From NCBI RefSeq assembly GCF_010894435.1, contig NZ_JAAIXZ010000004.1:482300-546299 (forward strand): DNA of 64,000 nt, written 5' to 3'. The stretch's first letter is position 1, and each line of letters begins with the position of its first letter. The translations under genes and the position numbers were made by a program. The DNA is from Pyxidicoccus trucidator. Its GTDB lineage: Bacteria; Myxococcota; Myxococcia; Myxococcales; Myxococcaceae. The notes beneath the pieces were generated by a model that was given only the letters and a program-made list of their open reading frames with translations, did not search any database and was not told the DNA's origin. Of the stretch, positions 1-64,000 are shown in pieces.

Positions 1-16
1 GCCCGAGCGGCCAGCC

Positions 17-35
17 CCGCCCGGACAGCGGGCGG
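17..35. terminator. Possible terminator hairpin of an upstream gene
   Basis: Arms CCGCCCG and CGGGCGG enclose a 5-nt loop (GACAG). No T-run follows. The gene it would end lies outside the window, so this is tentative. The rest of the 1-196 stretch shows no gene or clear promoter. Confidence 0.3.
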
Positions 36-196
36 ACACGGAGCCGGCCTCATGTGCCCGGCGCTGGGACTCCGTTTCCCGCATCCGGACAGCCGCCCTG
101 GCGAGAGGGCTCAGAACGGAAGCTGACCTCGACGCCTTGTGGGTACCGATGAACCAGAATGGCAGGCGCACACGTAGCAAGAAGCAGGGGGGCTCC

Positions 197-2464
197 ATGA
201 CACGTGAGGGACAGAAGTGGCTGGCATGCCTGGCATTGGTCGTTTGCGCGGCGGTGGCTGGCTGTGGTGCCGAGGAGGCGGCCCACGGGGCTGTCCAGGA
301 GATGAGCGCCGAGGCTGCATCCCGATTGCAAGGTGGCTTCGTATCCGATGGCTCCGCGGGAGCCCGCCTTGCCGCGGGTTCCCGCCACACGGCGGTCCTG
401 AATCCGGACGGCACTGTCTGGGCCTGGGGTGCCAACAGCTACGGGCAACTGGGAGATGGGACGACCACCGGGCGCCTCGCGCCGGTGCGGGTTCAGGGCC
501 TGACCCATGTCATCGCCATGACCGCCGGCTTCCACCACACGGTGGCCCTGCGGCAGGACGGCACTGTCTGGGCCTGGGGTTACAACGCCTATGGCCAGCT
601 GGGAGACGGGACGACCACCGGGCGCCTCACGCCGGTGCAGGTGCCGGGCCTGACGAATGTCACCGCCCTCGCCGCGGGGGCCTACCACACGGTGGCCCTG
701 CGGCAGGACGGCACCGTCTGGGCCTGGGGCTACAACTACTACGGCTCACTGGGAGACGGGACGAACCTCGGACGCCTCGCGCCCGTGCTGGTGCAGGACC
801 TGACGAATGTCACCGCCCTTGCCGCGGGCGCCTACCACACGGTGGCCCTGCGGCAGGACGGCTCCATCTGGAGCTGGGGCCGCAACTACTCCGGCCAGCT
901 GGGGGACGGGACGACCACCCAGCGTCTCACGCCGGTGCCAGTGCAGGGCCTGACGAATGTCACCGCGCTTGCCGCGGGGTATGCCCACACGGTGGCCCTG
1001 CTTCAGGACGGCTCTGCCTGGGCCTGGGGGGAGAACGCCTACGGCCAGCTGGGGGATGGGGCGAACACCGGACGCCTCACTCCGGTACCCGTGCTGGGAC
1101 TGACGGAGGTCACCGCGCTCGCCGCTGGCTTCTACCACACCGTGGCCCTGCGGCAGGACGGTACCGTCTGGGCTTGGGGTTACAACGCCTACGGCCAGCT
1201 GGGGGATGGGACGAACACCGGGCACCTCACGCCATTGCCGATGCAGGGGCTGACGAATGTCATCGCCCTCGTCGCGGGTTCCCATCACGCGGTGGCCCTG
1301 CGTCAGGACGGTACGGTCTGGGCTTGGGGCGACAACGCCCATGCCCAGCTGGGGGACGGGACGACCACCCAGGGCCGCACTCCGGTGCGGGTAAAGGCAT
1401 TGGCGAAGGTCACCGCCGTCGACGCTGGCGACTTCCACACGGTAGCGCTGCTGCCGGATGGCACCGTCTGGACCTGGGGTTACAACAACTTCGGCCAGCT
1501 GGGGGACGGGACGACCACCCAGCGCCTCACGCCGGCGCGGGTGCCGGGCCTGACGAACGTCACCGCCATTAGCGCCAGCTTCGGCCACACGATGGTGCTG
1601 CGGCAGGACGGCACTGCCTGGGGCTGGGGCCGCAACTTCTACGGCCAGCTGGGGGACTGGTCGACGAGCGACCGTCCCACTCCGGTGCAGGTGCAGGGAT
1701 TGACGAACATCACCGCCCTCGCCACGGGCGCCACCCACACGGTGGCCGTGCGTCAGGACGGCACCGTCTGGGCCTGGGGTTACAACTCCAATGGACAGCT
1801 GGGGGACGGGACGACGGCCGAGCATCAGGTTCCGGCACGGGTGCAGGGGTTGACGAATGTCACCGCCCTCGCCGCGGGTGACGCCTACACGGTGGCCCTG
1901 CGTCAGGACGGCACCGTCTGGGCCTGGGGCAGCAACACCAGCGGCCGGCTGGGGGACGGGACGACCACCCAGCGCCTCACGCCGGTGCAGGTGCAGGGGT
2001 TGACGAATGTCACCGCCCTCGCCACTGGTGACGCCCACACGGTGGCCTTGCGGCAGGACGGCACCGTCTGGGCCTGGGGCCGCAACTTCTACGGCCCGCT
2101 GGGGGACGGGACGACCACCCACCGCCTCACGCCGGTGCAGGTGCAGGGGTTGACGAATGTCACCGCCCTTGCCGCGACTGGTAGCAATACGGCGGCCTTA
2201 CGGCAGGACGGCACCGTCTGGACCTGGGGCAACAACAACTCCGGCCAGTTGGGGGACGGGACGACCACCGGTCGCCTCACGCCCGCCCCGGTGCCTGGGC
2301 TGACGAATGTCACCGCCCTCACCGCTGGCTTGTGGCACACGGTGGCCGTGCAGCAGGAAGACACCGTCTGGATCTGGGGTGACAACAGCCTCGGCCAGCT
2401 AGGTGACGGAACGACGGCCGGCAAGCGTCTTACGCCGATGCCGTTACAGGGGCTGGGTAACTGA
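197..2464 (+). CDS. RCC1-repeat (beta-propeller) lipoprotein
   Basis: 755-aa predicted outer-surface lipoprotein. A short basic N-terminus and hydrophobic core end in a lipobox with Cys23 (VAGC). Almost all the rest is fourteen tandem 50-residue RCC1-type blades. Each reads roughly '[15 protein letters not shown]', then 'GQLGDGTTT', then '[15 protein letters not shown]'. Fourteen blades would make two seven-bladed propellers, as inferred from the RCC1 fold; eukaryotic RCC1 has seven. The ATG at 197 is preferred over an in-frame upstream start at 137 because it gives a proper lipoprotein signal and follows a GGGGGG tract. Family members act as protein-interaction scaffolds; the ligand cannot be inferred. 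The gene is monocistronic and followed by a strong hairpin. Confidence 0.9.
365..2460 (+). repeat. 14 x 150-bp in-frame tandem repeat (RCC1 blades)
   Basis: The GGCCTGGGG-type blade core recurs at exactly 150-bp steps (421, 571, 721 ... 2371). Long stretches are near-identical in nucleotide sequence, including synonymous positions, which suggests recent unit duplication or gene conversion. Confidence 0.9.
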
Positions 2465-2477
2465 ATACTCGCGCCGA

Positions 2478-2507
2478 GGGCCCGCGCCATGACGTGAGGC
2501 GCGGGCC
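2478..2507. terminator. Bidirectional terminator hairpin
   Basis: A perfect 11-bp stem (GGGCCCGCGCC / GGCGCGGGCCC) with a 9-nt loop lies between the convergent RCC1 and SnoaL-like genes. There is no T-tract, as is usual in this GC-rich DNA. Confidence 0.75.
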
Positions 2508-2545
2508 CTGCGTGCTCAGGGGAGACGCGCACCCGCCGGGCTTCC

Positions 2546-2944
2546 TCAGAACGGCTCGAAGCAGTCGTAGTTCCGCTGCGAGACGATTCGGCCGTCCTTG
2601 AAGGTGAGGAACATGCCGCACGCGGCGCGCAGCTCCGCCCCGGCGGGCAGCGCGCGCAGGGGCACGGCCAGCGTGCCGCTCCAGTCCACCTCCAGCGCCA
2701 CGCTGTCGCCCTGGGCCAGGGAGCTCCGGACGGTGTAGCGCTGCGAGGCCAGCAGCGTCTTCCCGCGCTCCACGTCCAGGAGCATCGTCTTCAGGTCGCG
2801 CGTCTGGCCGTTGCGGTGGAGCGCGTTGGGGTGCTCCCGCTGGACTGCCTCCGGGTGGAAGAGGGGCGCCAGCTCTTCGTCCGTCGCCCCGCGCTCCAGG
2901 GCCTGGAGGTAGCGCAGCGCGGTGTCGAGGTTCGTCGGGGACAT
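2546..2944 (-). CDS. SnoaL-like / nuclear transport factor 2-like protein
   Basis: 132-aa soluble protein of the NTF2-like alpha+beta barrel type. An N-terminal helix carries 'YLQALERGATDEELAPLFHPEAV', and the C-terminal sheet carries 'CGMFLTFKDGRIVSQRNYDCFEPF', the usual SnoaL/ketosteroid-isomerase-like ending. The ATG at 2944 follows AGGAGGAGT (reading the minus strand), a strong ribosome site; longer in-frame extensions run antisense through the GH15 gene and are discounted. It is divergent from the GH15 gene with 51 bp between the starts, so the promoters must overlap. Family members bind small hydrophobic ligands; a specific substrate cannot be read from sequence. Confidence 0.85.
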   Translation of the reverse strand: MSPTNLDTALRYLQALERGATDEELAPLFHPEAVQREHPNALHRNGQTRDLKTMLLDVERGKTLLASQRYTVRSSLAQGDSVALEVDWSGTLAVPLRALPAGAELRAACGMFLTFKDGRIVSQRNYDCFEPF

Positions 2945-2995
2945 GGACTCCTCCTGGGAAGGCAGCACCCGGGCATTGTGCCATGCTCCCGCGCC

Positions 2996-4723
2996 ATGGC
3001 CCTTCCCCTGGAAGACTACGCCCTCATCGGTGACACCCAGAGCGCCGCCCTCGTCGGGAAGGACGGCTCCATCGACTGGCTGTGCTGGCCCCGCTTCGAC
3101 TCGGACGCCTGCTTCGCCGCGCTGCTGGGAGACCCGTCCCACGGCCGGTGGCTGCTCGCGCCCGCCGGCGGCATCCTCAAGGTGACGCGCCGCTACCGCC
3201 CCGGCTCGCTGGTGCTGGAGACGGACTTCGAGACGGAGGACGGCGTGGTGCGCGTGGTGGACTGCATGCCCCCGCGCGGTCGCGAGCCGGACCTCGTCCG
3301 GGTGGTGTACGGGCTGAAGGGCTCCGTGCCCATGCGCATGGAGCTCATCGCCCACTTCGGCTACGGAGACCGCTCGCCCTGGGTGCGCTTCCAGGACGAC
3401 CACGCCTCCGCCCGCGCGGGGCCGGACGCGGTGGCCCTGCGTACCTCCGTCCCGCTGCGCAGGCAGGGGCCCGCGCTCACCGCGGACTTCCCCGTGGAGC
3501 CGGGCGCGCGCGTGCCCTTCGTCCTCTCCTGGCACCCCTCGCACGAGCCGCCCCCACCCCCGCTGGACGCGCTGGCCGCCGTGGACGACACGGAGGCGTG
3601 GTGGAAGCAGTGGTCCTCGCGCTTCGCCTCCACCGGGCCGTGGCATGAGCCCGTCCAGCGCTCGCTCATCACCCTCAAGGCGCTCACCTACTCGCCCACC
3701 GGGGGCATCGTGGCGGCGCCCACCACGTCGCTGCCGGTGCCCTCCGGGGGTCGCCCCGGTGACGCGCGCTTCTGCTGGCTGCACGACGCGACGAGCGCGC
3801 TCCAGGCGCTGCTGGACGGAGGCTACGTGGACGAGGCCCGCGCGTGGCGCGACTGGCTGGTGCGCGCGGTGGCCGGCGAGCCGGAGGAGCTGCAGTCCCC
3901 CTACGGCGTGGCCGGAGAGCGCCGCTTCCCCGAGCAGGAGCTGTCCTGGCTGCCCGGCTATGAGGGCACGCGGCCGGTGCGCATCGGCCAGGCCGCGCGC
4001 CGGGGGCTGCGCACCGAGGATGTGGGCGAAATCATGGGCTGCTTCCACGAGGCCGCGCACCGGGGCCTGGCCCCCAGCGGGGATGCGTGGGCGCTACAGC
4101 GGGCCATGCTCGACCACCTGGAGGGGCCGTGGCTCCAGCCTTCGGCGGAGGGGCCGTCCCTCACATACTCCAAGGTGATGGCGTGGGTGGCGGTGGACCG
4201 GGCGATGGAGAGCGCCGCGCACTTCGGCCTGGACGCTCCGACGGAGCGCTGGAAGCGGCTGCGCGCGGACCTGCACGCGGAGGTGTGCCGCGACGGCTTC
4301 GACTCGCGCCGTGGCACCTTCACCCGGGAGTACGGCGGCCAGGGACTGGACGCGCGGCTGGTGCGCCTGGCGCGGCTGGGCTTCCTGCCCGCGACCGACG
4401 CGCGCGTGCGCGGCACGGTGGAGGCGGTGGAGCGTGGGCTGGGCGAGGGAGACTTCGTGCGCCAGGACGACTCGCGCGGCGCGGGGGTGTCACTGGTGTG
4501 CAGCTTCTGGCTGGCGGACAGCCTGCACCTGATGGCGCGGCGCGAGGAAGCGCACGCGCTCTTCGAGCGGCTGCTGCGCGTGCGCAACGACGTGGGCCTG
4601 CTGTCCGAGGAGTATGACCCGCGCCAGCGCCGCATGGCCGGCCACTTCCCCCATACCTCCAGCCACGTGGCCCTGGTGCGGGCCGCCATGGGCTTGTCGT
4701 GGGGCACGGCGCTGGAGAGGTAG
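2996..4723 (+). CDS. Glycoside hydrolase family 15-like protein (glucoamylase/trehalase-type), acid loop missing
   Basis: 575-aa cytoplasmic protein with the bacterial GH15 layout. An N-terminal beta domain begins 'LEDYALIGDTQSAALVG..GSIDWLCWPRFDS'; the (alpha/alpha)6 barrel contains 'GERRFPEQELSWLPGY' and 'YSKVMAWVAVDRA'; near residue 536 is 'LLSEEYDP', where the catalytic base Glu lies in this family. The usual 'DEGIWEVRG' segment before 'hfTySKVMAWVA', which carries the general acid, is absent: the chain goes from 'GPWLQPSAEG' to 'PSLTYSK', about eight residues shorter. It may be a divergent or inactive family member. Known relatives hydrolyse trehalose or alpha-glucans. The ATG at 2996 gives the canonical N-terminus. 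Confidence 0.88.
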   Translation: MALPLEDYALIGDTQSAALVGKDGSIDWLCWPRFDSDACFAALLGDPSHGRWLLAPAGGILKVTRRYRPGSLVLETDFETEDGVVRVVDCMPPRGREPDLVRVVYGLKGSVPMRMELIAHFGYGDRSPWVRFQDDHASARAGPDAVALRTSVPLRRQGPALTADFPVEPGARVPFVLSWHPSHEPPPPPLDALAAVDDTEAWWKQWSSRFASTGPWHEPVQRSLITLKALTYSPTGGIVAAPTTSLPVPSGGRPGDARFCWLHDATSALQALLDGGYVDEARAWRDWLVRAVAGEPEELQSPYGVAGERRFPEQELSWLPGYEGTRPVRIGQAARRGLRTEDVGEIMGCFHEAAHRGLAPSGDAWALQRAMLDHLEGPWLQPSAEGPSLTYSKVMAWVAVDRAMESAAHFGLDAPTERWKRLRADLHAEVCRDGFDSRRGTFTREYGGQGLDARLVRLARLGFLPATDARVRGTVEAVERGLGEGDFVRQDDSRGAGVSLVCSFWLADSLHLMARREEAHALFERLLRVRNDVGLLSEEYDPRQRRMAGHFPHTSSHVALVRAAMGLSWGTALER

Positions 4724-4751
4724 GGCTCTCGCGGGACTCGTGGAGTGGAGC

Positions 4752-4780
4752 GCCCCTCCGCGCCGGCTGCGCGGAGGGGC
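4752..4780. terminator. Strong intrinsic terminator
   Basis: A perfect 12-bp stem (GCCCCTCCGCGC / GCGCGGAGGGGC) with a 5-nt loop is followed by CTTTCT. It lies between the convergent GH15 and HNE_0200-family genes. Confidence 0.88.
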
Positions 4781-4807
4781 CTTTCTAACTACGACGCTCG
4801 CTCCGGC

Positions 4808-6073
4808 CTACTTGCAGGAGCGGGCCGGCATGGAATCAATCCAGTCGGCGATGAGGCTGGAGCCCTGGTCGTGCCGCAGCGCACGGCCAATCTGCGGCAT
4901 CATCTTTCCGGACTCCTCGGTGTGCAGCCGGTACCAGAGGATGGACACCGAGTGGTCGCCGGGGACGATGTCGAACTCGCCCCCCACGCCACTGCCCGCC
5001 GAGCCCGGCCGCTTGCAGACGCCCATGTTCAGGTTGAGCGTCGCCGTGCTGTCGAGGTCGAGGAACATGCGGCTGGTGTCCCCCGCCGTCGCATTCTCCC
5101 GGTGGCAGTGCGCGCAGTTGATGTCCAGGTAGGTGCGAGCCCTCAAGCCCAGCTCCGCCTCCGCGGGGTTGAACGCGTCCGGCGCGCGCGGCACGTTGGA
5201 CGCGGGCAGCCCCGTCAGCTTCCCCAGGTCCGCCAGGTACTGGAGCTGGTTCGCCGGCTGCCCACCGTAGACGTAGTCCCGGTTGAGATAGCGGGCCTTC
5301 ACGCCAATGGGCAGCAGGACCTGGTTCTGTGACGAGTCCAGGACGTGGTGGCACATGCTGCACTGGTTCTTGCTGGGCACCAGGTAGTCGAACTTCCGGG
5401 TGACACCGGCCTCGTCGATGAGCTCGATGTCCCGGACGACGCGGCCACCGACGGCCAGCGTGGCCGCCGTCTGCTCGGCGTTCCAGAAGTACGGGTACGC
5501 CTCCCAGCCGCCGGGCTGCCGCACCAGCACGCGCGTCTCGATGACGCGCACGTTCTTCTCCGGCTCGCGCAGGTCCGCGGGGAAGGAGAACGTCTTGGTG
5601 ATGAGGGTGCCCACCGGCAAATCCAGCAAGTCATTGGCGCGGTAGGCGGCCGTCTTCCCCGGGGGGATGTAGAGCGTGCGGAACTTGAGCGCGTAGTCGG
5701 AGAACAGCGGCGTGGTCAGCTCATAGGGGATGTTGCCCTGCACCGGCTGGAGCCCGCCCGTCGCGGGGCTGCCGGTGAAGAGTCCCAGGTCCGCCAGGCT
5801 CGTGGGGATGACCACCGAGCCATCCGGCAGCCCCGGGCCGGCGTCCGGAGTGCCCGCGTCGTCGCCGGCATCCGGGGTGCCGCTGTCCACGCCGGCATCC
5901 ACCCCGGCGTCCGGCGTGCCACTGTCCACCGGCAGGGTGCCGGAGTCCTCGGTGCCGTTGCTCCCCGCGTCGACGCCCGGGGGAGGCGGGTCCTCGCCAC
6001 CGGAGCACGAGGCCATCGCCGCGGTCAGCAGCACCGCGGCGAGTCCGAGTCCGTAGCTGTACGGCTTACGCAT
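4808..6073 (-). CDS. HNE_0200-family (TIGR03806-like) lipoprotein with two CxxCH motifs
   Basis: 421-aa predicted lipoprotein (Cys23 in MASC). A low-complexity Asp/Ala/Gly/Thr-rich linker (residues about 30-85) leads into a globular domain. That domain starts 'LADLGLF' and contains 'PYELTTPLFSDYALKFRTLYIP', typical of the uncharacterised HNE_0200 family. Two cytochrome-like motifs, CSMCH (about residue 238) and CAHCH (about 318), suggest haem c or metal binding outside the cytoplasm. It is the second gene of a two-gene unit, 39 bp downstream of the beta-helix lipoprotein. This family and the TIGR03805 beta-helix family are known to occur as such pairs; their function is unknown. The ATG at 6073 begins a normal signal peptide. 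Confidence 0.85.
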   Translation of the reverse strand: MRKPYSYGLGLAAVLLTAAMASCSGGEDPPPPGVDAGSNGTEDSGTLPVDSGTPDAGVDAGVDSGTPDAGDDAGTPDAGPGLPDGSVVIPTSLADLGLFTGSPATGGLQPVQGNIPYELTTPLFSDYALKFRTLYIPPGKTAAYRANDLLDLPVGTLITKTFSFPADLREPEKNVRVIETRVLVRQPGGWEAYPYFWNAEQTAATLAVGGRVVRDIELIDEAGVTRKFDYLVPSKNQCSMCHHVLDSSQNQVLLPIGVKARYLNRDYVYGGQPANQLQYLADLGKLTGLPASNVPRAPDAFNPAEAELGLRARTYLDINCAHCHRENATAGDTSRMFLDLDSTATLNLNMGVCKRPGSAGSGVGGEFDIVPGDHSVSILWYRLHTEESGKMMPQIGRALRHDQGSSLIADWIDSMPARSCK

Positions 6074-6112
6074 GCGTGACGTCCTCTGGCGACAACCGCT
6101 TCAACAGCAGCC

Positions 6113-7663
6113 TCAGGGCAGCGCCAGCTTCGGGGAGAAGCCGGAGCAGTTGAACGGCGCGGCGCCCTGGGTGAAGCGGCGCGTCTCGCCCCAGGCGGCG
6201 GCCACGTTGGGCGACGCGGACAGGAGGTGCCCGCTGACGGCCTGCAGGTCCAGGTCGACAATGGCGGCCTTCGTGGTCGCCGGCAGCGTGTTGCCGGTGA
6301 AGCAGATGTTGACGGGGTTGAGGAGGCTCTCGTTGCGCGGCGCCGGGTCGATGCCGTCCCACAGCAGGTGCTCCACGAGCGACACGCCCGCCGCCGCGGC
6401 CCCGTACTGGTACACGGCCCCCACCAGCGCGCCCAGCGGCCGGCGCTCCGCGTCTGGGTGGCCGTTGTCCACCATGTCACCGCTGCCTTCCTGGAAGGTA
6501 TTGCCGTGGATGTAGACGTCCGAGCTGGCGAAGTTGAAGAAGCCGGCGCTCCACAGCGTGAGGTCGGGCTCAATCGCCAGGCCGCTGAGCACGGCGATGT
6601 CGACGGTGTTGTTGTCACCCCACGTGTTGCCGACGAACTCCACCCGGCGCGACGCGAGGATGAACGTGCCGGTGCCGGCCGGCACCTGGGACACGGTGCT
6701 GCTGCTGGCCGACACGGAGGCGAAGTTGTTGCGGTTGTTCCCCGTAATCGTGTTGCCCGTCACGAGGACGTCCGTGCCCCGGATGGGGTTGCCCGGCAAG
6801 TCAAACACCACGAGGCCCGCCGTGTTGTCCTGCGCGATGTTGCCCTGCACGTAGGCGAACTTCGTGTTCTCGATTTCGATGCCCGCCACGTTCTTCTTCG
6901 CGATGTTGCGGCGGACGATGGCGTAGCGCGTCTGCCCCACGTAGATGCCGGCGTCGGCCGCGTTGTAGGCCTCGCTGTCCTCGATGATGACGTAGGACGA
7001 CTTCACCGGGTAGATGCCGTACTTGCCGTTGCTCTCGTTGTTCTCGACCGCCCACTCCGTGCGGATGCGCTGGACGAGGATGTTGCTGGAGTTCTCGATG
7101 CGCAGCGCGTCCTTCTTCGCATTCCAGAGGGCCACGTCGCGCACGGTGAACAGCTTCGCGTCCGACACGTCGATGCCGTTGGTGTTGCCGGCGGCGTCGG
7201 AGAAGTCGAGCACCGTGCTGGCGCTCCCGCCCGTGCCCTCGCCCTGGGCGCCCTTGCCAGCGCCGACGACGGTGATGCCGTTCGCGCGGATGGTGAGGGC
7301 GTTGTCGAACTGGAACGTCCCGGCGCCGAGCTGAATCGTGGTGCACGCGGCCAGGCTGTTCACCGCGTCCTGGAGCTCCTGCACCTGGTTGGCGTTGAAG
7401 GTCAGCGTCTGCTGCGGCTTGCCCTCGCAGGAGAAGTCCTGCGGCCAGGCCGTCGTGGTGCCGGCGTCCGTCCCCGCGTCGGTGCCGGCGTCCGTCCCCG
7501 CGTCGGTGCCCGCATCGGTCCGCGTGCCCGCGTCAGGAATCGTGTTCCCGGCATCCGGCGTACCGGTGCCCTCTTCGTCGTCCGAGCATGCGGGAAGGGC
7601 GAGCAGACCCACCAGGGCCAGGAGCACGGCGCGAGGAGCGCGCGACAGCGGCAGACGTTGCAT
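6113..7663 (-). CDS. Parallel beta-helix repeat lipoprotein (TIGR03805-like)
   Basis: 516-aa lipoprotein (Cys26 in LPAC) with a repeated 'TDAG' linker (about residues 37-68). A right-handed beta-helix domain follows, with many short turns such as 'NGITVVGAGKG', 'FTVRDVALWNAKKDALRIENSSNILVQRI' (quoted in part), 'DAGIYVGQTRYAIVRRN' and 'NTAGLVVFDLP'. The fold resembles pectate lyases and other carbohydrate-binding or -cleaving surface proteins, but no catalytic set is evident. It leads a two-gene operon with the HNE_0200-family gene 39 bp downstream. The ATG at 7663 has GGAGG eight bases upstream. Its promoter should lie in 7664-8082. Confidence 0.87.
   Translation of the reverse strand: MQRLPLSRAPRAVLLALVGLLALPACSDDEEGTGTPDAGNTIPDAGTRTDAGTDAGTDAGTDAGTDAGTTTAWPQDFSCEGKPQQTLTFNANQVQELQDAVNSLAACTTIQLGAGTFQFDNALTIRANGITVVGAGKGAQGEGTGGSASTVLDFSDAAGNTNGIDVSDAKLFTVRDVALWNAKKDALRIENSSNILVQRIRTEWAVENNESNGKYGIYPVKSSYVIIEDSEAYNAADAGIYVGQTRYAIVRRNIAKKNVAGIEIENTKFAYVQGNIAQDNTAGLVVFDLPGNPIRGTDVLVTGNTITGNNRNNFASVSASSSTVSQVPAGTGTFILASRRVEFVGNTWGDNNTVDIAVLSGLAIEPDLTLWSAGFFNFASSDVYIHGNTFQEGSGDMVDNGHPDAERRPLGALVGAVYQYGAAAAGVSLVEHLLWDGIDPAPRNESLLNPVNICFTGNTLPATTKAAIVDLDLQAVSGHLLSASPNVAAAWGETRRFTQGAAPFNCSGFSPKLALP
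7458..7534 (-). repeat. Short in-frame repeat encoding the TDAG linker
   Basis: Units close to GTGCCGGCGTCCGTCCCCGC (about 24 bp) repeat in the beta-helix gene and encode alternating Thr-Asp-Ala-Gly. This is a flexible spacer between the lipid anchor and the folded domain. Confidence 0.8.
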
Positions 7664-8082
7664 CAGGGTTTCCTCCTGCGAAAGCGCTGCGCCTCTTCAC
7701 TCCCGAGGGTGGGGCTCCAGGGCGCAACAGGACCGGGCGAATCCTCCCCGTGAAGGTGCCCGACCTCAAGGGTCCGGTAACGAATTCGTGGCGCCCTACC
7801 CGTGACGCAGTGCGTTCTGCAATCGGGTTGAGGAAAGGCCGGTGCTCCCCGTGTTGCGGTGAAGGCGGCGTGCATCACCGCCCGCGCCTGGACTGCGTGT
7901 GCGGCGTCCTGCGCGGGCAGCCCGGGAGCCTGCACGGGTGGCCCAGGGGAGCCTGCACGGGCGGTGCGGTGTCATTCACCCGGCAAACACCGTCCAGCCC
8001 GGACCCTGCTCAGCTCCCCGGTGGAAGCCCCGTGGTATAGGGGCAATTACATCAGGGCCGGGATGTTGCAGGAGGGGGAAAC
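7664..8082. other. Divergent intergenic region (419 bp), no gene seen
   Basis: It separates the divergent beta-helix operon and WGSS lipoprotein gene, so promoters for both must lie here; no convincing -35/-10 pair was identified. It holds a 14-bp direct repeat, GGAGCCTGCACGGG, at 7925-7938 and 7948-7961, and a 10-bp palindrome ACGAATTCGT at 7780-7789. Frames that cross it have no ribosome site or family resemblance. Confidence 0.6.
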
Positions 8083-9438
8083 ATGCGGTTGAGACTGATG
8101 GGAGTGATTGCCCTGGCGTCCGTGCTGTCCATGGGCTGCGAGGTCTTGGGAGCCGGAGGGGACTCACCTCCGGCCGTGGAGCGGGCGGCCCTCACGCTCG
8201 CCCGGATTGACGACCTGAGCGTCAACGAAGGGGAGCAGCTCCAGGTCAAGGTGCTGGTGCTCAACACCACCCAGGAAGACGTGGAGCTGTCCGTGGAGGG
8301 CCTGCCGGGGTACGGCACGTTCTCCGGGGACACGCTGGTCTTCAAGCCGGACGCCGACAGCCCCCGGGAGACGACGGTGACGGTGACGGCCACGGCCGGC
8401 ACCGTGGTGGACAGCACGCGGTTCACCGTGAAGGTGCTGCCGCTCTTCCCGAAGCCGCCGGTGTGCAACGACTCCGTCGAGGCGGAGGCGCCCCTGACGG
8501 CGAAGGGCGAACGGCAGTGGAAGCGCGTGCCGAGCAACACCTGCTACGAGCTGTTCGGGGTGTGGGGCAGCTCCGCCACGGACGTGTGGGCGGTGGGCGC
8601 CGGCGGCACCCTCATCCACTGGGATGGCAAGGAGTGGACGCCCTTCAGCAGCCCTACCAACCGTGACTTGCGCGCCGTGAGCGGCACCGGGCCGACGGAT
8701 GTGATTGCCGTGGGAGGCAAGGTCGGCGACGCGCTGCCCACCATCATCCACTGGGACGGCAAGGTGTGGAGCCCGGCGAAGTGGAGCCCGGACGCCCGGG
8801 AGGACGGGCCGGAGTGGGGCCACACCCGTGGCACGCCCCGGGTGCTGCTCGGCGTCCATGCCATCGCCCCGGGCCAGGCCATCGCCGTGGGGCATGGCAG
8901 CCGCGTTGAGTTGAATGGCACGGAGTGGCGGGCCTATGGCTTCTACATGGGGCAGCCGCACAACTTCATCGGGGGCTTCGGCACCTACGCCAGCTGGGGT
9001 GTGGGCCCCGAGGGCTCCATCTGGCGCCAGTTCAGGGGTGGCTTCGAACGGGAGGGCTACTACCGGGGAGAGGTCAGCCGCGCCTCGAACCTGTTCGGGG
9101 CCTGGGTGGCCACGGAAGAGGACGTGTGGGCCGTGGGCGAGGTCCCTGTCCTCGCCGACGGTCAGGCCTCCCTCGCGGGCATCATCGCCCGCCGGAATGC
9201 GCAGGGGTGGACCTCCGAGCAGAGCACCGGCTGGCCCCGCTTCCGCGCGGTGTGGGGCGCCACGGCCGGGGACATCTGGGCGGTGGGCCTGAGCGGCCTG
9301 GCCCACTGGGACGGCACGGCGTGGACCCCGCTCCTCGGGGACAAGCTCACCTCCAACGCCATCTGGGGCACCAGCGCCACCGACGCGTGGAGGGTGGGGC
9401 CCGGAGGCCGTGTCATGCACCTCGAGTCCGCCCACTGA
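8083..9438 (+). CDS. WGSS-repeat lipoprotein (putative propeller)
   Basis: 451-aa lipoprotein (Cys19 in LSMGC). Residues about 45-125 form an Ig/cadherin-like region ('LSVNEGEQLQVKVLV' ... 'ETTVTVTATAGTVVDST'), which resembles putative Ig domains. The rest repeats 'GVWGSSATDVWAVG..GTLIHWDGKEWTP'-type units (also 'GATAGDIWAVG', 'GTSATDAWRVG'), common in myxobacterial surface proteins and predicted to make beta-propeller blades. The ATG at 8083 follows AGGAGGGGG. The gene is monocistronic with a hairpin after it. The function is unknown; a surface adhesion or recognition role is an inference from the domain type. Confidence 0.8.
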   Translation: MRLRLMGVIALASVLSMGCEVLGAGGDSPPAVERAALTLARIDDLSVNEGEQLQVKVLVLNTTQEDVELSVEGLPGYGTFSGDTLVFKPDADSPRETTVTVTATAGTVVDSTRFTVKVLPLFPKPPVCNDSVEAEAPLTAKGERQWKRVPSNTCYELFGVWGSSATDVWAVGAGGTLIHWDGKEWTPFSSPTNRDLRAVSGTGPTDVIAVGGKVGDALPTIIHWDGKVWSPAKWSPDAREDGPEWGHTRGTPRVLLGVHAIAPGQAIAVGHGSRVELNGTEWRAYGFYMGQPHNFIGGFGTYASWGVGPEGSIWRQFRGGFEREGYYRGEVSRASNLFGAWVATEEDVWAVGEVPVLADGQASLAGIIARRNAQGWTSEQSTGWPRFRAVWGATAGDIWAVGLSGLAHWDGTAWTPLLGDKLTSNAIWGTSATDAWRVGPGGRVMHLESAH

Positions 9439-9496
9439 GCGGCTCCAGGCCCGGAGCCTCCGCCCGGCGGCACCCCGGTCGTGCGGGCGCTCCGAG

Positions 9497-9527
9497 GGCC
9501 GGGGTGATGAAAACACCCACCCCGGCC
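9497..9527 (+). terminator. Terminator hairpin after WGSS lipoprotein
   Basis: GGCCGGGGTG and CACCCCGGCC form a perfect 10-bp stem around an A-rich 11-nt loop, 58 bp after the stop codon. Confidence 0.75.
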
Positions 9528-9711
9528 GGCGTCCCCGTGGAAGTCAGGGCCCTTGTCGCGAGTTGCTGGCGGGAGGTGACTCGGGGGCCCCGGAAGGGCC
9601 GGAAACGCCGCTAAGCAGATGACAGACCGTTTCTGTAGTAAGTCGCCCCCGGAACCGACACTGGCGGCGGTGTCTCGCTGCCGCACTTCAAGGCGAAGGA
9701 AGGGCAACGAC

Positions 9712-10533
9712 ATGCGGAAGACGTGGCTGGTCGCGACGATGCTGGTGCTGACGGGCTGCCCGCCGGCGAAGGACGACAAGGCGGCCGGCGGTGGCACCAC
9801 CACCACCACCGGCAGCGCGGCCGCTGGCAACGCCAGCAACCCGCAGACCGAGGAGCAGAAGACGCTGTACGCGCTGGGCCTGTCCATCGGCCGCAGCATC
9901 AGCGTGTTCGACATGACTCCCGAGGAGCTCGAGTACGTCAAGGCGGGCATCACCACCCAGGTGAAGGGTGAGAAGTCCCCGGTCGACATGGAGACGTACG
10001 GGCCGAAGCTGCAGGAGCTGGCGCGCACGCGCAGCACGCGCAAGGCCGAGCAGGAGAAGGAGAAGTCGAAGAAGTTCCTGGAGGACGCCGCCAAGGAGTC
10101 CGGCGCCACGAAGACCGAGTCCGGCCTCGTCTACAAGGAGCTGACCGCCGGTACCGGTGCGCAGCCCCAGGCGTCGGACATCGTGAAGGTGCACTACAAG
10201 GGCACGCTGACGAACGGCACCGAGTTCGACAGCTCCTACAAGCGTGGCGAGCCCACGCAGTTCCCGCTCCAGGGCGTCATCAAGTGCTGGACCGAGGGCG
10301 TGCAGAAGATGAAGGTCGGCGGCAAGGCGAAGCTGACCTGCCCGTCGGACATCGCCTACGGCGACCGTGGCGCCCCGCCGAACATCCCGGGCGGCGCGGC
10401 CCTGGTGTTCGAGGTGGAGCTGCTGGAGATTGTGAAGGCGCCTGAGATGCCGCAGGGCATGCCGGGCATGGGCACGCCTCCGACGGGCGCGCCGCAGGGC
10501 AAGCCGACGCCTCCTCCGGCGCCGAAGAAGTAG
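9712..10533 (+). CDS. FKBP-type peptidyl-prolyl isomerase lipoprotein (Mip/FkpA-like)
   Basis: 273-aa lipoprotein (Cys16 in LTGC) that should catalyse cis-trans isomerisation of prolyl bonds in envelope proteins. After a Gly/Thr/Ala linker comes an FKBP_N dimerisation region ('LYALGLSIGRSISVFDMTPEELEYVKAG') and a charged helix ('RKAEQEKEKSKKFLEDAA'). The FKBP domain (about residues 143-245) shows 'VKVHYKGTLTNGTEFDSSY', 'GVIKCWTEGVQKMKVGGKAKL' and 'IPGGAALVFEVELLEI'. The tail is Pro/Gly/Met-rich. The start at 9712 is chosen over the upstream frame start at 9619 because it begins the signal peptide and follows AAGGAAGGGCAACGAC. A strong terminator follows. Confidence 0.93.
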   Translation: MRKTWLVATMLVLTGCPPAKDDKAAGGGTTTTTGSAAAGNASNPQTEEQKTLYALGLSIGRSISVFDMTPEELEYVKAGITTQVKGEKSPVDMETYGPKLQELARTRSTRKAEQEKEKSKKFLEDAAKESGATKTESGLVYKELTAGTGAQPQASDIVKVHYKGTLTNGTEFDSSYKRGEPTQFPLQGVIKCWTEGVQKMKVGGKAKLTCPSDIAYGDRGAPPNIPGGAALVFEVELLEIVKAPEMPQGMPGMGTPPTGAPQGKPTPPPAPKK

Positions 10534-10567
10534 TCACACCCCTGCTCCCAGCGGAGCGGGACTTCGA

Positions 10568-10602
10568 GAGGGCTGGCGAGGGGCGTTCCCCTCCCAGCCC
10601 TC
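10568..10602 (+). terminator. Strong terminator after FKBP gene
   Basis: GAGGGCTGG-C-GAGGGG pairs with CCCCTC-CCAGCCCTC across a CGTT loop (15 paired bases, one bulged C), followed by TTCGTGTTT. Confidence 0.88.
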
Positions 10603-10713
10603 TTCGTGTTTCCGGGGTCGCCCGGGTGCGCGAGCCGGTGGCGCGCGGTGCCGGCCCTCTTCGTATTTCCGGGGTCGCCCCGGTGCGCGAGCCGGTGGCG
10701 CGCGGTGCCGGCC
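10600..10713. repeat. 57-bp tandem repeat, two copies
   Basis: Two adjacent 57-bp units (10600-10656 and 10657-10713) differ at only a few positions. Each starts CTCTTCGTRTTTCCGGGGTC and ends in a GCGCGCGGTGCCGGCC-type segment. The first unit begins in the right arm of the terminator. Confidence 0.85.
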
Positions 10714-10781
10714 CGGGGTAGGCCAGGGGACCACCGCCGTCCCCGTGCGGGGACGGGCCATGCACACGGAGGGAGCACGCC

Positions 10782-11612
10782 ATGCGCCGGAGCCTGCTGC
10801 TGCTGTTGGGAGCGCTGTTGCTGGGAGCCTGTGTCCGGGGCCGTTCCGCGGAAGTCTCGCGCGAGCCGTCACCCACGGGCGCCGTGTCCGAGGCGGAGTT
10901 CAAGGAGCTGCACACGCTGCGCGAGGACGCCGCGCCGCCGCGCAAGGGGCAGGAGGTGGAGGTGGCCGGGACGAAGGCGTACCTGAGCCTGCCCGAGGGC
11001 GCGAAGGGGCCGCTGCCGGCCGTGCTGGTCATCCACGAGTGGTGGGGGCTCAACGAGCACATCCAGCACTGGGCGGACCGGCTGGCGGCGAACGGGTATG
11101 CGGCGCTGGCGGTGGACCTGTACGGCGGCAAGGTGGCCACCACGCGCGACGAGGCGATGGCGCTGGTGAAGACGGTGGATGCGGCGCGCGCGGCGGAGGT
11201 GCTGAAGGCGGCGCACACGTTCCTCCAGCAGGACGAGCGCATACGGGCGCCGCGCACGGGGAGCATCGGCTGGTGCTTCGGGGGCGGCTGGTCGCTGCGC
11301 GCGGCCATGGCCCTGCCGGAGCTGGACGCGGCGGTCCTCTATTACGGCAACCCGGTGACGGACCCGGACGCGCTCTCCACCATCCAGGCGGCGGTGCTGG
11401 GCATCTTCGGGACGAAGGACGCGTCCATTCCGCCGGAGAAGGTGGCGGAGCTGCGGCAGGCGCTGGACTCGGCGGGTGTGCGGCACCGCATCCTGGAGTT
11501 CGAGGCGGACCACGCCTTCGCCAACCCGTCCGGTGGTCGCTACGACGCGCTCGCCGCGTCCACGGCGTGGCAGGAGACATCCGCGTTCCTGGAGCAGCAC
11601 CTGAAGCGCTGA
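10782..11612 (+). CDS. Dienelactone hydrolase family lipoprotein
   Basis: 276-aa alpha/beta-hydrolase with a lipoprotein signal (Cys17 in LLGAC), so probably periplasmic. Family motifs are intact: 'IHEWWGLNEHI' (Glu that orients the nucleophile), Cys in 'IGWCFGGGW' (about residue 165), Asp in 'GTKDASIP' (about 213) and His in 'EADHAFANP' (about 243), a Cys-Asp-His triad. Classical members open dienelactones in chlorocatechol degradation, but a lipid-anchored copy outside any catabolic cluster probably has another ester or lactone substrate. The ATG at 10782 follows GGAGGGAGCACGCC. The next 836 bp are non-coding. Confidence 0.9.
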   Translation: MRRSLLLLLGALLLGACVRGRSAEVSREPSPTGAVSEAEFKELHTLREDAAPPRKGQEVEVAGTKAYLSLPEGAKGPLPAVLVIHEWWGLNEHIQHWADRLAANGYAALAVDLYGGKVATTRDEAMALVKTVDAARAAEVLKAAHTFLQQDERIRAPRTGSIGWCFGGGWSLRAAMALPELDAAVLYYGNPVTDPDALSTIQAAVLGIFGTKDASIPPEKVAELRQALDSAGVRHRILEFEADHAFANPSGGRYDALAASTAWQETSAFLEQHLKR

Positions 11613-12448
11613 CGCCAGCGATGGAGGGGCCTGCCGAGCCGGAGGGGTGCGCACGGCGAGGACCTGGCGTGGCTGCCGCCATCAGACGCTCCGTCGTGAC
11701 CTGCGCTCCTGCTGGCAGTCCTTCCGTGCTGGAGGCCATGCCACCGACGCAGGGAGCACGTGGCCTCAGGTCGCCCCGATGAGAGCCGCCCATCCGCGAC
11801 AGTCACCCGTAGAGCCCCTGTCGGCCCCATCCTTGGTGCGGGTGAAGTGGAAGGAACCCTCATTCCGCCCCTGGGGTGTCCGGGGTATCGCCTCCCTGGC
11901 GCGGGTGGGGTGGAAGGAACCTTCATTCCATCCCGGGGTTGCCTCCCGTGGGCGGGTCTCCCTGGAGCGGAGTGGAAGGAACCTTCATTCCGCTCCGGGG
12001 CCGGAGGCGGACCTCCCTGGCTCTGGTGGGGTGGAAGGAACCTTCATTCCACCTCGGGGTTGCTCGGGGAGGGGCTCCCTGGTGCGGTGGGTGGAAGGAA
12101 CCTTCATTCCACCCCGGCGTGTCCTGGGAGAGCCTCCCTGGGGCGCGGGTGGGGATGGAAGGAACCTTCATTCCGCCCGCCCGAGGGGCCCGGGGGGCCT
12201 GTGCGTGTGGAGTCGCGTCGCGGAATGGGCGGTGGAGAGCCGAGACCCGATGAGTGATCTGCGCAGTGGCTTCCGGCGTCTGAAGTGGGCCGGGGCGGTG
12301 CACCCAGGGTGCTCGCGAGGCGCGGGCTGGCGGGCTGCCAGGAGGCGAGGTGTTGTCCACTCGTCCCACTGGAGCCGGGCTGTGTGGCTGCCTGTTGCCC
12401 GGAGGTCCGGGGTCGGCTTGAAGGGTGTGCTCATCTTGGGGAGGCTCG
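11613..12448. other. Long intergenic region (836 bp) carrying the palindrome array
   Basis: No convincing gene was found on either strand. Apparent open frames arise because the repeat has few stops; the repeat spacing is not a multiple of three. It holds the six-copy array at 11849-12174. The last part should hold the promoter of the alpha/beta-hydrolase gene at 12449. Confidence 0.7.
11849..12174. repeat. Palindrome array A: six copies of GGAAGGAACCTTCATTCC
   Basis: 18-bp elements start at 11849, 11912, 11974, 12033, 12093 and 12157 (spacing 63, 62, 59, 60, 64). Copies 2-6 are identical; copy 1 has one change (CCC for CCT). The element is an imperfect palindrome, GGAAnGAAnnTTCnTTCC. The spacers are related (CCCCGGGGT near the start, CTCCCTGG and GGGTGGGGT near the end) but much less conserved than the 18-mer. 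Confidence 0.93.
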
Positions 12449-13951
12449 GTGCTGAGGACAGGCGTGCGCGTCGTGGTGGGGTTGTGCCTGCTGCCGTGGA
12501 GCGGGTTTGGACAGGCGGATGGGAGCACGGCGGCGCGGCTCGCGGGCGGGCCGGTGGATGCAGGCGTGGCGGCGCCGCTCCCGGGTGGTGCGCTCCCCTT
12601 CGCTGGCGGCTGGCTGCGTCCCGACGGCGGGCTCGTGTCCGCCGGGCATGACGAGGCGGCACCCTTCCTCATGGACTTCGCTTCTCGGCGGCGGTGGCGC
12701 CTGGAGCCGCGCGAGGCGGGCGCGTGGGGGCTCGCGGGGAGCCAGCCTCCCGCCAGCGTCACCCCCACCGCTCGAGGGACGCGGCTGGCCCTGAGTGAGG
12801 GCGGCGCCAGTGCTTCCACCGTGGAGCTGCGGCCACTGCCGCTGCGCACCGAGGAGGTCACCTTCCGGAGCGGGGACGTCACCCTCTCGGGAACACTGTG
12901 GCTGCCCTCCAGCGCGGCACCCCGGGCCGCCGTGGTGTTGCTGCACGATGCGGACGCGGGAACCCGGCGGGCGCTGGAGCCGTATCCCGCGTTCCTCGTC
13001 CAACAGGGACTGGCGGTGCTCACGTACGACCGGCGCGGCGCGGGGCGCTCCTCGGGAGCAGGCCAGCCCTGGGAGTCGGGTGTGCGCGAGTGGGCGGACG
13101 ACGGGCTCGCGGCTGCGCGGTTGCTGAAGGAGCGCGCGGGAATGCGCGAGGTGGGACTGCTGGGCTTCGGCCAGGGCGCCTGGGTGGCCGTGCACGCGGC
13201 GGCGCGCGCGCCGGAGGTGGTGGGCTTCCTGGTGCTGGTGTCCGGCGGCGGGGATGCCCTGTGGAAGCAGGAGCAGCACCGCCTGCGCAACGAGGCCCGG
13301 CGGCGGGGGCTCACCGGCCCGGAGGTGGTGGACCTGGCGGAGCACGTGAGCACGCTCCACGACGCGCGCCTCTACGCCCCCGAGCGCGAGGCGAAGGCGC
13401 TGAAGATGCTCGACTTCCAGCTCAAGCGCGCGAAGCGCAAGCGCTGGTTCGCGGTGTCGCCGCTGGCGGGGCGCGAGGACATGCCGCTGCCTCAGTTACT
13501 GGAAGTCCAACGCGCGGTGTGGCGCAACGTGCTGTCCTACGACCCGGCGGAGGACCTGGCGCGGGTGCGTGTCCCGGTGCTGGCGCTCCTGGGCGGCGAG
13601 GATGCGGTGACACCTGCCCGCGCCACGGCCCGCGCGCTGTCCCAGGGGCTTCAGTGGAGCGGTGACGCCGATGCCGGAGCCGCGAGGCCCCAGCGAAGCG
13701 GTGAGGCCGGAGCAGGAGCCGCCAGTCTCTACCGAAACGGTGAGTCCGATGCCGGAGCCGGGGCCGCCAGGCCCCAGCGAAGCGGTGCAGCGGTTGCCGG
13801 CGCCGAGGCCACCCGCGTGACGGTGAAGGTGCTGCCGGGAGCGGACCACCGGCTGGCCCTGCCGCCCGACGCGAAGCAGCCGGGCGTGGAGACGACGGCG
13901 GAGGACGTGTTCCCGGTGCTGGAGGCGTGGCTGCGCGGGCTGGCGCACTGA
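12449..13951 (+). CDS. Alpha/beta-hydrolase fold protein lacking the nucleophile serine
   Basis: 500-aa exported protein. The GTG at 12449 has GGGGAGG eight bases upstream and starts a signal peptide ('VLRTGVRVVVGLCLLPWSGFGQA'), so it is preferred over 12425. After a presumed beta-rich N-domain (about 30-145), the hydrolase fold begins 'VTLSGTLWLP' and 'AVVLLHDADAG', then 'AVLTYDRRGAGRSSG'. The nucleophile elbow reads GFGQG (Gly at residue 241, codon GGC at 13169) where relatives have G-x-S-x-G. Asp ('LGGEDAVTP') and His ('GADHRL') remain, but a repeat of about 50 residues separates them. It is probably not a serine hydrolase, or it carries a recent loss-of-function change. Confidence 0.85.
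   Translation: MLRTGVRVVVGLCLLPWSGFGQADGSTAARLAGGPVDAGVAAPLPGGALPFAGGWLRPDGGLVSAGHDEAAPFLMDFASRRRWRLEPREAGAWGLAGSQPPASVTPTARGTRLALSEGGASASTVELRPLPLRTEEVTFRSGDVTLSGTLWLPSSAAPRAAVVLLHDADAGTRRALEPYPAFLVQQGLAVLTYDRRGAGRSSGAGQPWESGVREWADDGLAAARLLKERAGMREVGLLGFGQGAWVAVHAAARAPEVVGFLVLVSGGGDALWKQEQHRLRNEARRRGLTGPEVVDLAEHVSTLHDARLYAPEREAKALKMLDFQLKRAKRKRWFAVSPLAGREDMPLPQLLEVQRAVWRNVLSYDPAEDLARVRVPVLALLGGEDAVTPARATARALSQGLQWSGDADAGAARPQRSGEAGAGAASLYRNGESDAGAGAARPQRSGAAVAGAEATRVTVKVLPGADHRLALPPDAKQPGVETTAEDVFPVLEAWLRGLAH
13650..13805 (+). repeat. In-frame minisatellite in the hydrolase gene
   Basis: About four imperfect units of 36-42 bp with the core GGCCCCAGCGAAGCGGTG (clear at 13686 and 13770) and GATGCCGGAGCC (13670, 13748). 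They encode 'ARPQRSGEAGAGA'-like peptides inserted between the acid and His regions of the hydrolase. Confidence 0.8.
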
Positions 13952-13976
13952 GACGCCGCCCGCGCGGGCACCATGC

Positions 13977-14558
13977 TCAGTAAGGCTTCTGGCCCCGGTA
14001 GTTACCCGGCGGGTCGTAGTTGCACACCCAGTACTGCCACGTCGGCGCCTGAGCGCCGAAGGGTGAGTTCTGCGTGCACACCTTCGTGGCGCAGCCCACG
14101 CGCGTCGTGGCTCGCCACACCACCTGCGTGTAGTGGCCGCACTGCTTGCCCGTCGCGCAGGAGTTGTTCTCGTAGTTGTAGTCCGCCACCTCGTCCGCCC
14201 ACGCCATCACCACGCCCTCCGTGTCCCAGTAGTCGGGGGTGGCGGCGGCGATGTTCTCGCCCAGGTTGCCGCGCTCGGAGTTGTGCCCCCATTCGCACTT
14301 CTCCACATGCTTCTTCGCCACGGTCTCCGCGGCCGTGCTCCAGCCCAGGGGCTCCAGCGCCGGGCTCGGCCTGGGCGAGCTCACCCCTGCCCGCACCTCG
14401 TTGTGGGTGTCGAGCATGTCGCGCGCGAACGGGGGCAGCGTGGACGGGTCCGGGGTGGTGTCTTCGTCCGGGGTGGGCTCATCGGCTTCGCAGCCGGTGG
14501 CCAGCCACGGAGCGAGGATGGCCAGGGCCAGCAGGTGTCGGAGGGAGGGGCGGGACAT
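13977..14558 (-). CDS. CAP/SCP (PR-1-like) domain lipoprotein, copy 1
   Basis: 193-aa secreted lipoprotein ('LATGC' lipobox) with a CAP domain. It begins 'MLDTHNEVRAGV' and contains 'KHVEKCEWGHNSERGNLGEN' (in part), 'CGHYTQVVWRATTRVGCA' and 'WVCNYDPPGNYRGQKPY'. The CAP cavity His and Glu residues and paired cysteines are present. Bacterial CAP proteins are secreted, possibly lipid- or peptidoglycan-related; the exact role is unknown. The start is uncertain: ATG at 14558 (chosen) or 14567, neither with a clear ribosome site. A close paralogue lies at 14955-15590 with a small plus-strand gene between them. Convergent with the hydrolase, 25 bp apart. Confidence 0.88.
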   Translation of the reverse strand: MSRPSLRHLLALAILAPWLATGCEADEPTPDEDTTPDPSTLPPFARDMLDTHNEVRAGVSSPRPSPALEPLGWSTAAETVAKKHVEKCEWGHNSERGNLGENIAAATPDYWDTEGVVMAWADEVADYNYENNSCATGKQCGHYTQVVWRATTRVGCATKVCTQNSPFGAQAPTWQYWVCNYDPPGNYRGQKPY

Positions 14559-14719
14559 GGAAGGCATTATGGCGGGGCGAGCGCCGCTCCAGGTGGGCTG
14601 GCAGGTGGAAAGCTCCATCACCCGGGGTCTGATCCGCGTCTGGAATCGCACGCCAGGGAGGGGGGACGGGCATTCGGGACGGAAGCCTGCTACCATCCCC
14701 ACTCCGTCCGGAGACGTGC

Positions 14720-14926
14720 ATGAGCTACGACCCCAACCAGAGCCGTGCGAGCAAGGTCTTCACCTCACTCGAGGGCATGGACGAGTTCAGCGTCATGTCG
14801 ATTGACCCGCGCAGGCCGAAGCGGAAGGTCGAGCTGGAAGGCCAGCGCGCGTCGGTCGAGGGCCGTCCGGAGCCCGTCTCCGCCGGCCTCTTCTCGCGCA
14901 TGTTCCGCCGCTTGTTCCGCGGCTGA
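14720..14926 (+). CDS. Small hypothetical protein (68 aa)
   Basis: 68-aa protein, not recognised. The N-terminal half is hydrophilic ('MSYDPNQSRASKVFTSLEGM', 'FSVMSIDPRRPKRKVELEG'). The C-terminus is a short amphipathic basic helix, 'SAGLFSRMFRRLFRG', which could bind membrane or nucleic acid. A weak GGAG lies upstream of the ATG at 14720. It sits between two minus-strand CAP genes and reads the other way. Coding bias and the structured C-terminus support a real gene. Confidence 0.6.
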   Translation: MSYDPNQSRASKVFTSLEGMDEFSVMSIDPRRPKRKVELEGQRASVEGRPEPVSAGLFSRMFRRLFRG

Positions 14927-14954
14927 CGTACAACTCCGGGCGCCGGGCCCCTCC

Positions 14955-15590
14955 TCAATAGGGGCGCTTGCCCACCCAGTTGCCCGGGGGCGCGTAGTTG
15001 CACACCCAGTTCTGCCACGTGGGGAACTGCGCGCCGAAGGGCGAGTTCTTGTTGCACATCACCGTGGCGCATCCGACGGCGCCCGTCGTCCGCCACACCA
15101 CCTGCGTGTAGTGGCCGCACACCTTGCCCTTCTTGCAGGTGTTGCGCGTGTAGTCGTAGTCGTCGGCCTCGTCCGCCCAGCTCTTCACCACCTCGGGCGT
15201 CGTCCAGGTGTTGGGCGTGGCGGCGGCGAGGTTCTCCCCGAAGTCGCCCCGGTTGGGGTTGTGCTCGAACCTGCACTCCTTCGCCCAGGACGCGGCCTTG
15301 CGCGCGGCCTCGTCGGACCAGGTGAGGGGCGGCAGCGCGGACTTCGGCGTGGGCTTCGCCTGGGCGCGGGCCTGGTTGTGCGCGGCCACCATGTCCCGAG
15401 CCAGGTCCTTGGGCGCGGGCAGCGTCGGCCGGGTCTCCGCGCTCACCGGCGTCTTCCCCCGCGAGGCCGTCGCCGTCTGCCGCTGGGGCGCCGCCTGTCG
15501 CTTTCCGCTCCGCGTCCCCTGGCTACAGCCCAGCAGCGGCGTCAGGAGGAGCAGGGCGGACCAGCGGAGCAATCGCGAAGACGGAGCCAT
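14955..15590 (-). CDS. CAP/SCP domain lipoprotein, copy 2
   Basis: 211-aa lipoprotein ('LLGC' lipobox) with a basic Gln/Arg/Thr linker and a CAP domain ('MVAAHNQARAQA', 'CRFEHNPNRGDFGENLAAAT', 'CGHYTQVVWRTTGAVGCA', 'WVCNYAPPGNWVGKRPY'). It is clearly paralogous to the 13977-14558 gene, with the same cysteine spacing and C-terminal 'PY'. The tandem duplication is interrupted by the 68-aa gene on the other strand. The ATG at 15590 begins the signal peptide; a GGAG-like site is not obvious. The function is unknown beyond secretion and the CAP fold. Confidence 0.87.
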   Translation of the reverse strand: MAPSSRLLRWSALLLLTPLLGCSQGTRSGKRQAAPQRQTATASRGKTPVSAETRPTLPAPKDLARDMVAAHNQARAQAKPTPKSALPPLTWSDEAARKAASWAKECRFEHNPNRGDFGENLAAATPNTWTTPEVVKSWADEADDYDYTRNTCKKGKVCGHYTQVVWRTTGAVGCATVMCNKNSPFGAQFPTWQNWVCNYAPPGNWVGKRPY

Positions 15591-15700
15591 GGCGCGCAAT
15601 GATGCGCCAGGACGCCCACCAGTGCATGAGAAGCGTGAGCGGCGGGCGGGACGTGCAGGGGCCGCCCGCACGCCTGCTCCGCCGCGCTGTCCCTTCCCGC

Positions 15701-17041
15701 CTACTTGAGGTCGGGCAGGGGGCCAGTCCCGTTGTCCCCGAAGGTGGTGATGCCGGACACGCCCATGGCCTGCATCAGGGAGATGTAGAGGTTGGCGAGC
15801 GGGGCCCCGTTGTAGCGGACATGGCGGCCCGGAGTGAGCGCGCCGCCGCCGCTGCCGGCGAGGAGGACGGGCAGGTTCTTGTGCTCGTGCGAGTTGCCGT
15901 CGGCCACTTCGCTGGAGAAGTACACCATCGAGTTGTCGAGCAGCGTCTTCCCGTCCGCCTCCTGGATGCCCTTCATGCGCTGCAGCAGGTAGGCGTACTG
16001 CTCCACCTCCCACCGGTCGATGATGGAGAGCGCGTCGTAGTTGGCCTGCACCTTCTGGTGGTGCGAGTACGTGTGGTGCCCGCCGCTGAGGCCGAGGAAT
16101 CCATACACCTTGTTGCTGCGCGCATTGGCCAGCATGAAGGTGGCGACGCGGGTGAGGTCGCACTGGAAGGCGAGGACGATGAGGTCCATCATCGCCTTCG
16201 TCTTCACGCGCGGGTCCTCGTTGTCCGCGGGCGCCGTGCCCGGGTTGCAGGAAGGCCCGTCCGCTTCAATCGCCTCCACCTGCTTCTCCAAGTCCCGCAC
16301 GCTGGTGAAGTACTCGTCCAGCTTGCGCAGGTCCGAGCTGCCGAGCTGCGTCTTCAGCGAGTTGGCGTCCTCCCGCACGAAGTCGATGATGCTCTTCCCG
16401 TACGCGCGCCGCTTCTCCACCGTGGCCTGGGAGGCTCCCGGGTCGAAGCCCGCGAAGAGCCGGTCGAACGCCGCCTTGGGACGCGTCTCCTTGGCCACGG
16501 GCGTGGTGGGCCCCGCCCAGGCGATGTTGTTGGCGTAGGGGCAGGCATAGCCGGAGTCGCAGTTGCCAATGCCCTTGCCGGCGTCGTTGCCCAGCTCCAG
16601 CGAGGCGAAGCGCGTCGCCTTCCGCGCCGCCAGGCTCCTGGCGATGACCTGGTCCATGGAGATGCCCGCCTTGAAGTCGGTGCCCTCCGTCTTGAAGGCC
16701 TTGGCGCAGCTCAGGAAGGCGGCGGTGCCGGCGGCATGGTGGCCGTCCCCATCCGGCAGGCCGGGGAAGTTGGCCAGTCCGCTGAGGACGAGCAGGTCGC
16801 TCTTCACCGCGGCCAGCGGTGCCAGCGTGGGCGTGAGCGCCCAGTTCGCGCCGGTGCCCGTGGGCGTCCACTTCGGCATGTGGATGCCATTGGGCGTGTA
16901 GAAGACGGCCAGGCGCCGGGGCACGGGGCCGGTGGCTGCCCGGGCCGTCCCGGGCAGCATCTGTTCGAGCACGGGGAGGGCCATCAGCGCTCCCGCTCCG
17001 CGCAGGAGGGTCCTCCGGGAGAGTTGGAACTTCTTGCTCAT
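15701..17041 (-). CDS. DUF1552 domain protein with Tat signal
   Basis: 446-aa protein with a twin-arginine export signal ('SRRTLLRGAGALMALPVLEQM' region, residues 8-28). The DUF1552 body contains 'PRRLAVFYTPNGIHMPKWTP', 'DLLVLSGLANFPG', 'GDGHHAAGTAAFLSCA' and 'GLSGGHHTYSHH'. The many His residues suggest a metal-bound active site; the fold is related to the alkaline-phosphatase/sulfatase-like DUF1501 group by general family knowledge. It overlaps the upstream DUF1592 gene by 4 bp (ATGA), so the two are translationally coupled. DUF1592-DUF1552 pairs are widespread in myxobacteria and planctomycetes without an assigned function. Confidence 0.88.
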   Translation of the reverse strand: MSKKFQLSRRTLLRGAGALMALPVLEQMLPGTARAATGPVPRRLAVFYTPNGIHMPKWTPTGTGANWALTPTLAPLAAVKSDLLVLSGLANFPGLPDGDGHHAAGTAAFLSCAKAFKTEGTDFKAGISMDQVIARSLAARKATRFASLELGNDAGKGIGNCDSGYACPYANNIAWAGPTTPVAKETRPKAAFDRLFAGFDPGASQATVEKRRAYGKSIIDFVREDANSLKTQLGSSDLRKLDEYFTSVRDLEKQVEAIEADGPSCNPGTAPADNEDPRVKTKAMMDLIVLAFQCDLTRVATFMLANARSNKVYGFLGLSGGHHTYSHHQKVQANYDALSIIDRWEVEQYAYLLQRMKGIQEADGKTLLDNSMVYFSSEVADGNSHEHKNLPVLLAGSGGGALTPGRHVRYNGAPLANLYISLMQAMGVSGITTFGDNGTGPLPDLK

Positions 17042-18774
17042 GGCTGCTGGGCCTCCGTCTCGCCGCGCCGCATGGTGAAGTGGTCGCTGAGGACGATGCT
17101 GAGGATGTAGTCACTGAGTCGGCCGCCGCTGGCTTCCGCCGAGGCGGCGATTTCCCTCACCGCGCACTCGTCTTCCCGGGACATGCCCCGGCCGAGCGCG
17201 TAGGTGAGCAGGTGCTCGGTGAGGCACGCGGGCAGCTTCGGGTCGTCCTTCACGAAGCGTCGCATGTCCTCACTGCCTCGCAGGACGGTGCCGTTGGGCA
17301 GCTCGCCCGTGGCGTCCACCGGCGCTCCGCTGACCTCCTGCAGCCGCCAGCGGCCGATGGGGTCGTAGTTCTCCAGCGCCAGGCCCAGCGGGTCCATCAT
17401 CCGGTGGCAGCCCTGGCACTGCGGCTGGCTGCGGTGCAGCGCCATCCGCTCCCGCATCGTCATGTTCGGCTCAATGGGCGGCGGCAGGTTCTCCACGTCC
17501 GGAGGCGGAGGCGGCGGCGCGGAGCACAGCATCTGCTCCAGCACCCACACGCCGCGCTGCACCGGCGAGGTGCGGTCCGAGTTGGAGGTGACGGTGAGCA
17601 GCGAGCCATGGCCGAACACGCCCTGACGCTCGCGGTGGGTGGAGAGCTCCACGCGGACGGGCGTGCGGCTGCCCGGCGGCGGTAGCCCGTAGTGCGTGGC
17701 CAGTGTGTCATTCACATACGTGAAGGGCGCGTCGACCAGGTCTCTCAGCTTGTGGTCGCCGGTGATGAACTCGCGGAAGACGAGCTGCGTCTCCTGGCGC
17801 ATGGCCGTGCGCAGGTCTTCGCTGAAGGCACCGTAGAGCGTCTTGTCCGGCTCGGCCGAGTCCAGCGCGCGCGTGTAGAGCCACTGGCCGGCGAAGTTCT
17901 CCACCAGGGCCTGGGCCTTGGGGTCCTTGAGCATGCGGCGCACCTGGGCCTCCAGCTCCTCGGGGCTGTCCAGCTTCCCCGCCTCGGCGGCGGCCAGGAG
18001 GTCCTCGTCGGGCATGCTGCTCCAGAGGAAGTAGGAGAGCCGGCTGGCCAGCTCGAAGTCATTGAGCCGGTGCGGCGCGGAGGACGCCGGGTCCGGGTCC
18101 TTCTCGATGCGGAAGAGGAAGTTGGGAGACACCAGCACCGAGCGCAGCGCCAGCTTCACGCCTGCCTCGGCCTTGTCTCCGTGCCGCGTCGCCAGCGCGA
18201 CGAAGGCCACCAGCCGGTCCACCTCGTCCGGCGTCACCGGCCGGCGCCAGGCGCGGCGGGCGAAGCGGGAGAGGATGTCTCGCGCGCAGGGCTCCGGGTT
18301 GGCCACGCCCAGCGCGCACGTGGCGAAGGCGCCCCGGCTCCAGGCCGCGTCCACGAGCTTCTCCGCCGCGGTGGAGTACTTCTCCATCAGCAGCGGGGAC
18401 ATGCTGAGCACGTCCGCGTTGTTGTCGAAGCCGTAGCCGTGGTCGTCCGCCGGGAAGCCGCGGCCGGGCTGGGTGGTGTCGCCCAGCAAGTCTCGCACGG
18501 TGGCGTCGTACTCGGCGCGGTTGAGGCGGTGCAGGGTGACGCGGCCCGGGTCTTTTACCGCGTTCTTGCACTCGTCGACCGGTTGCTGCGTATCGGGCGG
18601 TGGTGGTGTCTCCGCACCGGGCCCGTCCTCCCCGGGAAGCACCCGCGCCTGGGGAAGCTTGTCGCCATTGCAGCCGGCGAGCAGCAGCGCGGAGCCCGCG
18701 CCCGCCAGCCATTGCCAGCTCCTTCTTGTTCGAAGCCTGGGTGTCACGTCGCCTACCCCCTCCACACTCGCCAT
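17038..18774 (-). CDS. DUF1592-type cytochrome-like lipoprotein (DUF1587/1595/1592/1588/1585)
   Basis: 578-aa lipoprotein ('LLLAGC'). The domain order is typical: DUF1587 ('LHRLNRAEYDATVRDLLGD'), DUF1595 ('ARRAWRRPVTPDEVDRL'), DUF1592 ('LNDFELASRLSYFLWSSMPD'), DUF1588 ('RQGVFGHGSLLTVTSNSDRT' and the haem c motif 'CQGCHRMMDPLG') and DUF1585 ('LTYALGRGMSREDECAVREI'). It is likely a surface or periplasmic electron-transfer or oxidase partner of the Tat-exported DUF1552 protein with which it overlaps by 4 bp. The ATG at 18774 leaves a rather long hydrophilic N-region; an internal GTG nearer the hydrophobic stretch is possible. Confidence 0.88.
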   Translation of the reverse strand: MASVEGVGDVTPRLRTRRSWQWLAGAGSALLLAGCNGDKLPQARVLPGEDGPGAETPPPPDTQQPVDECKNAVKDPGRVTLHRLNRAEYDATVRDLLGDTTQPGRGFPADDHGYGFDNNADVLSMSPLLMEKYSTAAEKLVDAAWSRGAFATCALGVANPEPCARDILSRFARRAWRRPVTPDEVDRLVAFVALATRHGDKAEAGVKLALRSVLVSPNFLFRIEKDPDPASSAPHRLNDFELASRLSYFLWSSMPDEDLLAAAEAGKLDSPEELEAQVRRMLKDPKAQALVENFAGQWLYTRALDSAEPDKTLYGAFSEDLRTAMRQETQLVFREFITGDHKLRDLVDAPFTYVNDTLATHYGLPPPGSRTPVRVELSTHRERQGVFGHGSLLTVTSNSDRTSPVQRGVWVLEQMLCSAPPPPPPDVENLPPPIEPNMTMRERMALHRSQPQCQGCHRMMDPLGLALENYDPIGRWRLQEVSGAPVDATGELPNGTVLRGSEDMRRFVKDDPKLPACLTEHLLTYALGRGMSREDECAVREIAASAEASGGRLSDYILSIVLSDHFTMRRGETEAQQP

Positions 18775-19052
18775 GGACCCGCGCGGCGGGGCCGCCCTGG
18801 GGTAAGCAAGACGCTCACCAACGCCAGGTGCGAAGTGGTGGACGGGTTGCGGAGGGTAGGGGCAGGCTGGCGTCCGTTACCGGGCAGCTTCCGGGTGGGA
18901 GCGGGGGGCCAGGTGGGAAATGGATTTCCACGGGTGGGAAGCCCCTGGGGCCGGGCGCGGCTCCGCACGGCTGGTGCCCTCCCGGCCGGGTTGGGTCTGC
19001 ATGGCGGGCCGGGAAGACACAACGTTGACCAGGGGGCGTAGAGGGGCGGGAG

Positions 19053-20678
19053 ATGACACCACCGCGTGCCGAGGCCGAAGCTGACGACTTCCTGCTGCTG
19101 ATGAGCGTGCTGCCAGGACCGCTGCAGGCGGCGGTGCGAGCGCTGCCGCCCGAGCAGGTGCTGGAGGTGGTGATGGACCTGGGCCGCCCGCCCGAGGCCC
19201 GGCTGGTGGACCGGGTGGAGCGGCTGCGCGAGGAGCCGGTGCTCCGCGAGGACCTGGAGCACGTGCTGGCGCAGGTGGGGCCCCCGGGGGACGACAACCG
19301 CGCGGGCATCGAGCGCACGCTGCACCGCGTCTCCGCCATCCGCAACCGCAAGGGCAAGGTGGTGGGGCTGACGCTGCGGGTGGGGCGCGCCATCTACGGC
19401 ACCATCGACATGCTGAAGGACCTCATCGGCTCGGGGCGCAACCTGCTCCTGCTGGGGCGGCCGGGCGTGGGGAAGACGACGAAGCTGCGCGAGGTGGCGC
19501 GCGTGCTGGCCGATGATTTGCGCAAGCGCGTCATGGTGGTGGACACCTCCAACGAGATTGGCGGAGACGGGGACGTTCCCCACCCGGGCATTGGCGGTGC
19601 GCGGCGGATGCAGGTGTCGCGGCCGGACCGGCAGCACGACGTGATGATTGAGGCGGTGGAGAACCACATGCCCGAGGCCATCATCGTCGACGAGATTGGC
19701 ACCTCGGCGGAGGCGGCGGCGGCGCGGACGATTGCGGAGCGCGGGGTGCAGCTGGTGGCCACGGCGCACGGCAACACGCTGGAGAACCTGGTGCTGAACC
19801 CCACGCTGTCGGACCTGGTGGGCGGGGTGCACACGGTGACGCTGAGCGACGAGGAGGCCCGGCGGCGGCACACGCAGAAGACCATCAGCGAGCGCAAGGC
19901 GCCGCCCACGTTCGACATCGTGGTGGAGATGGTGGGCCGCGACGAGGTGCTGGTGCACCGGGACACGGCGGAGTCGGTGGACCGGCTGCTGGCGGCGCAG
20001 GACGTGGGCGGCGAGCGCCGCAAGCAGGACGTGGACTCCGGAGAGGTGGCGGTGGAGGCGGTGAAGGCCGCGCCGCCGTCACTGCCCTCGCTGCGGCCGG
20101 GGCGGCTGGCGCCGCCGGGAGCGGTGCGGGAGGCGGAGAGCTTCCAGGCGCGGGCGCCCGGCACGGGCGGGACGACGAAGGTGTACGCGCACGCGGTGAG
20201 CCGCGACTTGCTGACGAAGGTGCTGCGGGAGCTGGCGGTGGACGTGCGGCTGGTGAGCCGGCTGGACGCGGCGGACCTGGTGATAACGCTGCGCTCGCGG
20301 GCGAACGACCCGAGGCTGCGGCGCACGACGGAGAAGACGGGGGCTCGGGTGGAGGCGGTGAAGCGCAACAGCTCCACGGAGCTGCGCCGGGCGCTGAAGA
20401 CGGCCTTCAACGTGGTGGAGGGCGTGGACGAGGACCAGGTGCGCGAGGCCGTCGCCGAGGTGGAGCACGCGATTGAGCGGGTGCTGAGCGAGGGCGTGTC
20501 GGTGCCGCTCGCGCCAAGGCCGCCGAGGCTGAGGAAGCTGCAGCACCGGCTGGTGAGCCGCTACCACCTGGAGGCGGTGAGCCACGGCAGCGAGCCGGTG
20601 CGGCACCTGACCATCTACCCCCTGGGCGCCGAGGTGGAGGCGGCGCTCGCGCAGGAGGAGGCCGAGGGGAGCGCGTGA
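19053..20678 (+). CDS. Ycf45/SpoIIIAA-type AAA ATPase with R3H domain
   Basis: 541-aa cytoplasmic protein. The N-terminal ATPase resembles the Ycf45 / SpoIIIAA group: Walker A 'LLGRPGVGKTTKLREVAR' (about 136), 'VVDTSNEIGGDGDVPHPGIG', Walker B 'AIIVDEIGTSAEA' (about 210) and 'LVATAHGNTLENLVLNP'. A linker of about 60 residues leads to a C-terminal region whose R3H motif is visible as R-x3-H in 'RKLQHRLVSRYHLEAVSH'. R3H domains bind single-stranded nucleic acid, so an RNA- or ssDNA-dependent ATPase is the best guess. The ATG at 19053 follows a GGGGCGGGAG tract. Monocistronic. Confidence 0.88.
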   Translation: MTPPRAEAEADDFLLLMSVLPGPLQAAVRALPPEQVLEVVMDLGRPPEARLVDRVERLREEPVLREDLEHVLAQVGPPGDDNRAGIERTLHRVSAIRNRKGKVVGLTLRVGRAIYGTIDMLKDLIGSGRNLLLLGRPGVGKTTKLREVARVLADDLRKRVMVVDTSNEIGGDGDVPHPGIGGARRMQVSRPDRQHDVMIEAVENHMPEAIIVDEIGTSAEAAAARTIAERGVQLVATAHGNTLENLVLNPTLSDLVGGVHTVTLSDEEARRRHTQKTISERKAPPTFDIVVEMVGRDEVLVHRDTAESVDRLLAAQDVGGERRKQDVDSGEVAVEAVKAAPPSLPSLRPGRLAPPGAVREAESFQARAPGTGGTTKVYAHAVSRDLLTKVLRELAVDVRLVSRLDAADLVITLRSRANDPRLRRTTEKTGARVEAVKRNSSTELRRALKTAFNVVEGVDEDQVREAVAEVEHAIERVLSEGVSVPLAPRPPRLRKLQHRLVSRYHLEAVSHGSEPVRHLTIYPLGAEVEAALAQEEAEGSA

Positions 20679-20706
20679 GTCACACTCCCCCCGGCGGAGG
20701 TGCGGC

Positions 20707-22788
20707 CTAGTTGCGGTCCAGGAACGCCTTGTACGCGTCGAAGCCGTACTCGCGTCCGAGGAAGTCCTTCACCAGCTCGGAGGCGGGCTTGGAGCCGCCG
20801 GGCTCCAGCACGGTGCGGCGGTACTTCATCGCCGTCTCCCGGTCCAGGTACCCGTGCTTCTCGAACTCCGACTCCAGGTCCTTCGCGATGACCGACGACC
20901 ACAGGTACGTGTAGTAGGCCGCCGAGTACGAATCCAGGTGCCCGAAGGCCAGCTCGAAGTGCGTGCCGTCCCGGTACTCGTGCTTGAACGGGCTGAGCTT
21001 CTTCTGCTGCTCCGCCATCGCCTGCGTCGTGTCGAAGCCCGGCTTGCGCGAGTAGTAGTCCAGGCTCACCGCCGACAGGAACAGCTGCCGGCGGGACCAC
21101 AGCCCCTTGCCGAACTCCTTGGACGCGCGCAGCTTCGTCACCAGCTCCGCCGGAATCGGCTCGTTCGTCTGGTGGTGCTTCGCGAACTCCGTCAGCACCT
21201 GCGGGTTCGACGCCCACTGCTGGAGCAGCATGGACGGCGTCTCCACGAAGTCCCACTCCACGCGCGTGCCGGCGATGCCCGCCCACTTCAAATCTCCCCC
21301 GAACACGGCGTGCACCAGGTGGCCGAACTCGTGGAAGAAGGTCTCCACGTCGTCGTACGTCATCAGCTCGCCGGGGCGGCCGAAGTTGCAGACCAGCGTG
21401 GCCTCCGGGTAGCGCTTGCCGGCCTGGCCCGCGACGAGGTCGAACTGCGCCGCGTGCTTGTACTTGTCGTCACGCGGGTGCATGTCCAGGTAGATGCGGC
21501 CCAGCAGGCGGCTGCCGTCGAGCACGTCGTACGTGTCCACCTCCCGGTGCCACGTCTTCGCGTCGTCCACCTTCTTGTAGGTGATGCCCCACATGCGCGC
21601 GGTGATGTCCATCACCCCCGCCTTCACGCGGGAGTACTCGAAGTAGGGCCGCACCGCCTGCGAGTCGAAGCCGAAGCGCTCCGCGCGCAGCCGGTCCTCG
21701 TAGAAGTCCTGGTCCCACGGCTCCAGCGTCTTCGCCGCGGGCACGTCCTTCTGCTTGCGCGCCAGCAGCTCCGCGTGCTCCTTCTTCGCGCGCCCCTCGG
21801 TGGCCGCCGCCAGCCGGTCGATGAAGTCCGCCGCCACCTGTGGCTTGCGGGTCATCTTCGTCTCGGTGTTGTACGCGGCCCAGCTCTCGTAGCCGAGCAG
21901 CGTGGCCAGCTCGTGCCGCTTGGAGATGAGCTGCGACAGCACCTGCTGGTTCGCCGGGAAGGCGCGCTGGCGGTAGGTGCGCCACAGCTTCTCGCGCGCC
22001 TTCGTGTCCTTCGCGTACGTCATGAAGGGGAAGTAGTCGGGGTAGTTGGTGGTGATGACCACCTTGCCGTCCTTCCCCGGCGGGTGCGCCTTCCGGTAGT
22101 CCTCCGGCAGGCCGTCCAGCTCCTTGGGGCTGAAGGACGCGCTGCGCACGTCCTCGGCGATGTTCTTCCCGAACTGCTGCCCCAGCTTGAGGATGTCCTC
22201 GTTCAGCGACTTCACCTTCGCGCGGGTGGCGTCGTCGCGGTCCACGCCGGCACGGCGGAAGTCGAGCAGCGCGCGCTCCATCCAGTACTTCGTGGCCGCG
22301 TCCGCGCCGGACAGGTCCACCGCCACCAGCGCGTCATAGACGCCACGGTCCTGGGACAGCGCCACGTTGGCCGAGTCCACGAGCTGCTCGCACTCGCGGG
22401 CGGCCTCGCGGAAGGCGGCGTCCGGGTGCACCTCGCGGGCGAGGCTGGAGCGGTTCGTCGCGGCGACCAGCGAGCCCATGGCCTCGTCATACGCGGCGAG
22501 CACGGCCTGCGGGTCCTTGCGCGCGTCCAGCTTCTTGAGCGCGGCGACCTGCTCGCGGGCGCGCTCGAGGTCCGCCTCGCAGGCGGTGGTAAAGGCCTCC
22601 ACGCTGCCGGACAGGACGTCCGCGATGCGGGGCGGCGGGGGCAGCTGGGCAGGGGCGGCCGGAGCCGGAGCGGGAGAAGGTGCCATGGCCTGGGCCTGCG
22701 GGGACACGGGCTCGCTGGCCGCGGTGCCATGCGTGCAGCCGGCCGCCGCCAGGGTCGCGGTGAGGGTGAGGGCGGTAAGTCTCTTCAA
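20707..22788 (-). CDS. M3 family zinc metallopeptidase lipoprotein (oligopeptidase F/thimet type)
   Basis: 693-aa exported oligopeptidase. The lipobox is AAGC (Cys18), followed by a Pro/Ala-rich linker. The helical N-domain is typical of M3 peptidases, and the catalytic motif 'FFHEFGHLVHAVFGG' (about residue 484) gives two zinc His and the general base Glu; the third ligand is likely Glu in 'WDFVETPSMLLQQW'. It should trim short peptides at the cell surface or periplasm. The start is a TTG at 22788 with GGAGG nine bases upstream; no in-frame ATG gives a complete signal peptide. It is divergent from the CheR-type gene. Confidence 0.9.
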   Translation of the reverse strand: MKRLTALTLTATLAAAGCTHGTAASEPVSPQAQAMAPSPAPAPAAPAQLPPPPRIADVLSGSVEAFTTACEADLERAREQVAALKKLDARKDPQAVLAAYDEAMGSLVAATNRSSLAREVHPDAAFREAARECEQLVDSANVALSQDRGVYDALVAVDLSGADAATKYWMERALLDFRRAGVDRDDATRAKVKSLNEDILKLGQQFGKNIAEDVRSASFSPKELDGLPEDYRKAHPPGKDGKVVITTNYPDYFPFMTYAKDTKAREKLWRTYRQRAFPANQQVLSQLISKRHELATLLGYESWAAYNTETKMTRKPQVAADFIDRLAAATEGRAKKEHAELLARKQKDVPAAKTLEPWDQDFYEDRLRAERFGFDSQAVRPYFEYSRVKAGVMDITARMWGITYKKVDDAKTWHREVDTYDVLDGSRLLGRIYLDMHPRDDKYKHAAQFDLVAGQAGKRYPEATLVCNFGRPGELMTYDDVETFFHEFGHLVHAVFGGDLKWAGIAGTRVEWDFVETPSMLLQQWASNPQVLTEFAKHHQTNEPIPAELVTKLRASKEFGKGLWSRRQLFLSAVSLDYYSRKPGFDTTQAMAEQQKKLSPFKHEYRDGTHFELAFGHLDSYSAAYYTYLWSSVIAKDLESEFEKHGYLDRETAMKYRRTVLEPGGSKPASELVKDFLGREYGFDAYKAFLDRN

Positions 22789-22976
22789 GGGTGGGTTCCT
22801 CCGGAGTCCATCGGAAACGCCCGAGCGTCATGCCACATCCCGGCGCCTTCCGCTCGGCGGTGGGGCAGGCGGGCCGCGAGCCGGGGCACGAGGTCCGCTC
22901 GTGCACAAAGGCCCTCCAGGGGGATGGCTTCCCCCGGGCGTGGGAGGCACTCCAGGCCGGCGGAAGGTGGCACGCG

Positions 22977-23798
22977 ATGACGGACGGCGAGTGCGTGGAG
23001 CTGTTGCAGTGGGCCGCGCCCCGGCTGCGCCTGCGCTGGGACGGCTTCCGCCGCGTCCGGGGCCAGGTGTGCAAGCGCCTCGGCCGGAGGCTCCAGGCGC
23101 TGGGCCTGTCCGGGGCCGCCGCCTACCGCGCCCGGCTGGAGGCGGACCCGGGCGAGTGGGACGTGCTCGACTCGCTCTGCCGCGTCACCATCTCCCGCTT
23201 CTACCGCGACGCGCGCGTCTTCGACGTGCTGCGGGACGACCTGCTCCCGGCCATCCTGGAGACGCTGCGCGCACGGGGCGGGTCCACCTTCCGCGCCTGG
23301 AGCGCCGGCTGTGCCTCCGGCGAGGAGCCCTACACGGTGGCCGTCCTCTTCCGGCTCGGCCTCCAGCCCCGCTTCCCGGAGGCGCGGCTGGAGCTCCTCG
23401 CCACCGACGCCGACGAGGCGCTGCTCGCCCGCGCACGCCGGGGCTGCTACCCGCGCGGCGCCCTGCGGGAGCTGCCGTCCGAGTGGGCCACCCGGGCCTT
23501 CCCCGAGTCCACCCCTGAACCCTGTGTTGCCCCCGCGTACCGGGAAGGCGTCACCTTCCTCCGCCAGGACCTGCGCGCGGCGCTGCCGGACGGCCTCTTC
23601 CACCTCGTGCTGTGCCGCAATGTGGCCTTCACCTACTTCGCCCCGGCGCTCCAGCGCGAGGTGCTCGCGCGTCTCGTAGCGCGGCTGGTGCCGGGTGGGC
23701 TGCTCGTCATCGGCGGCCACGAGTCGCTTCCCGAACACGGCCGGGACCTGGAGCGCGCCGCGGGCCCACTGCCGGTGTTTCGCAGGGTGACAGACTGA
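22977..23798 (+). CDS. CheR-type S-adenosylmethionine methyltransferase
   Basis: 273-aa protein of the CheR family, which methylates glutamates of chemoreceptors. It has an N-terminal helical domain and a Rossmann domain with 'RFYRDARVFDVLRDDLLP', 'FRAWSAGCASGEEPYTVAVL' (SAM-binding, about residue 108), 'LLATDADEALLARARRG' and 'LVLCRNVAFTYF'. The ATG at 22977 is chosen because of the GGAAGGTGG site just upstream; the frame stays open to 22791 without support. No chemoreceptor, CheB or other che gene is nearby, so the target is unknown. It could serve a distant Che-like (Frz/Dif) system or a non-chemotaxis target. Confidence 0.88.
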   Translation: MTDGECVELLQWAAPRLRLRWDGFRRVRGQVCKRLGRRLQALGLSGAAAYRARLEADPGEWDVLDSLCRVTISRFYRDARVFDVLRDDLLPAILETLRARGGSTFRAWSAGCASGEEPYTVAVLFRLGLQPRFPEARLELLATDADEALLARARRGCYPRGALRELPSEWATRAFPESTPEPCVAPAYREGVTFLRQDLRAALPDGLFHLVLCRNVAFTYFAPALQREVLARLVARLVPGGLLVIGGHESLPEHGRDLERAAGPLPVFRRVTD

Positions 23799-23829
23799 GG
23801 CTCTTCGGACCCAGGCGGAGATGTCCCCG

Positions 23830-23850
23830 TGAAACATGAGCCATGTTTCA
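23830..23850. promoter_or_regulatory. Perfect AT-rich palindrome, candidate operator
   Basis: TGAAACATG-AGC-CATGTTTCA: 9-bp perfect arms and a 3-bp centre, in the 151-bp gap between the CheR-type gene and the Cys-rich lipoprotein. The AT-rich composition and TetR-like geometry suggest a regulator site; an RNA hairpin ending the CheR transcript is the alternative. Confidence 0.55.
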
Positions 23851-23949
23851 TGGCGCCGTGACGCGCCCCGCCTTGAGCGTGTCCCGGGTGCCCGGTACCA
23901 CGGTTGCCTCCTTTGGGGCCGAGCCCCTGGCCGGAGGGAAGGCAACGAT

Positions 23950-24846
23950 ATGCGCAAGGCGCTGTGTACCGCGGTCGCGACTTTGATGCTGTGGGCCTGT
24001 GGTGGTGCGAACGGTGGTGACACCGCCCCCTCGAAGCAGGAAGGGCTGTCGCTGTCCGCGGAGGCGGGCAGCACGGGCGGCAGCTTCGTCCACGGCGGCG
24101 GCGAGGTGACCTTCTCCTCGCGCGAGGTGGAGCCCGGCGTGTACCGGCTGGAGGTGCGGCTGCGCGGGATGACGCTCACCGGGTTGATGGACCCGGCCAG
24201 CGGCGTCTCCACGCTGGACGGCTTCGCGGACGGAAGCGCGACGGACACGCAGCTCGGTGACGCGGACCGCGAGCTGCTCGCCGCCCTCTACGGCGCGCTG
24301 AGCGCGGAGCTGCCCGTCGGTGACGCGGCGGCCCCGGAGGCCATGTACCTGCGGCGCGCGGTGAGCCTGTGGTCGCAGAACCCCGACAGCGTGGAGCTGA
24401 AGCGCTCGGTGCTGGGTGAGCAGGGCCGCGGCTACACCATGCTGTGCAGCTATACGAAGTGCAACGGCCGGCAGACGGGCAGCTGCGGCGGCGTGTACAA
24501 CTGGTACTCGTACGCGAAGCACGACTGCAACAAGGGCAGCTTCTCCTACGCCGGCAACCAGCAGATTGCCCAGCTCGGAGACCACGCGTCGTGCGGCGGC
24601 GACGAGTACTACCTGAACGGCAGCACGTGGGTGTGCGGTGAGCCGGACCACTGGTCCCGCCCGAAGGTGATGGGCAACTGCTTCGGCCGCTGCGGCGGCG
24701 ACTGTGGTGGTGACACCCAGTACACGCTGGACGCCACCAACCACGACGGCTGCGTGCGCAACGGCCACATGCTCGTGAGCGGCTACTGCGACGACCAGTT
24801 CGTGTCCGCCACCGACGACGAGCTGTTCGCGCCCAACTGCTACTGA
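23950..24846 (+). CDS. Cys-rich lipoprotein of unknown function
   Basis: 298-aa lipoprotein (WAC lipobox, Cys17). Residues 40-150 are a soluble region with 'GGEVTFSSREVEPGVYRLEVRLRGMTL'-type strands. The C-terminal 140 residues are rich in Cys, Gly, Tyr and Asn ('LCSYTKCNGRQTGSCGGVYN', 'CFGRCGGDCGGDTQYTLDA', 'GCVRNGHMLVSGYCDDQF'), suggesting a compact disulfide-bonded module. The family was not recognised. The ATG at 23950 is preceded by GGAGGGAAGGCAACGAT, much like the FKBP gene at 9712. It leads a run of four same-strand genes spaced 4, 46 and -4 bp apart. Confidence 0.75.
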   Translation: MRKALCTAVATLMLWACGGANGGDTAPSKQEGLSLSAEAGSTGGSFVHGGGEVTFSSREVEPGVYRLEVRLRGMTLTGLMDPASGVSTLDGFADGSATDTQLGDADRELLAALYGALSAELPVGDAAAPEAMYLRRAVSLWSQNPDSVELKRSVLGEQGRGYTMLCSYTKCNGRQTGSCGGVYNWYSYAKHDCNKGSFSYAGNQQIAQLGDHASCGGDEYYLNGSTWVCGEPDHWSRPKVMGNCFGRCGGDCGGDTQYTLDATNHDGCVRNGHMLVSGYCDDQFVSATDDELFAPNCY

Positions 24847-24850
24847 GGCC

Positions 24851-25234
24851 ATGCAGCCAGGCCGCATGACGAGGAAGCGGGCGGGTGTGTGGGCGTGCTG
24901 GCTGATGCTGGCCGCCCTCGCGTGCACGTCCTCCAAGACCGGGGCCGCGGAGGAGACGGTGCGCCGCTTCTTCGCGGCGCTGCCCTCGGAGGACTGCGCG
25001 GTGCTGGAGCCGCTGCTGGCCACCGGGGGCAGCGCGCGGCCCTGCGAGGAGACGGTGCGGGAGCTGCGGGAGCACGGACTCTCCCTGCTGGGCATCATCG
25101 GGTCGACCGTCGACGGGAGGGACTCGGAGGCGGTCATCGTCCGGGCCCGCGTGGCGCGGGACGGCGAGGAGCGCAAGGAGCCGTGGCTGCTGCGAGTGGA
25201 GCGGCAGGCAGGCACGTGGCGCGTGCGGTTCTGA
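24851..25234 (+). CDS. Small lipoprotein, NTF2/DUF4878-like
   Basis: 127-aa lipoprotein (Cys25 in LALAC). The mature part, 'AEETVRRFFAALPSEDCAVLEPLL' (in part) through 'WLLRVERQAGTWRVRF', has the helix-then-sheet pattern of NTF2-like lipoproteins of the DUF4878 type, but family assignment is tentative. It starts 4 bp after the Cys-rich lipoprotein gene, so co-transcription is near certain. The alternative in-frame ATG at 24866 would also leave a full signal peptide. Confidence 0.72.
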   Translation: MQPGRMTRKRAGVWACWLMLAALACTSSKTGAAEETVRRFFAALPSEDCAVLEPLLATGGSARPCEETVRELREHGLSLLGIIGSTVDGRDSEAVIVRARVARDGEERKEPWLLRVERQAGTWRVRF

Positions 25235-25280
25235 GAACTGAAGTACGCTTCACGCCGGACGCAGGGAAGGCAAGCGAGAC

Positions 25281-25829
25281 ATGCGGATTCGTTACCGTCT
25301 GATGCTGGTCGCCGCCGTGGCGCTCACCGTGTCCCTGCTGACGGTGATGCTGTGGCCGGCGTCGCCTGTCGCGCCGGGGGCGGCGCCTTCCGAGCCGCCC
25401 ATCGCGACGGGGCCCGGGACGCCCGCGCCGGAGTCGGTGCCTCCGAAGGTCGTCGCGCGGGAGCGGGTGGAGCCGGTGCCCGCGAGCAACGAGGAGCGGC
25501 CGGCCACGGTGGTGGCGCTGGCGCCCGGTGACGTGCCGCCGGAGCCGGAGGTGGCGAACCCTCCCCCGCAGGAGAATGACGCCATCGAACCCGAGCTGCC
25601 GCAGACGGCGCAGTGGCGGCTGGAGAAGACGACGCACCTCACCGCGCTGCTCGGGCGGGACGTGGAGCGGCTGGAGCGCGAGCGCGAGGACGCCGAGGCG
25701 CGCGGTGACGAGCGGCGGAGCGAGCAGCTCGAGACGCTCCTGAGCCGCAACCGGGCGCGGCTGCACGAACTACGCGAGGAGCTTCGCGAGCTGGGCGAGG
25801 CGGTGAAGGAAGAGTCCTCCGCCGAATGA
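25281..25829 (+). CDS. Membrane-anchored proline-rich coiled-coil protein
   Basis: 182-aa protein: one N-terminal membrane segment (residues 7-27), a Pro/Ala/Glu-rich stretch to about residue 105, and a charged coiled-coil helix ('RDVERLEREREDAEARGDER', 'LLSRNRARLHELREELRELG'). It should be anchored in the inner membrane with the coil outside the cytoplasm. The family was not recognised. The last codon and stop overlap the ATG of the S1 protease gene (ATGA), indicating translational coupling. Confidence 0.75.
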   Translation: MRIRYRLMLVAAVALTVSLLTVMLWPASPVAPGAAPSEPPIATGPGTPAPESVPPKVVARERVEPVPASNEERPATVVALAPGDVPPEPEVANPPPQENDAIEPELPQTAQWRLEKTTHLTALLGRDVERLEREREDAEARGDERRSEQLETLLSRNRARLHELREELRELGEAVKEESSAE

Positions 25830-27316
25830 GTCCCGGGCCCGCGTCACCGCGAGCTCTGATGGTGCAAGGGCCTCGCGGAGCGCAGCGGGCCGCGAGCCAT
25901 GCCGTAACGCTTCTCGCGAGCTTCCGACACGGGCTGATGGTGTACGGGCGGCAAGAAGCGCGAGCCCGGCAACAGGACATGAGCAAGATCGTGCCACGTT
26001 CTGTTGAGCGCTTCCGGCAAGGGCCGACGGTGTACGGGCAGCATGAAGCAGGAGCCCGGCAGCGGGTCGCGAGCAAGGTCGTGCCACGTCCTGTTGAGCG
26101 CTTCCGGCAAGAGCGAGCGGCGTACGGGCAGCACGTCGCGAGGGCCCTGTTCCTGGTGTCAGCACTGGCGGCGCTGCTCGCCTGCCAGTCCGTGGCGGAG
26201 GAGTCACCCGCCTCTACGCCGCGCACGGACTCGCGCCCTGTCGTGGCGGGCTCGGACGCGCCAGACGACACCGCCGCGGTGGCGCTCATCGCCCGTCGCA
26301 CCCGCTGCGCTGGGGAGCCGCCGGTGCTGCTCTGCTCCGGTGCGCTCATCGCGCCCGACGTGGTGCTCACGGCCGCGCACTGTCTGGCCATCTTCGGGCC
26401 GGAGGGGCCGCACGAGGTCTACCTCGGCCAGGTGTTACTGCCCCAGCCGGAGCCCTCCCCCCGGGGCCGCTTCGCCCGCGTGGCCCGTGCGCTCATCCAC
26501 CCGGACTACGACGCCACGACCCACGCGTACGATGTCGCGCTGCTGCGCCTCGCGGCACCGGTGGACGTGACACCGTTCCCCCTGCCGGAGTCCACGAGTG
26601 TCATTCCCACCGCCGGTGCCTCCGTGCGGGTGGTGGGCTACGGGGACACGAAGGACGCCGCTGTTCCCTCCGGCCGTCGGAGGCAGGGCACGCTGACGGT
26701 GACGCAGGTGGAGCCCGCGGCCTTTCGCGCCGGCCCTGCTCCCAGCATGAGCTGCGTGGGAGACAGCGGCGGACCGGTGCTCCTCCGCGACGGCGGACGC
26801 GAGGTGCTGGTGGGACTCACCGCGAGCGGCGACGTCGCCTGTCAGGACGAAGCCCTCAACGTGCGCGTGGACGCGTTGCTCGACGGCTTCATCCGCCCGT
26901 TCCTCGCGGAAGCGCCTGCATCCGTCATCCCCACGCTGCCACCGGAAGACCTCTGCCGTGCCACCTGCACACGTGACGCCGAGTGTCCCTCGGGGCTCAC
27001 CTGTGTCTCCGTGGAAGGCGCACCGGCCCGCTGCCTGCTGCCCGCGCTCCAGGCAGGAGCCTACGGTGCGACCTGCACGGACGACGCCTCCTGTGGCACG
27101 GGTGGGCTGTGCGCGCGGCTGGAGCCCGAGGGCACGGACGCGTGCCGCTGCTTCACGCCGTGCACGCCGCCTCCACCCGACCCGGACCCTGTCGACCCTG
27201 GCGGTCCGGACTCCGCGACGGACGCGGGAGGCTGTGCGGGAGCGCCGGGTGCCCTGCTCCTCGGCCTGCTGTCATGGGCGGGCCTGCTGAAGCCCGCGCG
27301 CCGGCATATCCGTTGA
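25826..27316 (+). CDS. S1 (trypsin-like) serine protease with MYXO-CTERM-like tail
   Basis: 496 aa from the ATG at 25826. The catalytic triad is intact: His in 'VLTAAHCLAIFG', Asp in 'HAYDVALLRLAAPVDV', Ser in 'SCVGDSGGPVLL'. After the protease domain come Cys-rich segments ('CRATCTRDAECPSGLTC', 'TCTDDASCGTGGLCARL'), a DPDPVDPGG linker and a C-terminal 'GGCAGAPGALLLGLLSW..KPARR'. That tail has the Cys, hydrophobic stretch and Arg/Lys end of MYXO-CTERM sorting signals, implying cell-surface anchoring. The start is uncertain: the first ~115 residues are a 30-aa repeat, and a hydrophobic segment with an LLAC lipobox lies at about 110-120. A GTG at 26081 would give a shorter leader. Overlap with the upstream stop favours 25826. 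Confidence 0.85.
   Translation: MSPGPASPRALMVQGPRGAQRAASHAVTLLASFRHGLMVYGRQEARARQQDMSKIVPRSVERFRQGPTVYGQHEAGARQRVASKVVPRPVERFRQERAAYGQHVARALFLVSALAALLACQSVAEESPASTPRTDSRPVVAGSDAPDDTAAVALIARRTRCAGEPPVLLCSGALIAPDVVLTAAHCLAIFGPEGPHEVYLGQVLLPQPEPSPRGRFARVARALIHPDYDATTHAYDVALLRLAAPVDVTPFPLPESTSVIPTAGASVRVVGYGDTKDAAVPSGRRRQGTLTVTQVEPAAFRAGPAPSMSCVGDSGGPVLLRDGGREVLVGLTASGDVACQDEALNVRVDALLDGFIRPFLAEAPASVIPTLPPEDLCRATCTRDAECPSGLTCVSVEGAPARCLLPALQAGAYGATCTDDASCGTGGLCARLEPEGTDACRCFTPCTPPPPDPDPVDPGGPDSATDAGGCAGAPGALLLGLLSWAGLLKPARRHIR
25892..26140 (+). repeat. 90-bp tandem repeat at the 5' end of the protease gene
   Basis: About three imperfect 90-bp (30-codon) units. The segment GTGTACGGGCRGCA recurs at 25940 and 26030, with a variant at 26120; GAGCGCTTCCGGCAAG and GTGCCACGTYCTGTTGAGCG also recur 90 bp apart. 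Length is a multiple of three, so the frame stays open. Confidence 0.82.
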
Positions 27317-27442
27317 GGCGGGCCGCACCGGGCTGGCACGGCCAGTCAGGTTGCCGTGCCTCGCTGAACGAGGCCGCATGCACACCCGAGCGAGCCTCGG
27401 CAGGTGTCTCGAATCCGTGGGCGACCTGCCCGTGGGTGCACG

Positions 27443-27841
27443 TCAGGCGCGGATGCTCGTCTTGCGCGGTCCCTTGCGCTTGTAGGCCTTGCCCGCCTTG
27501 AGCGGCGTCGTGTCACCGCGCCCGGTGGTGCGCTTGGCCGTGCCTTCCTTGCGGTAGGCCGCGGCGGCCGGGGCCGGCAGCGTCTTGCGTCGCGACGTGC
27601 TGCTGCCCAGCTCCGCCACCGGCAGCCTGCGGCTCTTCGCCGTCACGCCCTTCCCGGACGCACTGCGCGGGCTGACCTTCCGGTCCTCGAAGTCCACGCT
27701 CCCCAGTGCCCGCCGGCCGCTCTTCTTCGCCTTGTGGGTGCTCGCCCCCGCGGCCCGGCCCACGTCCATGGCCTTGAGCGCCATCGTCGTGCCCTTCTTC
27801 TTCGCCACCTTCGCTCGTATCCCTCGACTCTTCTCTGGCAT
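27443..27841 (-). CDS. Small highly basic Lys/Arg-rich protein
   Basis: 132-aa protein rich in Lys, Arg, Ser, Thr and Ala ('RGIRAKVAKKKGTTM', 'KAKKSGRRALGSV', 'SRRKTLPAPAAAAYRKEG', 'KAYKRKGPRKTSIRA') with no predicted membrane segment. The estimated pI is very high; it may be intrinsically disordered and bind DNA, RNA or polyanions. The family was not recognised. A strong ribosome site (GGGAGGTCAC) precedes the ATG at 27841. A related small basic protein, sharing an 'RKTLP' motif and general composition, is encoded at 31191-31490. Confidence 0.7.
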   Translation of the reverse strand: MPEKSRGIRAKVAKKKGTTMALKAMDVGRAAGASTHKAKKSGRRALGSVDFEDRKVSPRSASGKGVTAKSRRLPVAELGSSTSRRKTLPAPAAAAYRKEGTAKRTTGRGDTTPLKAGKAYKRKGPRKTSIRA

Positions 27842-28016
27842 GTGACCTCCCAGGCCATCAGGTAGGAATGAAGCTTCCCGGTTGCCAGGGAGCAGCGGGG
27901 CGAGCGTGCCCCAGCGCTCATGTCAGCCGCGCCATTCCTTCCACCGCTCCACTTCCACGTCGTACCCGGGGACGAGGTTGCGCATTCGCGCGCCAGGGTG
28001 CTCCCATGGTGACACC

Positions 28017-28670
28017 GTGCAACGCCGCCCACCCCTCACGCTGGTCCCGTCAGACTCGGACGCGTCACATCGCGCCTGTCCCGGCTGTGGCCAGGTCGGC
28101 CTCCCGGGGCGGGACGAACGTTGCCGGGAATGTGGTGGCTCGCTGGTGGATGCACCCCGCGTCTCGCGAGGCGCCGGGCCGCCGCTGCCTCCGCGCCGGC
28201 TCACCCGCGCGCAGCGCAAGGCCATCCTCCGGCCGAGGCTCGTCACGCACCACTCGGTGGGCACGTTCTTCCTCGCCCTGGGTGTGCTGATGCTGCCGGT
28301 GGCGCTCGGCTTCCTCCGGCCCCTGCTGTTGATGACGGGCATCTTCCTGCTCGTGGGCGTTCTGCTCCGCCGCTCCGGCTGGCCCGGGGCGCTCCGCCGC
28401 GAGCAGCGCCGTCGCCTCCAGGCGCTGCGCTGGGGCCTGCCCGCCGCGGCGGAGCTGACCCGGGTGGAGCGCCACGTCCTCCCGGGCCTGGAGGCGGGGC
28501 GCGTCGCCCAGCTCGACTACGTCTTCCTCGCCCGCGGTCAGCCAGTGCACGGGAGCACACCTTCGCCCTGCCTCGCGGACGCACGGCGCAGCCCCGGCGA
28601 GCCTGTCTGGGTCGTCTACCTGGCCGAGGACCCGGCCGTCAGCGCGCTCTGGCCACCGCCAGAGTCCTGA
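28017..28670 (+). CDS. Zinc-ribbon membrane protein, unknown
   Basis: 217 aa. An N-terminal zinc ribbon (CPGCGQ ... CRECGG, about residues 21-42) is followed by a basic linker and two adjacent membrane segments ('SVGTFFLALGVLMLPVALGF', 'LLLMTGIFLLVGVLL'). A cytosolic C-terminal domain with 'ALRWGLPAAAELTRVERHVLPG' and 'GEPVWVVYLAEDPAVSALWPP' follows. The family was not recognised. The start is uncertain: the GTG at 28017 lacks a good ribosome site, and the frame is open further upstream. Confidence 0.65.
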   Translation: MQRRPPLTLVPSDSDASHRACPGCGQVGLPGRDERCRECGGSLVDAPRVSRGAGPPLPPRRLTRAQRKAILRPRLVTHHSVGTFFLALGVLMLPVALGFLRPLLLMTGIFLLVGVLLRRSGWPGALRREQRRRLQALRWGLPAAAELTRVERHVLPGLEAGRVAQLDYVFLARGQPVHGSTPSPCLADARRSPGEPVWVVYLAEDPAVSALWPPPES

Positions 28671-28783
28671 GCGACACCTCGCGCTGGCCTGGACGTTGCT
28701 TTGGCGTGGGGGCACGTTCCCTTCCGAGCCTCTCCCGTGGTCTCCCGGCCACGGTGCGCGGCCCGGCTACCGCAAGTGCCACC

Positions 28784-29485
28784 ATGTCCCAGCCGCCCAC
28801 TGCCCCTCCCGCCTTCCTGTCCGTGCTGCGCCGCCATGGCTTCCTGCCCGCGGTGCTGAGCAGTGTCGCCGCGGTGGGGCTGCTGGCCCTGCGGTTGGAC
28901 TGGAGTGAGCGTGCCAGCTACGCCTTCCTGTCCTGGAACCTGTTCCTGGCGTGGGTGCCCTATGTGCTGTCCCTGGTGGCCCGCCTGCTGATGGCGCGGG
29001 GCCTGGGCCGCTGGTGGCTGCTGGCGCCGCTGGCCCTGGGGTGGCTCGCGCTGTTTCCCAACGCGCCGTACCTGCTCACGGACTTCATCCACCTGCACCA
29101 GCGGCCCGTGGTGCCGCTGTGGTTCGACGCGGCGCTGCTCGCGCTGTTCGCCGCCACCGGGTGGCTGATGGGGCTGCTCTCGCTGGAGGTGTGGAAGGAG
29201 TGGCTGGAGCGGCGCTGGGGCCGCGCCCGGGCCTGGGCCTTCGTGGCCGCCACGTCCCTGCTGTGCGGCTATGGCATCTACCTGGGCCGCGTGGAGCGGT
29301 GGAACAGCTGGGACGTGCTGTCCGAGCCGGAGCGCCTGCTGTCCACCATGGCCTCCCACCTGCGCGAGCCCGGCGCCTTCCCCTACCTGACGCGCCTCAC
29401 CATCCTCTTCGCCGGGCTGATGCTGCTCTCCTACGCCGTCTTCGAGGTGCTGGTGACGCGTCTGCGTTGCCGGCGCGCCGCGTAA
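28784..29485 (+). CDS. DUF1361 integral membrane protein
   Basis: 233-aa polytopic membrane protein, probably seven helices. The DUF1361 signature is clear: 'AFLSWNLFLAWVPYVLSLVA', 'LALFPNAPYLLTDFIHL', 'GYGIYLGRVERWNSWDVL' and 'ILFAGLMLLSYAVFEVLV'. The function of the family is unknown. The ATG at 28784 begins just before the first hydrophobic segment. A region with an A-rich run (29540-29548) and GC palindromes follows before the next gene. Confidence 0.85.
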   Translation: MSQPPTAPPAFLSVLRRHGFLPAVLSSVAAVGLLALRLDWSERASYAFLSWNLFLAWVPYVLSLVARLLMARGLGRWWLLAPLALGWLALFPNAPYLLTDFIHLHQRPVVPLWFDAALLALFAATGWLMGLLSLEVWKEWLERRWGRARAWAFVAATSLLCGYGIYLGRVERWNSWDVLSEPERLLSTMASHLREPGAFPYLTRLTILFAGLMLLSYAVFEVLVTRLRCRRAA

Positions 29486-29628
29486 CGCTGTAGCTTCGTT
29501 GCAGGTGCAATAAAGGCTGGACTTCGCCGTTCAGCACCGTGCGCCAAAAAAAGTGGGATGCGCCGCCAGCTGGCGCCTCCTTCATGCATTGGCGCGCGCG
29601 CGCGAAGTACCTATCTCCGGGAGCTTGA

Positions 29629-31101
29629 ATGAAGAGGTCAGAAGCCGTTGGCGTTTTCCAGGGTGCGTGGTGGCTCGTTGCTACCGTGTTGTTGCAGGCG
29701 TGCGGGGATACCACCCTCGTGGAGCCCTCCCAGGTGGAGGCTCCCGCGCGGGCCGTGAGCGCGCTGGAGACGGTGACGGACTCGGAGGACATCCTCACCC
29801 AGCTCCAGTCCATCCCCGGGCTCACCGTGCTCGACGAGCGGCCGTCGCCCTACGCGGGCACGCGCTTCTTCCGGATGGTGTTCGAGCAGCCCGCGGACCA
29901 CCGGCGTCCCCTGGGTGAGCGCTTCCAGCTCCGGGTGAACCTGCTGCACCGCTCGGTGGACGCGCCCATGGTGCTCTCCGCCGGCGGCTATGGCCTGGGG
30001 GACGGCCCCTCGCGGTCCGAGCCCACCGCGCTGCTCGGCGCCAACCAGCTCTCGCTGGAGCACCGCTTCTTCGGCACCTCGCGGCCGGCCTCGAATGACT
30101 GGAAGCTGCTCGACATCCGCCAGGCCGCGGGCGACTACCACCGCATCATCGAGGCCTTCAAGCCGCTCTACTCCGGGCGCTGGTTGACCACGGGCACCAG
30201 CAAGGGCGGCATGGCGGCCGTGTACCACCGCTACTTCTACCCGGACGATGTGGACGTCACCGCGCCGTACGTCGCGCCCAACAGCCATGGACTGGATGAC
30301 GGGCGCTACGCCCGCTTCGTCGAGCAGGTGGGGGACGCCGACTGCCGCGCGAAGCTCCAGGCCTTCCAGCGAGCGGTGCTGGAGCGCCGCGACGAGATGC
30401 TGCCCTTCATGGAAGCGCTGGTCGTCTCCGAGGGCACGGGCTTCGAGGTGCTGGGCGGCCTGGACCGGACCCTGGAGTTCTCCGTCGTCGAGCTGTCCTT
30501 CTACTTCTGGCAGTACTACGGCGCGCCCGTGTGCGCGGAGGTCCCCGCGTCCGACGTGTCGGCGGCGGAGCTCTTCGGGTTCCTGGACGGCATTGTCGGC
30601 ATCGCCTTCACCTACGGCGACGTGTGGCTCGACTACTACGCGGCCTACTACTACCAGGCCGCGACGGAGCTTGGCTGGACGCGCTTCTCCACGCGGCACC
30701 TGCACCGGCTGCTGCGCTACCCGGGCGAGGACGAGCCCCGCTCGTACCTTCCCTTCCCGGTGAGGGAGCGGTTCGACCATGGCCTCATGCTCCGCGTGGA
30801 GCACTGGGTGCGCAACCACGGGGAGCGGATGCTCTTCGTCTACGGAGAGAATGACCCCTGGTCCTCCGGCGCCTTCTCCGTGCGCGAGCGCAATGACTCC
30901 TTCCGCTACATCGTCCCGGAGGGTGAGCACGGCTCCCGCATCAGCCGCCTGCCCGAGCCCGAGCGGACCCAGGCCTTGGAGAACCTCTACCGGTGGATGG
31001 GGCTGGACGTGTCGGCCGCGGGCGTGCGGGCCCGGGTGCTCGACGCCGAGGCGGAGCGCACCGAGTCGGGCCTGGAGCGGGAGCCGCGCTTCCGGCTGTA
31101 G
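29629..31101 (+). CDS. S37/S28-like secreted serine peptidase (tripeptidyl aminopeptidase type)
   Basis: 490-aa lipoprotein (Cys25 in LLQAC) resembling peptidase S37 (the Streptomyces PS-10 aminopeptidase group), which shares the alpha/beta-hydrolase fold with S28. Visible features: 'VFEQPADHRRP', 'LSLEHRFFGTSRP', the nucleophile in 'TGTSKGGMAAVYHRYFYPDD' (Ser about 190), Asp in 'YGENDPWSSGAF' and His in 'VPEGEHGSRI'. It probably releases N-terminal tripeptides during extracellular protein digestion, fitting a predatory lifestyle. The ATG at 29629 has a GGGAG site. Upstream DNA is locally AT-rich (A-run 29540-29548), and the promoter probably lies at 29550-29625. Confidence 0.87.
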   Translation: MKRSEAVGVFQGAWWLVATVLLQACGDTTLVEPSQVEAPARAVSALETVTDSEDILTQLQSIPGLTVLDERPSPYAGTRFFRMVFEQPADHRRPLGERFQLRVNLLHRSVDAPMVLSAGGYGLGDGPSRSEPTALLGANQLSLEHRFFGTSRPASNDWKLLDIRQAAGDYHRIIEAFKPLYSGRWLTTGTSKGGMAAVYHRYFYPDDVDVTAPYVAPNSHGLDDGRYARFVEQVGDADCRAKLQAFQRAVLERRDEMLPFMEALVVSEGTGFEVLGGLDRTLEFSVVELSFYFWQYYGAPVCAEVPASDVSAAELFGFLDGIVGIAFTYGDVWLDYYAAYYYQAATELGWTRFSTRHLHRLLRYPGEDEPRSYLPFPVRERFDHGLMLRVEHWVRNHGERMLFVYGENDPWSSGAFSVRERNDSFRYIVPEGEHGSRISRLPEPERTQALENLYRWMGLDVSAAGVRARVLDAEAERTESGLEREPRFRL

Positions 31102-31114
31102 CGCTGACGACACC

Positions 31115-31165
31115 CCGAGGACACCGCTTCCGCCCGCTGTGGCCGGGCGGGGGCGGTGTCCCCGG
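31115..31165. terminator. Long bidirectional hairpin
   Basis: A 22-bp stem (one A/C mismatch and two G-U pairs) with a 7-nt loop lies between the convergent S37-like peptidase and small basic protein genes. It is among the longest hairpins in the window. Confidence 0.85.
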
Positions 31166-31190
31166 ACTTCACCTGCGAGGGCCCAGGGTG

Positions 31191-31490
31191 TCAGCCGCCG
31201 TGCAGGGGCAGACGCTTCTTGGGCCCACCGCTGTGCTTCACGTTCATCTCGCTGGGGGCCTTCTTGCGGCCCTTGAGCATCGTCGCGCGGCGACGGTGGC
31301 TCTTGGGCTCATGTAGCTCGGCGGCGGGGCCCAGTGTCACCCGCTCCAGTGTCTTCTGCCGGCGCAGCGCCGCGGCGTCGTCCCGGGGCAATGTCTTGCG
31401 CCCCTTGCTGGCCTGCACGCTGGGCTGGGCCGAGTGCGCATCCACCCGCCGCTTGTTCTTGATACCTGCCACTTTGGTCCGCACGGCCAT
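31191..31490 (-). CDS. Small highly basic protein, second copy type
   Basis: 99-aa Lys/Arg/His-rich protein ('MAVRTKVAGIKNKRRVDAH', 'SKGRKTLPRDDAAALRRQKT', 'KSHRRRATMLKGRKKAPSEM', 'GGPKKRLPLHGG'). It has no membrane segment and is probably disordered. The ATG at 31490 is preceded by GGAAGGAGGGCATC, an excellent ribosome site, implying high expression. It shares 'RKTLP' and overall make-up with the protein at 27443-27841. A nucleic-acid- or polyphosphate-binding role is only an inference. The next upstream gene on the same strand (zinc-ribbon, 31626-32000) also has a basic tail. Confidence 0.7.
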   Translation of the reverse strand: MAVRTKVAGIKNKRRVDAHSAQPSVQASKGRKTLPRDDAAALRRQKTLERVTLGPAAELHEPKSHRRRATMLKGRKKAPSEMNVKHSGGPKKRLPLHGG

Positions 31491-31625
31491 GATGCCCTCC
31501 TTCCGTGGAGAGGTAAGGACGGCGCCCTGGCTTTTCCATCCCCCTCCGGGGGAAGGGCCAGGGGCCATGCCGCGTGCCTGGGTGCTCACCAGCCAGCGGC
31601 GGGCCTGCCGGGAAGGCGCGGCGGG

Positions 31626-32000
31626 CTAGGTCGAGGAGCGCTTGCCCTTCTTGGGCGGGCGGGTGCCGGTGGTGCTCTCGGGCGGGAAGAGCCAGCCCTC
31701 GCTGTCTCGCGAGGTGGAGACGTTCGTCTGCGAGGGCTCCATGTGCATGCCCCGGCAGCCCCGGCACCAGGACTGGGGCCGGCGCCCGCTCTTCATGATG
31801 CGGTAGCCGAAGTCCTGCTCCGTGGGCCCCGTGTGCCCGCAGCGGGGGCACTTGCTCAGGGACGTGACGCCAATCTCCTTGGCCTTCTGGCGACCGTGCT
31901 CCACCACCAGCGCCAGGGCCGCCGCGAAGCCGATACGGCCCGTGGAGGCGACATGGAAGCTCCGGCCGCGCTTGCGATTGCCGCGGCCGAGCACCGGCAT
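31626..32000 (-). CDS. Four-cysteine zinc-finger protein with basic tail
   Basis: 124 aa. The centre has a C-x2-C ... C-x2-C finger ('LSKCPRCGHTGPTEQDFGYR' ... 'SWCRGCRGMHME'), like HNH-associated or rubredoxin-type knuckles. The N-terminus ('RGNRKRGRSFHVASTGRIGF') and C-terminus ('TRPPKKGKRSST') are basic, so nucleic-acid binding is likely. The ATG at 32000 follows GGAGGAACGGACCTC. An upstream in-frame ATG at 32106 would add 35 residues and cannot be excluded. The family was not recognised. Confidence 0.65.
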   Translation of the reverse strand: MPVLGRGNRKRGRSFHVASTGRIGFAAALALVVEHGRQKAKEIGVTSLSKCPRCGHTGPTEQDFGYRIMKSGRRPQSWCRGCRGMHMEPSQTNVSTSRDSEGWLFPPESTTGTRPPKKGKRSST

Positions 32001-32297
32001 GAGGTCCGTTCCTCCAAGCAGGTTGCGCTGCTCGAGAACACGTGACGGCGAATTGTCCGGGGTCGAGTGGCTCACGGGACAACTCATACTGGGACGGTCT
32101 GACATGCCCTGCCCGGAGGGCCTGGCCCCCCGGTAGGCCTCCGGGGGAGGACTGAACAAAAGTCCAGCAATGTCGCGGATCTACGCCATTCCCACCCTGG
32201 AAGTGGGGTGGCGCGGGAGGGCCCCCGGCCGGCCGGCTGGCGCCGGAAGGGAGGTGGGGTGCGCAGGTTGTCGGGGGCGAACCGGAGGCCCCCAGCC

Positions 32298-32753
32298 ATG
32301 ACCCGCCCCACCAACGAAACCGAGCTGACGCAGCGCCGCGTGCAGCGGCATGAGTCCCACACCCGCACCACCTACGCGGCCTTCATCCGCCACTTGTGCG
32401 AGGTGGGGAAGCTGGAGCCGGCCCTGGCCGAGTGCGCGGCGGTGGCGGTGCTGAGCGCGCTGGAGCGGCGCATCCTCCCGGGCGAGGCGAAGGATTTGGA
32501 GGCCCAGCTCCCGCGCCGCCTGGTGGAGTTCCTGCCCCCGCTGGAGCAGCGCCCGCAGCGGCCGAGGCGCTTCGGCAAGGAGGCGTTCCTCCAGACGGTG
32601 GCGGACGACCTGGAGCGGCCGGTGGAGCAGATGGAGCCCGTGGTGCGCGCGGTGTTCCGCGCGATGAGGGACCTCATCTCCGAGGGCGAGGCGGACGACG
32701 TCGCCAGCAACCTGCCCCCGGACCTGCAGGCGCTGTGGCGGCTCACGCAGTAG
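32298..32753 (+). CDS. DUF2267 domain protein
   Basis: 151-aa helical soluble protein. Two halves resemble each other ('YAAFIRHLCEVGKLEPALAE' and 'KEAFLQTVADDLERPVEQME', each followed by 'VLSALERRILPGEAKDLEAQ' or 'VFRAMRDLISEGEADDVASN'), as in DUF2267. The function of the family is unknown; some members are stress-induced. The ATG at 32298 follows CGGAGG. A terminator hairpin follows. Confidence 0.85.
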   Translation: MTRPTNETELTQRRVQRHESHTRTTYAAFIRHLCEVGKLEPALAECAAVAVLSALERRILPGEAKDLEAQLPRRLVEFLPPLEQRPQRPRRFGKEAFLQTVADDLERPVEQMEPVVRAVFRAMRDLISEGEADDVASNLPPDLQALWRLTQ

Positions 32754-32766
32754 CCCGCGGCCCCCG

Positions 32767-32796
32767 CCCTGGCGGACCCCGTCGCCAGGGTCCGCC
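32767..32796. terminator. Terminator hairpin between convergent genes
   Basis: CCCTGGCG / CGCCAGGG (8-bp stem, 8-nt loop) with an overlapping alternative stem GGCGGACC / GGTCCGCC. It lies between DUF2267 (+) and the 5'-nucleotidase (-). Confidence 0.7.
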
Positions 32797-32819
32797 CGCT
32801 CGGCTTGGAAGGGGAGGGA

Positions 32820-34337
32820 CTACTCCGCGCCGTCCGGGCCGAGCATTCCGCCGCCGCCCCCGTCTGAGGACGGGAACACGGGTGTGCCTCCGGGCAGGCT
32901 CGGGTCATGCGGCAGGCTGCCGCGCGGGCTGCGCAGGTACACGAAGGGCGTGGCGAACAGGAAGTTGGACACGCGGGACGTGTAGATGTCCGCGTAGCGC
33001 TCCATCTGCCGCGCCAGGTGGCTCTTGTCGTTGCCCGCGCGGGTGAGCAGGCCCCAGAGCGGGTTGGACAGCTCGGTGGCCGCGCGCGCCATCGGGCCCA
33101 GCTCCGCGTCCAGCGCCTCCAGCTCCGTGCGCAGCTCGCCCAGCCGTGCCACCAGGTCCGCCTCGGAGATGCTGTCCGCGCGCGGGCCGTACTGGAAGCG
33201 GCGCCGCTGCAGCTCCAGGCGCAGCTGGCAGCTCTCCGCCTCCAGGCGCTCCTTGTGCTCCATGCGCTCGCCCAGCCGGGCCTCGGTGGCGCGGAAGCCG
33301 GCGATGGCGCGCACCTCGTCCTCCAACTCGCGGAGGATGAGCGCCGTGCGCCAGCGCAGCACGTCCTTCGTCACGTGCACGTCGCCGAACATGTGGTCGC
33401 CCACGTACAGAATCTGGTCCCCCTTCATCCCCAGGTGGCGCTCCAGCTCCAGCGCGCTGCCGCCGAAGTAGGGCGTGCCGGCCTTGAGGGGCCCCGAGTG
33501 CTGCCGCAGCAGGGCCTCGCCGCCGGACTCCACCACCTCGTAGAGCGGGGCACGCGTGGTGAAGAACTCCGGCTTGCGCGCGGACACAATCACCACGTCG
33601 AAGAGCTGCCGCCACGTCATCCCTGCCGGCAGGTGCTTGTCGAAGGCGAAGTGCATCATGGGCTCGGTGTAGGCCCACTCGCTGTTGGTAATCAGCAGCA
33701 GCTTCTTGCCGGCGTGGCGCTGGTCCAGCAGCGCCAGCGGCGTCTCCGGGTCGTCGAGGACGTAGCGCTCCGGGTCGGCGATGATTTCCGCCTTCAGCCT
33801 CCCCTGCATGTGCGTGGCGTCCAGGTTCTTCCGCACGTGCTCGTAGAGGTCCGTGTAGCCCATGGGCGTGGAGCCCGGGAGCTGGCCGGCGTCCAGCCGG
33901 TCCACCAGCTGCGCGAAGATGCAGGCCTCGGACAGCGAGAAGAGCGTGTTGAGGAACACCCAGCGCCGCTCGTGCAAGTCGATGAGGGTGCTGGCGTACT
34001 CGTCGCGCTGGGCCTCGAAGTCCATGGGCCGGGTGCCATGGAGGGCCTTCTTCACGATTCCGAAGCGGTTGGCCTTGAGGAGGTTGCCCTTCTCCGTGTC
34101 GATGATGAGGCCGCGGATGGCGAGCCCCGGGTCGAACGTCAAATCCCCCACGGGCCAGCCCTGCGCCACCAGCCGGTCTCGGATGTACTCGTACGCACGG
34201 CGCTCCCACGCTTCCACGCGGTAGTGGATGAGCGTGTAGTCCATGTCGTAGCCGACGGCCTTGATGCCACGCAGGTTGAGGGTGCGGTTGCAGAACAGGC
34301 CCCGCTCGGGCGGGGGACCGGAAAGGTGCGAGCGCAT
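32820..34337 (-). CDS. HAD-IG family 5'-nucleotidase
   Basis: 505-aa cytosolic protein of the HAD-IG purine 5'-nucleotidase group (TIGR02244-like), which dephosphorylates IMP/GMP-type nucleotides. HAD motif I is 'VGYDMDYTLIHYR' (catalytic Asp residues about 30 and 32). Further motifs are 'LLLITNSEWAYTEPMM' (motif II) and 'QILYVGDHMFGDVHVTKDVL' (motif IV, metal-binding Asp). A C-terminal coiled helix region and a Gly-rich tail ('SSDGGGGGMLGPDGAE') follow. The start at 34337 places motif I normally. It is divergent from nrfH, 170 bp apart, with a palindrome just upstream. Confidence 0.9.
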   Translation of the reverse strand: MRSHLSGPPPERGLFCNRTLNLRGIKAVGYDMDYTLIHYRVEAWERRAYEYIRDRLVAQGWPVGDLTFDPGLAIRGLIIDTEKGNLLKANRFGIVKKALHGTRPMDFEAQRDEYASTLIDLHERRWVFLNTLFSLSEACIFAQLVDRLDAGQLPGSTPMGYTDLYEHVRKNLDATHMQGRLKAEIIADPERYVLDDPETPLALLDQRHAGKKLLLITNSEWAYTEPMMHFAFDKHLPAGMTWRQLFDVVIVSARKPEFFTTRAPLYEVVESGGEALLRQHSGPLKAGTPYFGGSALELERHLGMKGDQILYVGDHMFGDVHVTKDVLRWRTALILRELEDEVRAIAGFRATEARLGERMEHKERLEAESCQLRLELQRRRFQYGPRADSISEADLVARLGELRTELEALDAELGPMARAATELSNPLWGLLTRAGNDKSHLARQMERYADIYTSRVSNFLFATPFVYLRSPRGSLPHDPSLPGGTPVFPSSDGGGGGMLGPDGAE

Positions 34338-34349
34338 AGACTCCCTGGC

Positions 34350-34370
34350 TTTGCCTCGGCTGGAGGCAAA
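34350..34370. promoter_or_regulatory. Inverted repeat in the nucleotidase/nrfH divergent region
   Basis: TTTGCCTC-GGCTG-GAGGCAAA: perfect 8-bp arms, 12 bp upstream of the nucleotidase start and about 138 bp upstream of nrfH. It could be an operator or a 5'-leader hairpin of the nucleotidase mRNA. Confidence 0.5.
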
Positions 34371-34507
34371 AGTCGATGCCCACGTGGAGCCTCGTCAGGT
34401 GGAGGCCAGATGCCACGGTCCTCCGGGGCCCCGGTGGCGGAAAAGGGAAGTGAAGGGTTGCCGGAAGCGGGGGACCTTCCTACCGTGCCCCGGTTCCCGA
34501 GGACCCC

Positions 34508-35053
34508 ATGCCCGGAGTGTCGCGCCGCATCGCCATCAGTGCTGTCGTGCTGGCGGTCCTGGTGGGGACCGCCGTTGGCGCCGTCGGCTACACCTTCGTG
34601 TACGCGAAGGGGACGTCGTACCTCACCGACGACCCGAGCGCGTGCGCCAACTGCCACGTGATGAACGAGCAGTACGCGGGTTGGGTGAAGGGCAGCCACC
34701 ATGGCGTGGCCGTGTGCAATGACTGTCACACCCCGCACAGCTTCTTCGGGAAGTACTACACCAAGGCGCTCAACGGCTGGCACCACTCGGTGGCCTTCAC
34801 CTCCGGGGACTTCCACGAGCCCATCCACATCGGCGAGCGGAACCTGCAGGTGACGGAGGCGGCGTGCCGCTCGTGCCATCAGGACATCGTCCACGCAATC
34901 GAGCCGGGGCTGTGGGTACGGGTGTCGGCGCAGGGCGCGGGTGACTCCCGGAAGGACGCCGACCGGCACGGCACCCTGCACCCCGTGCCGGAGCAGGGGA
35001 CGATGAGCTGCGTGCGCTGCCACCGCTCGGTGGGGCACCTGGAACTGGACTGA
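34508..35053 (+). CDS. nrfH: Cytochrome c nitrite reductase small subunit NrfH
   Basis: 181-aa tetrahaem quinol dehydrogenase of the NapC/NirT family. It anchors NrfA in the membrane and passes it electrons from menaquinol. An N-terminal membrane helix (residues 8-30) is followed by four haem c motifs: CANCH, CNDCH, CRSCH and CVRCH. The segment 'CHVMNEQYAGWVKGSHHGVAVC' (in part) contains the Met after haem 1 typical of NrfH. The ATG at 34508 gives the canonical N-terminus. nrfA follows 25 bp after the stop, so the two form an operon. No FNR-like or NarL-like site was identified upstream. Confidence 0.95.
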   Translation: MPGVSRRIAISAVVLAVLVGTAVGAVGYTFVYAKGTSYLTDDPSACANCHVMNEQYAGWVKGSHHGVAVCNDCHTPHSFFGKYYTKALNGWHHSVAFTSGDFHEPIHIGERNLQVTEAACRSCHQDIVHAIEPGLWVRVSAQGAGDSRKDADRHGTLHPVPEQGTMSCVRCHRSVGHLELD

Positions 35054-35078
35054 ACCCCTCTTGGAGGAGCCCTCGCGT

Positions 35079-36626
35079 ATGGCGAACCCGAATGCGCCCG
35101 TGAAGCGCCGTGGACTGCTGCTGCTGGTGGCCGTGGGCGTGGTGTCCGCCCTGGCCGCCGCGGCCGCCGTCGCGCTGGCCACCAACATCCTCGAGCGCAA
35201 GCAGGAGGCACGAAACCCGTTCTTCCGCGTGGTGGAGCTCACCGACGACACGGCGGACCCCGCCGTGTGGGGGAAGAACTTCCCCATCCAGTACGACATG
35301 TACCTGCGCACCGTGGACCAGACGCGCACGCGGTACGGCGGCAGCGAGGCGGTGCCGCGCGCTCCCACGCAGTCGGACCCGCGCTCGGTGGTGGCGCAGA
35401 GCCGGCTGGAGGAGGACCCACGCCTGAAGACGATGTGGGCCGGCTACGCCTTCAGCAAGGACTTCCGCGAGGAGCGGGGCCACGCGTACATGCTGGCGGA
35501 CCAGACCTTCACCGAGCGCCAGCAGGTGACGCAGCAGCCGGGCACGTGCATCCACTGCCACGCCAGCACCTATACCGCCTACAAGCGGCTGGGGAACGGC
35601 GACCTCTTCAAGGGCTTCGACGCGCTCAACCACATGACGTACTTCGAGGCGCGCAAGCAGGTGGAGCACCCGGTGGCCTGCATCGACTGCCACGACAGCC
35701 AGACGCTGCAGCTGCGCGTGACGAAGCCGGCCTTCATGATGGGCATGGCGCGCATGAAGGCCGCGCAGGGCGTGCGGGACTACGATGTGAATCGCGACGC
35801 CACGCGCCAGGAGATGCGCAGCTACGTCTGCGGCCAGTGCCACGTGGAGTACTACTTCAAGGGCTCGGAGAAGACGCTCACCTTCCCGTGGGACAAGGGC
35901 CTGAAGATTGAGAACATCCTCGCGTACTACGACGAGAATCCGCACAAGGACTGGACGCACGCGGACACGGGCGCGCCGGTGCTCAAGGCGCAGCACCCCG
36001 AGTTCGAGCTGTGGAACCAGGGCGTGCACGCGCGCTCGGGGGTGTCGTGCTCGGACTGCCACATGCCGTACACGCGGGTGGGGGCGCAGAAGATTTCCGA
36101 CCACCACGTGCGCAGCCCGCTGCTCAACATCAACCGCGCGTGCCAGACGTGCCACCACTTCTCCGAGGACGAGCTGCGCGCCCGCGCCGAGGCGCTCCAG
36201 GAGCGCACCTTCCAGCTGCGCAACCAGGGGCTGGATGCGCTGGTGGGGCTCGTCAGGGACGTGAAGGCCGCGAAGGCCGCCGGGAAGACGGACCAGGACC
36301 TGGCCGGGGTGTATGCGCTGCAGCGGCGCGGCCAGTTCATGCTGGACTTCATCGAGGCGGAGAACTCCATGGGCTTCCATGCTCCGGAGGAGGCCGCCCG
36401 CATCCTCGCGCAGGCCACCAACCTGCTCCGCCAGGCGCAGATTCTCGTGAGAGACCCCACCTTCAAGCCGGAGCTTCCCGACGCCCCGCACCCCAGCGCG
36501 GGAGACGCCCACCCCGGGCCCGGAGTGCGAGGCAAGACGGTGGGCAGTCCCACGGGTGGGGCGGGCGGCTCGGGTGGTGGCGCCGTTCCAGATGGTGGGA
36601 GCGGCGACGGTGGGCCGGCGCACTGA
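35079..36626 (+). CDS. nrfA: Ammonia-forming cytochrome c nitrite reductase NrfA, CxxCH type
   Basis: 515-aa pentahaem enzyme that reduces nitrite to ammonium with six electrons in the periplasm. A signal/anchor helix (about residues 13-35) is followed by haem motifs CIHCH, CIDCH, CGQCH, CSDCH and CQTCH. The first, the active-site haem, is CIHCH rather than the commoner CxxCK. Active-site and calcium residues are present in 'CGQCHVEYYF' (Tyr, Glu), and the distal His lies in 'WNQGVHARSGVSCSDCHMP'. The ATG at 35079 (GGAGGAG upstream) is preferred to a TTG at 35061. The C-terminus ends in a Gly-rich tail ('GGAGGSGGGAVPDGGSG'). No nrfEFG-type haem lyase gene is near, consistent with a CxxCH enzyme not needing one. 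Confidence 0.95.
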   Translation: MANPNAPVKRRGLLLLVAVGVVSALAAAAAVALATNILERKQEARNPFFRVVELTDDTADPAVWGKNFPIQYDMYLRTVDQTRTRYGGSEAVPRAPTQSDPRSVVAQSRLEEDPRLKTMWAGYAFSKDFREERGHAYMLADQTFTERQQVTQQPGTCIHCHASTYTAYKRLGNGDLFKGFDALNHMTYFEARKQVEHPVACIDCHDSQTLQLRVTKPAFMMGMARMKAAQGVRDYDVNRDATRQEMRSYVCGQCHVEYYFKGSEKTLTFPWDKGLKIENILAYYDENPHKDWTHADTGAPVLKAQHPEFELWNQGVHARSGVSCSDCHMPYTRVGAQKISDHHVRSPLLNINRACQTCHHFSEDELRARAEALQERTFQLRNQGLDALVGLVRDVKAAKAAGKTDQDLAGVYALQRRGQFMLDFIEAENSMGFHAPEEAARILAQATNLLRQAQILVRDPTFKPELPDAPHPSAGDAHPGPGVRGKTVGSPTGGAGGSGGGAVPDGGSGDGGPAH

Positions 36627-37000
36627 GGGACACGGAAGCTCCGGCTCGTGGCGTTGGCGTGGGTGGGCCCGGCTGATGAGGCTTGCGACTCACTGCCTCG
36701 CGGCGTTGGTGCGGGTGGGCCCGGCTGATGAGGCTTGCGACTCACTGCCTCGCGGCGTTGGTGTGGGTGGGCCCGGCTGATGAGGCTTGGGGCTCACGGC
36801 CTCGCGGCGTTGGTGCGCGTGGGCCCGGCTGATGGAAGGGCTCGGAAGTCAGCTTCCCTGGCGGTGGTGGACGACCCCTCAGCGTCTCGGGATGTCCTCA
36901 CGCGCGAAGGTGACGCGGGGGCGTGAATGCCCGGGTTCGCCCGTCCGTTGGAAAGGTGCGATACAGGATGCGCGCCGGCCGGGCCGCCAGGGAAGGATGC
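36627..37000. other. Intergenic region (374 bp) with tandem repeat, no gene
   Basis: It holds the four-copy 52-bp repeat at 36651-36834, then about 165 bp that should contain the promoter of the SRPBCC gene. No terminator hairpin after nrfA was found outside the repeats. Open frames across the repeat are compositional. Confidence 0.65.
36651..36834. repeat. 52-bp tandem repeat, 3.5 copies
   Basis: Units start at 36651, 36703, 36755 and 36807 (exactly 52 bp apart; the last is partial). Each has GCGTTGGNGNGNGTGGGCCC, then CGGCTGATGAGGCTTG and CTCACNGCCTCGCG. Copies 1-3 differ at only a few positions. The period is not a multiple of three, so it is not coding. Confidence 0.92.
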
Positions 37001-37648
37001 ATGCGGATGCTTGGGAACCCGAGGGCCTTCGTGGCCGGAGCGCTGGTGCTCTTCGCCAGCGCGGCCAGCGCGGAAGAGAAGTGGGAGACGGTGGCGGAGA
37101 AGCCGTACCTGGTGAAGGTGCGGCCCCGACCGGGCACCCAGGCCAAGGAAGTGTGGGCGGAAGGCGAGCTCGCCGCCAACGCCTCGGACGTGCAGGCGGT
37201 GCTGACGGACGTGGACTCGTACCGGCAATGGATGCCGTACGTGAAGGAGTCGCGCACCATCAAGGACCTGCCGGACGGCGCGCGGCTGACGTACACGAAG
37301 CTGGGCCTGCCCGTGGTGGCCTCGCGCGACTACGTGTGCCACGTGGTGCAGGAGTCGAAGCTGGCCGCTGACGGCACCGGCGTCTTCGTCCAGCGGTGGT
37401 GGGCGCAGCCGGACGCCATCCCCGAGCGCCGCGACACGGTGCGGCTGCGACTCAACGAGGGGAGCTGGCGCGTGGAGCCTCGCGGCGAGGGGAAGTCCCA
37501 CGCCGTCTACAAGTTCACCGTGGACCCCGCCGGCTCCATCCCCGGCTTCCTGGCCAGCATGGGTCAGAAGGACGGAGTGGTGGACACCTTCCGCGCCGTG
37601 GAGAAGCGCGCCCTGCAGCACGCGGAGGCGCAGCGGAAGAAGAAGTGA
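37001..37648 (+). CDS. SRPBCC/START-like secreted protein
   Basis: 215-aa protein with a cleavable signal peptide (residues 1-23, 'ASAASA|EEK') and a START/polyketide-cyclase-like ligand-binding fold. The pattern 'ANASDVQAVLTDVDSYRQWMPYVKESRTI', 'ASRDYVCHVVQESK', 'WRVEPRGEGKSHAVYKFTVDPAGSIPGFLASM' (fragments) matches periplasmic SRPBCC proteins that bind lipids or hydrophobic ligands. The C-terminus is basic (QRKKK). The ATG at 37001 has GGAAGGA just upstream. It is flanked on both sides by repeat-rich non-coding DNA. Confidence 0.83.
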   Translation: MRMLGNPRAFVAGALVLFASAASAEEKWETVAEKPYLVKVRPRPGTQAKEVWAEGELAANASDVQAVLTDVDSYRQWMPYVKESRTIKDLPDGARLTYTKLGLPVVASRDYVCHVVQESKLAADGTGVFVQRWWAQPDAIPERRDTVRLRLNEGSWRVEPRGEGKSHAVYKFTVDPAGSIPGFLASMGQKDGVVDTFRAVEKRALQHAEAQRKKK

Positions 37649-38133
37649 CGCGTTCCCTTCCTGGGCACGAGGAGCGGGACGACTCGCTCATCTCCAAGAC
37701 GGACTTGAAGCTGTCGCTCCTCACTCCATTGGAGGCTTCCCTCGCTTCGACGAACCAGGCCAGGGCCGCTCCGAGCAGCACGGTGCAGCCGTCCGCCCCC
37801 GGGGCAGGGCTGGAGCGGAAGGAACGTTCGTTCCAGGTTCGCGAGCGGCATGGCGCGCAGGCCCAGGCGCCCCGAGCGGCTGACCGGCAGGGGCGGAAGG
37901 AACGTTCGTTCCAGGGGCGAGCGGCATGGTGAGGGCCCAGGCCCACCGCCGCCGACTGGCAGGAGCGGAAGGAACCTTCGTTCCAGGGGGACGCGCGGCA
38001 TGGAGCGGGGCCAGGCCGCTGACCGGCAAGAGCGGAAGGAACGTTCGTTCCAGGCTCGCGCGTCCCGGTGGGCGCGCTGTACCGGCGCTTCAGGTCGGCC
38101 CCGGACGCGTGCCTTTACCTACCGCGTCTTGAA
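37649..38133. other. Intergenic region (485 bp) with palindrome array B
   Basis: Between the convergent SRPBCC and YwiC-like genes. It holds four palindromes (37817-38051). A stretch near 37752-37790 also resembles the 3' end of the YwiC-like gene (from 38131). No credible gene on either strand. Confidence 0.7.
37817..38051. repeat. Palindrome array B: four copies of GGAAGGAACGTTCGTTCC
   Basis: 18-bp elements start at 37817, 37895, 37967 and 38034 (spacing 78, 72, 67). Three read GGAAGGAACGTTCGTTCC and one (37967) has CCTTCG. Spacers share GCGGCATGG and GACCGGCA-type segments but differ from those of array A at 11.8 kb. The 18-mer is a near-perfect palindrome (16 of 18 positions). Confidence 0.93.
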
Positions 38134-38943
38134 TCAGGCCAGACCCGCGCCAAGCAGAACGGCGGTGGCGCAGCTCGCGGCGGCGAAGCTCCAACCGAGG
38201 CGCTTGAGGTGGCGCGGCGCGGGCAGCAGGGCCAGCGTGCCGAGCGCGACCACCGGAATGGGCAGCAGCGCCACCACGCGCCATGCCGACACGCCCGCGT
38301 TCAGCGCCCAGCCGAGACTGCCCGCGAGCCCTGCACTCGCTACGACGAGGCCCACGACGCGCAACAGCGCGCGGTCCGCGCCTGGCTTGTGGGCTCGGAT
38401 GACGACGTGCACCGTCATCGTGGCCAGCGCGAACCCGAGCGCGAAGGTGCCCCAGAGCGTCAGTGCCGCACCCGGTGCCTGTCCTCCCGCGAGGGCCACC
38501 GGCACGGCCCATGCTCCAAGCGCCAGGGACGCGAGCAGCTCTCCGGAGAGGGTGCGCTCCTGCCGGCCCCAGGTCATCAACAGCACCTCCGCGCCCAGGA
38601 TGCCTGGGAGCGCGAGGTAGGGCCGGGCACCCGGCGCGAGGCTCGGGACGGCGAGCACCAGGGCACAGGCCGCCACGCCCAGCAGCATCCACGTCCAGCG
38701 GAGGGCGACGACGCGGTCCCGCTGGGCGCGGGTGCTCCGGTGTCCGAGCAGGTGGAGCAGGGGCTCATGGACCCAGAAGCAGGCAACCGCCGCCACGGTG
38801 AGCCAGAGGGCCGGGGCGCTCGGGACGGTGACGGCGAGCGCGGTGGCCAGCGGCAACAGGAGCTGGAAGTACGCGCCGTGCTCCCTGGGCAGGAGTGCCT
38901 GGCGGGCGAGGGGGAGCTGCTGGCGGGAGGAGAGGGTCAGCAT
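38134..38943 (-). CDS. YwiC-like integral membrane protein
   Basis: 269-aa polytopic membrane protein (about eight or nine helices) of the YwiC-like family. The family hallmark 'LLPREHGAYFQLLLPLATAL' is at the N-terminus, followed by 'ALWLTVAAVACFWVHEPLLHLLGHR'-type helices. The function is unknown; in Bacillus, ywiC lies near nitrate-respiration genes, and here nrfHA is 1.5 kb away, a loose parallel only. The ATG at 38943 starts just before the conserved region; the frame is open to 39111, but that part is Pro/Arg-rich and unlikely. The C-terminus abuts palindrome array B. Confidence 0.83.
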   Translation of the reverse strand: MLTLSSRQQLPLARQALLPREHGAYFQLLLPLATALAVTVPSAPALWLTVAAVACFWVHEPLLHLLGHRSTRAQRDRVVALRWTWMLLGVAACALVLAVPSLAPGARPYLALPGILGAEVLLMTWGRQERTLSGELLASLALGAWAVPVALAGGQAPGAALTLWGTFALGFALATMTVHVVIRAHKPGADRALLRVVGLVVASAGLAGSLGWALNAGVSAWRVVALLPIPVVALGTLALLPAPRHLKRLGWSFAAASCATAVLLGAGLA

Positions 38944-39203
38944 GGAGGAGGCGTGCGGAGGGAGGGCCACCGGCGCCTCCTGAGCAAGCGGCGTTCCGCG
39001 CCTGGGCTTGGGGGCGGAGTGGGAGGACGGCGCAAGGGGTGCGGAAGGCCCCGGGGCCCGCGCAAGCCTTGCGCCTCCCGCCCTTCCGGAGCGCCCGGGA
39101 AGGGGAGGCACGGTTCCTGAAGTGCGTCGCTGCCACCTGGATCCAGGGCTCCAGGCGTGGCCGTGGCGGGAGCGTCGCCGGTGGCCGTCGTGCGGAGGCG
39201 AAC

Positions 39204-39482
39204 ATGGACATGCTGGCCCGTGAGGCCCAAGAAGCGCTGCGCAAGCGCAGCCAGCGACTGCGGGCTCGGGCCCTGGCGTTCGCGGACGAGCTTGCGGCCG
39301 AGGCGGGCGCGCTCACCGAGTCGGAGCGGCAGGAACTGAGCGCCATCGATGCGGCACTCGCACGCATCGACGGCGGGGAGTTCGGCAACTGCGCCCGATG
39401 TGGTGGGGCCATCGGCCGCCACCGGCTCCGTGCCATCCCCGAGGCGCGTCATTGCCTGACGTGCTCGGCGGCGGAGCGGTGA
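39204..39482 (+). CDS. DksA/TraR-type zinc-finger protein
   Basis: 92-aa protein with an N-terminal coiled helix ('REAQEALRKRSQRLRARALA', 'ESERQELSAIDAALARIDGG'), then a C4 zinc finger 'CARCGGAIGRHRLRAIPEARHCLTC' (in parts). This is the TraR/DksA layout, in which the coil enters the RNA polymerase secondary channel. It is shorter than DksA (about 150 aa) and closer to TraR size. The ATG at 39204 follows CGGAGGCGAAC. Effects on stringent-type transcription control are expected from the family, not shown here. Confidence 0.85.
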   Translation: MDMLAREAQEALRKRSQRLRARALAFADELAAEAGALTESERQELSAIDAALARIDGGEFGNCARCGGAIGRHRLRAIPEARHCLTCSAAER

Positions 39483-39557
39483 GCGTGCCGCTGTGGGCGG
39501 CCTCGGCGGCGAGACGGTGAAGCGAGGAGCACCTCACGGCCGGCTGAAGGCGTGACC

Positions 39558-40508
39558 TCACAGGTCTGGGAATGTCACCGGGCTGAGCGTGAGGGTCCGG
39601 TCTCCCCCTGCCTCCTGCAGCTCCACGATGTGTGGGCCGTGGGCCTCGGTTCTTTCGGCCTCCGCTTCCACGATGATGCGGACCTCGGGGACCTCCTCCG
39701 TCGCAAGCCCGGACTGCCACGTTTGTACGATGCGCAGTCGGCGACCCTCGGGTCCAATGAGGGCCGCGCCTCCTATCGACCAGGGCCGCTCACTTCGAGA
39801 GAACGTCATGGTCAACTGCACCGCGACCCTCATTGCCGCACGGAAGCACGTGGTCTCCGCCTGTTGGAGCTCAGCGCTCGTGGCACGAGACAACGGGTGA
39901 TTGAGTCGACTGACCGCGATGCCATGGCTCTTCATCCATGGAGTCTCGATGGTGCCGGTCAGGCCGACGGGACCGCGCTCCGCTCGCAATCGCGCGTTCT
40001 CCTCCCGCAGCCGCTGGAGTTCCTCCGCCATACGGGTGGCCACCAACAAGGCAGGCTCGGAAGAGCGCGGAGCGCGCACGAACTCCACCTGTGCATCAGC
40101 CTGACCAGGAACCACCACGAGGAGGAAGTGAGCTTCGGCGAGGGCCGCGCCATCCACGAAACGCACGGTGAGCCGCAGGCGCTCTCCTTCGCGGAGTGTC
40201 TCCGAGGGCAGCAGGGCGAGGGTGTCTTCACCCACGGCCACGCGGTGGAAGCGCTCCCGCTTGTCCAGTTCCACCCCGTCGCGTGCCAGAGGCACATCGA
40301 ACAGCAGGAGGCTGGCGGTACCCGGCCGGATGGAAATCTCCGGAGGGGCACGGAGGGGCTCGGGTGCCAGCTCGATGCGGCGCATCCGCGGTGGCCCGTC
40401 AGCGTTGTTGATGGGGGCCTGCGCGGCGGCAGCGGTGCCCACCAGCATGACGAGCAGGAGGTGCGGGACAGAAGGCCGGGCGGACACGAAGGCTCCCCCG
40501 CGACTCAC
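39558..40508 (-). CDS. DUF2381 family protein (TIGR02268, myxobacterial)
   Basis: 316-aa exported protein (signal peptide 'PSVPHLLLVMLVGTAAAAQA'). It belongs to the DUF2381 / TIGR02268 family described as a paralogous family of Myxococcus xanthus. Typical parts are 'ISIRPGTASLLLFDVPLA', 'RFHRVAVGEDTLALLPSETL', a helical stretch 'ELQRLREENARLRAERG' and a C-terminal beta region. The start is a GTG at 40508 that overlaps the kinase stop (GTGA), so it is translationally coupled to the Ser/Thr kinase. Such pairing is common in myxobacteria; the biochemical role is unknown. Confidence 0.88.
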   Translation of the reverse strand: MSRGGAFVSARPSVPHLLLVMLVGTAAAAQAPINNADGPPRMRRIELAPEPLRAPPEISIRPGTASLLLFDVPLARDGVELDKRERFHRVAVGEDTLALLPSETLREGERLRLTVRFVDGAALAEAHFLLVVVPGQADAQVEFVRAPRSSEPALLVATRMAEELQRLREENARLRAERGPVGLTGTIETPWMKSHGIAVSRLNHPLSRATSAELQQAETTCFRAAMRVAVQLTMTFSRSERPWSIGGAALIGPEGRRLRIVQTWQSGLATEEVPEVRIIVEAEAERTEAHGPHIVELQEAGGDRTLTLSPVTFPDL

Positions 40509-42478
40509 TCGAAACGTTCGAAGCGGGTCACCGCCCAGACGTCCACCCGGGAGTAGATGACGGCATTCTGGGCATCACCCCCAGGCTCGCGTGCGGTGCC
40601 GCGCAGCCGGGTTTCATCGTCATAGATCTCGAAGCAGACCGGGTATTGCACCCCCTTCATGCGGAGCACCGTGAAGCGGCCGTAGACGCGCTTGCTCCCG
40701 ATGTAGAGCTGTCCGTCCATCTCCGACCCGTACCTGATGCCTCCTTGGCTCTTCACTGGAGCGGCAATGGCTCGACCCTCGCGAACGGTGAGGTTGATGC
40801 CTTTTTCGCCCCGGCTGAGCTCGGTGAGGAGGCTCTCCTCGATGCTGATATCCAGCTTCTTCATCGTCGCCACGGCCCCGGGTGGGCACTCCTCCGCGGG
40901 CGGAAGAGGCGGCTCCATCAGCGGCGGCGTGGTGGCGCAGGAGGCCAGTCCCGTACAGACGGCAGCCGCTGCGGCGCGAGTCATGCTTCCGGCGGAGCGG
41001 ACGCGGGACGTCTGGGGCTGCTTCGCCGAGGGCGGGAGCCCGGAGGCAAGGTCGGTCTTCTTCACGGAAGAGGCTTCCTGGGGAGTCGCCACCGACACGG
41101 TGACGGCCACGGGGGTGGGCCTCGCCTCTGGCGGGACCGCGGCCGGGGCAGTGTGGGGGGCCTCCACGATGCTGGCCACTTTCTGACCGACTGAGGTGGT
41201 TGCCTCATGCCTCACCTGAGCGGTAGTGTGCGGCCATGCTCCCGATGCCAGAGCCCCCAGCGCTCCCAGGCCCGTCACGAGGACGAGGCCCACCGCCGCC
41301 ACCAGCGCCCGCTGTCGTCGGCGCGGGTGCACCCGGCGCGCGCTGCCCTCCACCACGGCCTTTCCGGGTGAGGCATAGGGGGTGGGCTTGGGTAGCGGAC
41401 GCAGCACCCCGAGCAGCTCCGCCCACAGGCGCAGCAGCTTCGCCCGCACCACCGAGGGCGGCCGGTGCGTGTGGGTCGGCCACTCCGGACGGCGCGTGCG
41501 CTGGCTCCGGGCGGACGCGCCTTCCTCGGCGGCGCGCGGCACGTCATGCCACTCGAAGACCTGCGTCTCCCAGGCTTCGGCCGGGTGCTGGCCCAGGGCC
41601 GTCACCAGCGCCTCGTGCAGCTGGGCTCCGGTCTGGAAGCGCTGCTCGGGGTCCTTCTCCAGCAGGCGGAGGATGACGCCGTCGAGCGCGGGCGGCACGC
41701 GCGGATTCACCGCCGAGGGCGCCGGAGGCTGCTGCGAGACGATGGCCGCGCACAGCACGTCCGGGGGCCAGTGGGGAGCGAAGGGGTAGTGGCCGGTGAC
41801 GGCGCGGTACAGGCAGACGCCCAGGGCGTAGAGGTCATCGGTGGGGGCGAAGGCGTAGCGGACATCGATGCGGCGCCAGTGGCGCTGGTGGAAGCGGACG
41901 GACTCGGGGCTGCGCAGGTGGAGGGTGCCCGGGGGCAGGGGGCCGGTGGTCAGGGTGGGGGCGCCGGTGTAGTCGCCCGAGCCCAGGTCGATGAGCACCG
42001 GGTCGCCCTGTGGGCCGCGCATGAGGATGTGCTCGGGCTTGAGGTCGCGGTGCAGCACGCCCATGGCGTGAAGGGCATCCAGGATGAGGGACATGCGGCG
42101 CGCGGTGTCCGCGAACTGCTGGAAGGAGGGGTTGTGGAGGTCGGCCCACAGGTGGAGCGGGGGGCCGGGCACCCAGTCCATGACGAAGTAGAAATGGCCG
42201 GTGACGACGTCCGGCCAGCGCCCGCAGGCGTGGACGGCGACGATGTGTGGATGGACGGCCTTGTCCATCAGCAGGGTGAGCTCGCGCATGGAGCGGGGCT
42301 CGTAGGGGTGGTGGGACAGCTTGAGCGCGAAGTAGCGGCCCGGGTCATTGAGGGCTTCCACCTTGTAGACGGCGCCGTAGCCGCCGGCCCCGAGCCGCTC
42401 GAGGAGGCGCCAGCTGCAGCCCACCACCGTGCCGGGGGGCAGCTTGTCCGGGTTCACCTGGGGGTTGTCCGAGCTCAT
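40505..42478 (-). CDS. Membrane Ser/Thr protein kinase (Hanks type) with C-terminal lipoprotein-like domain
   Basis: 657 aa. The kinase domain spans residues about 20-295: Gly loop 'LERLGAGGYGAVYKVEA', Lys in 'YFALKLSHHP', catalytic loop 'LHRDLKPEHIL' (His instead of the usual Asn), 'VLIDLGSGD' (DLG instead of DFG), and 'FAPTDDLYALGVCLYRAVTG'. A juxtamembrane region and a membrane helix ('RALVAAVGLVLVTGLGALGAL', about 390-410) follow. The extracytoplasmic part contains a second hydrophobic stretch with a lipobox-like 'MTRAAAAAVCTGLASC' (about 500-514) before a globular end ('CPPGAVATMKKLDISI' ... 'VDVWAVTRFERFE'). That end could be a fused lipoprotein or a separate gene starting at 40984. It is coupled to DUF2381 downstream. 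Confidence 0.9.
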   Translation of the reverse strand: MSSDNPQVNPDKLPPGTVVGCSWRLLERLGAGGYGAVYKVEALNDPGRYFALKLSHHPYEPRSMRELTLLMDKAVHPHIVAVHACGRWPDVVTGHFYFVMDWVPGPPLHLWADLHNPSFQQFADTARRMSLILDALHAMGVLHRDLKPEHILMRGPQGDPVLIDLGSGDYTGAPTLTTGPLPPGTLHLRSPESVRFHQRHWRRIDVRYAFAPTDDLYALGVCLYRAVTGHYPFAPHWPPDVLCAAIVSQQPPAPSAVNPRVPPALDGVILRLLEKDPEQRFQTGAQLHEALVTALGQHPAEAWETQVFEWHDVPRAAEEGASARSQRTRRPEWPTHTHRPPSVVRAKLLRLWAELLGVLRPLPKPTPYASPGKAVVEGSARRVHPRRRQRALVAAVGLVLVTGLGALGALASGAWPHTTAQVRHEATTSVGQKVASIVEAPHTAPAAVPPEARPTPVAVTVSVATPQEASSVKKTDLASGLPPSAKQPQTSRVRSAGSMTRAAAAAVCTGLASCATTPPLMEPPLPPAEECPPGAVATMKKLDISIEESLLTELSRGEKGINLTVREGRAIAAPVKSQGGIRYGSEMDGQLYIGSKRVYGRFTVLRMKGVQYPVCFEIYDDETRLRGTAREPGGDAQNAVIYSRVDVWAVTRFERFE

Positions 42479-42506
42479 GGCCTTGGGAGGTCTCCTGAAT
42501 TTTCCT

Positions 42507-42521
42507 CAACCTAGCAGGTTG
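42507..42521. promoter_or_regulatory. Small palindrome between kinase and Imm52 genes
   Basis: CAACCT-AGC-AGGTTG, a perfect 6-bp inverted repeat in the 99-bp divergent gap, 28 bp before the kinase start. The region is relatively AT-rich (GAATTTTCCTC), so the divergent promoters are probably here. Confidence 0.4.
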
Positions 42522-42577
42522 GGCGGTATTGTGGGGACCTGGTGTGTTCTGTCGCAGATGTCCATGGGAGGTTGTCG

Positions 42578-43321
42578 ATGAACGAGACCTGGTACGCGGG
42601 TGCCTACTGGCTGGGCCGGAGGGAGTCCGCCGAGTCGTGTGCGCGGCGGGCGGAGACCTTCTTCCGTTCCATGCGGCGGTGTGACCCGTCGTGGTCGACG
42701 TGGTGCGAGGCCGCGGAGTCCTTCGAGGCGTCGCGGTTGCTGCCCTTCGAGCCGGATGCGGCGAACCTGACGCGGATGTTCACCCGGCGGGAGAACCAGG
42801 AGCCCGGAGACGGGGTGAGCCTGTGGGCGTGGGCGGGCGAGCGCCGGGACGAGGTGACGGGCGTGAGCCTGCGGTGTGGCTCGGCGTCACACCAGACGTC
42901 GGCGGTGTGCCTGCTGAAGCCGCCGTCCTACGGGCCGGTGGCGGAGCGGGTGGTGAGCGCCGGGGTGATGAAGGAAGTGCTGAAGTGCATGGCGGTGGCG
43001 TGGGAGCCGGAGTGGGCGGTGGCCACGTCGGACAATCATCGGGACATGGTGTCGGGCCGCGCGCGGGCGGGCACCTTCGTGGGGTGGATGATGTATTTCT
43101 CTCGTCGACGCGGTGAGGTGCCTCCCCTGCCGAAGCCGGTGAAGGTGGAGCCGGTGGAGGGACTGGGCACGTTGATAGTGCTGACGCCGGACCGCTTCAC
43201 GGCCGGCAACCCCGAGCACGTGCAGCTGGCCGAGCAGGTCTGCGAGGCCCTGCGGTGCGCGAAGCTGCTGGGCGCGCTGCGGCCGTGGAAGCCCTTCGGC
43301 AATCAAGGGCGAGGTGAGTAG
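42578..43321 (+). CDS. Immunity 52 (Imm52) family protein
   Basis: 247-aa cytoplasmic protein with the Imm52 N-terminus 'MNETWYAGAYWLGRRESAES' and 'RRAETFFRSMRRCDPSWSTW'. A mid-region 'GVSLRCGSASHQTSAVCLLK' and a C-terminal alpha/beta part 'LGTLIVLTPDRFTAGNPEHV' follow. By family assignment, Imm52 proteins neutralise polymorphic toxins used against siblings. No toxin, VgrG, PAAR or Rhs gene lies nearby, so this is an orphan immunity gene. The ATG at 42578 has GGGAGG upstream. It is divergent from the Ser/Thr kinase. Confidence 0.82.
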   Translation: MNETWYAGAYWLGRRESAESCARRAETFFRSMRRCDPSWSTWCEAAESFEASRLLPFEPDAANLTRMFTRRENQEPGDGVSLWAWAGERRDEVTGVSLRCGSASHQTSAVCLLKPPSYGPVAERVVSAGVMKEVLKCMAVAWEPEWAVATSDNHRDMVSGRARAGTFVGWMMYFSRRRGEVPPLPKPVKVEPVEGLGTLIVLTPDRFTAGNPEHVQLAEQVCEALRCAKLLGALRPWKPFGNQGRGE

Positions 43322-43463
43322 CAGTTCGAGGCACTCCGGGCTCGCTGGCTCCCCCGCCAGCAGCCCGTAGGGGCTGACGAGCACCCGAGGGCCCGGCCCC
43401 GCCGGTGTCCTCCAGGTGGCGCTTGCCCCGGAGGACACCGGAAAGAAGCCGTGCATGAAGGCG

Positions 43464-43481
43464 TGTCTATGGGTATAGACA
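43464..43481. promoter_or_regulatory. Perfect palindrome upstream of the HTH gene, candidate autoregulatory operator
   Basis: TGTCTAT-GGGT-ATAGACA, 7-bp perfect arms, ending 7 bp before the ATG at 43489. It is AT-rich in a GC-rich setting and at a position that would block initiation. The neighbouring HTH protein is the natural candidate binder. Confidence 0.6.
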
Positions 43482-43488
43482 GGCCCAC

Positions 43489-43719
43489 ATGTGTCCCATG
43501 GTGAAGACAGAAGACCTCATCGACGCCCAGGGAGTGGCCGGGTTGCTGCGCCTGAGCCACACCAACAGCGTCAGCACCTACCTGCGCCGCTACCCGGACA
43601 TGCCGCGTCCCGTGCTGGACCTGGGCACCGGGCGCCCCCGGCTCTGGCTCCGTCCCCAGGTGGTGCGCTGGATGCGCGCCCGCCAGTCCGAGCAGCTCAG
43701 CGTTGGAGGTGAATCATGA
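43489..43719 (+). CDS. Small helix-turn-helix DNA-binding protein
   Basis: 76 aa: 'VKTEDLIDAQGVAGLLRLSH' then 'TNSVSTYLRRYPDMPRPVLD' and 'GRPRLWLRPQVVRWMRARQS'. The pattern (helix-turn-helix, then a wing ending in a basic helix) matches MerR/AlpA-type excisionase-like regulators. The ATG at 43489 or 43498 could start it. The stop overlaps the methionine aminopeptidase start (ATGA), so the two are translationally coupled. The palindrome at 43464-43481 suggests self-repression. Confidence 0.75.
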   Translation: MCPMVKTEDLIDAQGVAGLLRLSHTNSVSTYLRRYPDMPRPVLDLGTGRPRLWLRPQVVRWMRARQSEQLSVGGES

Positions 43720-44714
43720 CCACCGCCGTTCCCCCGCGTACGCCCCCCGCCGTCCTGCCCGGCCCCAATGACACCTGCTGGTGCGGCAGCGGCTCCAAGT
43801 ACAAGAAGTGCCACCGTGGCGCCGATGCCGTCGAGGCTCGCAAGAAGGGGCCCGACACCGCTCGCAAGGGCGTGCGTCCCGGCCTCATCAGCCCGCGCCG
43901 CGACGTGCCCATCCACATTCCCCGCCCGGACTACGCGGCGTCGGGCCGGCCCTCGCGGCGCGCTCCCGCGTCGGAAATCAACACGCCGGACGTCATCGCC
44001 CGCATGCGCCGCGCCTGCAAGGCCGCCGCCGAGGTGCTCCAGGAGGTGTCCGCCCACGTACGCCCGGGCGTCACCACCGACGAGCTGGATGCGATTACGC
44101 ACGAGGCCTACATCAAGCGCGGCGGCTACCCGAGCACGCTGAACTACCACGGCTATCCCAAGTCGCTCTGCACCTCCGTCAACGAGGTTGTCTGCCACGG
44201 CATCCCCGACAGCCGCGCGCTGGAGGACGGCGACATCATCAACCTGGACATCACCATCTTCCTGGATGGCGTCCATGGTGACTGCTCGGCCACCTACTTC
44301 GTCGGCAACGTGGACGCGGAGAGCCAGCGGCTGGTGAAGGTGACGCGCGAGTGCCTGGACATCGGCATCGCCGCGGTGAAGCCCGGCCGGCCCATCAGCG
44401 ACATCGGCCGCGCGATTGAGGACCACGCCACGAAGAATGGCATGAGCGTGGTGCGCGCCTACTGCGGCCACGGCATCGGCGAGACGTTCCACACGTCCCT
44501 GCAGATTCCCCACTACTTCGAGCCCGAGTCCAACACCCTCATGGAGCCCGGGATGATTTTCACCGTGGAGCCGATGATCAACCTGGGTGGCTGGGGCAGC
44601 CGCACCTGGGATGACGGGTGGACCGCCGTCACCGCCGACGGCAGCCGCAGCGCCCAGTTCGAGCACACCCTCCTCGTCACCGAGAAGGGCCCCGAAATCC
44701 TCACGGTGCCCTGA
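43716..44714 (+). CDS. map: Type I methionine aminopeptidase with N-terminal SEC-C zinc motif
   Basis: 332 aa. The N-terminus carries a SEC-C zinc knuckle ('NDTCWCGSGSKYKKCHRG', about residues 18-35), thought to help ribosome docking in such enzymes, then a basic linker. The catalytic pita-bread domain follows (about 85-330). Metal ligands are visible: Asp in 'NLDITIFLDGVHGDCSATY' (two), His in 'GHGIGETFH', Glu in 'MIFTVEPMI' and Glu in 'SAQFEHTLLVT'; the His of 'STLNYHGYPKSLCTSVNEVV' is also present. It removes initiator methionine from nascent proteins. It overlaps the HTH gene by 4 bp, an unusual operon partner for this housekeeping enzyme. Confidence 0.94.
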   Translation: MTTAVPPRTPPAVLPGPNDTCWCGSGSKYKKCHRGADAVEARKKGPDTARKGVRPGLISPRRDVPIHIPRPDYAASGRPSRRAPASEINTPDVIARMRRACKAAAEVLQEVSAHVRPGVTTDELDAITHEAYIKRGGYPSTLNYHGYPKSLCTSVNEVVCHGIPDSRALEDGDIINLDITIFLDGVHGDCSATYFVGNVDAESQRLVKVTRECLDIGIAAVKPGRPISDIGRAIEDHATKNGMSVVRAYCGHGIGETFHTSLQIPHYFEPESNTLMEPGMIFTVEPMINLGGWGSRTWDDGWTAVTADGSRSAQFEHTLLVTEKGPEILTVP

Positions 44715-44728
44715 CGGACACCTCGGGC

Positions 44729-44757
44729 GCGGGCAGTCGCTGCGTGCGGCTGCCCGC
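44729..44757. terminator. Terminator hairpin after map
   Basis: GCGGGCAG / CTGCCCGC (8-bp stem, 13-nt loop) lies in the 51-bp gap between the convergent map and DUF2917 genes. Confidence 0.72.
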
Positions 44758-44765
44758 CCGTGCCG

Positions 44766-45128
44766 TCAAGGCGCGTGGGCCTCGGGCTCTCGGGGCTCCA
44801 TTGCCCGTGCGAGGCTGGAAGGCCACCGCACGAGGTTGAAGCGCGTGAGCCTCAGGGCCTGCACCACCACGTGTCCGGGGGCCTTCAGCCGCACGGTGTG
44901 CCCGGGGCCGAGCACGTAGTCCCGCGAGTCGCCTTCACACGTGAGCCACAGTTGCCCGTCATCGCAGGTGAGCGCCAGGTGCTCGCCGCCATGCGTGTGC
45001 ATGCCCCACGTGGCACCCCGCTCCAGTAGCACCCGCTCCTCGCTTCCGTTCCGGTGGGCTCCGGGCCTCAGCCACTCCGCCAGCGCCCGCAGCCAGTCGT
45101 GAAACGTGAAGGTGAGAGTCGCCGCCAT
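44766..45128 (-). CDS. DUF2917 protein (cupin-like)
   Basis: 120 aa. The central part 'GEHLALTCDDGQLWLTCEGDSRDYVLGPG' (in part) and 'VRLKAPGHVVVQALRLTRFNLV' are typical of DUF2917, a small beta-rich domain of unknown function. The ATG at 45128 follows GGAGGACACGGCG. It is divergent from a MocR-type regulator, sharing a 191-bp intergenic region with a strong inverted repeat, so it is the likely target of that regulator. Confidence 0.8.
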   Translation of the reverse strand: MAATLTFTFHDWLRALAEWLRPGAHRNGSEERVLLERGATWGMHTHGGEHLALTCDDGQLWLTCEGDSRDYVLGPGHTVRLKAPGHVVVQALRLTRFNLVRWPSSLARAMEPREPEAHAP

Positions 45129-45197
45129 CGCCGTGTCCTCCTGTCCCGCAACATGCGCCCGGCGGGCGGAACAGAACAGATGCAGCGAATGTAGATT

Positions 45198-45238
45198 GTG
45201 ACCGGTACAGTTCTGGGTGGAAGAACTGTACCGGTCAC
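45198..45238. promoter_or_regulatory. Perfect 16-bp inverted repeat, probable MocR operator
   Basis: Left arm GTGACCGGTACAGTTC (45198-45213), 9-bp spacer TGGGTGGAA, right arm GAACTGTACCGGTCAC (45223-45238). It lies midway in the divergent DUF2917/MocR intergenic region. Each arm contains ACCGGTACAG, with inner palindrome ACCGGT. Overlap with both promoters is expected. Confidence 0.8.
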
Positions 45239-45319
45239 TGTGGTGGGCAGGTGTATCTGGGCGGCGGGACGCGGCCCGGTTACCCATGGTGGTTGGGGAC
45301 GACACCTCCCGGAGGACGC

Positions 45320-46756
45320 ATGGGCGCGCTGGCGCATAGACCGAAGCTGTACGAGCAGGTGGCCGAGCGGCTGGGAGACGCCATCGCCGCGGGCACGCTG
45401 CGGCCGGGAGACCGGCTGCCATCGGTGCGGCAGCTCAGCCTCCGCGAGCGCGTGAGCATCTCCACCGTGCTCCAGGCGTACCTGCACCTGGAGGCCGTCG
45501 GCGTCATCGAGACGCGCCCACAGTCCGGCCACTACGTGCGCCGCCGCGAGCGCCCGCGCCTCGCCGAGCCCCAGGTGTCGCGCCCCGCCGCCAGCGCCAC
45601 GCCCGTCACCGTCAGCGCGCTCGTGGCCCGCGTGTACCGTGCCGCGCGTGAGCCGCGCCTGGTGCAGTTGGGCGCCGCGTGGCCGGCTCCGGAGCTGCTG
45701 CCCACCCGGCGGCTGTACCGCGAGCTCAACACCCTCACGCGCGAGGCGGGGGACACCGGCATCCTCTACGACATCCCTCCCGGTTGCCTGGAGCTGCGCC
45801 AGCAGCTCGCTCGCCGCTCGTTGGACTGGGGCTGCGCGCTGTCCGCGGATGACTTCGTCACCACGTGCGGCGCGTCCGAGGCCATCCACCTGTGCCTGCT
45901 CGCCGTGGCCCGCACGGGGGACACCATCGCGATTGAGTCCCCCGCGTACTACGGCACGCTGCAGGCGATTGAGTCGCTCGGGCTGCGCGCGCTGGAGATT
46001 CCGAGCAGCCCCCGCCACGGCCTGGAGCTGGACGCGCTGCAAGCGGCGCTGGAGCGGCGGCGCGTGGCCGCGGTGCTGGTGGTGCCCAGCTTCAGCAACC
46101 CGGTCGGCAGCTGCATGCCCGAGGAGAACCGGAAGCGGCTGGTGTCCATGCTCGCCGAGCGTGACGTGCCGCTCATCGAGGACGACATCTACGGCGACCT
46201 GCACTTCGGCCCGGAGCGCCCGCGCACGTGCAAGGCCTTCGACACCACGGGCAACGTGCTGCTGTGCGGCTCGTTCTCCAAGACGCTCGCCCCCGGCTTC
46301 CGCGTGGGCTACGTGGCCCCGGGCCGCTTCCGCGAGCGCGTGGAGTTGCTCAAGTTCGCCCACACCGTGGCCACTCCCACGCTGCCCCAGCTCGCGATTG
46401 CGCGCTTCCTCCAGGAGGGCGGCTACGACAGGCACCTGCGCACCCTACGCCGCCGGCTCGCCGCCCAGGTGGAGCGCATGGCCGAGGCCGTCGCCGAGCA
46501 CTTCCCCGAGGGTACGCGCGTGGCCCGCCCGTCGGGCAGCTCGCTGCTCTGGGTGGAGCTGCCTCCGCGCGTGGACGCGCTGGAGCTGCACGCGAAGGCG
46601 CTGGAGGCGGGCGTCAGCATCGCCCCCGGGCCCATCTTCTCCGCGCGGCCGGACTCGTACCGCCACTTCATCCGCCTGAGCTGCGGCCAGCCGTGGACGC
46701 CCCGCATCGAGGGCGCCATGGCTACGCTGGGCAGCCTCGCGCGCAACGTCGCGTGA
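45320..46756 (+). CDS. MocR-type regulator (GntR HTH fused to PLP aminotransferase domain)
   Basis: 478 aa. The N-terminal GntR winged helix (residues about 8-75) has 'LYEQVAERLGDAIAAGTLRP' and 'GDRLPSVRQLSLRERVSIST'. The C-terminal fold-type I aminotransferase domain includes 'ILYDIPPGCLELRQQLARR', 'TTCGASEAIHLCLLAVARTG', 'PLIEDDIYGDLHFG' and the PLP lysine in 'LLCGSFSKTLAPGFRVGY' (about residue 321). MocR proteins use PLP or amino compounds as effectors. The ATG at 45320 has GGAGG five bases upstream. It probably controls itself and the divergent DUF2917 gene through the repeat at 45198-45238. Confidence 0.92.
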   Translation: MGALAHRPKLYEQVAERLGDAIAAGTLRPGDRLPSVRQLSLRERVSISTVLQAYLHLEAVGVIETRPQSGHYVRRRERPRLAEPQVSRPAASATPVTVSALVARVYRAAREPRLVQLGAAWPAPELLPTRRLYRELNTLTREAGDTGILYDIPPGCLELRQQLARRSLDWGCALSADDFVTTCGASEAIHLCLLAVARTGDTIAIESPAYYGTLQAIESLGLRALEIPSSPRHGLELDALQAALERRRVAAVLVVPSFSNPVGSCMPEENRKRLVSMLAERDVPLIEDDIYGDLHFGPERPRTCKAFDTTGNVLLCGSFSKTLAPGFRVGYVAPGRFRERVELLKFAHTVATPTLPQLAIARFLQEGGYDRHLRTLRRRLAAQVERMAEAVAEHFPEGTRVARPSGSSLLWVELPPRVDALELHAKALEAGVSIAPGPIFSARPDSYRHFIRLSCGQPWTPRIEGAMATLGSLARNVA

Positions 46757-46771
46757 GGGCGCCGGCCGTGC

Positions 46772-48178
46772 TCACCGCGGCCGCATCCTGATGGACGCCA
46801 GCCGGTCGTCCGGCGCGAGCCCCACGGCGAACTGATACGTCTTCGTCCCGAACGTCACCAGGTACGTGTACTGGCGGTCATCGCCCAGCGTGCTCCGCTC
46901 GACCAGCACCAGCCGTCCCGTGGGCCCCAGCTCGCGCAGGTGCTCCTGGTACAGCTTCGCGATGCCCGGAAAGAACCCGGCGCGAACGTACGCGAAGTCG
47001 GCCGGCGCGAGCGTCCCTTCCCGTGCCTTCTCCAGCAGCGCCGCGACTCGCGCGGTGACCTGGGGCTCGCGGTCTTCGATGGGGGTGAGCGTCGGCGGGG
47101 CCAGCGCGGGGTGGATGATGGCCGCCAGGCCCTCCGCGAAGCGCGAGGGGTTCGCGGCCGAGGAGTTGGTCAGCACGATGAGGGAGAGGCCTTCGCCCAG
47201 GTAGCGGCCGAAGTAGGACGTGAAGCCCTGCCAGGCGCCGCCGTGCTGGTGCAGCGGCTTCCCGGCCCGCTCCAGGAGCTGCCAGCCAAAGCCATACGGA
47301 TAGGTGGCGCCGCTGGTGAGCGGCGCGGGAGTGAGAATCTCCCGCCAGCTCTCCGGGGTGAGGATGGCTCGCGCCTGGACGGCCGCGTCCCACGCCAGCA
47401 TGTCCCGCACGGACACATACATGGAGCCGTCCCCCGTGGTGTTGAGCGAGGGAGACACCCACTCCTGGTTCTTCAACGTCCCCTTGTCCATGCGGTAGCC
47501 GTCCGCGCGGTGCGGGATGATGTCCGCCTCGCTGATGATTCGCGCCGTCGTCATGCCGGCGGGCTTGAAGACCTTGTCGCGCAGCACGTCGCCGTAGAAC
47601 GTGCCGGAGACGCGGTTCACGATGATGCCCAGCAGGACATAGCCGGTGTTGCTGTAGGACCAGCGCGAGCCGGGGGCGAACTCGAGCGTCAGCGTGTAGG
47701 CGAAGCGCGCGAGCTCCTCGTCGGTGTAGTCCTTCCGGTAGTCGAGCGTGCCCTCCAGGTCCGGAAGGCCCGCGGTGTGGTTCAGCAGGTGGCGCACGGT
47801 GATGCCGCCCCACGACGCAGGGGCCCCGGGGAAGAACTTCGTCAGCGGGTCCGCCAGCGCGAGCTTGCCCGCCTCCACCTGAAGCATCACCGCCATCGCG
47901 GTGAACTGCTTACCGACGGAGCCCGCCTGGAAGAGCGTCTCAGGCTTGACGGGGACCTGATGCTCCAGGTTCGCGAAGCCATACCCCTTCGCCAGGAGGA
48001 CCTTGCCGTTCTTCACGATGCCGATGCCGACGCCGGGCACCTTCTGGCGCTCCAGCTCCTCCCGGACGAACGCGTCGATGCGCTTGCTGACCGGGGCCGG
48101 TGCGGCGGCGGCGCGGCTCGCTGAGAAGCCCAGCAGGAGGACAGACAGCATGGCGAGACGGCGGACAAGGCAACACAC
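46772..48178 (-). CDS. Secreted serine hydrolase, beta-lactamase class C fold
   Basis: 468-aa exported protein (signal peptide ending 'ASRAAAA'). The penicillin-binding/beta-lactamase fold has catalytic motifs S-x-x-K as 'FQAGSVGKQFTAMAVML' (about residue 90), Y-x-N as 'WSYSNTGYVLLG', and H-x-G as 'HQHGGAWQGF'. A C-terminal domain of about 110 residues follows ('VTARVAALLEKAREGTLAPA' ... 'LASIRMRPR'), as in several esterase- or D-aminopeptidase-like members. The substrate is unknown (esterase, amidase or beta-lactam). The start is a GTG at 48178 with AAGGAG eight bases upstream; an ATG at 48151 is possible. Confidence 0.87.
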   Translation of the reverse strand: MCCLVRRLAMLSVLLLGFSASRAAAAPAPVSKRIDAFVREELERQKVPGVGIGIVKNGKVLLAKGYGFANLEHQVPVKPETLFQAGSVGKQFTAMAVMLQVEAGKLALADPLTKFFPGAPASWGGITVRHLLNHTAGLPDLEGTLDYRKDYTDEELARFAYTLTLEFAPGSRWSYSNTGYVLLGIIVNRVSGTFYGDVLRDKVFKPAGMTTARIISEADIIPHRADGYRMDKGTLKNQEWVSPSLNTTGDGSMYVSVRDMLAWDAAVQARAILTPESWREILTPAPLTSGATYPYGFGWQLLERAGKPLHQHGGAWQGFTSYFGRYLGEGLSLIVLTNSSAANPSRFAEGLAAIIHPALAPPTLTPIEDREPQVTARVAALLEKAREGTLAPADFAYVRAGFFPGIAKLYQEHLRELGPTGRLVLVERSTLGDDRQYTYLVTFGTKTYQFAVGLAPDDRLASIRMRPR

Positions 48179-48327
48179 GTGGAGGGCTCCTTCAGGGCGG
48201 CTCGACCTGTACCGCTGGCACGGGACATACCGCGCCTCTCGGTGACGGGGCTACGTCCCGCGGGACGGGATGCGGCCAGCGGACCTGGACGGGCAGGGTG
48301 TCGTGTGCCGCGTTGCGTGAGGAGGGT

Positions 48328-49035
48328 TCAGCGGGCGAAGAGCAGCCCCGCGCCCTCGCGGGCCGCGCGGTCCACCGCGTGCGTCACCGCGTCCAGGGCG
48401 ACGGCCGGGTTGCCCCGGCTCGCGAGGGACAGCCCGCGCTGGAGCATGGAGGTGAAGCGCGCCAGCCCGCGCACCGGCTTGTAGTCCGGCGCCCCGCCCA
48501 GGTGCTCGCGCAGGTCATCGCGCACCTGCTTCACCTCGGTGCCGGTCCAGTACCCCAGCGAGGGAACCTGGCGCCGCAGGCCGATGCCCTGGCCCACCTC
48601 CATTCCCGGGGCACGTCCCCACACCAGGTGTCTCCAGAGCTGGCGCGTCCGCTCGGGACAGGCCGAGCCGATGATGGCCTCCGCCGCCTGGAGGTCCCGG
48701 TCATCTGGCTTCCGGTCCGTGGCCAGCACCAGCTCGCCCTCCGGCCCGTCCTCGCCCCGGGTGAAGAAGTCGGAGAGCTCGTCGAGCAGGTCCACCACCG
48801 AGTCCTGGAGACCGGCCGGTGGCTCCCGCAGCGCCGTCGCGCCCCGCTGGAGGAGGTGGTCCACCAGCGTCACGGTGGCCTGGAGGTCTTCCTCCAGCTC
48901 CTGCTCGCTCGTGGGTGCCCCGTCTCCGTCCTTCGTCCACTCGTGGATGAACCAGGCGCGGAAGGTCGTGAGCCGCTCCGGGGTCAGCACGCCGGTGAGG
49001 CCCTCGGGAGGGGTGAGGAGGAACGAGACGTCCAT
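48328..49035 (-). CDS. Hypothetical protein (235 aa)
   Basis: A soluble, mostly helical acidic protein, not recognised. Segments such as 'TPERLTTFRAWFIHEWTKDG', 'LQATVTLVDHLLQRGATALR', 'GLQDSVVDLLDELSDFFTRG' and 'AAEAIIGSACPERTRQLWRH' show clear coding character. No signal peptide, membrane segment or catalytic motif was found. The ATG at 49035 is the natural start. Both neighbours are on the same strand, with 149 bp downstream and 55 bp upstream gaps. Confidence 0.65.
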   Translation of the reverse strand: MDVSFLLTPPEGLTGVLTPERLTTFRAWFIHEWTKDGDGAPTSEQELEEDLQATVTLVDHLLQRGATALREPPAGLQDSVVDLLDELSDFFTRGEDGPEGELVLATDRKPDDRDLQAAEAIIGSACPERTRQLWRHLVWGRAPGMEVGQGIGLRRQVPSLGYWTGTEVKQVRDDLREHLGGAPDYKPVRGLARFTSMLQRGLSLASRGNPAVALDAVTHAVDRAAREGAGLLFAR

Positions 49036-49090
49036 GGCCTCGTTCTACCTCGGGACGCGGGGCCCGGGGGGAACCCGGGCGCGGGTCCGC

Positions 49091-49741
49091 TCAGCCGCGC
49101 CGGGTGGCCTGGGGCACGTCGATGTGCAGCTCGACACGTCGGTTGGCGCTGCGGCCATCCTCGGAGGTGTTGGGCGCCACGGGCTCCGTCTCTCCCTGGC
49201 CCAGCACCACCATCTGCCGCTCCTCCACGCCGCGCCCCTTCAGTACGCGCGCCACCGCGTCCGCGCGCCGCATGGACAGGGACTCGTTGTAGGGCTCCGT
49301 GCCCCGGCTGTCCGTGTGGCCTTCGATGGTGAGGCGGTCATCCGGGTACTTCGCGAGGATGTCGCCAATCTGCGTCAGCTGGGCCACCGCGCCGTCGGTG
49401 AGCACCGCGCTGTCCGTCTCGAAGAGCAGCTCGCTCTGGAGGTTGAGCAGCAGGCCGTGCTCCGTCTTCCGCGTCTCCGCGACCTTCTCCAGCTCCTGCG
49501 CGCGCTTGTCGAGGTAGTTGCCCACGCCGCCGCCCACCGCTGCTCCCGCCGCCGCGCCCACCGCCGCACCCTTCCAGCCGCCGGCAATCGCGCCCGCGCC
49601 CGCGCCCACGATTCCGCCCGCCGCCGCTCCCGTCGCCGTCCGCTTCCCGGGCGTGGCGCAGCCACCCGCGCCGAGCATCGCCGCGGAGAGGAGCACCGCC
49701 GCCGCCTTGTTCCGAACCGTCGCGTTCTTTCGAGTCGTCAC
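49091..49741 (-). CDS. OmpA-family lipoprotein with glycine-zipper segment
   Basis: 216-aa outer-membrane lipoprotein (GGC lipobox, 'AAMLGAGGC'). A glycine-zipper stretch ('GAAAGGIVGAGAGAIAGG', 'GAAVGAAAGAAVGGGVG') is followed by a C-terminal OmpA domain (about residues 100-216) that binds peptidoglycan: 'LLFETDSAVLTDGAVAQL', 'LTIEGHTDSRGTEPYNESLS', 'RRADAVARVLKGRGV', 'GRSANRRVELHI'. The Asp/Arg pair that binds diaminopimelate is present. The start is a GTG at 49741 with AAGGAGG six bases upstream, better than the longer frame from 49792. Confidence 0.9.
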   Translation of the reverse strand: MTTRKNATVRNKAAAVLLSAAMLGAGGCATPGKRTATGAAAGGIVGAGAGAIAGGWKGAAVGAAAGAAVGGGVGNYLDKRAQELEKVAETRKTEHGLLLNLQSELLFETDSAVLTDGAVAQLTQIGDILAKYPDDRLTIEGHTDSRGTEPYNESLSMRRADAVARVLKGRGVEERQMVVLGQGETEPVAPNTSEDGRSANRRVELHIDVPQATRRG

Positions 49742-49897
49742 GTGAAGCCTCCTTGTCACTGGCTTGGAAGGCTCAGCGCGGGGGAGATTCATGCGACGAT
49801 TTTCGGACGCCGGACGGCTGCCTGCTGTCCAGGTATCGCTCGCTCTGCCGCTCGTGGGGCGACCGGCCAGACTCCCAGGTCTCCGGGACGAAGGGCA

Positions 49898-50290
49898 CTA
49901 TACGGGCTGGGAGCGCTTCGCAGCGCGCGGAGGCGCCTGGGAAAACCGGACAAGGGCCCATGCATAGCAGACAAGCAGCGCGACCATCGCGACGGACGAG
50001 ATGATGAGCATCACCTCATGCCTCAGCCCCGAGCTGTGGAAGGCGCCCGACATGGAGAGGCCCGCCGCACCAAAGGTCGGGACGATGCCAACCGTCAGCA
50101 CGATGCCCCAGACCCGCACGGCAGTGGGGCCTCGCACCCACACCCCGGCGAGGAAGGAGACGACGGCCCACAGGAAGACGGGCGGCAGGAACATCAGCAT
50201 CACGAGCTCGCACATATCGTTGGCGTTGGCCCACGCGGGGGCGGAGACCAGGAGCACGGAGACGCCCATCGCCTGCTTCACGTCGCGCAT
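49898..50290 (-). CDS. Small integral membrane protein
   Basis: 130 aa with a probable signal peptide or first helix ('VSVLLVSAPAWANA') and three further hydrophobic segments ('VMLMFLPPVFLWAVVSFLAG', 'VWGIVLTVGIVPTFGAAGL', 'MLIISSVAMVALLVCYAWAL'). The C-terminus is basic (PPRAAKRSQPV). The family was not recognised. The ATG at 50290 has GAGGGG six bases upstream; a TTG two codons earlier is less likely. Confidence 0.68.
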   Translation of the reverse strand: MRDVKQAMGVSVLLVSAPAWANANDMCELVMLMFLPPVFLWAVVSFLAGVWVRGPTAVRVWGIVLTVGIVPTFGAAGLSMSGAFHSSGLRHEVMLIISSVAMVALLVCYAWALVRFSQAPPRAAKRSQPV

Positions 50291-50340
50291 CGACAACCCC
50301 TCATCCGGCAGACGTTGTGTCGTCAGGTCCGAGGGCCACC

Positions 50341-52188
50341 TTACACGCGGAAGGGGGGCTCAATCAGCACGGGCGGCGTGGCCTTCGGGTCATCCGGGTC
50401 GAAGGCGGGCGCGTAGGGGCCGGCGTTCGTCTCCTTCCACTTGCGCGGCACGCGCTCGACGCCCACCGGGTACACCCTGAGGTGCCCGTCCTCGTTGATG
50501 TGCAGGCGCAGGAAGTTCTTCCAGTCCGGCAGCGCCAGCGAGATGAACGCTTCGTTGGAGTGGGCTCCGAAGAAGTTCACGCTCAGCCACAGGTACAGGC
50601 CCATGACGAACGGGCCCACCATGAAGCCGCCCAGGAAGGTGAAGCCCGAGGACAGGAGGAACTTGCCCGCCAGGTGCCACCAGCCCGCCGTGCAGTTCAG
50701 CCCGTCCGGCGTCAGGTCCGGACAGACGCCCAGCCCGGTGACGGTGAAGTACGTCGCGGCCCACGCCGTGAAGAAGGCGCCGAAGATGTGGCCCAGCCCA
50801 TGGAGCGTCCCCGCCAGCGTCCGCCACTTCCCGAACTGGGAGTCCGCCAGGGCGATGAGCCCGCTGATGGTGCCCAGCCCCAGCACCAGCGTCCAGGGCC
50901 GGCTCACCATGCTGTTGCCCACCGCCAGGACGACCTGGGGTAGCTGCGACAGCCCCAGCGAGCCCACCTCCGCGTAGGCCGCGAGCGCGAGCATCAGATA
51001 GAGCGCTCCGGTCATCAGCCCGAAGAGCGGGCTGTGGCGGATGAGCATCAGATTCTTTCGCGCCAGCTTCCGCGACGTCTTCTCGTCCGGGAAGCTCTTC
51101 TGCAGACGGTAGCCGTCACGCAGCACGTGCGCCGCCGGCGCGTGCGTGGGGTGGAGGAAGGCGCCGCCTCCGCCCGCCGTGATTTTCTGCCGGCCCGCGG
51201 CGTCCTCGTGCCGGCGGTAGTGGTGCAGGTCTCCCGCGAGGAAGACGCTGATGCGGCGGCCCAGCACCTTCTCCTGGAGGTACTCCAGGTTGTTCTCCAG
51301 GTAGCTGCCCTTGCGCCTCGAGGCCGCCGCGAGAATCCACGCGGGCTCCGCGTTGCAGAGGATGACGCGGTCGTCCGGCCCCATGTGCTGGGCCACCTCG
51401 CGGAAGTACTCCACCTGGGGCACGTCGATGTCGCTGTTGAGCTGCACGTCCGTGCCGATGAGCCACCAGCGGTGCGGCAGCTTCAGCGCGAAGTAGCTGC
51501 GGCTCTGCCGCGTGCGCCGGCCCGCAATCCACCGGTTCGCGCAGAACAGCCGCATGAAGGCCGAGAGCCCGTCGTACCAGTCATGGTTGCCCGGGATGAC
51601 GAACAGGTCCGGGTTGGGCGCCTGGGTGCGGCGCATGGCCGCCTCGTAGGGCTGCACCAGCCGCTCCTCGTACGCCTCGCGGCTGGCTCCCGGGTACACG
51701 CCGTCCCCGCCGCACACGAGCACCCGCCCACGCTTCGTCTCGTACGGCTCGCCCCGCGCGACGCCGCGCACGGGCAGCGTCAGCCGGGGCAGCGCGAGCA
51801 GCCGGGCGATGCTGTACGTGGAGTTCCAGCCGTCGCCGGTGTCCGCCACGTAGTCCAGCCAGAAGTCGCCCTCGGGCAGCGCCTCCTGCGAGTAGTCGAA
51901 GAAGGGCGCCTGCGGTCGCACCACCGCCTCGATGAGCCGGTGGTCCGCCCGCGCGCCGAACACCGCCGCCACCAGCGCGTCCAGACCCGTGCGGAGCAGC
52001 TGCGCCGGATGCAGCCAGCGCACCATGTCCGCGCGACGACGGGGATGCGTCGCCATGCCGCTGTCGGAGATGGGCAACCCCTCACGCGGAGACACCAGGT
52101 GCGGGCGCTCGCCCGTTGCAGGCGCTGCTGGCGTCTGCCCGGTGGACTCGCCCTCGCGCGCGGCCGTTGCGTTCCGCTCACCTGCCAT
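50341..52188 (-). CDS. Membrane-anchored metallophosphoesterase
   Basis: 615 aa. Residues about 90-360 form a calcineurin-like phosphoesterase domain with 'VADTGDGWNSTY', 'VLVCGGDGVYPG', 'DLFVIPGNHDWYDGLSAFM' (metal-binding GNHD), 'LIGTDVQLNSDIDV' and 'ISVFLAGDLHHYRRHE' (GDxHHY). The C-terminal half has about five membrane helices ('LFGLMTGALYLMLALAAYAE', 'WTLVLGLGTISGLIALA', 'FTFLGGFMVGPFVMGLYLW') and a cytosolic tail. The substrate is unknown. The start ATG at 52188 lies inside the 3' end of the cupin gene (11-bp overlap), so the two are coupled. Confidence 0.87.
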   Translation of the reverse strand: MAGERNATAAREGESTGQTPAAPATGERPHLVSPREGLPISDSGMATHPRRRADMVRWLHPAQLLRTGLDALVAAVFGARADHRLIEAVVRPQAPFFDYSQEALPEGDFWLDYVADTGDGWNSTYSIARLLALPRLTLPVRGVARGEPYETKRGRVLVCGGDGVYPGASREAYEERLVQPYEAAMRRTQAPNPDLFVIPGNHDWYDGLSAFMRLFCANRWIAGRRTRQSRSYFALKLPHRWWLIGTDVQLNSDIDVPQVEYFREVAQHMGPDDRVILCNAEPAWILAAASRRKGSYLENNLEYLQEKVLGRRISVFLAGDLHHYRRHEDAAGRQKITAGGGGAFLHPTHAPAAHVLRDGYRLQKSFPDEKTSRKLARKNLMLIRHSPLFGLMTGALYLMLALAAYAEVGSLGLSQLPQVVLAVGNSMVSRPWTLVLGLGTISGLIALADSQFGKWRTLAGTLHGLGHIFGAFFTAWAATYFTVTGLGVCPDLTPDGLNCTAGWWHLAGKFLLSSGFTFLGGFMVGPFVMGLYLWLSVNFFGAHSNEAFISLALPDWKNFLRLHINEDGHLRVYPVGVERVPRKWKETNAGPYAPAFDPDDPKATPPVLIEPPFRV

Positions 52189-52762
52189 GTGGCGCGTTCT
52201 CCCGGGGGCCCTGCGTGAAGCGCATCTCGGGGCCGGGGCCGGCGTACACCTGCACCGCCTTCAGCGCCGTGTCCTTCGACACCACGCGCGCCGAGTGCTT
52301 CACGCCCGCGGGGATGTAGACCGCGTCCCCCTTGCCGGCGCGCAGCGTCTCTCCGGCGACGACCATCTCCGTCGCGCCTTCCTCGATGTAGAGAATCTCG
52401 GCGCTCGTCTCGTGGACGTGCTCGGGCACCTCGGCGCCGGGCTGGAGCTCCAGCAGCGTCACCGACGCGGCGGTGGCGCCCGTCGTCGGATTGAGGAGCA
52501 GCGTCGCGCGGCCCTTGCCTCCCGCGATGATGTGGCGCGGGGCCTCGGCCGTGGGGACCACGATGCGTACGGGCTTCGCGGCGGAGGGCGCAGGGGGCGC
52601 CGTCGCGCCGGGCTTCGCGGACGGAGGGACTGGCTGAGCTGCCGCGGCGGGCTTCGCGGAAGCAGGAGCGGCCTGGGGCGCCGGCTCGCGGGCCCAGGAC
52701 AGCGCGGCGGCGCCGGTGACCGCGAGCACGGGAATCAGGAGGCGTGAGCGCATGACCCCCAT
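52178..52762 (-). CDS. Secreted cupin-domain protein
   Basis: 194 aa. A signal peptide ('LLIPVLAVTGAAALSWA') and a Pro/Ala-rich linker lead to a cupin barrel (residues about 70-180). It shows 'ELQPGAEVPEHVHETSAEILYIEEG' (cupin motif 1 with two His and a Glu; fragment) and 'GKGDAVYIPAGVKHSARVV' (motif 2 with the metal His). It probably binds a metal and a small ligand or carbohydrate in the periplasm. The ATG at 52762 or 52753 could start it. It overlaps the downstream phosphoesterase start by 11 bp. Confidence 0.85.
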   Translation of the reverse strand: MGVMRSRLLIPVLAVTGAAALSWAREPAPQAAPASAKPAAAAQPVPPSAKPGATAPPAPSAAKPVRIVVPTAEAPRHIIAGGKGRATLLLNPTTGATAASVTLLELQPGAEVPEHVHETSAEILYIEEGATEMVVAGETLRAGKGDAVYIPAGVKHSARVVSKDTALKAVQVYAGPGPEMRFTQGPRENAPHGR

Positions 52763-52851
52763 GCATTACCACGCCCGTGGCCCTTGTCTGGAGGGCAGGC
52801 AGGCGCGGTTCGTCGTTCCCTGACCGCCCTGCCTGGGGCACCCTGGCCGTC

Positions 52852-53313
52852 ATGTCGGACTCCCCCCTCAAGGACTTCCCCGTCGTCATCCCCTTCACGC
52901 TCCACTGGAGCGAGATGGATGCCTTCGGCCACGCCAACAACGCCCGGACCTTCACCTGGTTCGAGTCCTCCCGCATCGCCTACTTCGCCCGGGTCGGCCT
53001 GACGGGTCCGTCCGGGGCGGGCGAGGACCGGACGCCGGGCGGCATCGGCCCCATCCTCGCGGCCACCAACGCCGAGTACCTCCGCCCCGTCGTCTACCCA
53101 GCACGTCTCGTGGCCGGCACCCGCGTCACCCGCATCGGCAACTCGTCCATCTCCATCGAGCACGCCGTGGCCGGCGAGGACGACGGCCTCGTCTACACCC
53201 GGGGTGGCTGCACCATCGTCACCCTGCGCTACGCCACCAGCGAGAAGGTCCCCGTCCCGGCCCACGTCCGCGCCGCCATCGAGGCGCTCGAAGGGCGCTC
53301 CTTCACCCCGTGA
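52852..53313 (+). CDS. Hotdog-fold acyl-CoA thioesterase
   Basis: 153-aa protein of the 4-hydroxybenzoyl-CoA/YbgC thioesterase type: 'PFTLHWSEMDAFGHANNART' (catalytic Asp and His-Asn), 'WFESSRIAYFARVGLTG', 'LAATNAEYLRPVVYPARL' and 'STSIEHA'-like strands before a C-terminal helix. It hydrolyses acyl-CoA thioesters in the cytoplasm; chain length cannot be predicted. The ATG at 52852 gives the canonical N-terminus. It is divergent from the cupin gene and 76 bp before the methyltransferase. Confidence 0.88.
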   Translation: MSDSPLKDFPVVIPFTLHWSEMDAFGHANNARTFTWFESSRIAYFARVGLTGPSGAGEDRTPGGIGPILAATNAEYLRPVVYPARLVAGTRVTRIGNSSISIEHAVAGEDDGLVYTRGGCTIVTLRYATSEKVPVPAHVRAAIEALEGRSFTP

Positions 53314-53389
53314 GCCACGGTCCGGTGTGGGACGGACGCGCGCTCGCGGAAGGTGCGCGCCCGGCGAGGAGTGCTAGGACAGGCCGCAC

Positions 53390-54160
53390 ATGAGTGACCC
53401 CGTGCTGGGTTTCTACGAGGGACTGGCGGAGGAGTACCACCTGCTCTTCGCCAACTGGGCGCAGACGGTGGAGCGGCAGGGCGCCGCACTGGATGCCCTG
53501 CTGCGCCGCTGTGGCGCACCCCCGCCCCGGCGCGTGCTCGACTGCGCGTGTGGCATCGGCACCCAGGCGCTGGGCCTGGCCGCGCGCGGCTACGTCGTCC
53601 ATGCCACGGACTTGAGCCCCGCCGCCGTCGCCCGCACCGAGCGCGAGGCCCGGGCCATGAACGTCACCCTCACCACGGGCGTGGCGGACATGCGCGAGCT
53701 GGACACGCAGGTGAACGGCACCTTCCCCGTGGTGCTCGCCTTCGACAACGCCGTGCCACATCTGTTGACGGACGAGGACCTGGACTCGGCCGCGTGCGCC
53801 ATGGCGTCGAAGCTGGCACCTGGCGGCCTGCTGGCGCTGAGCATCCGCGACTACGACACGCTGGTGACCGAGCAGCCCCGCTTCACGTCGGAGCGCGTGC
53901 TCGATGCTCCCGAGGGCCGCCGCATCCTCTTCCAGCTCTGGGACTGGTCCGCCGACGGGCGCACGTACACGGTGCACCAGTTCATCCTGCGCCCCGAGGG
54001 AAGCGGGTGGCAGACCACCGAGCACACCGGCGTGTACCGCGCGCTCCAGCGTGTGGAGCTGGAGCGGGCGCTCACGCGGGCCGGCCTCATGGACACGCGG
54101 TGGTACTCGCCCGAGGAGACGGGCTTCTACCAGCCCATCCTCACCGCCCGGAGGCCGTGA
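53390..54160 (+). CDS. Class I SAM-dependent methyltransferase
   Basis: 256 aa with a Rossmann methyltransferase domain. Motif I is 'RVLDCACGIGTQALGLAARG'; acidic motif II is in 'YVVHATDLSPAAVARTEREA'; further motifs are 'VVLAFDNAVPHLLTDEDL' and 'MASKLAPGGLLALSIRDYD'. The N-terminus 'YEGLAEEYHLLFANW' resembles glycine/sarcosine N-methyltransferases of the betaine pathway, a possible but unproven substrate class. The 3' end overlaps the convergent HxlR gene by 20 bp. Confidence 0.86.
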   Translation: MSDPVLGFYEGLAEEYHLLFANWAQTVERQGAALDALLRRCGAPPPRRVLDCACGIGTQALGLAARGYVVHATDLSPAAVARTEREARAMNVTLTTGVADMRELDTQVNGTFPVVLAFDNAVPHLLTDEDLDSAACAMASKLAPGGLLALSIRDYDTLVTEQPRFTSERVLDAPEGRRILFQLWDWSADGRTYTVHQFILRPEGSGWQTTEHTGVYRALQRVELERALTRAGLMDTRWYSPEETGFYQPILTARRP

Positions 54161-54599
54161 CGCGCCGGGCCCTCGGCTTGCTGGCGCTCTCGCGGGGCTT
54201 GTGCCGGGCACGCGCCTCGAGGATGCGGGGCATGCTCTCCTCGAGCCAGTCGACGAGCACCTCGACATGGCCGGCGACCTCGCGGCCCAGGGGCGTGAGG
54301 CTGTAGTCCACGTGCGGGGGAATCACCGGGTGGACCTCGCGCAGCACGAAGCCGTCCTCCTCCAGCGCATGCAGCGTCTGGGCGAGCATCTTCTCGCTCA
54401 CCCCCGCCACCTGGCGCCGCAGCTCGCTGAAGCGGTGCGTGCCGTCCATCAGCGCGACGAGCACCAGCACTCCCCAGCGGCTCGTGACGTGGTCCAGGAC
54501 GCCCCGGGAAGGGCAGTTGGGCGCGTACACGTCGCCTCGCTCCTCTGCCCACTTCACCATCAGCTTGCGCAGGCGCTTGGGCTGCTTCGTCTCGCTCAT
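54141..54599 (-). CDS. HxlR-family transcriptional regulator
   Basis: 152-aa winged-helix regulator: 'CPSRGVLDHVTSRWGVLVLV' (the Cys near the N-terminus of the HxlR domain can sense oxidation or electrophiles in this family), 'HRFSELRRQVAGVSEKMLAQ', 'LHALEEDGFVLREV' and 'DYSLTPLGREVAGHVEVL'. It is divergent from a QorB/YtfG-like oxidoreductase, the same arrangement as ytfH-ytfG in enterics, where the HxlR protein controls the neighbouring quinone reductase. The ATG at 54599 lies next to the operator-like sequence at 54604-54641. Confidence 0.9.
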   Translation of the reverse strand: MSETKQPKRLRKLMVKWAEERGDVYAPNCPSRGVLDHVTSRWGVLVLVALMDGTHRFSELRRQVAGVSEKMLAQTLHALEEDGFVLREVHPVIPPHVDYSLTPLGREVAGHVEVLVDWLEESMPRILEARARHKPRESASKPRARRVTASGR

Positions 54600-54603
54600 G
54601 TTA

Positions 54604-54641
54604 GTAGCTTACCCAAAGGTAGGTACTTACTGAAAGTTAGT
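54604..54641. promoter_or_regulatory. HxlR operator-like inverted repeats
   Basis: AT-rich region between the divergent starts. ACTTACT-GAA-AGTTAGT (54625-54641; arms match at 6 of 7) is preceded by TTACCCAAAGGTA (54609-54621), with related AGTA/TACT half-sites. Spacing and composition fit HxlR-type sites. Confidence 0.6.
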
Positions 54642-54697
54642 GACGCCGTTAGGTTGCTCCTCGCGTCTCAACGAAACCTTCACGCCAGGAGCCCCCC

Positions 54698-55552
54698 ATG
54701 ATTCTCGTCACCGCAGCCACCGGAAAGCTTGGCCGTCTCGTCGCCGAGGAGCTGCTCAAGAAGGTCCCCGCCCGCCAGGTCGTCGTGGGAGTGCGCAGCC
54801 CGGAGAAGGCCAGCGAGCTCGCCGCGCGCGGCGTCCAGGTCCGCAAGCTGGACTACAGCCAGCCGGAGACGCTCGGACCGGCGCTCGCGGGAGTGGAGAA
54901 GGTGCTGCTCATCTCCTCCAATGAGGTGGGGCAGCGCGCCGTGCAGCACCAGGCCGTGGTGGACGCGGCGAAGAAGGCTGGAGTCCGCCTGCTGGCGTAC
55001 ACGAGCATCCTGCATGGGGACCGCTCGCGCCTGGCCCTGGCCGGAGAGCACAAGGCCACCGAGGAGGCCATCCGCGCGTCCGGCCTGCCCTTCGTGCTCC
55101 TGCGCAATGGCTGGTACTTCGAGAACTACACGGAGAACCTCGGCCCGGCGCTGACGCACGGGGCGCTGGTGGGCAGCGCGGGCGCGGGCCGCATCGCGGC
55201 GGCCACCCGGGCGGACTACGCGGCGGCCGCGGCGGCGGTGCTCGCGGGTGCGGGGCACGAGAACAAGGTGTACGAGCTGGCCGGTGACAGCCCGTTCACC
55301 ATGTCCGAGCTGGCCGCCGAGGTGTCGCGCGGGGCGGGGAAGGCCATTGCCTACAACGACCTGCCGAGGCAGCAGTACCTGGGCGTGCTCGTGGGCGCCG
55401 GTCTGCCAGGGCCCTACGCCGAGATCCTGGTGGACGCCGACGTGGGCGCTTCCCAGGGTGAGCTGGACGACGCGTCCGGCGACCTGCGCCGCCTCATCGG
55501 CCGGCCCACGACGCCGCTCGCCGACGCCGTGGCCGTGGCGTTCAAGCGCTGA
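54698..55552 (+). CDS. QorB/YtfG-like NAD(P)H:quinone oxidoreductase (NmrA-type SDR)
   Basis: 284-aa atypical short-chain dehydrogenase. The nucleotide-binding motif is 'ILVTAATGKLGRLVAEELL'. It also has 'VGVRSPEKASELAARGVQVR', 'EKVLLISSNEVGQRAVQHQA' and 'LAYTSILHGDRSRLALAGEH'; the catalytic-Tyr-like region includes 'LLRNGWYFENYTENL'. It matches QorB (NADPH-dependent quinone reductase) in length (about 285 aa) and motifs. The divergent HxlR regulator supports control by quinone or electrophile stress. Confidence 0.9.
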   Translation: MILVTAATGKLGRLVAEELLKKVPARQVVVGVRSPEKASELAARGVQVRKLDYSQPETLGPALAGVEKVLLISSNEVGQRAVQHQAVVDAAKKAGVRLLAYTSILHGDRSRLALAGEHKATEEAIRASGLPFVLLRNGWYFENYTENLGPALTHGALVGSAGAGRIAAATRADYAAAAAAVLAGAGHENKVYELAGDSPFTMSELAAEVSRGAGKAIAYNDLPRQQYLGVLVGAGLPGPYAEILVDADVGASQGELDDASGDLRRLIGRPTTPLADAVAVAFKR

Positions 55553-55665
55553 GGCGCACCGCGCGTCGCCCCTGTGATTCCGAAGGGTTGGGGTGCGCCC
55601 TTCCGCTCACGAGGTCGCCTCCCGTGCTTCCGCCATGGGAGGCCCTCAAATATCTTCGAAATGCA

Positions 55666-55692
55666 TGTCGAGAACCCGCCGGCAGCTCCGAC
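55666..55692 (+). promoter_or_regulatory. Candidate ECF42-type promoter
   Basis: TGTCGA (55666-55671) and CGAC (55689-55692) are separated by 17 bp, 55 bp before the DGPF gene start. This matches the -35 TGTCGA / -10 CGA(C/T)-like signature reported for ECF42 target promoters, which in known cases drive DGPF genes. Confidence 0.65.
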
Positions 55693-55747
55693 CTGCTCAT
55701 GACCGCGCACTCAATCCAGGGGCGCTGGCACCGAGACGGAGTCGACC

Positions 55748-56143
55748 ATGAAGTACATGCTGATGATGAACACCCCGGAACGTGGGTCGTACCAGGCCTT
55801 CAATTGGCCGAGGCAGGACTTCCAGGCGCACGTCGCATTCATGAAGGACTTCATCAAGAAGCTCGGCGCGTCGGGCGAGTTGGTGGCGGCCGAAGGTCTG
55901 GCCGGGCCCGACCAGGCGAAGCTCGTGCGCGCCGGGAACGACGGCAAGCCCGTCACCGACGGCGTGTTCCCGGAGGCCAAGGAGTTCCTCGCCGGCTACT
56001 GGATTGTCGACGTCGAGAGCCCCGAGCGGGCCTACGCGCTCGCCGCGCAGGCGTCCGCCGCGCCTGGACCCGGCGGCAAGCCGCTCAACATGGCGATTGA
56101 AGTGCGGCAGGTGATGAGCGGGCCGCCCCCAGAGCTGCTGTGA
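55748..56143 (+). CDS. YCII-related (DGPF) protein
   Basis: 131-aa small protein of the YCII/DGPF family: 'MKYMLMMNTPERGSYQAFNW' start, 'FMKDFIKKLGASGELVAAEG', 'KPVTDGVFPEAKEFLAGYWI' and 'LAAQASAAPGPGGKPLNMAI'. The DGPF signature is present as DGVF-P. It overlaps the ECF42 sigma gene by 4 bp (GTGA). DGPF proteins are the conserved partners and known targets of ECF42 sigma factors; their biochemical role is unclear. Confidence 0.9.
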   Translation: MKYMLMMNTPERGSYQAFNWPRQDFQAHVAFMKDFIKKLGASGELVAAEGLAGPDQAKLVRAGNDGKPVTDGVFPEAKEFLAGYWIVDVESPERAYALAAQASAAPGPGGKPLNMAIEVRQVMSGPPPELL

Positions 56144-57402
56144 GTTCGTCGTCCCTGGATGCCCATGCCGAGCAGTTGCTGCGCGAGCTCGCGCCGCAGG
56201 TGCTTGGCGTGGTCGCCCGGCGGTTCCGTGACTTCAGCGCCGCGGAGGACGCGGTGCAGGAGGCGCTGATTGCCGCGGCCATGCAGTGGCCGCGCGACGG
56301 CGTGCCCGACGACCCTCGCGCGTGGCTTCTCCAGGCCGCCGCACGGCGCATCACCGACCACGTCCGAGCCGACGCGGCCCGCCGCCGCCGCGAGGAGCTC
56401 GTGGTCAGTCTCATTCCTCCCGAGCTGCAGCTCGTCCTCGCCCCCGACAGCGACGAGGCGGCGGGGCGGGATGACGCGCTCGCCCTGCTCTTCATGTGCT
56501 GCCACCCGGCGCTCTCGCCGGCCTCCGCCATCGCGCTGACCCTGCGCGCCGTCGGGGGCCTGACGACGGGCGAAATCGCCAAGGCGTTCCTGGTGCCGGA
56601 AGCGACGATGGCGCAGCGAATCAGCCGGGCCAAGCAGAGCATCAAGGCCTCCGGCATGCCGTTCCAGCTGCCCACGGCTGAGGAGCGGACGCAGCGGCTC
56701 GGCGCCGTGATGCACGTGCTCTACCTCATCTTCAACGAGGGCTACACGACGAGCTCCGGCCCCGAATTGCAGCGCAGGGACTTGTCGAGGGAGGCGATTC
56801 GCCTGACGCGGATGCTCCACACCCTTGTTCCGGAGGACGGCGAGGTGGCGGGGTTGCTCGCGCTGATGCTGCTGACCGATGCGCGGCGCGCGGCGCGGGC
56901 CGGGCCGGCGGGCGAGCTGATTCCGCTGAACGAGCAGGACCGACGCCTGTGGGATTCGGCCGCCATCGCCGAGGGCATCGCGCTCGTCAGCGCGACGCTG
57001 TCGAAGGGTTCCATTGGCGAGTATCAGGTGCAGGCCGCGATTGCCGCCGTGCATGACGAGGCGGCGCGCGTCGAGGACACGGACTGGCCGCAGATTCTGG
57101 CGCTGTACGAAGTGTTGCTGCGGATGTCCGACAATCCGATGGTGGCGCTCAGCCATGCGATTGCCACGGCCATGGTGCAGGGCCCGGCGGCGGGGCTGGA
57201 GCTGCTGAAGGCGCTTGATGCCGACGGGCGATTGGCGGGGAGCCATCGCCTCGATGCCGTCCGCGCGCACCTGCTGGAGCGGGCGGGCGAGCATGAGGCG
57301 GCCATCGAGCACTACAGAAGAGCCGCTGGCCGCACGACGAGCATTCCGGAGCGGAACTACCTGATGACACAGGCGGCACGGCTGAGCGACGCGCGGGAGT
57401 AG
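56140..57402 (+). CDS. ECF42-type RNA polymerase sigma factor with long C-terminal extension
   Basis: 420 aa. The sigma2 domain ('LREL..QVLGVVARRFRDFSAAEDAVQEALIAA', fragment) and sigma4 domain ('LTLRAVGGLTTGEIAKAFLV', 'EATMAQRISRAKQSI') lie in the first ~190 residues. The remaining ~230 residues form a helical TPR-like domain ('EGYTTSSGPELQRRDLSREA', 'LLALMLLTDARRAARAG', 'GEHEAAIEHYRRAAGRTTS'). This layout is characteristic of group ECF42, in which the extension is required for activity. No anti-sigma gene is present, as is usual for the group. The start is a GTG at 56140 inside the DGPF stop. Confidence 0.93.
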   Translation: MSSSSLDAHAEQLLRELAPQVLGVVARRFRDFSAAEDAVQEALIAAAMQWPRDGVPDDPRAWLLQAAARRITDHVRADAARRRREELVVSLIPPELQLVLAPDSDEAAGRDDALALLFMCCHPALSPASAIALTLRAVGGLTTGEIAKAFLVPEATMAQRISRAKQSIKASGMPFQLPTAEERTQRLGAVMHVLYLIFNEGYTTSSGPELQRRDLSREAIRLTRMLHTLVPEDGEVAGLLALMLLTDARRAARAGPAGELIPLNEQDRRLWDSAAIAEGIALVSATLSKGSIGEYQVQAAIAAVHDEAARVEDTDWPQILALYEVLLRMSDNPMVALSHAIATAMVQGPAAGLELLKALDADGRLAGSHRLDAVRAHLLERAGEHEAAIEHYRRAAGRTTSIPERNYLMTQAARLSDARE

Positions 57403-57415
57403 ACGGGCGCGGCGC

Positions 57416-57919
57416 CTACCCTGGGCGAGCCGACCAGCCCTCCGGCGTGTCGTGATCTGGATGTTGATACGAAATCGGCTGACGCCGGCCGGCTGCGGCC
57501 ACGGACGCCTCGGTGCTCCGGGCTGGCAGGTCGGGCACCCCGTCCACCCAGGAGAGATAGCTCTCCGTGCCGGTCGCGGAGACTGGCTCCGCCTTGCCGG
57601 GCGCATCCAGGCTGCCCACCATCAGCTCGAGGCCACCGTCTTCCAGATCCGCGAAGGCGAGCGGAGTTCCGCACGCCGAGCAGAACCAGCGCTCTGCAAT
57701 ATCGGAGCTGCGGAAGCGAGCCGGCGCGCCACGGGTCCAGGTCACCGCGGGGCCGGCCACCGCCGCCAGCACGGCGAAGGGCCCTCCTCCCGCCTTCTGG
57801 CACATGCGACAGTGGCAGACGGTGACATGTGGCTTCGCGTCGATTCTGTAGCGCACGGCGCCGCACTGGCATCCGCCGGTCCATCCGCTCATGTCCGCTT
57901 CCGGAGAGGGGTCCGTCAT
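57416..57919 (-). CDS. GFA (glutathione-dependent formaldehyde-activating enzyme-like) family protein
   Basis: 167 aa with the GFA zinc-binding fold. Cysteines are arranged as 'GGCQCGAVRYRI', 'VCHCRMCQKAGGG' and 'WFCSACGTPLAF', the usual C-x-C ... C-x-C-x2-C ... C-x2-C set. Most GFA-family proteins have no proven activity on S-hydroxymethylglutathione. The ATG at 57919 is chosen; an ATG at 57892 (MSGWTGG) also precedes the first Cys. It is convergent with the sigma factor gene, 13 bp apart. Confidence 0.87.
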   Translation of the reverse strand: MTDPSPEADMSGWTGGCQCGAVRYRIDAKPHVTVCHCRMCQKAGGGPFAVLAAVAGPAVTWTRGAPARFRSSDIAERWFCSACGTPLAFADLEDGGLELMVGSLDAPGKAEPVSATGTESYLSWVDGVPDLPARSTEASVAAAGRRQPISYQHPDHDTPEGWSARPG

Positions 57920-58132
57920 CTCGGGGGTATTGCTTCTCGTGCGGTCGAATCGCAAGCGACGCCCAGGCAGGAGCCCGGGCACCGTTCCGCTTCCCGACAC
58001 CCGGACTGACGGGCACCCCCGGCGGCCGTGATGAAACGATGATGAATCGACGAGCGTGGCGTGAGGCAGGGGCGGAACGACTCGGTGAGCATGGACCTGC
58101 TCCGATGACGGGAGCCCCGCTGGAGGAAACCC

Positions 58133-58534
58133 ATGCTCCGTACCGTCCTGCCGTGTGTCCTTCTGCTGCTCTCCTCGTCCGCCTGGGGGTACGACGGGCA
58201 CGGCGTCCTCATGGGGACGACGCTTGGCCTGGAAGGGGAGACGGGACAGCCCCTGAAGGTATTGCCGGGCGTCACCGTGTCCGTCACCTCGCCCCGCCTG
58301 ATGGGGGAGCGCATCGTGGAGTCCGACGAGAACGGCTTCTATCGACTCGCGCAGCTGCCTCCCGGCGTCTACAGGGTCATCTACGAGCGTGAGGGCTACA
58401 ATCCCATCTTCATCCATGACGTCGTGGTACGGCTGAACCACACGCTGCGGATGAACATGGGCCTGGTGCTGCACGAGGATGCAAGGTGCGGGTTCTACGG
58501 CAGCTATTACCTGAGCGCTCCGTCCGGGTGGTGA
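58133..58534 (+). CDS. Secreted carboxypeptidase-regulatory-like protein
   Basis: 133 aa: a signal peptide ('LPCVLLLLSSSAWG'), then a single CarbopepD_reg-like beta-sandwich ('LPGVTVSVTSPRLMGERIVE', 'DENGFYRLAQLPPGVYRVIY', 'VVVRLNHTLRMNMGLVL'). Such domains also occur at the N-termini of TonB receptors, but here the protein ends after one domain. The ATG at 58133 follows GGAGGAAACCC. The function is unknown. Confidence 0.8.
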   Translation: MLRTVLPCVLLLLSSSAWGYDGHGVLMGTTLGLEGETGQPLKVLPGVTVSVTSPRLMGERIVESDENGFYRLAQLPPGVYRVIYEREGYNPIFIHDVVVRLNHTLRMNMGLVLHEDARCGFYGSYYLSAPSGW

Positions 58535-58561
58535 GCAGGGTGCGCGGGGAGGTGTCTTGAA

Positions 58562-59719
58562 TCAGCCGCCGCGCTTCGCGTCGGCGGGCGCGTTCGGATG
58601 GCGGGCGAGGAGCGTGCGCAGCTGGGGCTGCCGGCGCACCGCCTCCTGCTTCAACAGGTGCGCGATGAGGGCCGGCGGCGCCGCGCTCCAGCGCGCGATG
58701 TTCTGGATGAGCATCGGCGAGCGGTACGTACGCCCGCACAGCATCGACGCCGTCTTCCCATCCACCGGCATCCCGATGAGCGCCGCCAGCGCGCGGCCCT
58801 CCGTGTTGATGATGAGCTCCACCTTCTCCTCGGCGGGCCCGCTGGTGAAGCGCTGGCGGAGCACCTCGCGCCCGGAGCGGCGCGTGCCCTCGGGGATGTC
58901 ACGGTCGTTCGTGACTTTGTACAGCTCCATGAGCCGCCGCATGCCCCATAGCCGGCGGAAGATGGACGCGGGCAGCTGCGGGTTGCGCAACAGCCACCGC
59001 CGCACCCCCGCATCCGCCGAGAAGGCCGCCCGCCCACACAGCGCCTCCAGCCCCACCGGGTTGCGGTGGTTGCGCGCCACCAGTCGCGCATGCGCCAGGC
59101 CCACGCGCGCGTTCTCCAGCACCGCCTTGATGACGGAGGGCAGCGGGTCGAAGCAGAACGCGGACAGCACCGGGTCCTCCGCCGCGTGCGCGTGTGCCAC
59201 GCGCTGGTCCTCTGGCAACGGGTGCAGCCGTGTCTCGAAGAGCTGACGGTAGTTGCCCAGCGCCACCTCGGGCTCGTCCTCCTCGGCCTCCGCGTCGTCC
59301 GGTGCGTCCTCCGACTGGGGGCTCTCGGCCTCGTGCGTTGCCAGGTCGAGCGTGGGGAGTGTCTCCTCCTCCTCCTGCGTGGAGCCCAGGGGCCGGTGAC
59401 TTGAGCCGCGCGCCGTGCCCACGGGACCCGGCGAAAGGGGATTCAGGCCAGGCGCCGCCGAACTCGCGGTGGCCAGGGGTGGCTGGGCGCCGGGCGCCGC
59501 TCCCGGGCTCGAGGCCGTGGCGGCGGGGAGCAGCGCGCCCTCGGAGACGAGCCGCGTGAGGATGGTCTTCAGCCGCTCCACCGGCAGCCCCGTCAGGGCT
59601 GGGAGGTTCCTCGCCGGCGTGGCCCCGTCCAGGCGCGAGAGCACGAAGCCCTCCTCGGGACTCAGGGTCAGCTTCCGCAGGTCCACCCCGGGGTTCAGCT
59701 TGGGAATCCAATCCGCCAT
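58562..59719 (-). CDS. Myxobacterial hypothetical protein with N-terminal wHTH-like domain
   Basis: 385 aa. The N-terminal ~65 residues ('LNPGVDLRKLTLSPEEGFVL', 'RLDGATPARNLPALTGLP', 'LKTILTRLVSEGALL') resemble the winged-helix-like domain at the start of several myxobacterial regulators (PatA/DUF4388-like). A Pro/Ser/Ala and then acidic linker (about 70-170) leads to a helical C-terminal domain ('VGLEALCGRAAFSADAGVRR', 'GRALAALIGMPVDGKTASML', 'IAHLLKQEAVRRQPQLRTLL'). The ATG at 59719 is the natural start, with a GGAG very close to it. The function is unknown. Confidence 0.72.
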   Translation of the reverse strand: MADWIPKLNPGVDLRKLTLSPEEGFVLSRLDGATPARNLPALTGLPVERLKTILTRLVSEGALLPAATASSPGAAPGAQPPLATASSAAPGLNPLSPGPVGTARGSSHRPLGSTQEEEETLPTLDLATHEAESPQSEDAPDDAEAEEDEPEVALGNYRQLFETRLHPLPEDQRVAHAHAAEDPVLSAFCFDPLPSVIKAVLENARVGLAHARLVARNHRNPVGLEALCGRAAFSADAGVRRWLLRNPQLPASIFRRLWGMRRLMELYKVTNDRDIPEGTRRSGREVLRQRFTSGPAEEKVELIINTEGRALAALIGMPVDGKTASMLCGRTYRSPMLIQNIARWSAAPPALIAHLLKQEAVRRQPQLRTLLARHPNAPADAKRGG

Positions 59720-59918
59720 TGCTCCAGAGTCTCCCACGACCCGCGAGCCTCGCGGAGCCCTGGCTTCCCTCCAGGGAACCCCTGTCACAAATTGCGCGTG
59801 AGACTGAACGGGCGGCCGCGGGACGGCCGCCCGGCCGGCACCCGGCCATGTCCATGCCTACACGCTCCGACCCGGGGCAGGTTGACGCGGACCGTTCCCC
59901 AGGACACAACTTCACCCC

Positions 59919-60302
59919 ATGTCCGACCGCATCCAGACCTATGGGGAGTTCTGGCCGTTCTACCTGCGGGAGCACGCGCTGCCCTCCACGCGCCGGCTCC
60001 ACTTCATCGGCACCAGCCTGGGCACGGCCATCGGCATCACCGCCGCCGTGACGGGGCGCGGGCTGCTCGTGCCGGCCGCCCTCGTCGCGGCCTACGGCTT
60101 CGCGTGGTTCAGCCACTTCGTCATCGAGCGCAACAAGCCGGCCTCCTTCAAGTATCCGCTCTGGTCGCTCATCTCCGACTACCGGATGGCGGGGCTCATG
60201 GCCGTGGGCCAGCTCGGCCCCCACATGGACCGTGCCCTCGCGGGCGGAGCCGGCTCCGGCGCAGCGAATCGGCTGTCCGCGGCGCAGCAGCAGGCCCGGT
60301 AG
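59919..60302 (+). CDS. Mpo1-like / DUF962 membrane protein
   Basis: 127 aa: 'YGEFWPFYLREHALPSTRRL', 'HFIGTSLGTAIGITAAVTGR', 'YGFAWFSHFVIERNKPASFK' and 'YPLWSLISDYRMAGLMAVGQL' match DUF962. The yeast member Mpo1 is an Fe(II)-dependent dioxygenase of 2-hydroxy fatty acid oxidation; the conserved His residues (HALP, HFIGT, SHF) are present. It probably has two or three membrane segments. The ATG at 59919 gives a canonical N-terminus. yebC follows 52 bp downstream. Confidence 0.85.
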   Translation: MSDRIQTYGEFWPFYLREHALPSTRRLHFIGTSLGTAIGITAAVTGRGLLVPAALVAAYGFAWFSHFVIERNKPASFKYPLWSLISDYRMAGLMAVGQLGPHMDRALAGGAGSGAANRLSAAQQQAR

Positions 60303-60354
60303 TCCCTCGCGGGTGTAGCCATGCGGAAGGGGGCCGACCTATACATCCCTTCCC

Positions 60355-61077
60355 ATGGGACGCATTTTCGAGACACGCAAGGCCACGATGATGGCCCGCT
60401 GGAACAAGATGGCGAAGGTGTTCACGCGGATCAGCAAGGACATCGCCATCTCGGTGAAGGCGGGTGGGCCCAACCCCGATTCGAACTCGACGCTGCGCCG
60501 GATTCTCCAGAACGCCCGCGCCGCGAACATGCCGAAGGACAAGGTCGACGCCGCCATCAAGCGCGCCAGCGGCCAGTCGGCGACGGACTACGAAATCGTC
60601 CTCTACGAGGGCTACGCCCCCCACGGCATCGCCCTGCTGGTGGAGACCGCCACCGACAACGTGGTGCGCACCGTGGCCAACGTGCGCATGCGCTTCAACA
60701 AGTACGGCGGCAACCTGGGCACCACCGGCAGCGTCGCCTTCATGTTCCAGCGCATGGGCGTGTTCCGGCTCAACCCCGAGGGGTTGAACGTGGAGGAGCT
60801 GGAGATGGAGCTCATCGACCACGGCCTGTCGGACATGGGAGAGGGCACCGGCGAGAAGGGTGAGAAGCAGCTCATCCTCCACTGCGCCTTCACCGACTTC
60901 GGCCAGCTCCAGCACGCAATTGAAGCCAAGGGCCTGTCGCCCATCTCCGCCGAGTCCGAGTACGTGCCCCAGAACCTCATCGAGCTGCCCGAGGACAAGG
61001 CCACCGAGGTGCTCGAGCTGGTGGACTCGCTGGAGCAGGACGAAGACGTGCAGCGCGTCTTCCACAACCTGGGCTGA
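60355..61077 (+). CDS. yebC: YebC/PmpR family transcription/translation factor
   Basis: 240-aa cytosolic protein of the YebC/PmpR (TACO1) family: '[20 protein letters not shown]', '[20 protein letters not shown]', '[20 protein letters not shown]' and '[20 protein letters not shown]'. Members bind DNA as regulators or help ribosomes translate proline-rich stretches. The typical N-terminus of the family is 'GHSKWANIKHRK'; here it begins '[20 protein letters not shown]', a known variant subgroup. The length is normal. A strong hairpin follows. Confidence 0.93.
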
Positions 61078-61088
61078 GCTTACGAAGG

Positions 61089-61119
61089 AGGGCGGCCGCC
61101 CGGACAGCACGGCCGCCCT
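61089..61119. terminator. Terminator hairpin between yebC and GH3 gene
   Basis: AGGGCGGCCG / CGGCCGCCCT, a perfect 10-bp stem with an 11-nt loop and GGTTCC after it, between convergent genes. Confidence 0.8.
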
Positions 61120-61133
61120 GGTTCCTGGAAGGG

Positions 61134-64000
61134 CTACTTCGTGAAGGTGATGGGGCCGTTGGAGAGGGTGCTGTTGCCCGCTCCGTCGACCGCGCGCACG
61201 CGCCAGGTGTGGCTGCCGGCGTTCAGCCCCGTGATGGAGAGCTGCTCCGTGCCCACGCCGTACACCTCGAACTCCCACAGCGAGTAGCCGTAGGCCGTCG
61301 CGCGCTGCACGCCACGCATCCGCACGTAGCGCCCGACGCCGCTCAGGCCCGTGAGGTTGTCCTCACCGCCGTCGCCGTTGGTCTGGTTGGACAGCGTCTG
61401 CCAGCCCGTGGCGCCGTCGAGCGACGTCTCCACGACGTACTGGCGGCCGAACGCGGCCTCCCAGGTCAGCCTCACGCGCTTGATGGAGTAGACGGCGCCG
61501 AGGTCCACGGTGATGGACTCGGTGTCCGGGTTGGCCACGTCGATGCGGCTGGACCAGCGCGTGGTGGCAAGGCCGTCCACCGCGTCGTTGGGGCTGCCGA
61601 ACTCGTTGGAGGTGGCCGCCACGTTCTTCCCGAGCGCGAGGTTGACGGTGGTGCCCACGTACGCACGCGGCGTGGCCGTGGGCGTGCGGTCCGTGCCATC
61701 CACGTTGAGCACGTATTGCGAGACGCCCGCGCCCACGTCGGTGGTCTGCTCCCAGATGAAGGTGGTGATGGTGCCCGGCACCGACTGGTTCGCCGCTGGC
61801 ACCAGCGCCGCGAAGGCCGCGGGCGGCGCGGTGTCGTTCATGGTGAAGGTGGCCGTGGCCGAGGTGGTGACGCCCCCCGCCCAGTTGTAGGCCCTCACGA
61901 ACCACGTGTGCGCCCCGTTGCCGATGGGCGTGCTGGTGAGCACGGCGGACGGCGTCTTCGTCGTCGCCACGGGGAAGGGGCTGCCGTCGAGGAAGACCTC
62001 GTAGCGGTGGATGCCCGTCTGCGGGTCGCTGCTCGCCGTCCAGGTGAAGGTCGGCTTGGTGGTGATGGTGGAGCCCGGCGTCGGCGTCTGCAGGGTGAAG
62101 GCCGTGGGCGGCGTGCTGTCGCTGAGCCCGAAGCCCTGGATGCCCGCGCCGTACTGGAACAGCGGGTTGCCGTAGACAGGGAGAATCGGCTGGCCCGCGG
62201 CAATCTTCTGCCGGATCTCCGTGCGCTGGGCGGCGGTGGCGCCCAGGTCGAACGGCAGGTCCCACTGCTCCAATTGGTTGTTCTCCACGTCGGTGCCAAT
62301 CTGGTCCAGCGAGCGCGGGAGCTGCCAGGGCAGCATGCCGCGCGGGAGGACGTCGCCGAAGAGGATGTCCGCCACGGCCGGGCCACCGGAGTCGCCTGGG
62401 CGGTAGGCCGCGAGCAGCGCGTTCGTCTGGGGGACGACGTTGGTGAGGATGTACGGGCGGGGGAGGATGAGCACCGTCGTCGTCGGGATGTTCCGCGACT
62501 TGAAGCTCGTGATGACGCCGTACTGGTTGCCCCACTTCGCGTCATGCGCCGGGCCGATGGGGTCGCCCGGGAGGTAGGGCTTCTCCTTGTCCCACTCGGT
62601 GCCGTGGGTGAAGTAGCTCTCGCCCACCACGACGATGGCCGCGTTGGGCGTGACGCCCGCGGGCGCGTTGTCCTTGTAGACGGTGATGCCCGCGGCCTCC
62701 GCGCGCTGTTTGATTGCCTGGTAGATGGTCAGGTCGCCGAACTCCGTGCCGTGGAAGTCCGAGCGCCAGGTCACCATGCAAGACGGGTCATCCGCGCGGG
62801 GGCCAGCGACGACAATCGACGCGCCGGCATTCAGGCGCAGCGGCAGGGCGCCGTCGTTCTTGAGCAGCGTCATCGCGTTGGCCGCCGCGCGGCGCACGAG
62901 CGCCTTGTGGTCCGCCGTGTGCCACTCGGAGGTGCCGGCGGGACCGCGACGGTACGGGTCCTCGAAGATGCCCAGGCGGAACTTCAAGTCGAGGATGCGG
63001 CGGACGGAGTCGTTGATGCGGGTCAGCGACACCTCGCTCTCGAAGGCGCCCATCTGCGTCGGGGTGGCGCCGCCCATGACGTCCGAGCCCGCATTGGCCG
63101 AGCGGGACCACGCGCCCGACGGCAGCCAGTCCGAGCAGATGACGCCCTGGTAGCCCATCTGCTGGCGCAGGTAGTTGAGGATGCCCGGGTTGTCACCGGC
63201 GCCGTAGCCCTCCGGCCCCAGCAGCCAGCTTCCGGCGTAGCCCGGCATGATGCCGCTGGTGCCCGCCTCCAGCGCCGCGTGCCACGGACGCATGTGGTAG
63301 TGGATGGTGGTGCCGTCGTAGGTGATGCCGGCCTCACCGCCCGCGCCCTGGCCCGGCCAGTGCTTCGTCGTCACCCAGATGGAGTGGGGATTCACCTCCG
63401 GGCCGCCCTGCAGGCCCGCGATGAGCGCGCGGGTGATGCCGGCGGCCAGGTCCGCGTCCTCGCCGCTGCCCTCCTGGATGCGCGGGTAGAGCACCTTGGT
63501 GCCCACCTCGGCCAGCGGGGACAGCGTGCCGCGGCTGCCCACCGCGACCTGCTCGCGGCGCTGCATGTCGCCCAGCTCGTAGATGGTGTCGAGGTCTCTC
63601 GTCGCGGCCAGCGCGGGCTGCGTGGGCCAGCTCGTCTTGAAGCCGTGGATGCTGTCGCCCGCGTCGACGTGGGGGATGCCCAGCCGCGTGGCGGCGGAGG
63701 CGCGCTGAAAGTCGACGATGTCCTGAGGGCTCAGCGGGCCCATCATGAAGCCGGCCTCCGGCGTCGTCTTCGCGTCGAAGAACATCTGCAGCGCCTTCTC
63801 GTGCAGCGTCATGCGCGACAGCAAGTCATTGACGCGCGTGGTGACGGGGTTGTGCCAGTCCTCGTACGGCTCAATCGTGCCGTTCTTGTTCAGGTCGCGC
63901 ATGCCGTTGATGAGCGGCACGGCGTCCGCTTGCGTCTCCACCGTGGGGAGGTACACGGAGAAGGTGCGCAGGTCCGAGCGGCTGGTGTTGCCGCTGGGGA
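61134..64000 (-). CDS. Glycoside hydrolase family 3 (beta-glucosidase-like) with C-terminal discoidin domain, 5' partial
   Basis: The frame stays open to the window edge (at least 955 codons); a GTG at 63956 is inside the coding sequence, and no signal peptide is reached, so the start lies beyond. The GH3 N-domain has 'DVMGGATPTQMGAFESEVSL'-type and 'GVICSDWLPSG' motifs (nucleophile Asp in SDW). The (alpha/beta)6 sandwich has 'ALPLRLNAGASIVVAGPRAD' and 'AIVVVGESYFTHGTEWD'. After about residue 600 come Ig/Fn3-like repeats ('PTFTWTASSDPQTGIHRYEV'), then an F5/8 type C (discoidin) carbohydrate-binding domain ('NVAATSNEFGSPNDAVDGLA', 'YSIKRVRLTWEAAFGRQYVV'). It is probably an extracellular beta-glucan exo-glucosidase. 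Confidence 0.9.
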   Translation of the reverse strand, partial: PSGNTSRSDLRTFSVYLPTVETQADAVPLINGMRDLNKNGTIEPYEDWHNPVTTRVNDLLSRMTLHEKALQMFFDAKTTPEAGFMMGPLSPQDIVDFQRASAATRLGIPHVDAGDSIHGFKTSWPTQPALAATRDLDTIYELGDMQRREQVAVGSRGTLSPLAEVGTKVLYPRIQEGSGEDADLAAGITRALIAGLQGGPEVNPHSIWVTTKHWPGQGAGGEAGITYDGTTIHYHMRPWHAALEAGTSGIMPGYAGSWLLGPEGYGAGDNPGILNYLRQQMGYQGVICSDWLPSGAWSRSANAGSDVMGGATPTQMGAFESEVSLTRINDSVRRILDLKFRLGIFEDPYRRGPAGTSEWHTADHKALVRRAAANAMTLLKNDGALPLRLNAGASIVVAGPRADDPSCMVTWRSDFHGTEFGDLTIYQAIKQRAEAAGITVYKDNAPAGVTPNAAIVVVGESYFTHGTEWDKEKPYLPGDPIGPAHDAKWGNQYGVITSFKSRNIPTTTVLILPRPYILTNVVPQTNALLAAYRPGDSGGPAVADILFGDVLPRGMLPWQLPRSLDQIGTDVENNQLEQWDLPFDLGATAAQRTEIRQKIAAGQPILPVYGNPLFQYGAGIQGFGLSDSTPPTAFTLQTPTPGSTITTKPTFTWTASSDPQTGIHRYEVFLDGSPFPVATTKTPSAVLTSTPIGNGAHTWFVRAYNWAGGVTTSATATFTMNDTAPPAAFAALVPAANQSVPGTITTFIWEQTTDVGAGVSQYVLNVDGTDRTPTATPRAYVGTTVNLALGKNVAATSNEFGSPNDAVDGLATTRWSSRIDVANPDTESITVDLGAVYSIKRVRLTWEAAFGRQYVVETSLDGATGWQTLSNQTNGDGGEDNLTGLSGVGRYVRMRGVQRATAYGYSLWEFEVYGVGTEQLSITGLNAGSHTWRVRAVDGAGNSTLSNGPITFTK

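Follow-up and report, generated by a model that had tools for sequence, protein, structure and literature searches.

The DNA analysed here (the window) is a 64,000-nucleotide stretch of Pyxidicoccus trucidator in which a short near-palindrome recurs in tandem between two genes, its sequence kept while the spacers around it diverge. We asked what keeps this core. The initial annotation had proposed array-wise homogenisation. The features at the locus, array B, are as follows.

37001..37648, + strand: left neighbour of array B, START/polyketide-cyclase domain protein (own gene call)
37652..38134, no strand: intergenic interval with array B; in G023, G002, G010 and G020 it bears a TetR gene and measures 1279-1610 bp
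37817..37834, + strand: array B core copy 1, GGAAGGAACGTTCGTTCC
37895..37912, + strand: array B core copy 2, GGAAGGAACGTTCGTTCC
37967..37984, + strand: array B core copy 3, GGAAGGAACCTTCGTTCC, the C10/G14 form
38034..38051, + strand: array B core copy 4, GGAAGGAACGTTCGTTCC
38134..38943, - strand: right neighbour of array B, YwiC-like protein (own gene call)

Array B consists of four copies of an 18-mer (GGAAGGAACSTTCRTTCC) on the + strand, which start at 37817, 37895, 37967 and 38034 and are thus spaced 78, 72 and 67 bp from start to start. It sits in the gap of a convergent gene pair, encoding the START/cyclase-type protein and the YwiC-like protein. We found that GGAAGGAACGTTCGTTCC equals its own reverse complement at 16/18 positions, with the mismatch at 5/14. 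When the window was searched with a 20-mer at up to 3 mismatches, 7 places were recovered, 4 in array B and 3 in a second array, A, as compared with 0 in 100 dinucleotide shuffles. The copies, spacing and near-perfect palindrome of the initial annotation are therefore confirmed, as is its intermediate C10/G14 copy at 37967. By inspection, GGAAGGAACCTTCATTCC, the form in array A, is palindromic at 14/18 positions.

11616..12345, + strand: interval with array A, compared with relatives
11849..12174, + strand: array A, six cores GGAAGGAACCTTCATTCC with starts at 11849, 11912, 11974, 12033, 12093 and 12157; in the first core CCC replaces CCT

Both arrays belong to a repeat that extends over the whole genome (G000, a 12.67-Mb Pyxidicoccus/Myxococcus-like draft). 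The core pattern at up to 1 mismatch gave 95 + 79 matches on the two strands and a reversed control pattern gave 1; near-palindromes can match both strands, so that match counts per genome, which reach up to 226 among the relatives, can exceed the number of distinct sites. In 1.26 Mb of G000, made up of the window, seven tiles of a further contig and stretches surrounding listed sites (mostly picked from about 100 of 294 core matches, which are not all distinct sites), we found 134 places within 3 mismatches, which form 67 groups. Of these, 25 are multi-copy (up to 8); their copies follow one another at 30-135 bp from start to start, mostly 42-78, and in 23/25 all copies lie on a single strand. 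Weighted by array, conservation is largely confined to a stretch of about 20 bp, Y-GGAAGGAAC-S-KTC-R-TTCC-R. A paired-core pattern run against a collection of 84,980 species, which may leave out near relatives of the window genome, returned 23 stretches, only from Pyxidicoccus caerfyrddinensis, P. fallax and Myxococcus sp. RHSTA-1-4. A CRISPR array was rejected, since spacers within an array are 54-81% alike on average and the spacing is uneven both between and within arrays. An analogy to LexA boxes was dropped because the array A form breaks GAAC-N4-GTTC.

The core is kept far better than the DNA between copies. Mean identity was 94.5% for cores and 69.1% for spacers, and the core was the more alike in 13/13 arrays (Wilcoxon p 0.00024); these are 13 of the 16 groups with at least 3 copies, leaving out L028 (mixed strand) and L029 and L030 (units above 120 bp). 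Locating copies by their core favours this contrast; however, a search with the flanks only recovered 44/66 called copies and just 3 extra places without a core (10-11 mismatches off), so that the detection bias looks small. Some decayed copies are present, such as one with 4 mismatches in L030. The claim that the core is kept while spacers diverge thus extends beyond array B.

Cores are also more alike within an array than expected: identical core pairs made up 0.393 of within-array pairs (n=163), whereas over 2000 shuffles the mean was 0.174 and the maximum 0.35. The initial annotation had positions 10 and 14 switching together. This is true of arrays A and B. It fails genome-wide, where all four main combinations occur among copies at most 1 mismatch from the consensus (C/A 16, G/G 59, C/G 15, G/A 22, others 3; by groups C/A 8, G/G 29, C/G 10, G/A 18). 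Concerted evolution by gene conversion, which would hold the core uniform within each array, predicts the within-array likeness. However, homogenisation or recent duplication alone predicts spacers as alike as cores, and the spacers are not homogenised; together with the mixing at positions 10 and 14 this makes gene conversion a very improbable reason for core conservation. The greater likeness of cores within arrays is supported; homogenisation as the cause of core conservation is not. Tandem duplication combined with site-by-site constraint on a putative protein-binding sequence fits both patterns.

The candidate for such a protein, missed in the initial annotation, would explain the core. 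Seven single-copy cores in G000 share homology with one another over roughly 700-850 bp, and the DNA there encodes a protein of about 200 residues with a TetR_N helix-turn-helix. Both proteins scanned matched the TetR_N domain (PF00440) above the cut-off (E 1.1e-11 and 2.7e-9), and all 6 hits of a PDB sequence search were TetR-type regulators (best E 2e-5). No tRNA or tmRNA gene was found in these seven loci. No TetR of this subfamily lies inside the window at E 1e-8 or in the 23 loci L105-L127 at E 1e-15, and in viral contigs none of 21 pattern matches for TetR relatives was confirmed.

To follow the subfamily across species, an alignment of six proteins was searched against 100 relatives at E <= 1e-15, scoring up to 31 first-look candidates per genome. 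Matches occurred in at least 17/100 relatives, with at least 1-19 per positive genome and none in 11/27 genomes of the genus; the counts include split hits, and weaker relatives may be missed. The same 17 genomes carry both the TetR subfamily and at least 4 core matches (17/17 vs 0/83, Fisher 1.5e-19; within the genus 16/16 vs 0/11). The Fisher p ignores shared ancestry and so overstates the case, but within the genus the trait has a patchy distribution. TetR and core copy number correlate among the 17 positive genomes (Spearman 0.76). At the low end, G018 and G025 have 4 core matches each, explained by the pair of perfect palindromes at the two TetR genes of each genome, and seven further genomes have one or two one-mismatch core matches each without a TetR match.

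Three observations concern the TetR loci themselves. At L021, L260, L262 and others the reading frame continues into a long, low-complexity and poorly conserved C-terminal extension. Contig ends in G012, G023 and G000 hold several TetR matches, which suggests near-identical recent duplicates breaking the assemblies. A fragment of a transposase (DDE_3 in Pfam, E 1.7e-8) was seen in L255 of G022, some 300-700 bp upstream of its TetR match.

The core occupies a set place at these genes. In 62/79 TetR loci, 77 of which have upstream DNA (that of L225 and L292 is cut off by contig ends), a near-palindrome precedes the TetR match by 48-110 bp on the same strand, and in 33/62 it is the perfect palindrome GGAAGGAACGTTCCTTCC. 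A further string, TGTCAG...GGTAGA, is present at 38/79 loci, and its start lies 30-31 bp from that of the operator string in 30/31 loci having both. By its geometry this arrangement would be a promoter-like box with a putative autoregulatory operator. In L255, L256 and L281 the core lies farther off, 176-179 bp upstream. The 12 loci with upstream DNA but no core at threshold are L248-L254 (the second subtype of G020), L220, L221, L223, L231 and L237; L220 and L221 have an altered palindrome, GGAAGTAATATTCCTTCC, at the usual operator position. In G023, G010 and G002 the TetR operators mostly have C14 and the array cores listed have A14 or G14; in these genomes the array core is thus not identical to the operator.

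A second pairing of protein and core was found in G020. Four of its eight TetR loci have GGGAGGAGCGCTCCTTTC at the operator position and a fifth has GAAAGGAACGTTCCTTTC. Upstream of the second TetR subtype of this genome a different core, GGAAYGGAGCSTCCGTTCC, was found in tandem units about 94-101 bp long. Searched over the same 100 genomes once it had been seen in G020, this second core gave 126 matches in G020, 55 in G012, 11 in G021 and at most 4 in each other genome. In G012 the TetR fragment L214 (86 residues) is nearest to the second subtype of G020 (67-70% identity), and L192 is nearest to L247, of the first type (72%). G020 and G012, in which the second core is abundant, are thus also the two genomes where the second TetR subtype was seen, G012 being read from two loci. 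G034, of a more distant genus (g9; C14 and C24), has a related core whose centre is altered (GGAAGGAAGCTTCATTCC or GGAAGGAAGCGTCATTCC), with some copies paired; the palindrome upstream of the one distant TetR of G034 differs from its own repeated core.

We then compared the loci of G000 with those of relatives. At locus B, the G000 gap measures about 480-500 bp and holds the four-copy array without a TetR gene, whereas in G023, G002, G010 and G020 the same flanking genes are 1279-1610 bp apart and enclose a TetR gene of the partner family. Among the loci examined, only locus B pairs an array with a TetR gene in relatives. Where G000 has array A, the interval between homologous flanks shrinks to 19 bp in G023, 15 in G002, 9 in G012 (where homology resumes earlier, at 12293) and 7 in G010, all without a core, and G021 has cores on the opposite strand with different spacers. 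The reverse situation occurs at a third place.

49060..49091, no strand: 30-bp gap in G000; P. caerfyrddinensis (L107) has 441 bp here with a 7-copy array of the same core

An orthologous gap can also differ by the gene itself, measuring 1697 bp with TetR in G020 and 7 bp without it in G000. No target-site duplication was evident by eye at five TetR-bearing insertions. Core clusters of relatives, either arrays or TetR operators, were set against syntenic G000 loci chosen for having sites. G000 has a core in 8 of these 20 comparisons; 4 of the 8 positives are locus B and 6 of the 12 negatives are L026. Copy number and presence thus differ between sister species at orthologous loci, a check that the initial annotation had proposed.

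For genomic placement we used 57 of the 67 groups (best copy within 2 mismatches) and removed the seven at TetR promoters, leaving 50; our gene-calling script had missed the seven TetR genes. We found that 38/50 groups are intergenic, though only about 16% of bases lie outside predicted genes. Convergent gaps hold 8/38 intergenic groups, near the background of 16% of intergenic bases and 21% of gaps. In co-directional gaps 11 arrays run with the genes and 9 against, and an analogy to phage 'stoperators' was dropped because array strand does not follow gene direction.

The sites are enriched near the origin, strongly in G002, moderately in G010 and weakly in G022, the three complete or near-complete genomes in which the origin was placed by dnaA. 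By quarters from nearest to farthest, G002 clusters number 31, 7, 4 and 2 (n=44; KS p 1.7e-9), or 26, 7, 3 and 2 without those at TetR genes. G010 gave 18, 8, 6 and 6 (n=38; p 0.003) from a map of 79 exact matches, out of 226 at one mismatch, and G022 gave 6, 7, 2 and 2 (KS p 0.09; 40 of the 47 matches listed). A chance GGAA-N5-TTCCW control in G002 was flat (20, 21, 19, 21), and the sites differ from it (Mann-Whitney p 3e-7); the control comprises 81 merged places from 100 of 104 matches and leaves uneven intergenic DNA along the chromosome uncontrolled for. TetR genes are origin-biased in G002 (5/6) and not in G010 (2/9). Array strand was not significantly linked to the replication fork in G002 (18/29, p 0.26).

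Our best explanation, to which we give a probability of about 0.7, is that the cores are operator-type sites of a lineage-specific, repeatedly duplicated TetR subfamily and that the arrays serve as its binding platforms. One TetR dimer would bind each 18-bp core, and the single site at the TetR promoter would mediate autoregulation, as its geometry suggests. In TetR-rich genomes, units of mostly 40-80 bp would have duplicated locally, turning sites into tandem arrays, and the sites would have spread to many dozens of positions, most of them intergenic; at one or more of these, relatives carry the TetR gene. Selection for protein binding would keep the core while the spacer drifts. Since the arrays are tied neither to promoters nor to gene direction, they would act not as ordinary operators of neighbouring genes but as multivalent platforms, titrating the regulator and keeping it bound to the chromosome, chiefly in the origin half.

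As to what the arrays do, we favour the titrating, chromosome-bound platform, with inert debris a strong rival and an ordinary regulon less likely. In the debris account the TetR gene and its operator duplicate selfishly through intergenic DNA and the gene then decays, leaving arrays that are inert or only titrate. This is a serious competitor, to which we would give somewhat less than even odds: TetR proteins of one species mostly cluster together, the gene comes and goes at orthologous gaps, arrays are gained and lost, and locus B has an array where relatives have TetR. However, decaying debris should not keep its core more alike than its spacer in every one of the arrays compared, the origin bias would be unexpected, and a single locus pairs array with gene. 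If instead the arrays were strong operators of the adjoining genes in a global regulon, a TetR-family partner and sites mostly between genes would follow. We consider this unlikely, since convergent gaps are not avoided, strand preference is absent and array presence varies between relatives with the same neighbours.

Dispersed intergenic palindromes in clusters recall REP/BIME repeats mobilised by a REP-associated tyrosine transposase, but Y1_Tnp matched in 0/27 genomes of the genus vs 5/14 control genomes and the cores track TetR instead, so that we regard this origin as the least credible of all. RNA hairpins or terminators are scarcely more plausible. Short hairpins could form, four 32-nt pieces giving z -0.97 to -2.59; however, two whole units fold like shuffles (z 0.51, 0.04), the region 37600-38200 has no terminator-like site, the window has no Rfam match and the position at TetR promoters is fixed. 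A search of 37600-38200 also returned no promoter/terminator consensus, and nothing scored above the Rfam gathering score in the window, L021, L049 or L051.

The platform reading places the system beside known ones without matching any. The usual TetR/AcrR regulator has one or few operators. The partner subfamily resembles autoregulated TetR/AcrR repressors in its HTH domain and the near-palindromic site just upstream of the gene, but differs in its many putative operators in arrays. Neisserial dRS3/RS arrays are likewise intergenic short inverted repeats with longer, partly similar spacers; their sequence is unrelated to the myxobacterial core, and we know of no TetR partner for them. REP/BIME elements share the clustered extragenic palindromes, whereas a RAYT-type transposase occurs in 0/27 genomes of the genus.

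Closer in kind are two TetR-family proteins which, according to passages of PMC3573117 and PMC6657595, can exert nucleoid-linked control of division through sites scattered over the chromosome. Passages on E. coli SlmA describe SBS sites dispersed over the chromosome and enriched origin-proximally (PMC3573117, PMC4117426), 24-52 per nucleoid (PMC3573117). Judged by site positions only, the myxobacterial sites may be comparable in their candidate TetR-family partner, dispersal and origin-proximal enrichment, but unlike SlmA sites they reach 226 matches, form tandem arrays, go with many paralogues and are patchy between species. For Bacillus RefZ, the corresponding passage gives five near-palindromic chromosomal RBMs, one near oriC, at positions conserved in the genus (PMC6657595). 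The likeness would again be a TetR-family partner with near-palindromic chromosomal motifs, although array positions turn over. As far as site position goes, the myxobacterial sites share with the SlmA/RefZ type many dispersed places outside promoters and an origin-proximal enrichment, but not the single conserved gene with conserved site positions: TetR matches number at least 1-19 per positive genome and array loci turn over.

A bolder version is a fast-evolving chromosome-domain system, in which TetR paralogues would coat the origin half and specificity and arrays would co-evolve by replacement, as a young counterpart of SlmA/RefZ or in a centromere-like, drive-like arms race. The two TetR subtypes, the two core families and the arrayed sites, up to a couple of hundred, would be its basis; we regard it as speculative and probably wrong. 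If the platform reading is true, a repressor and its operator would have multiplied together into dozens to hundreds of arrayed sites within one genus, a natural case in which close relatives without both TetR and arrays serve as controls. The co-evolution of transcription factor specificity with genome-wide sites would become directly testable, as would whether operator arrays can turn into chromosome-organising elements, and a protein partner would be found for what otherwise seem to be orphan palindromes in large myxobacterial genomes. Titles and abstract openings, mostly from outside subscription papers and preprint servers, held no description of these arrays or this TetR family; P. fallax appears in a table of palindrome counts in RepRanger (PMC12306157).

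By our own gene caller, 12/57 site groups lie inside predicted genes, and arrays may also be invading coding sequence. The SufD gene (L019:9931-10110, L117:1541-1960) has one in-frame core in G000 vs four in P. caerfyrddinensis. There the core encodes AEGTFVP or AEGTFIP, and one P. caerfyrddinensis copy encodes AEGMFLP.
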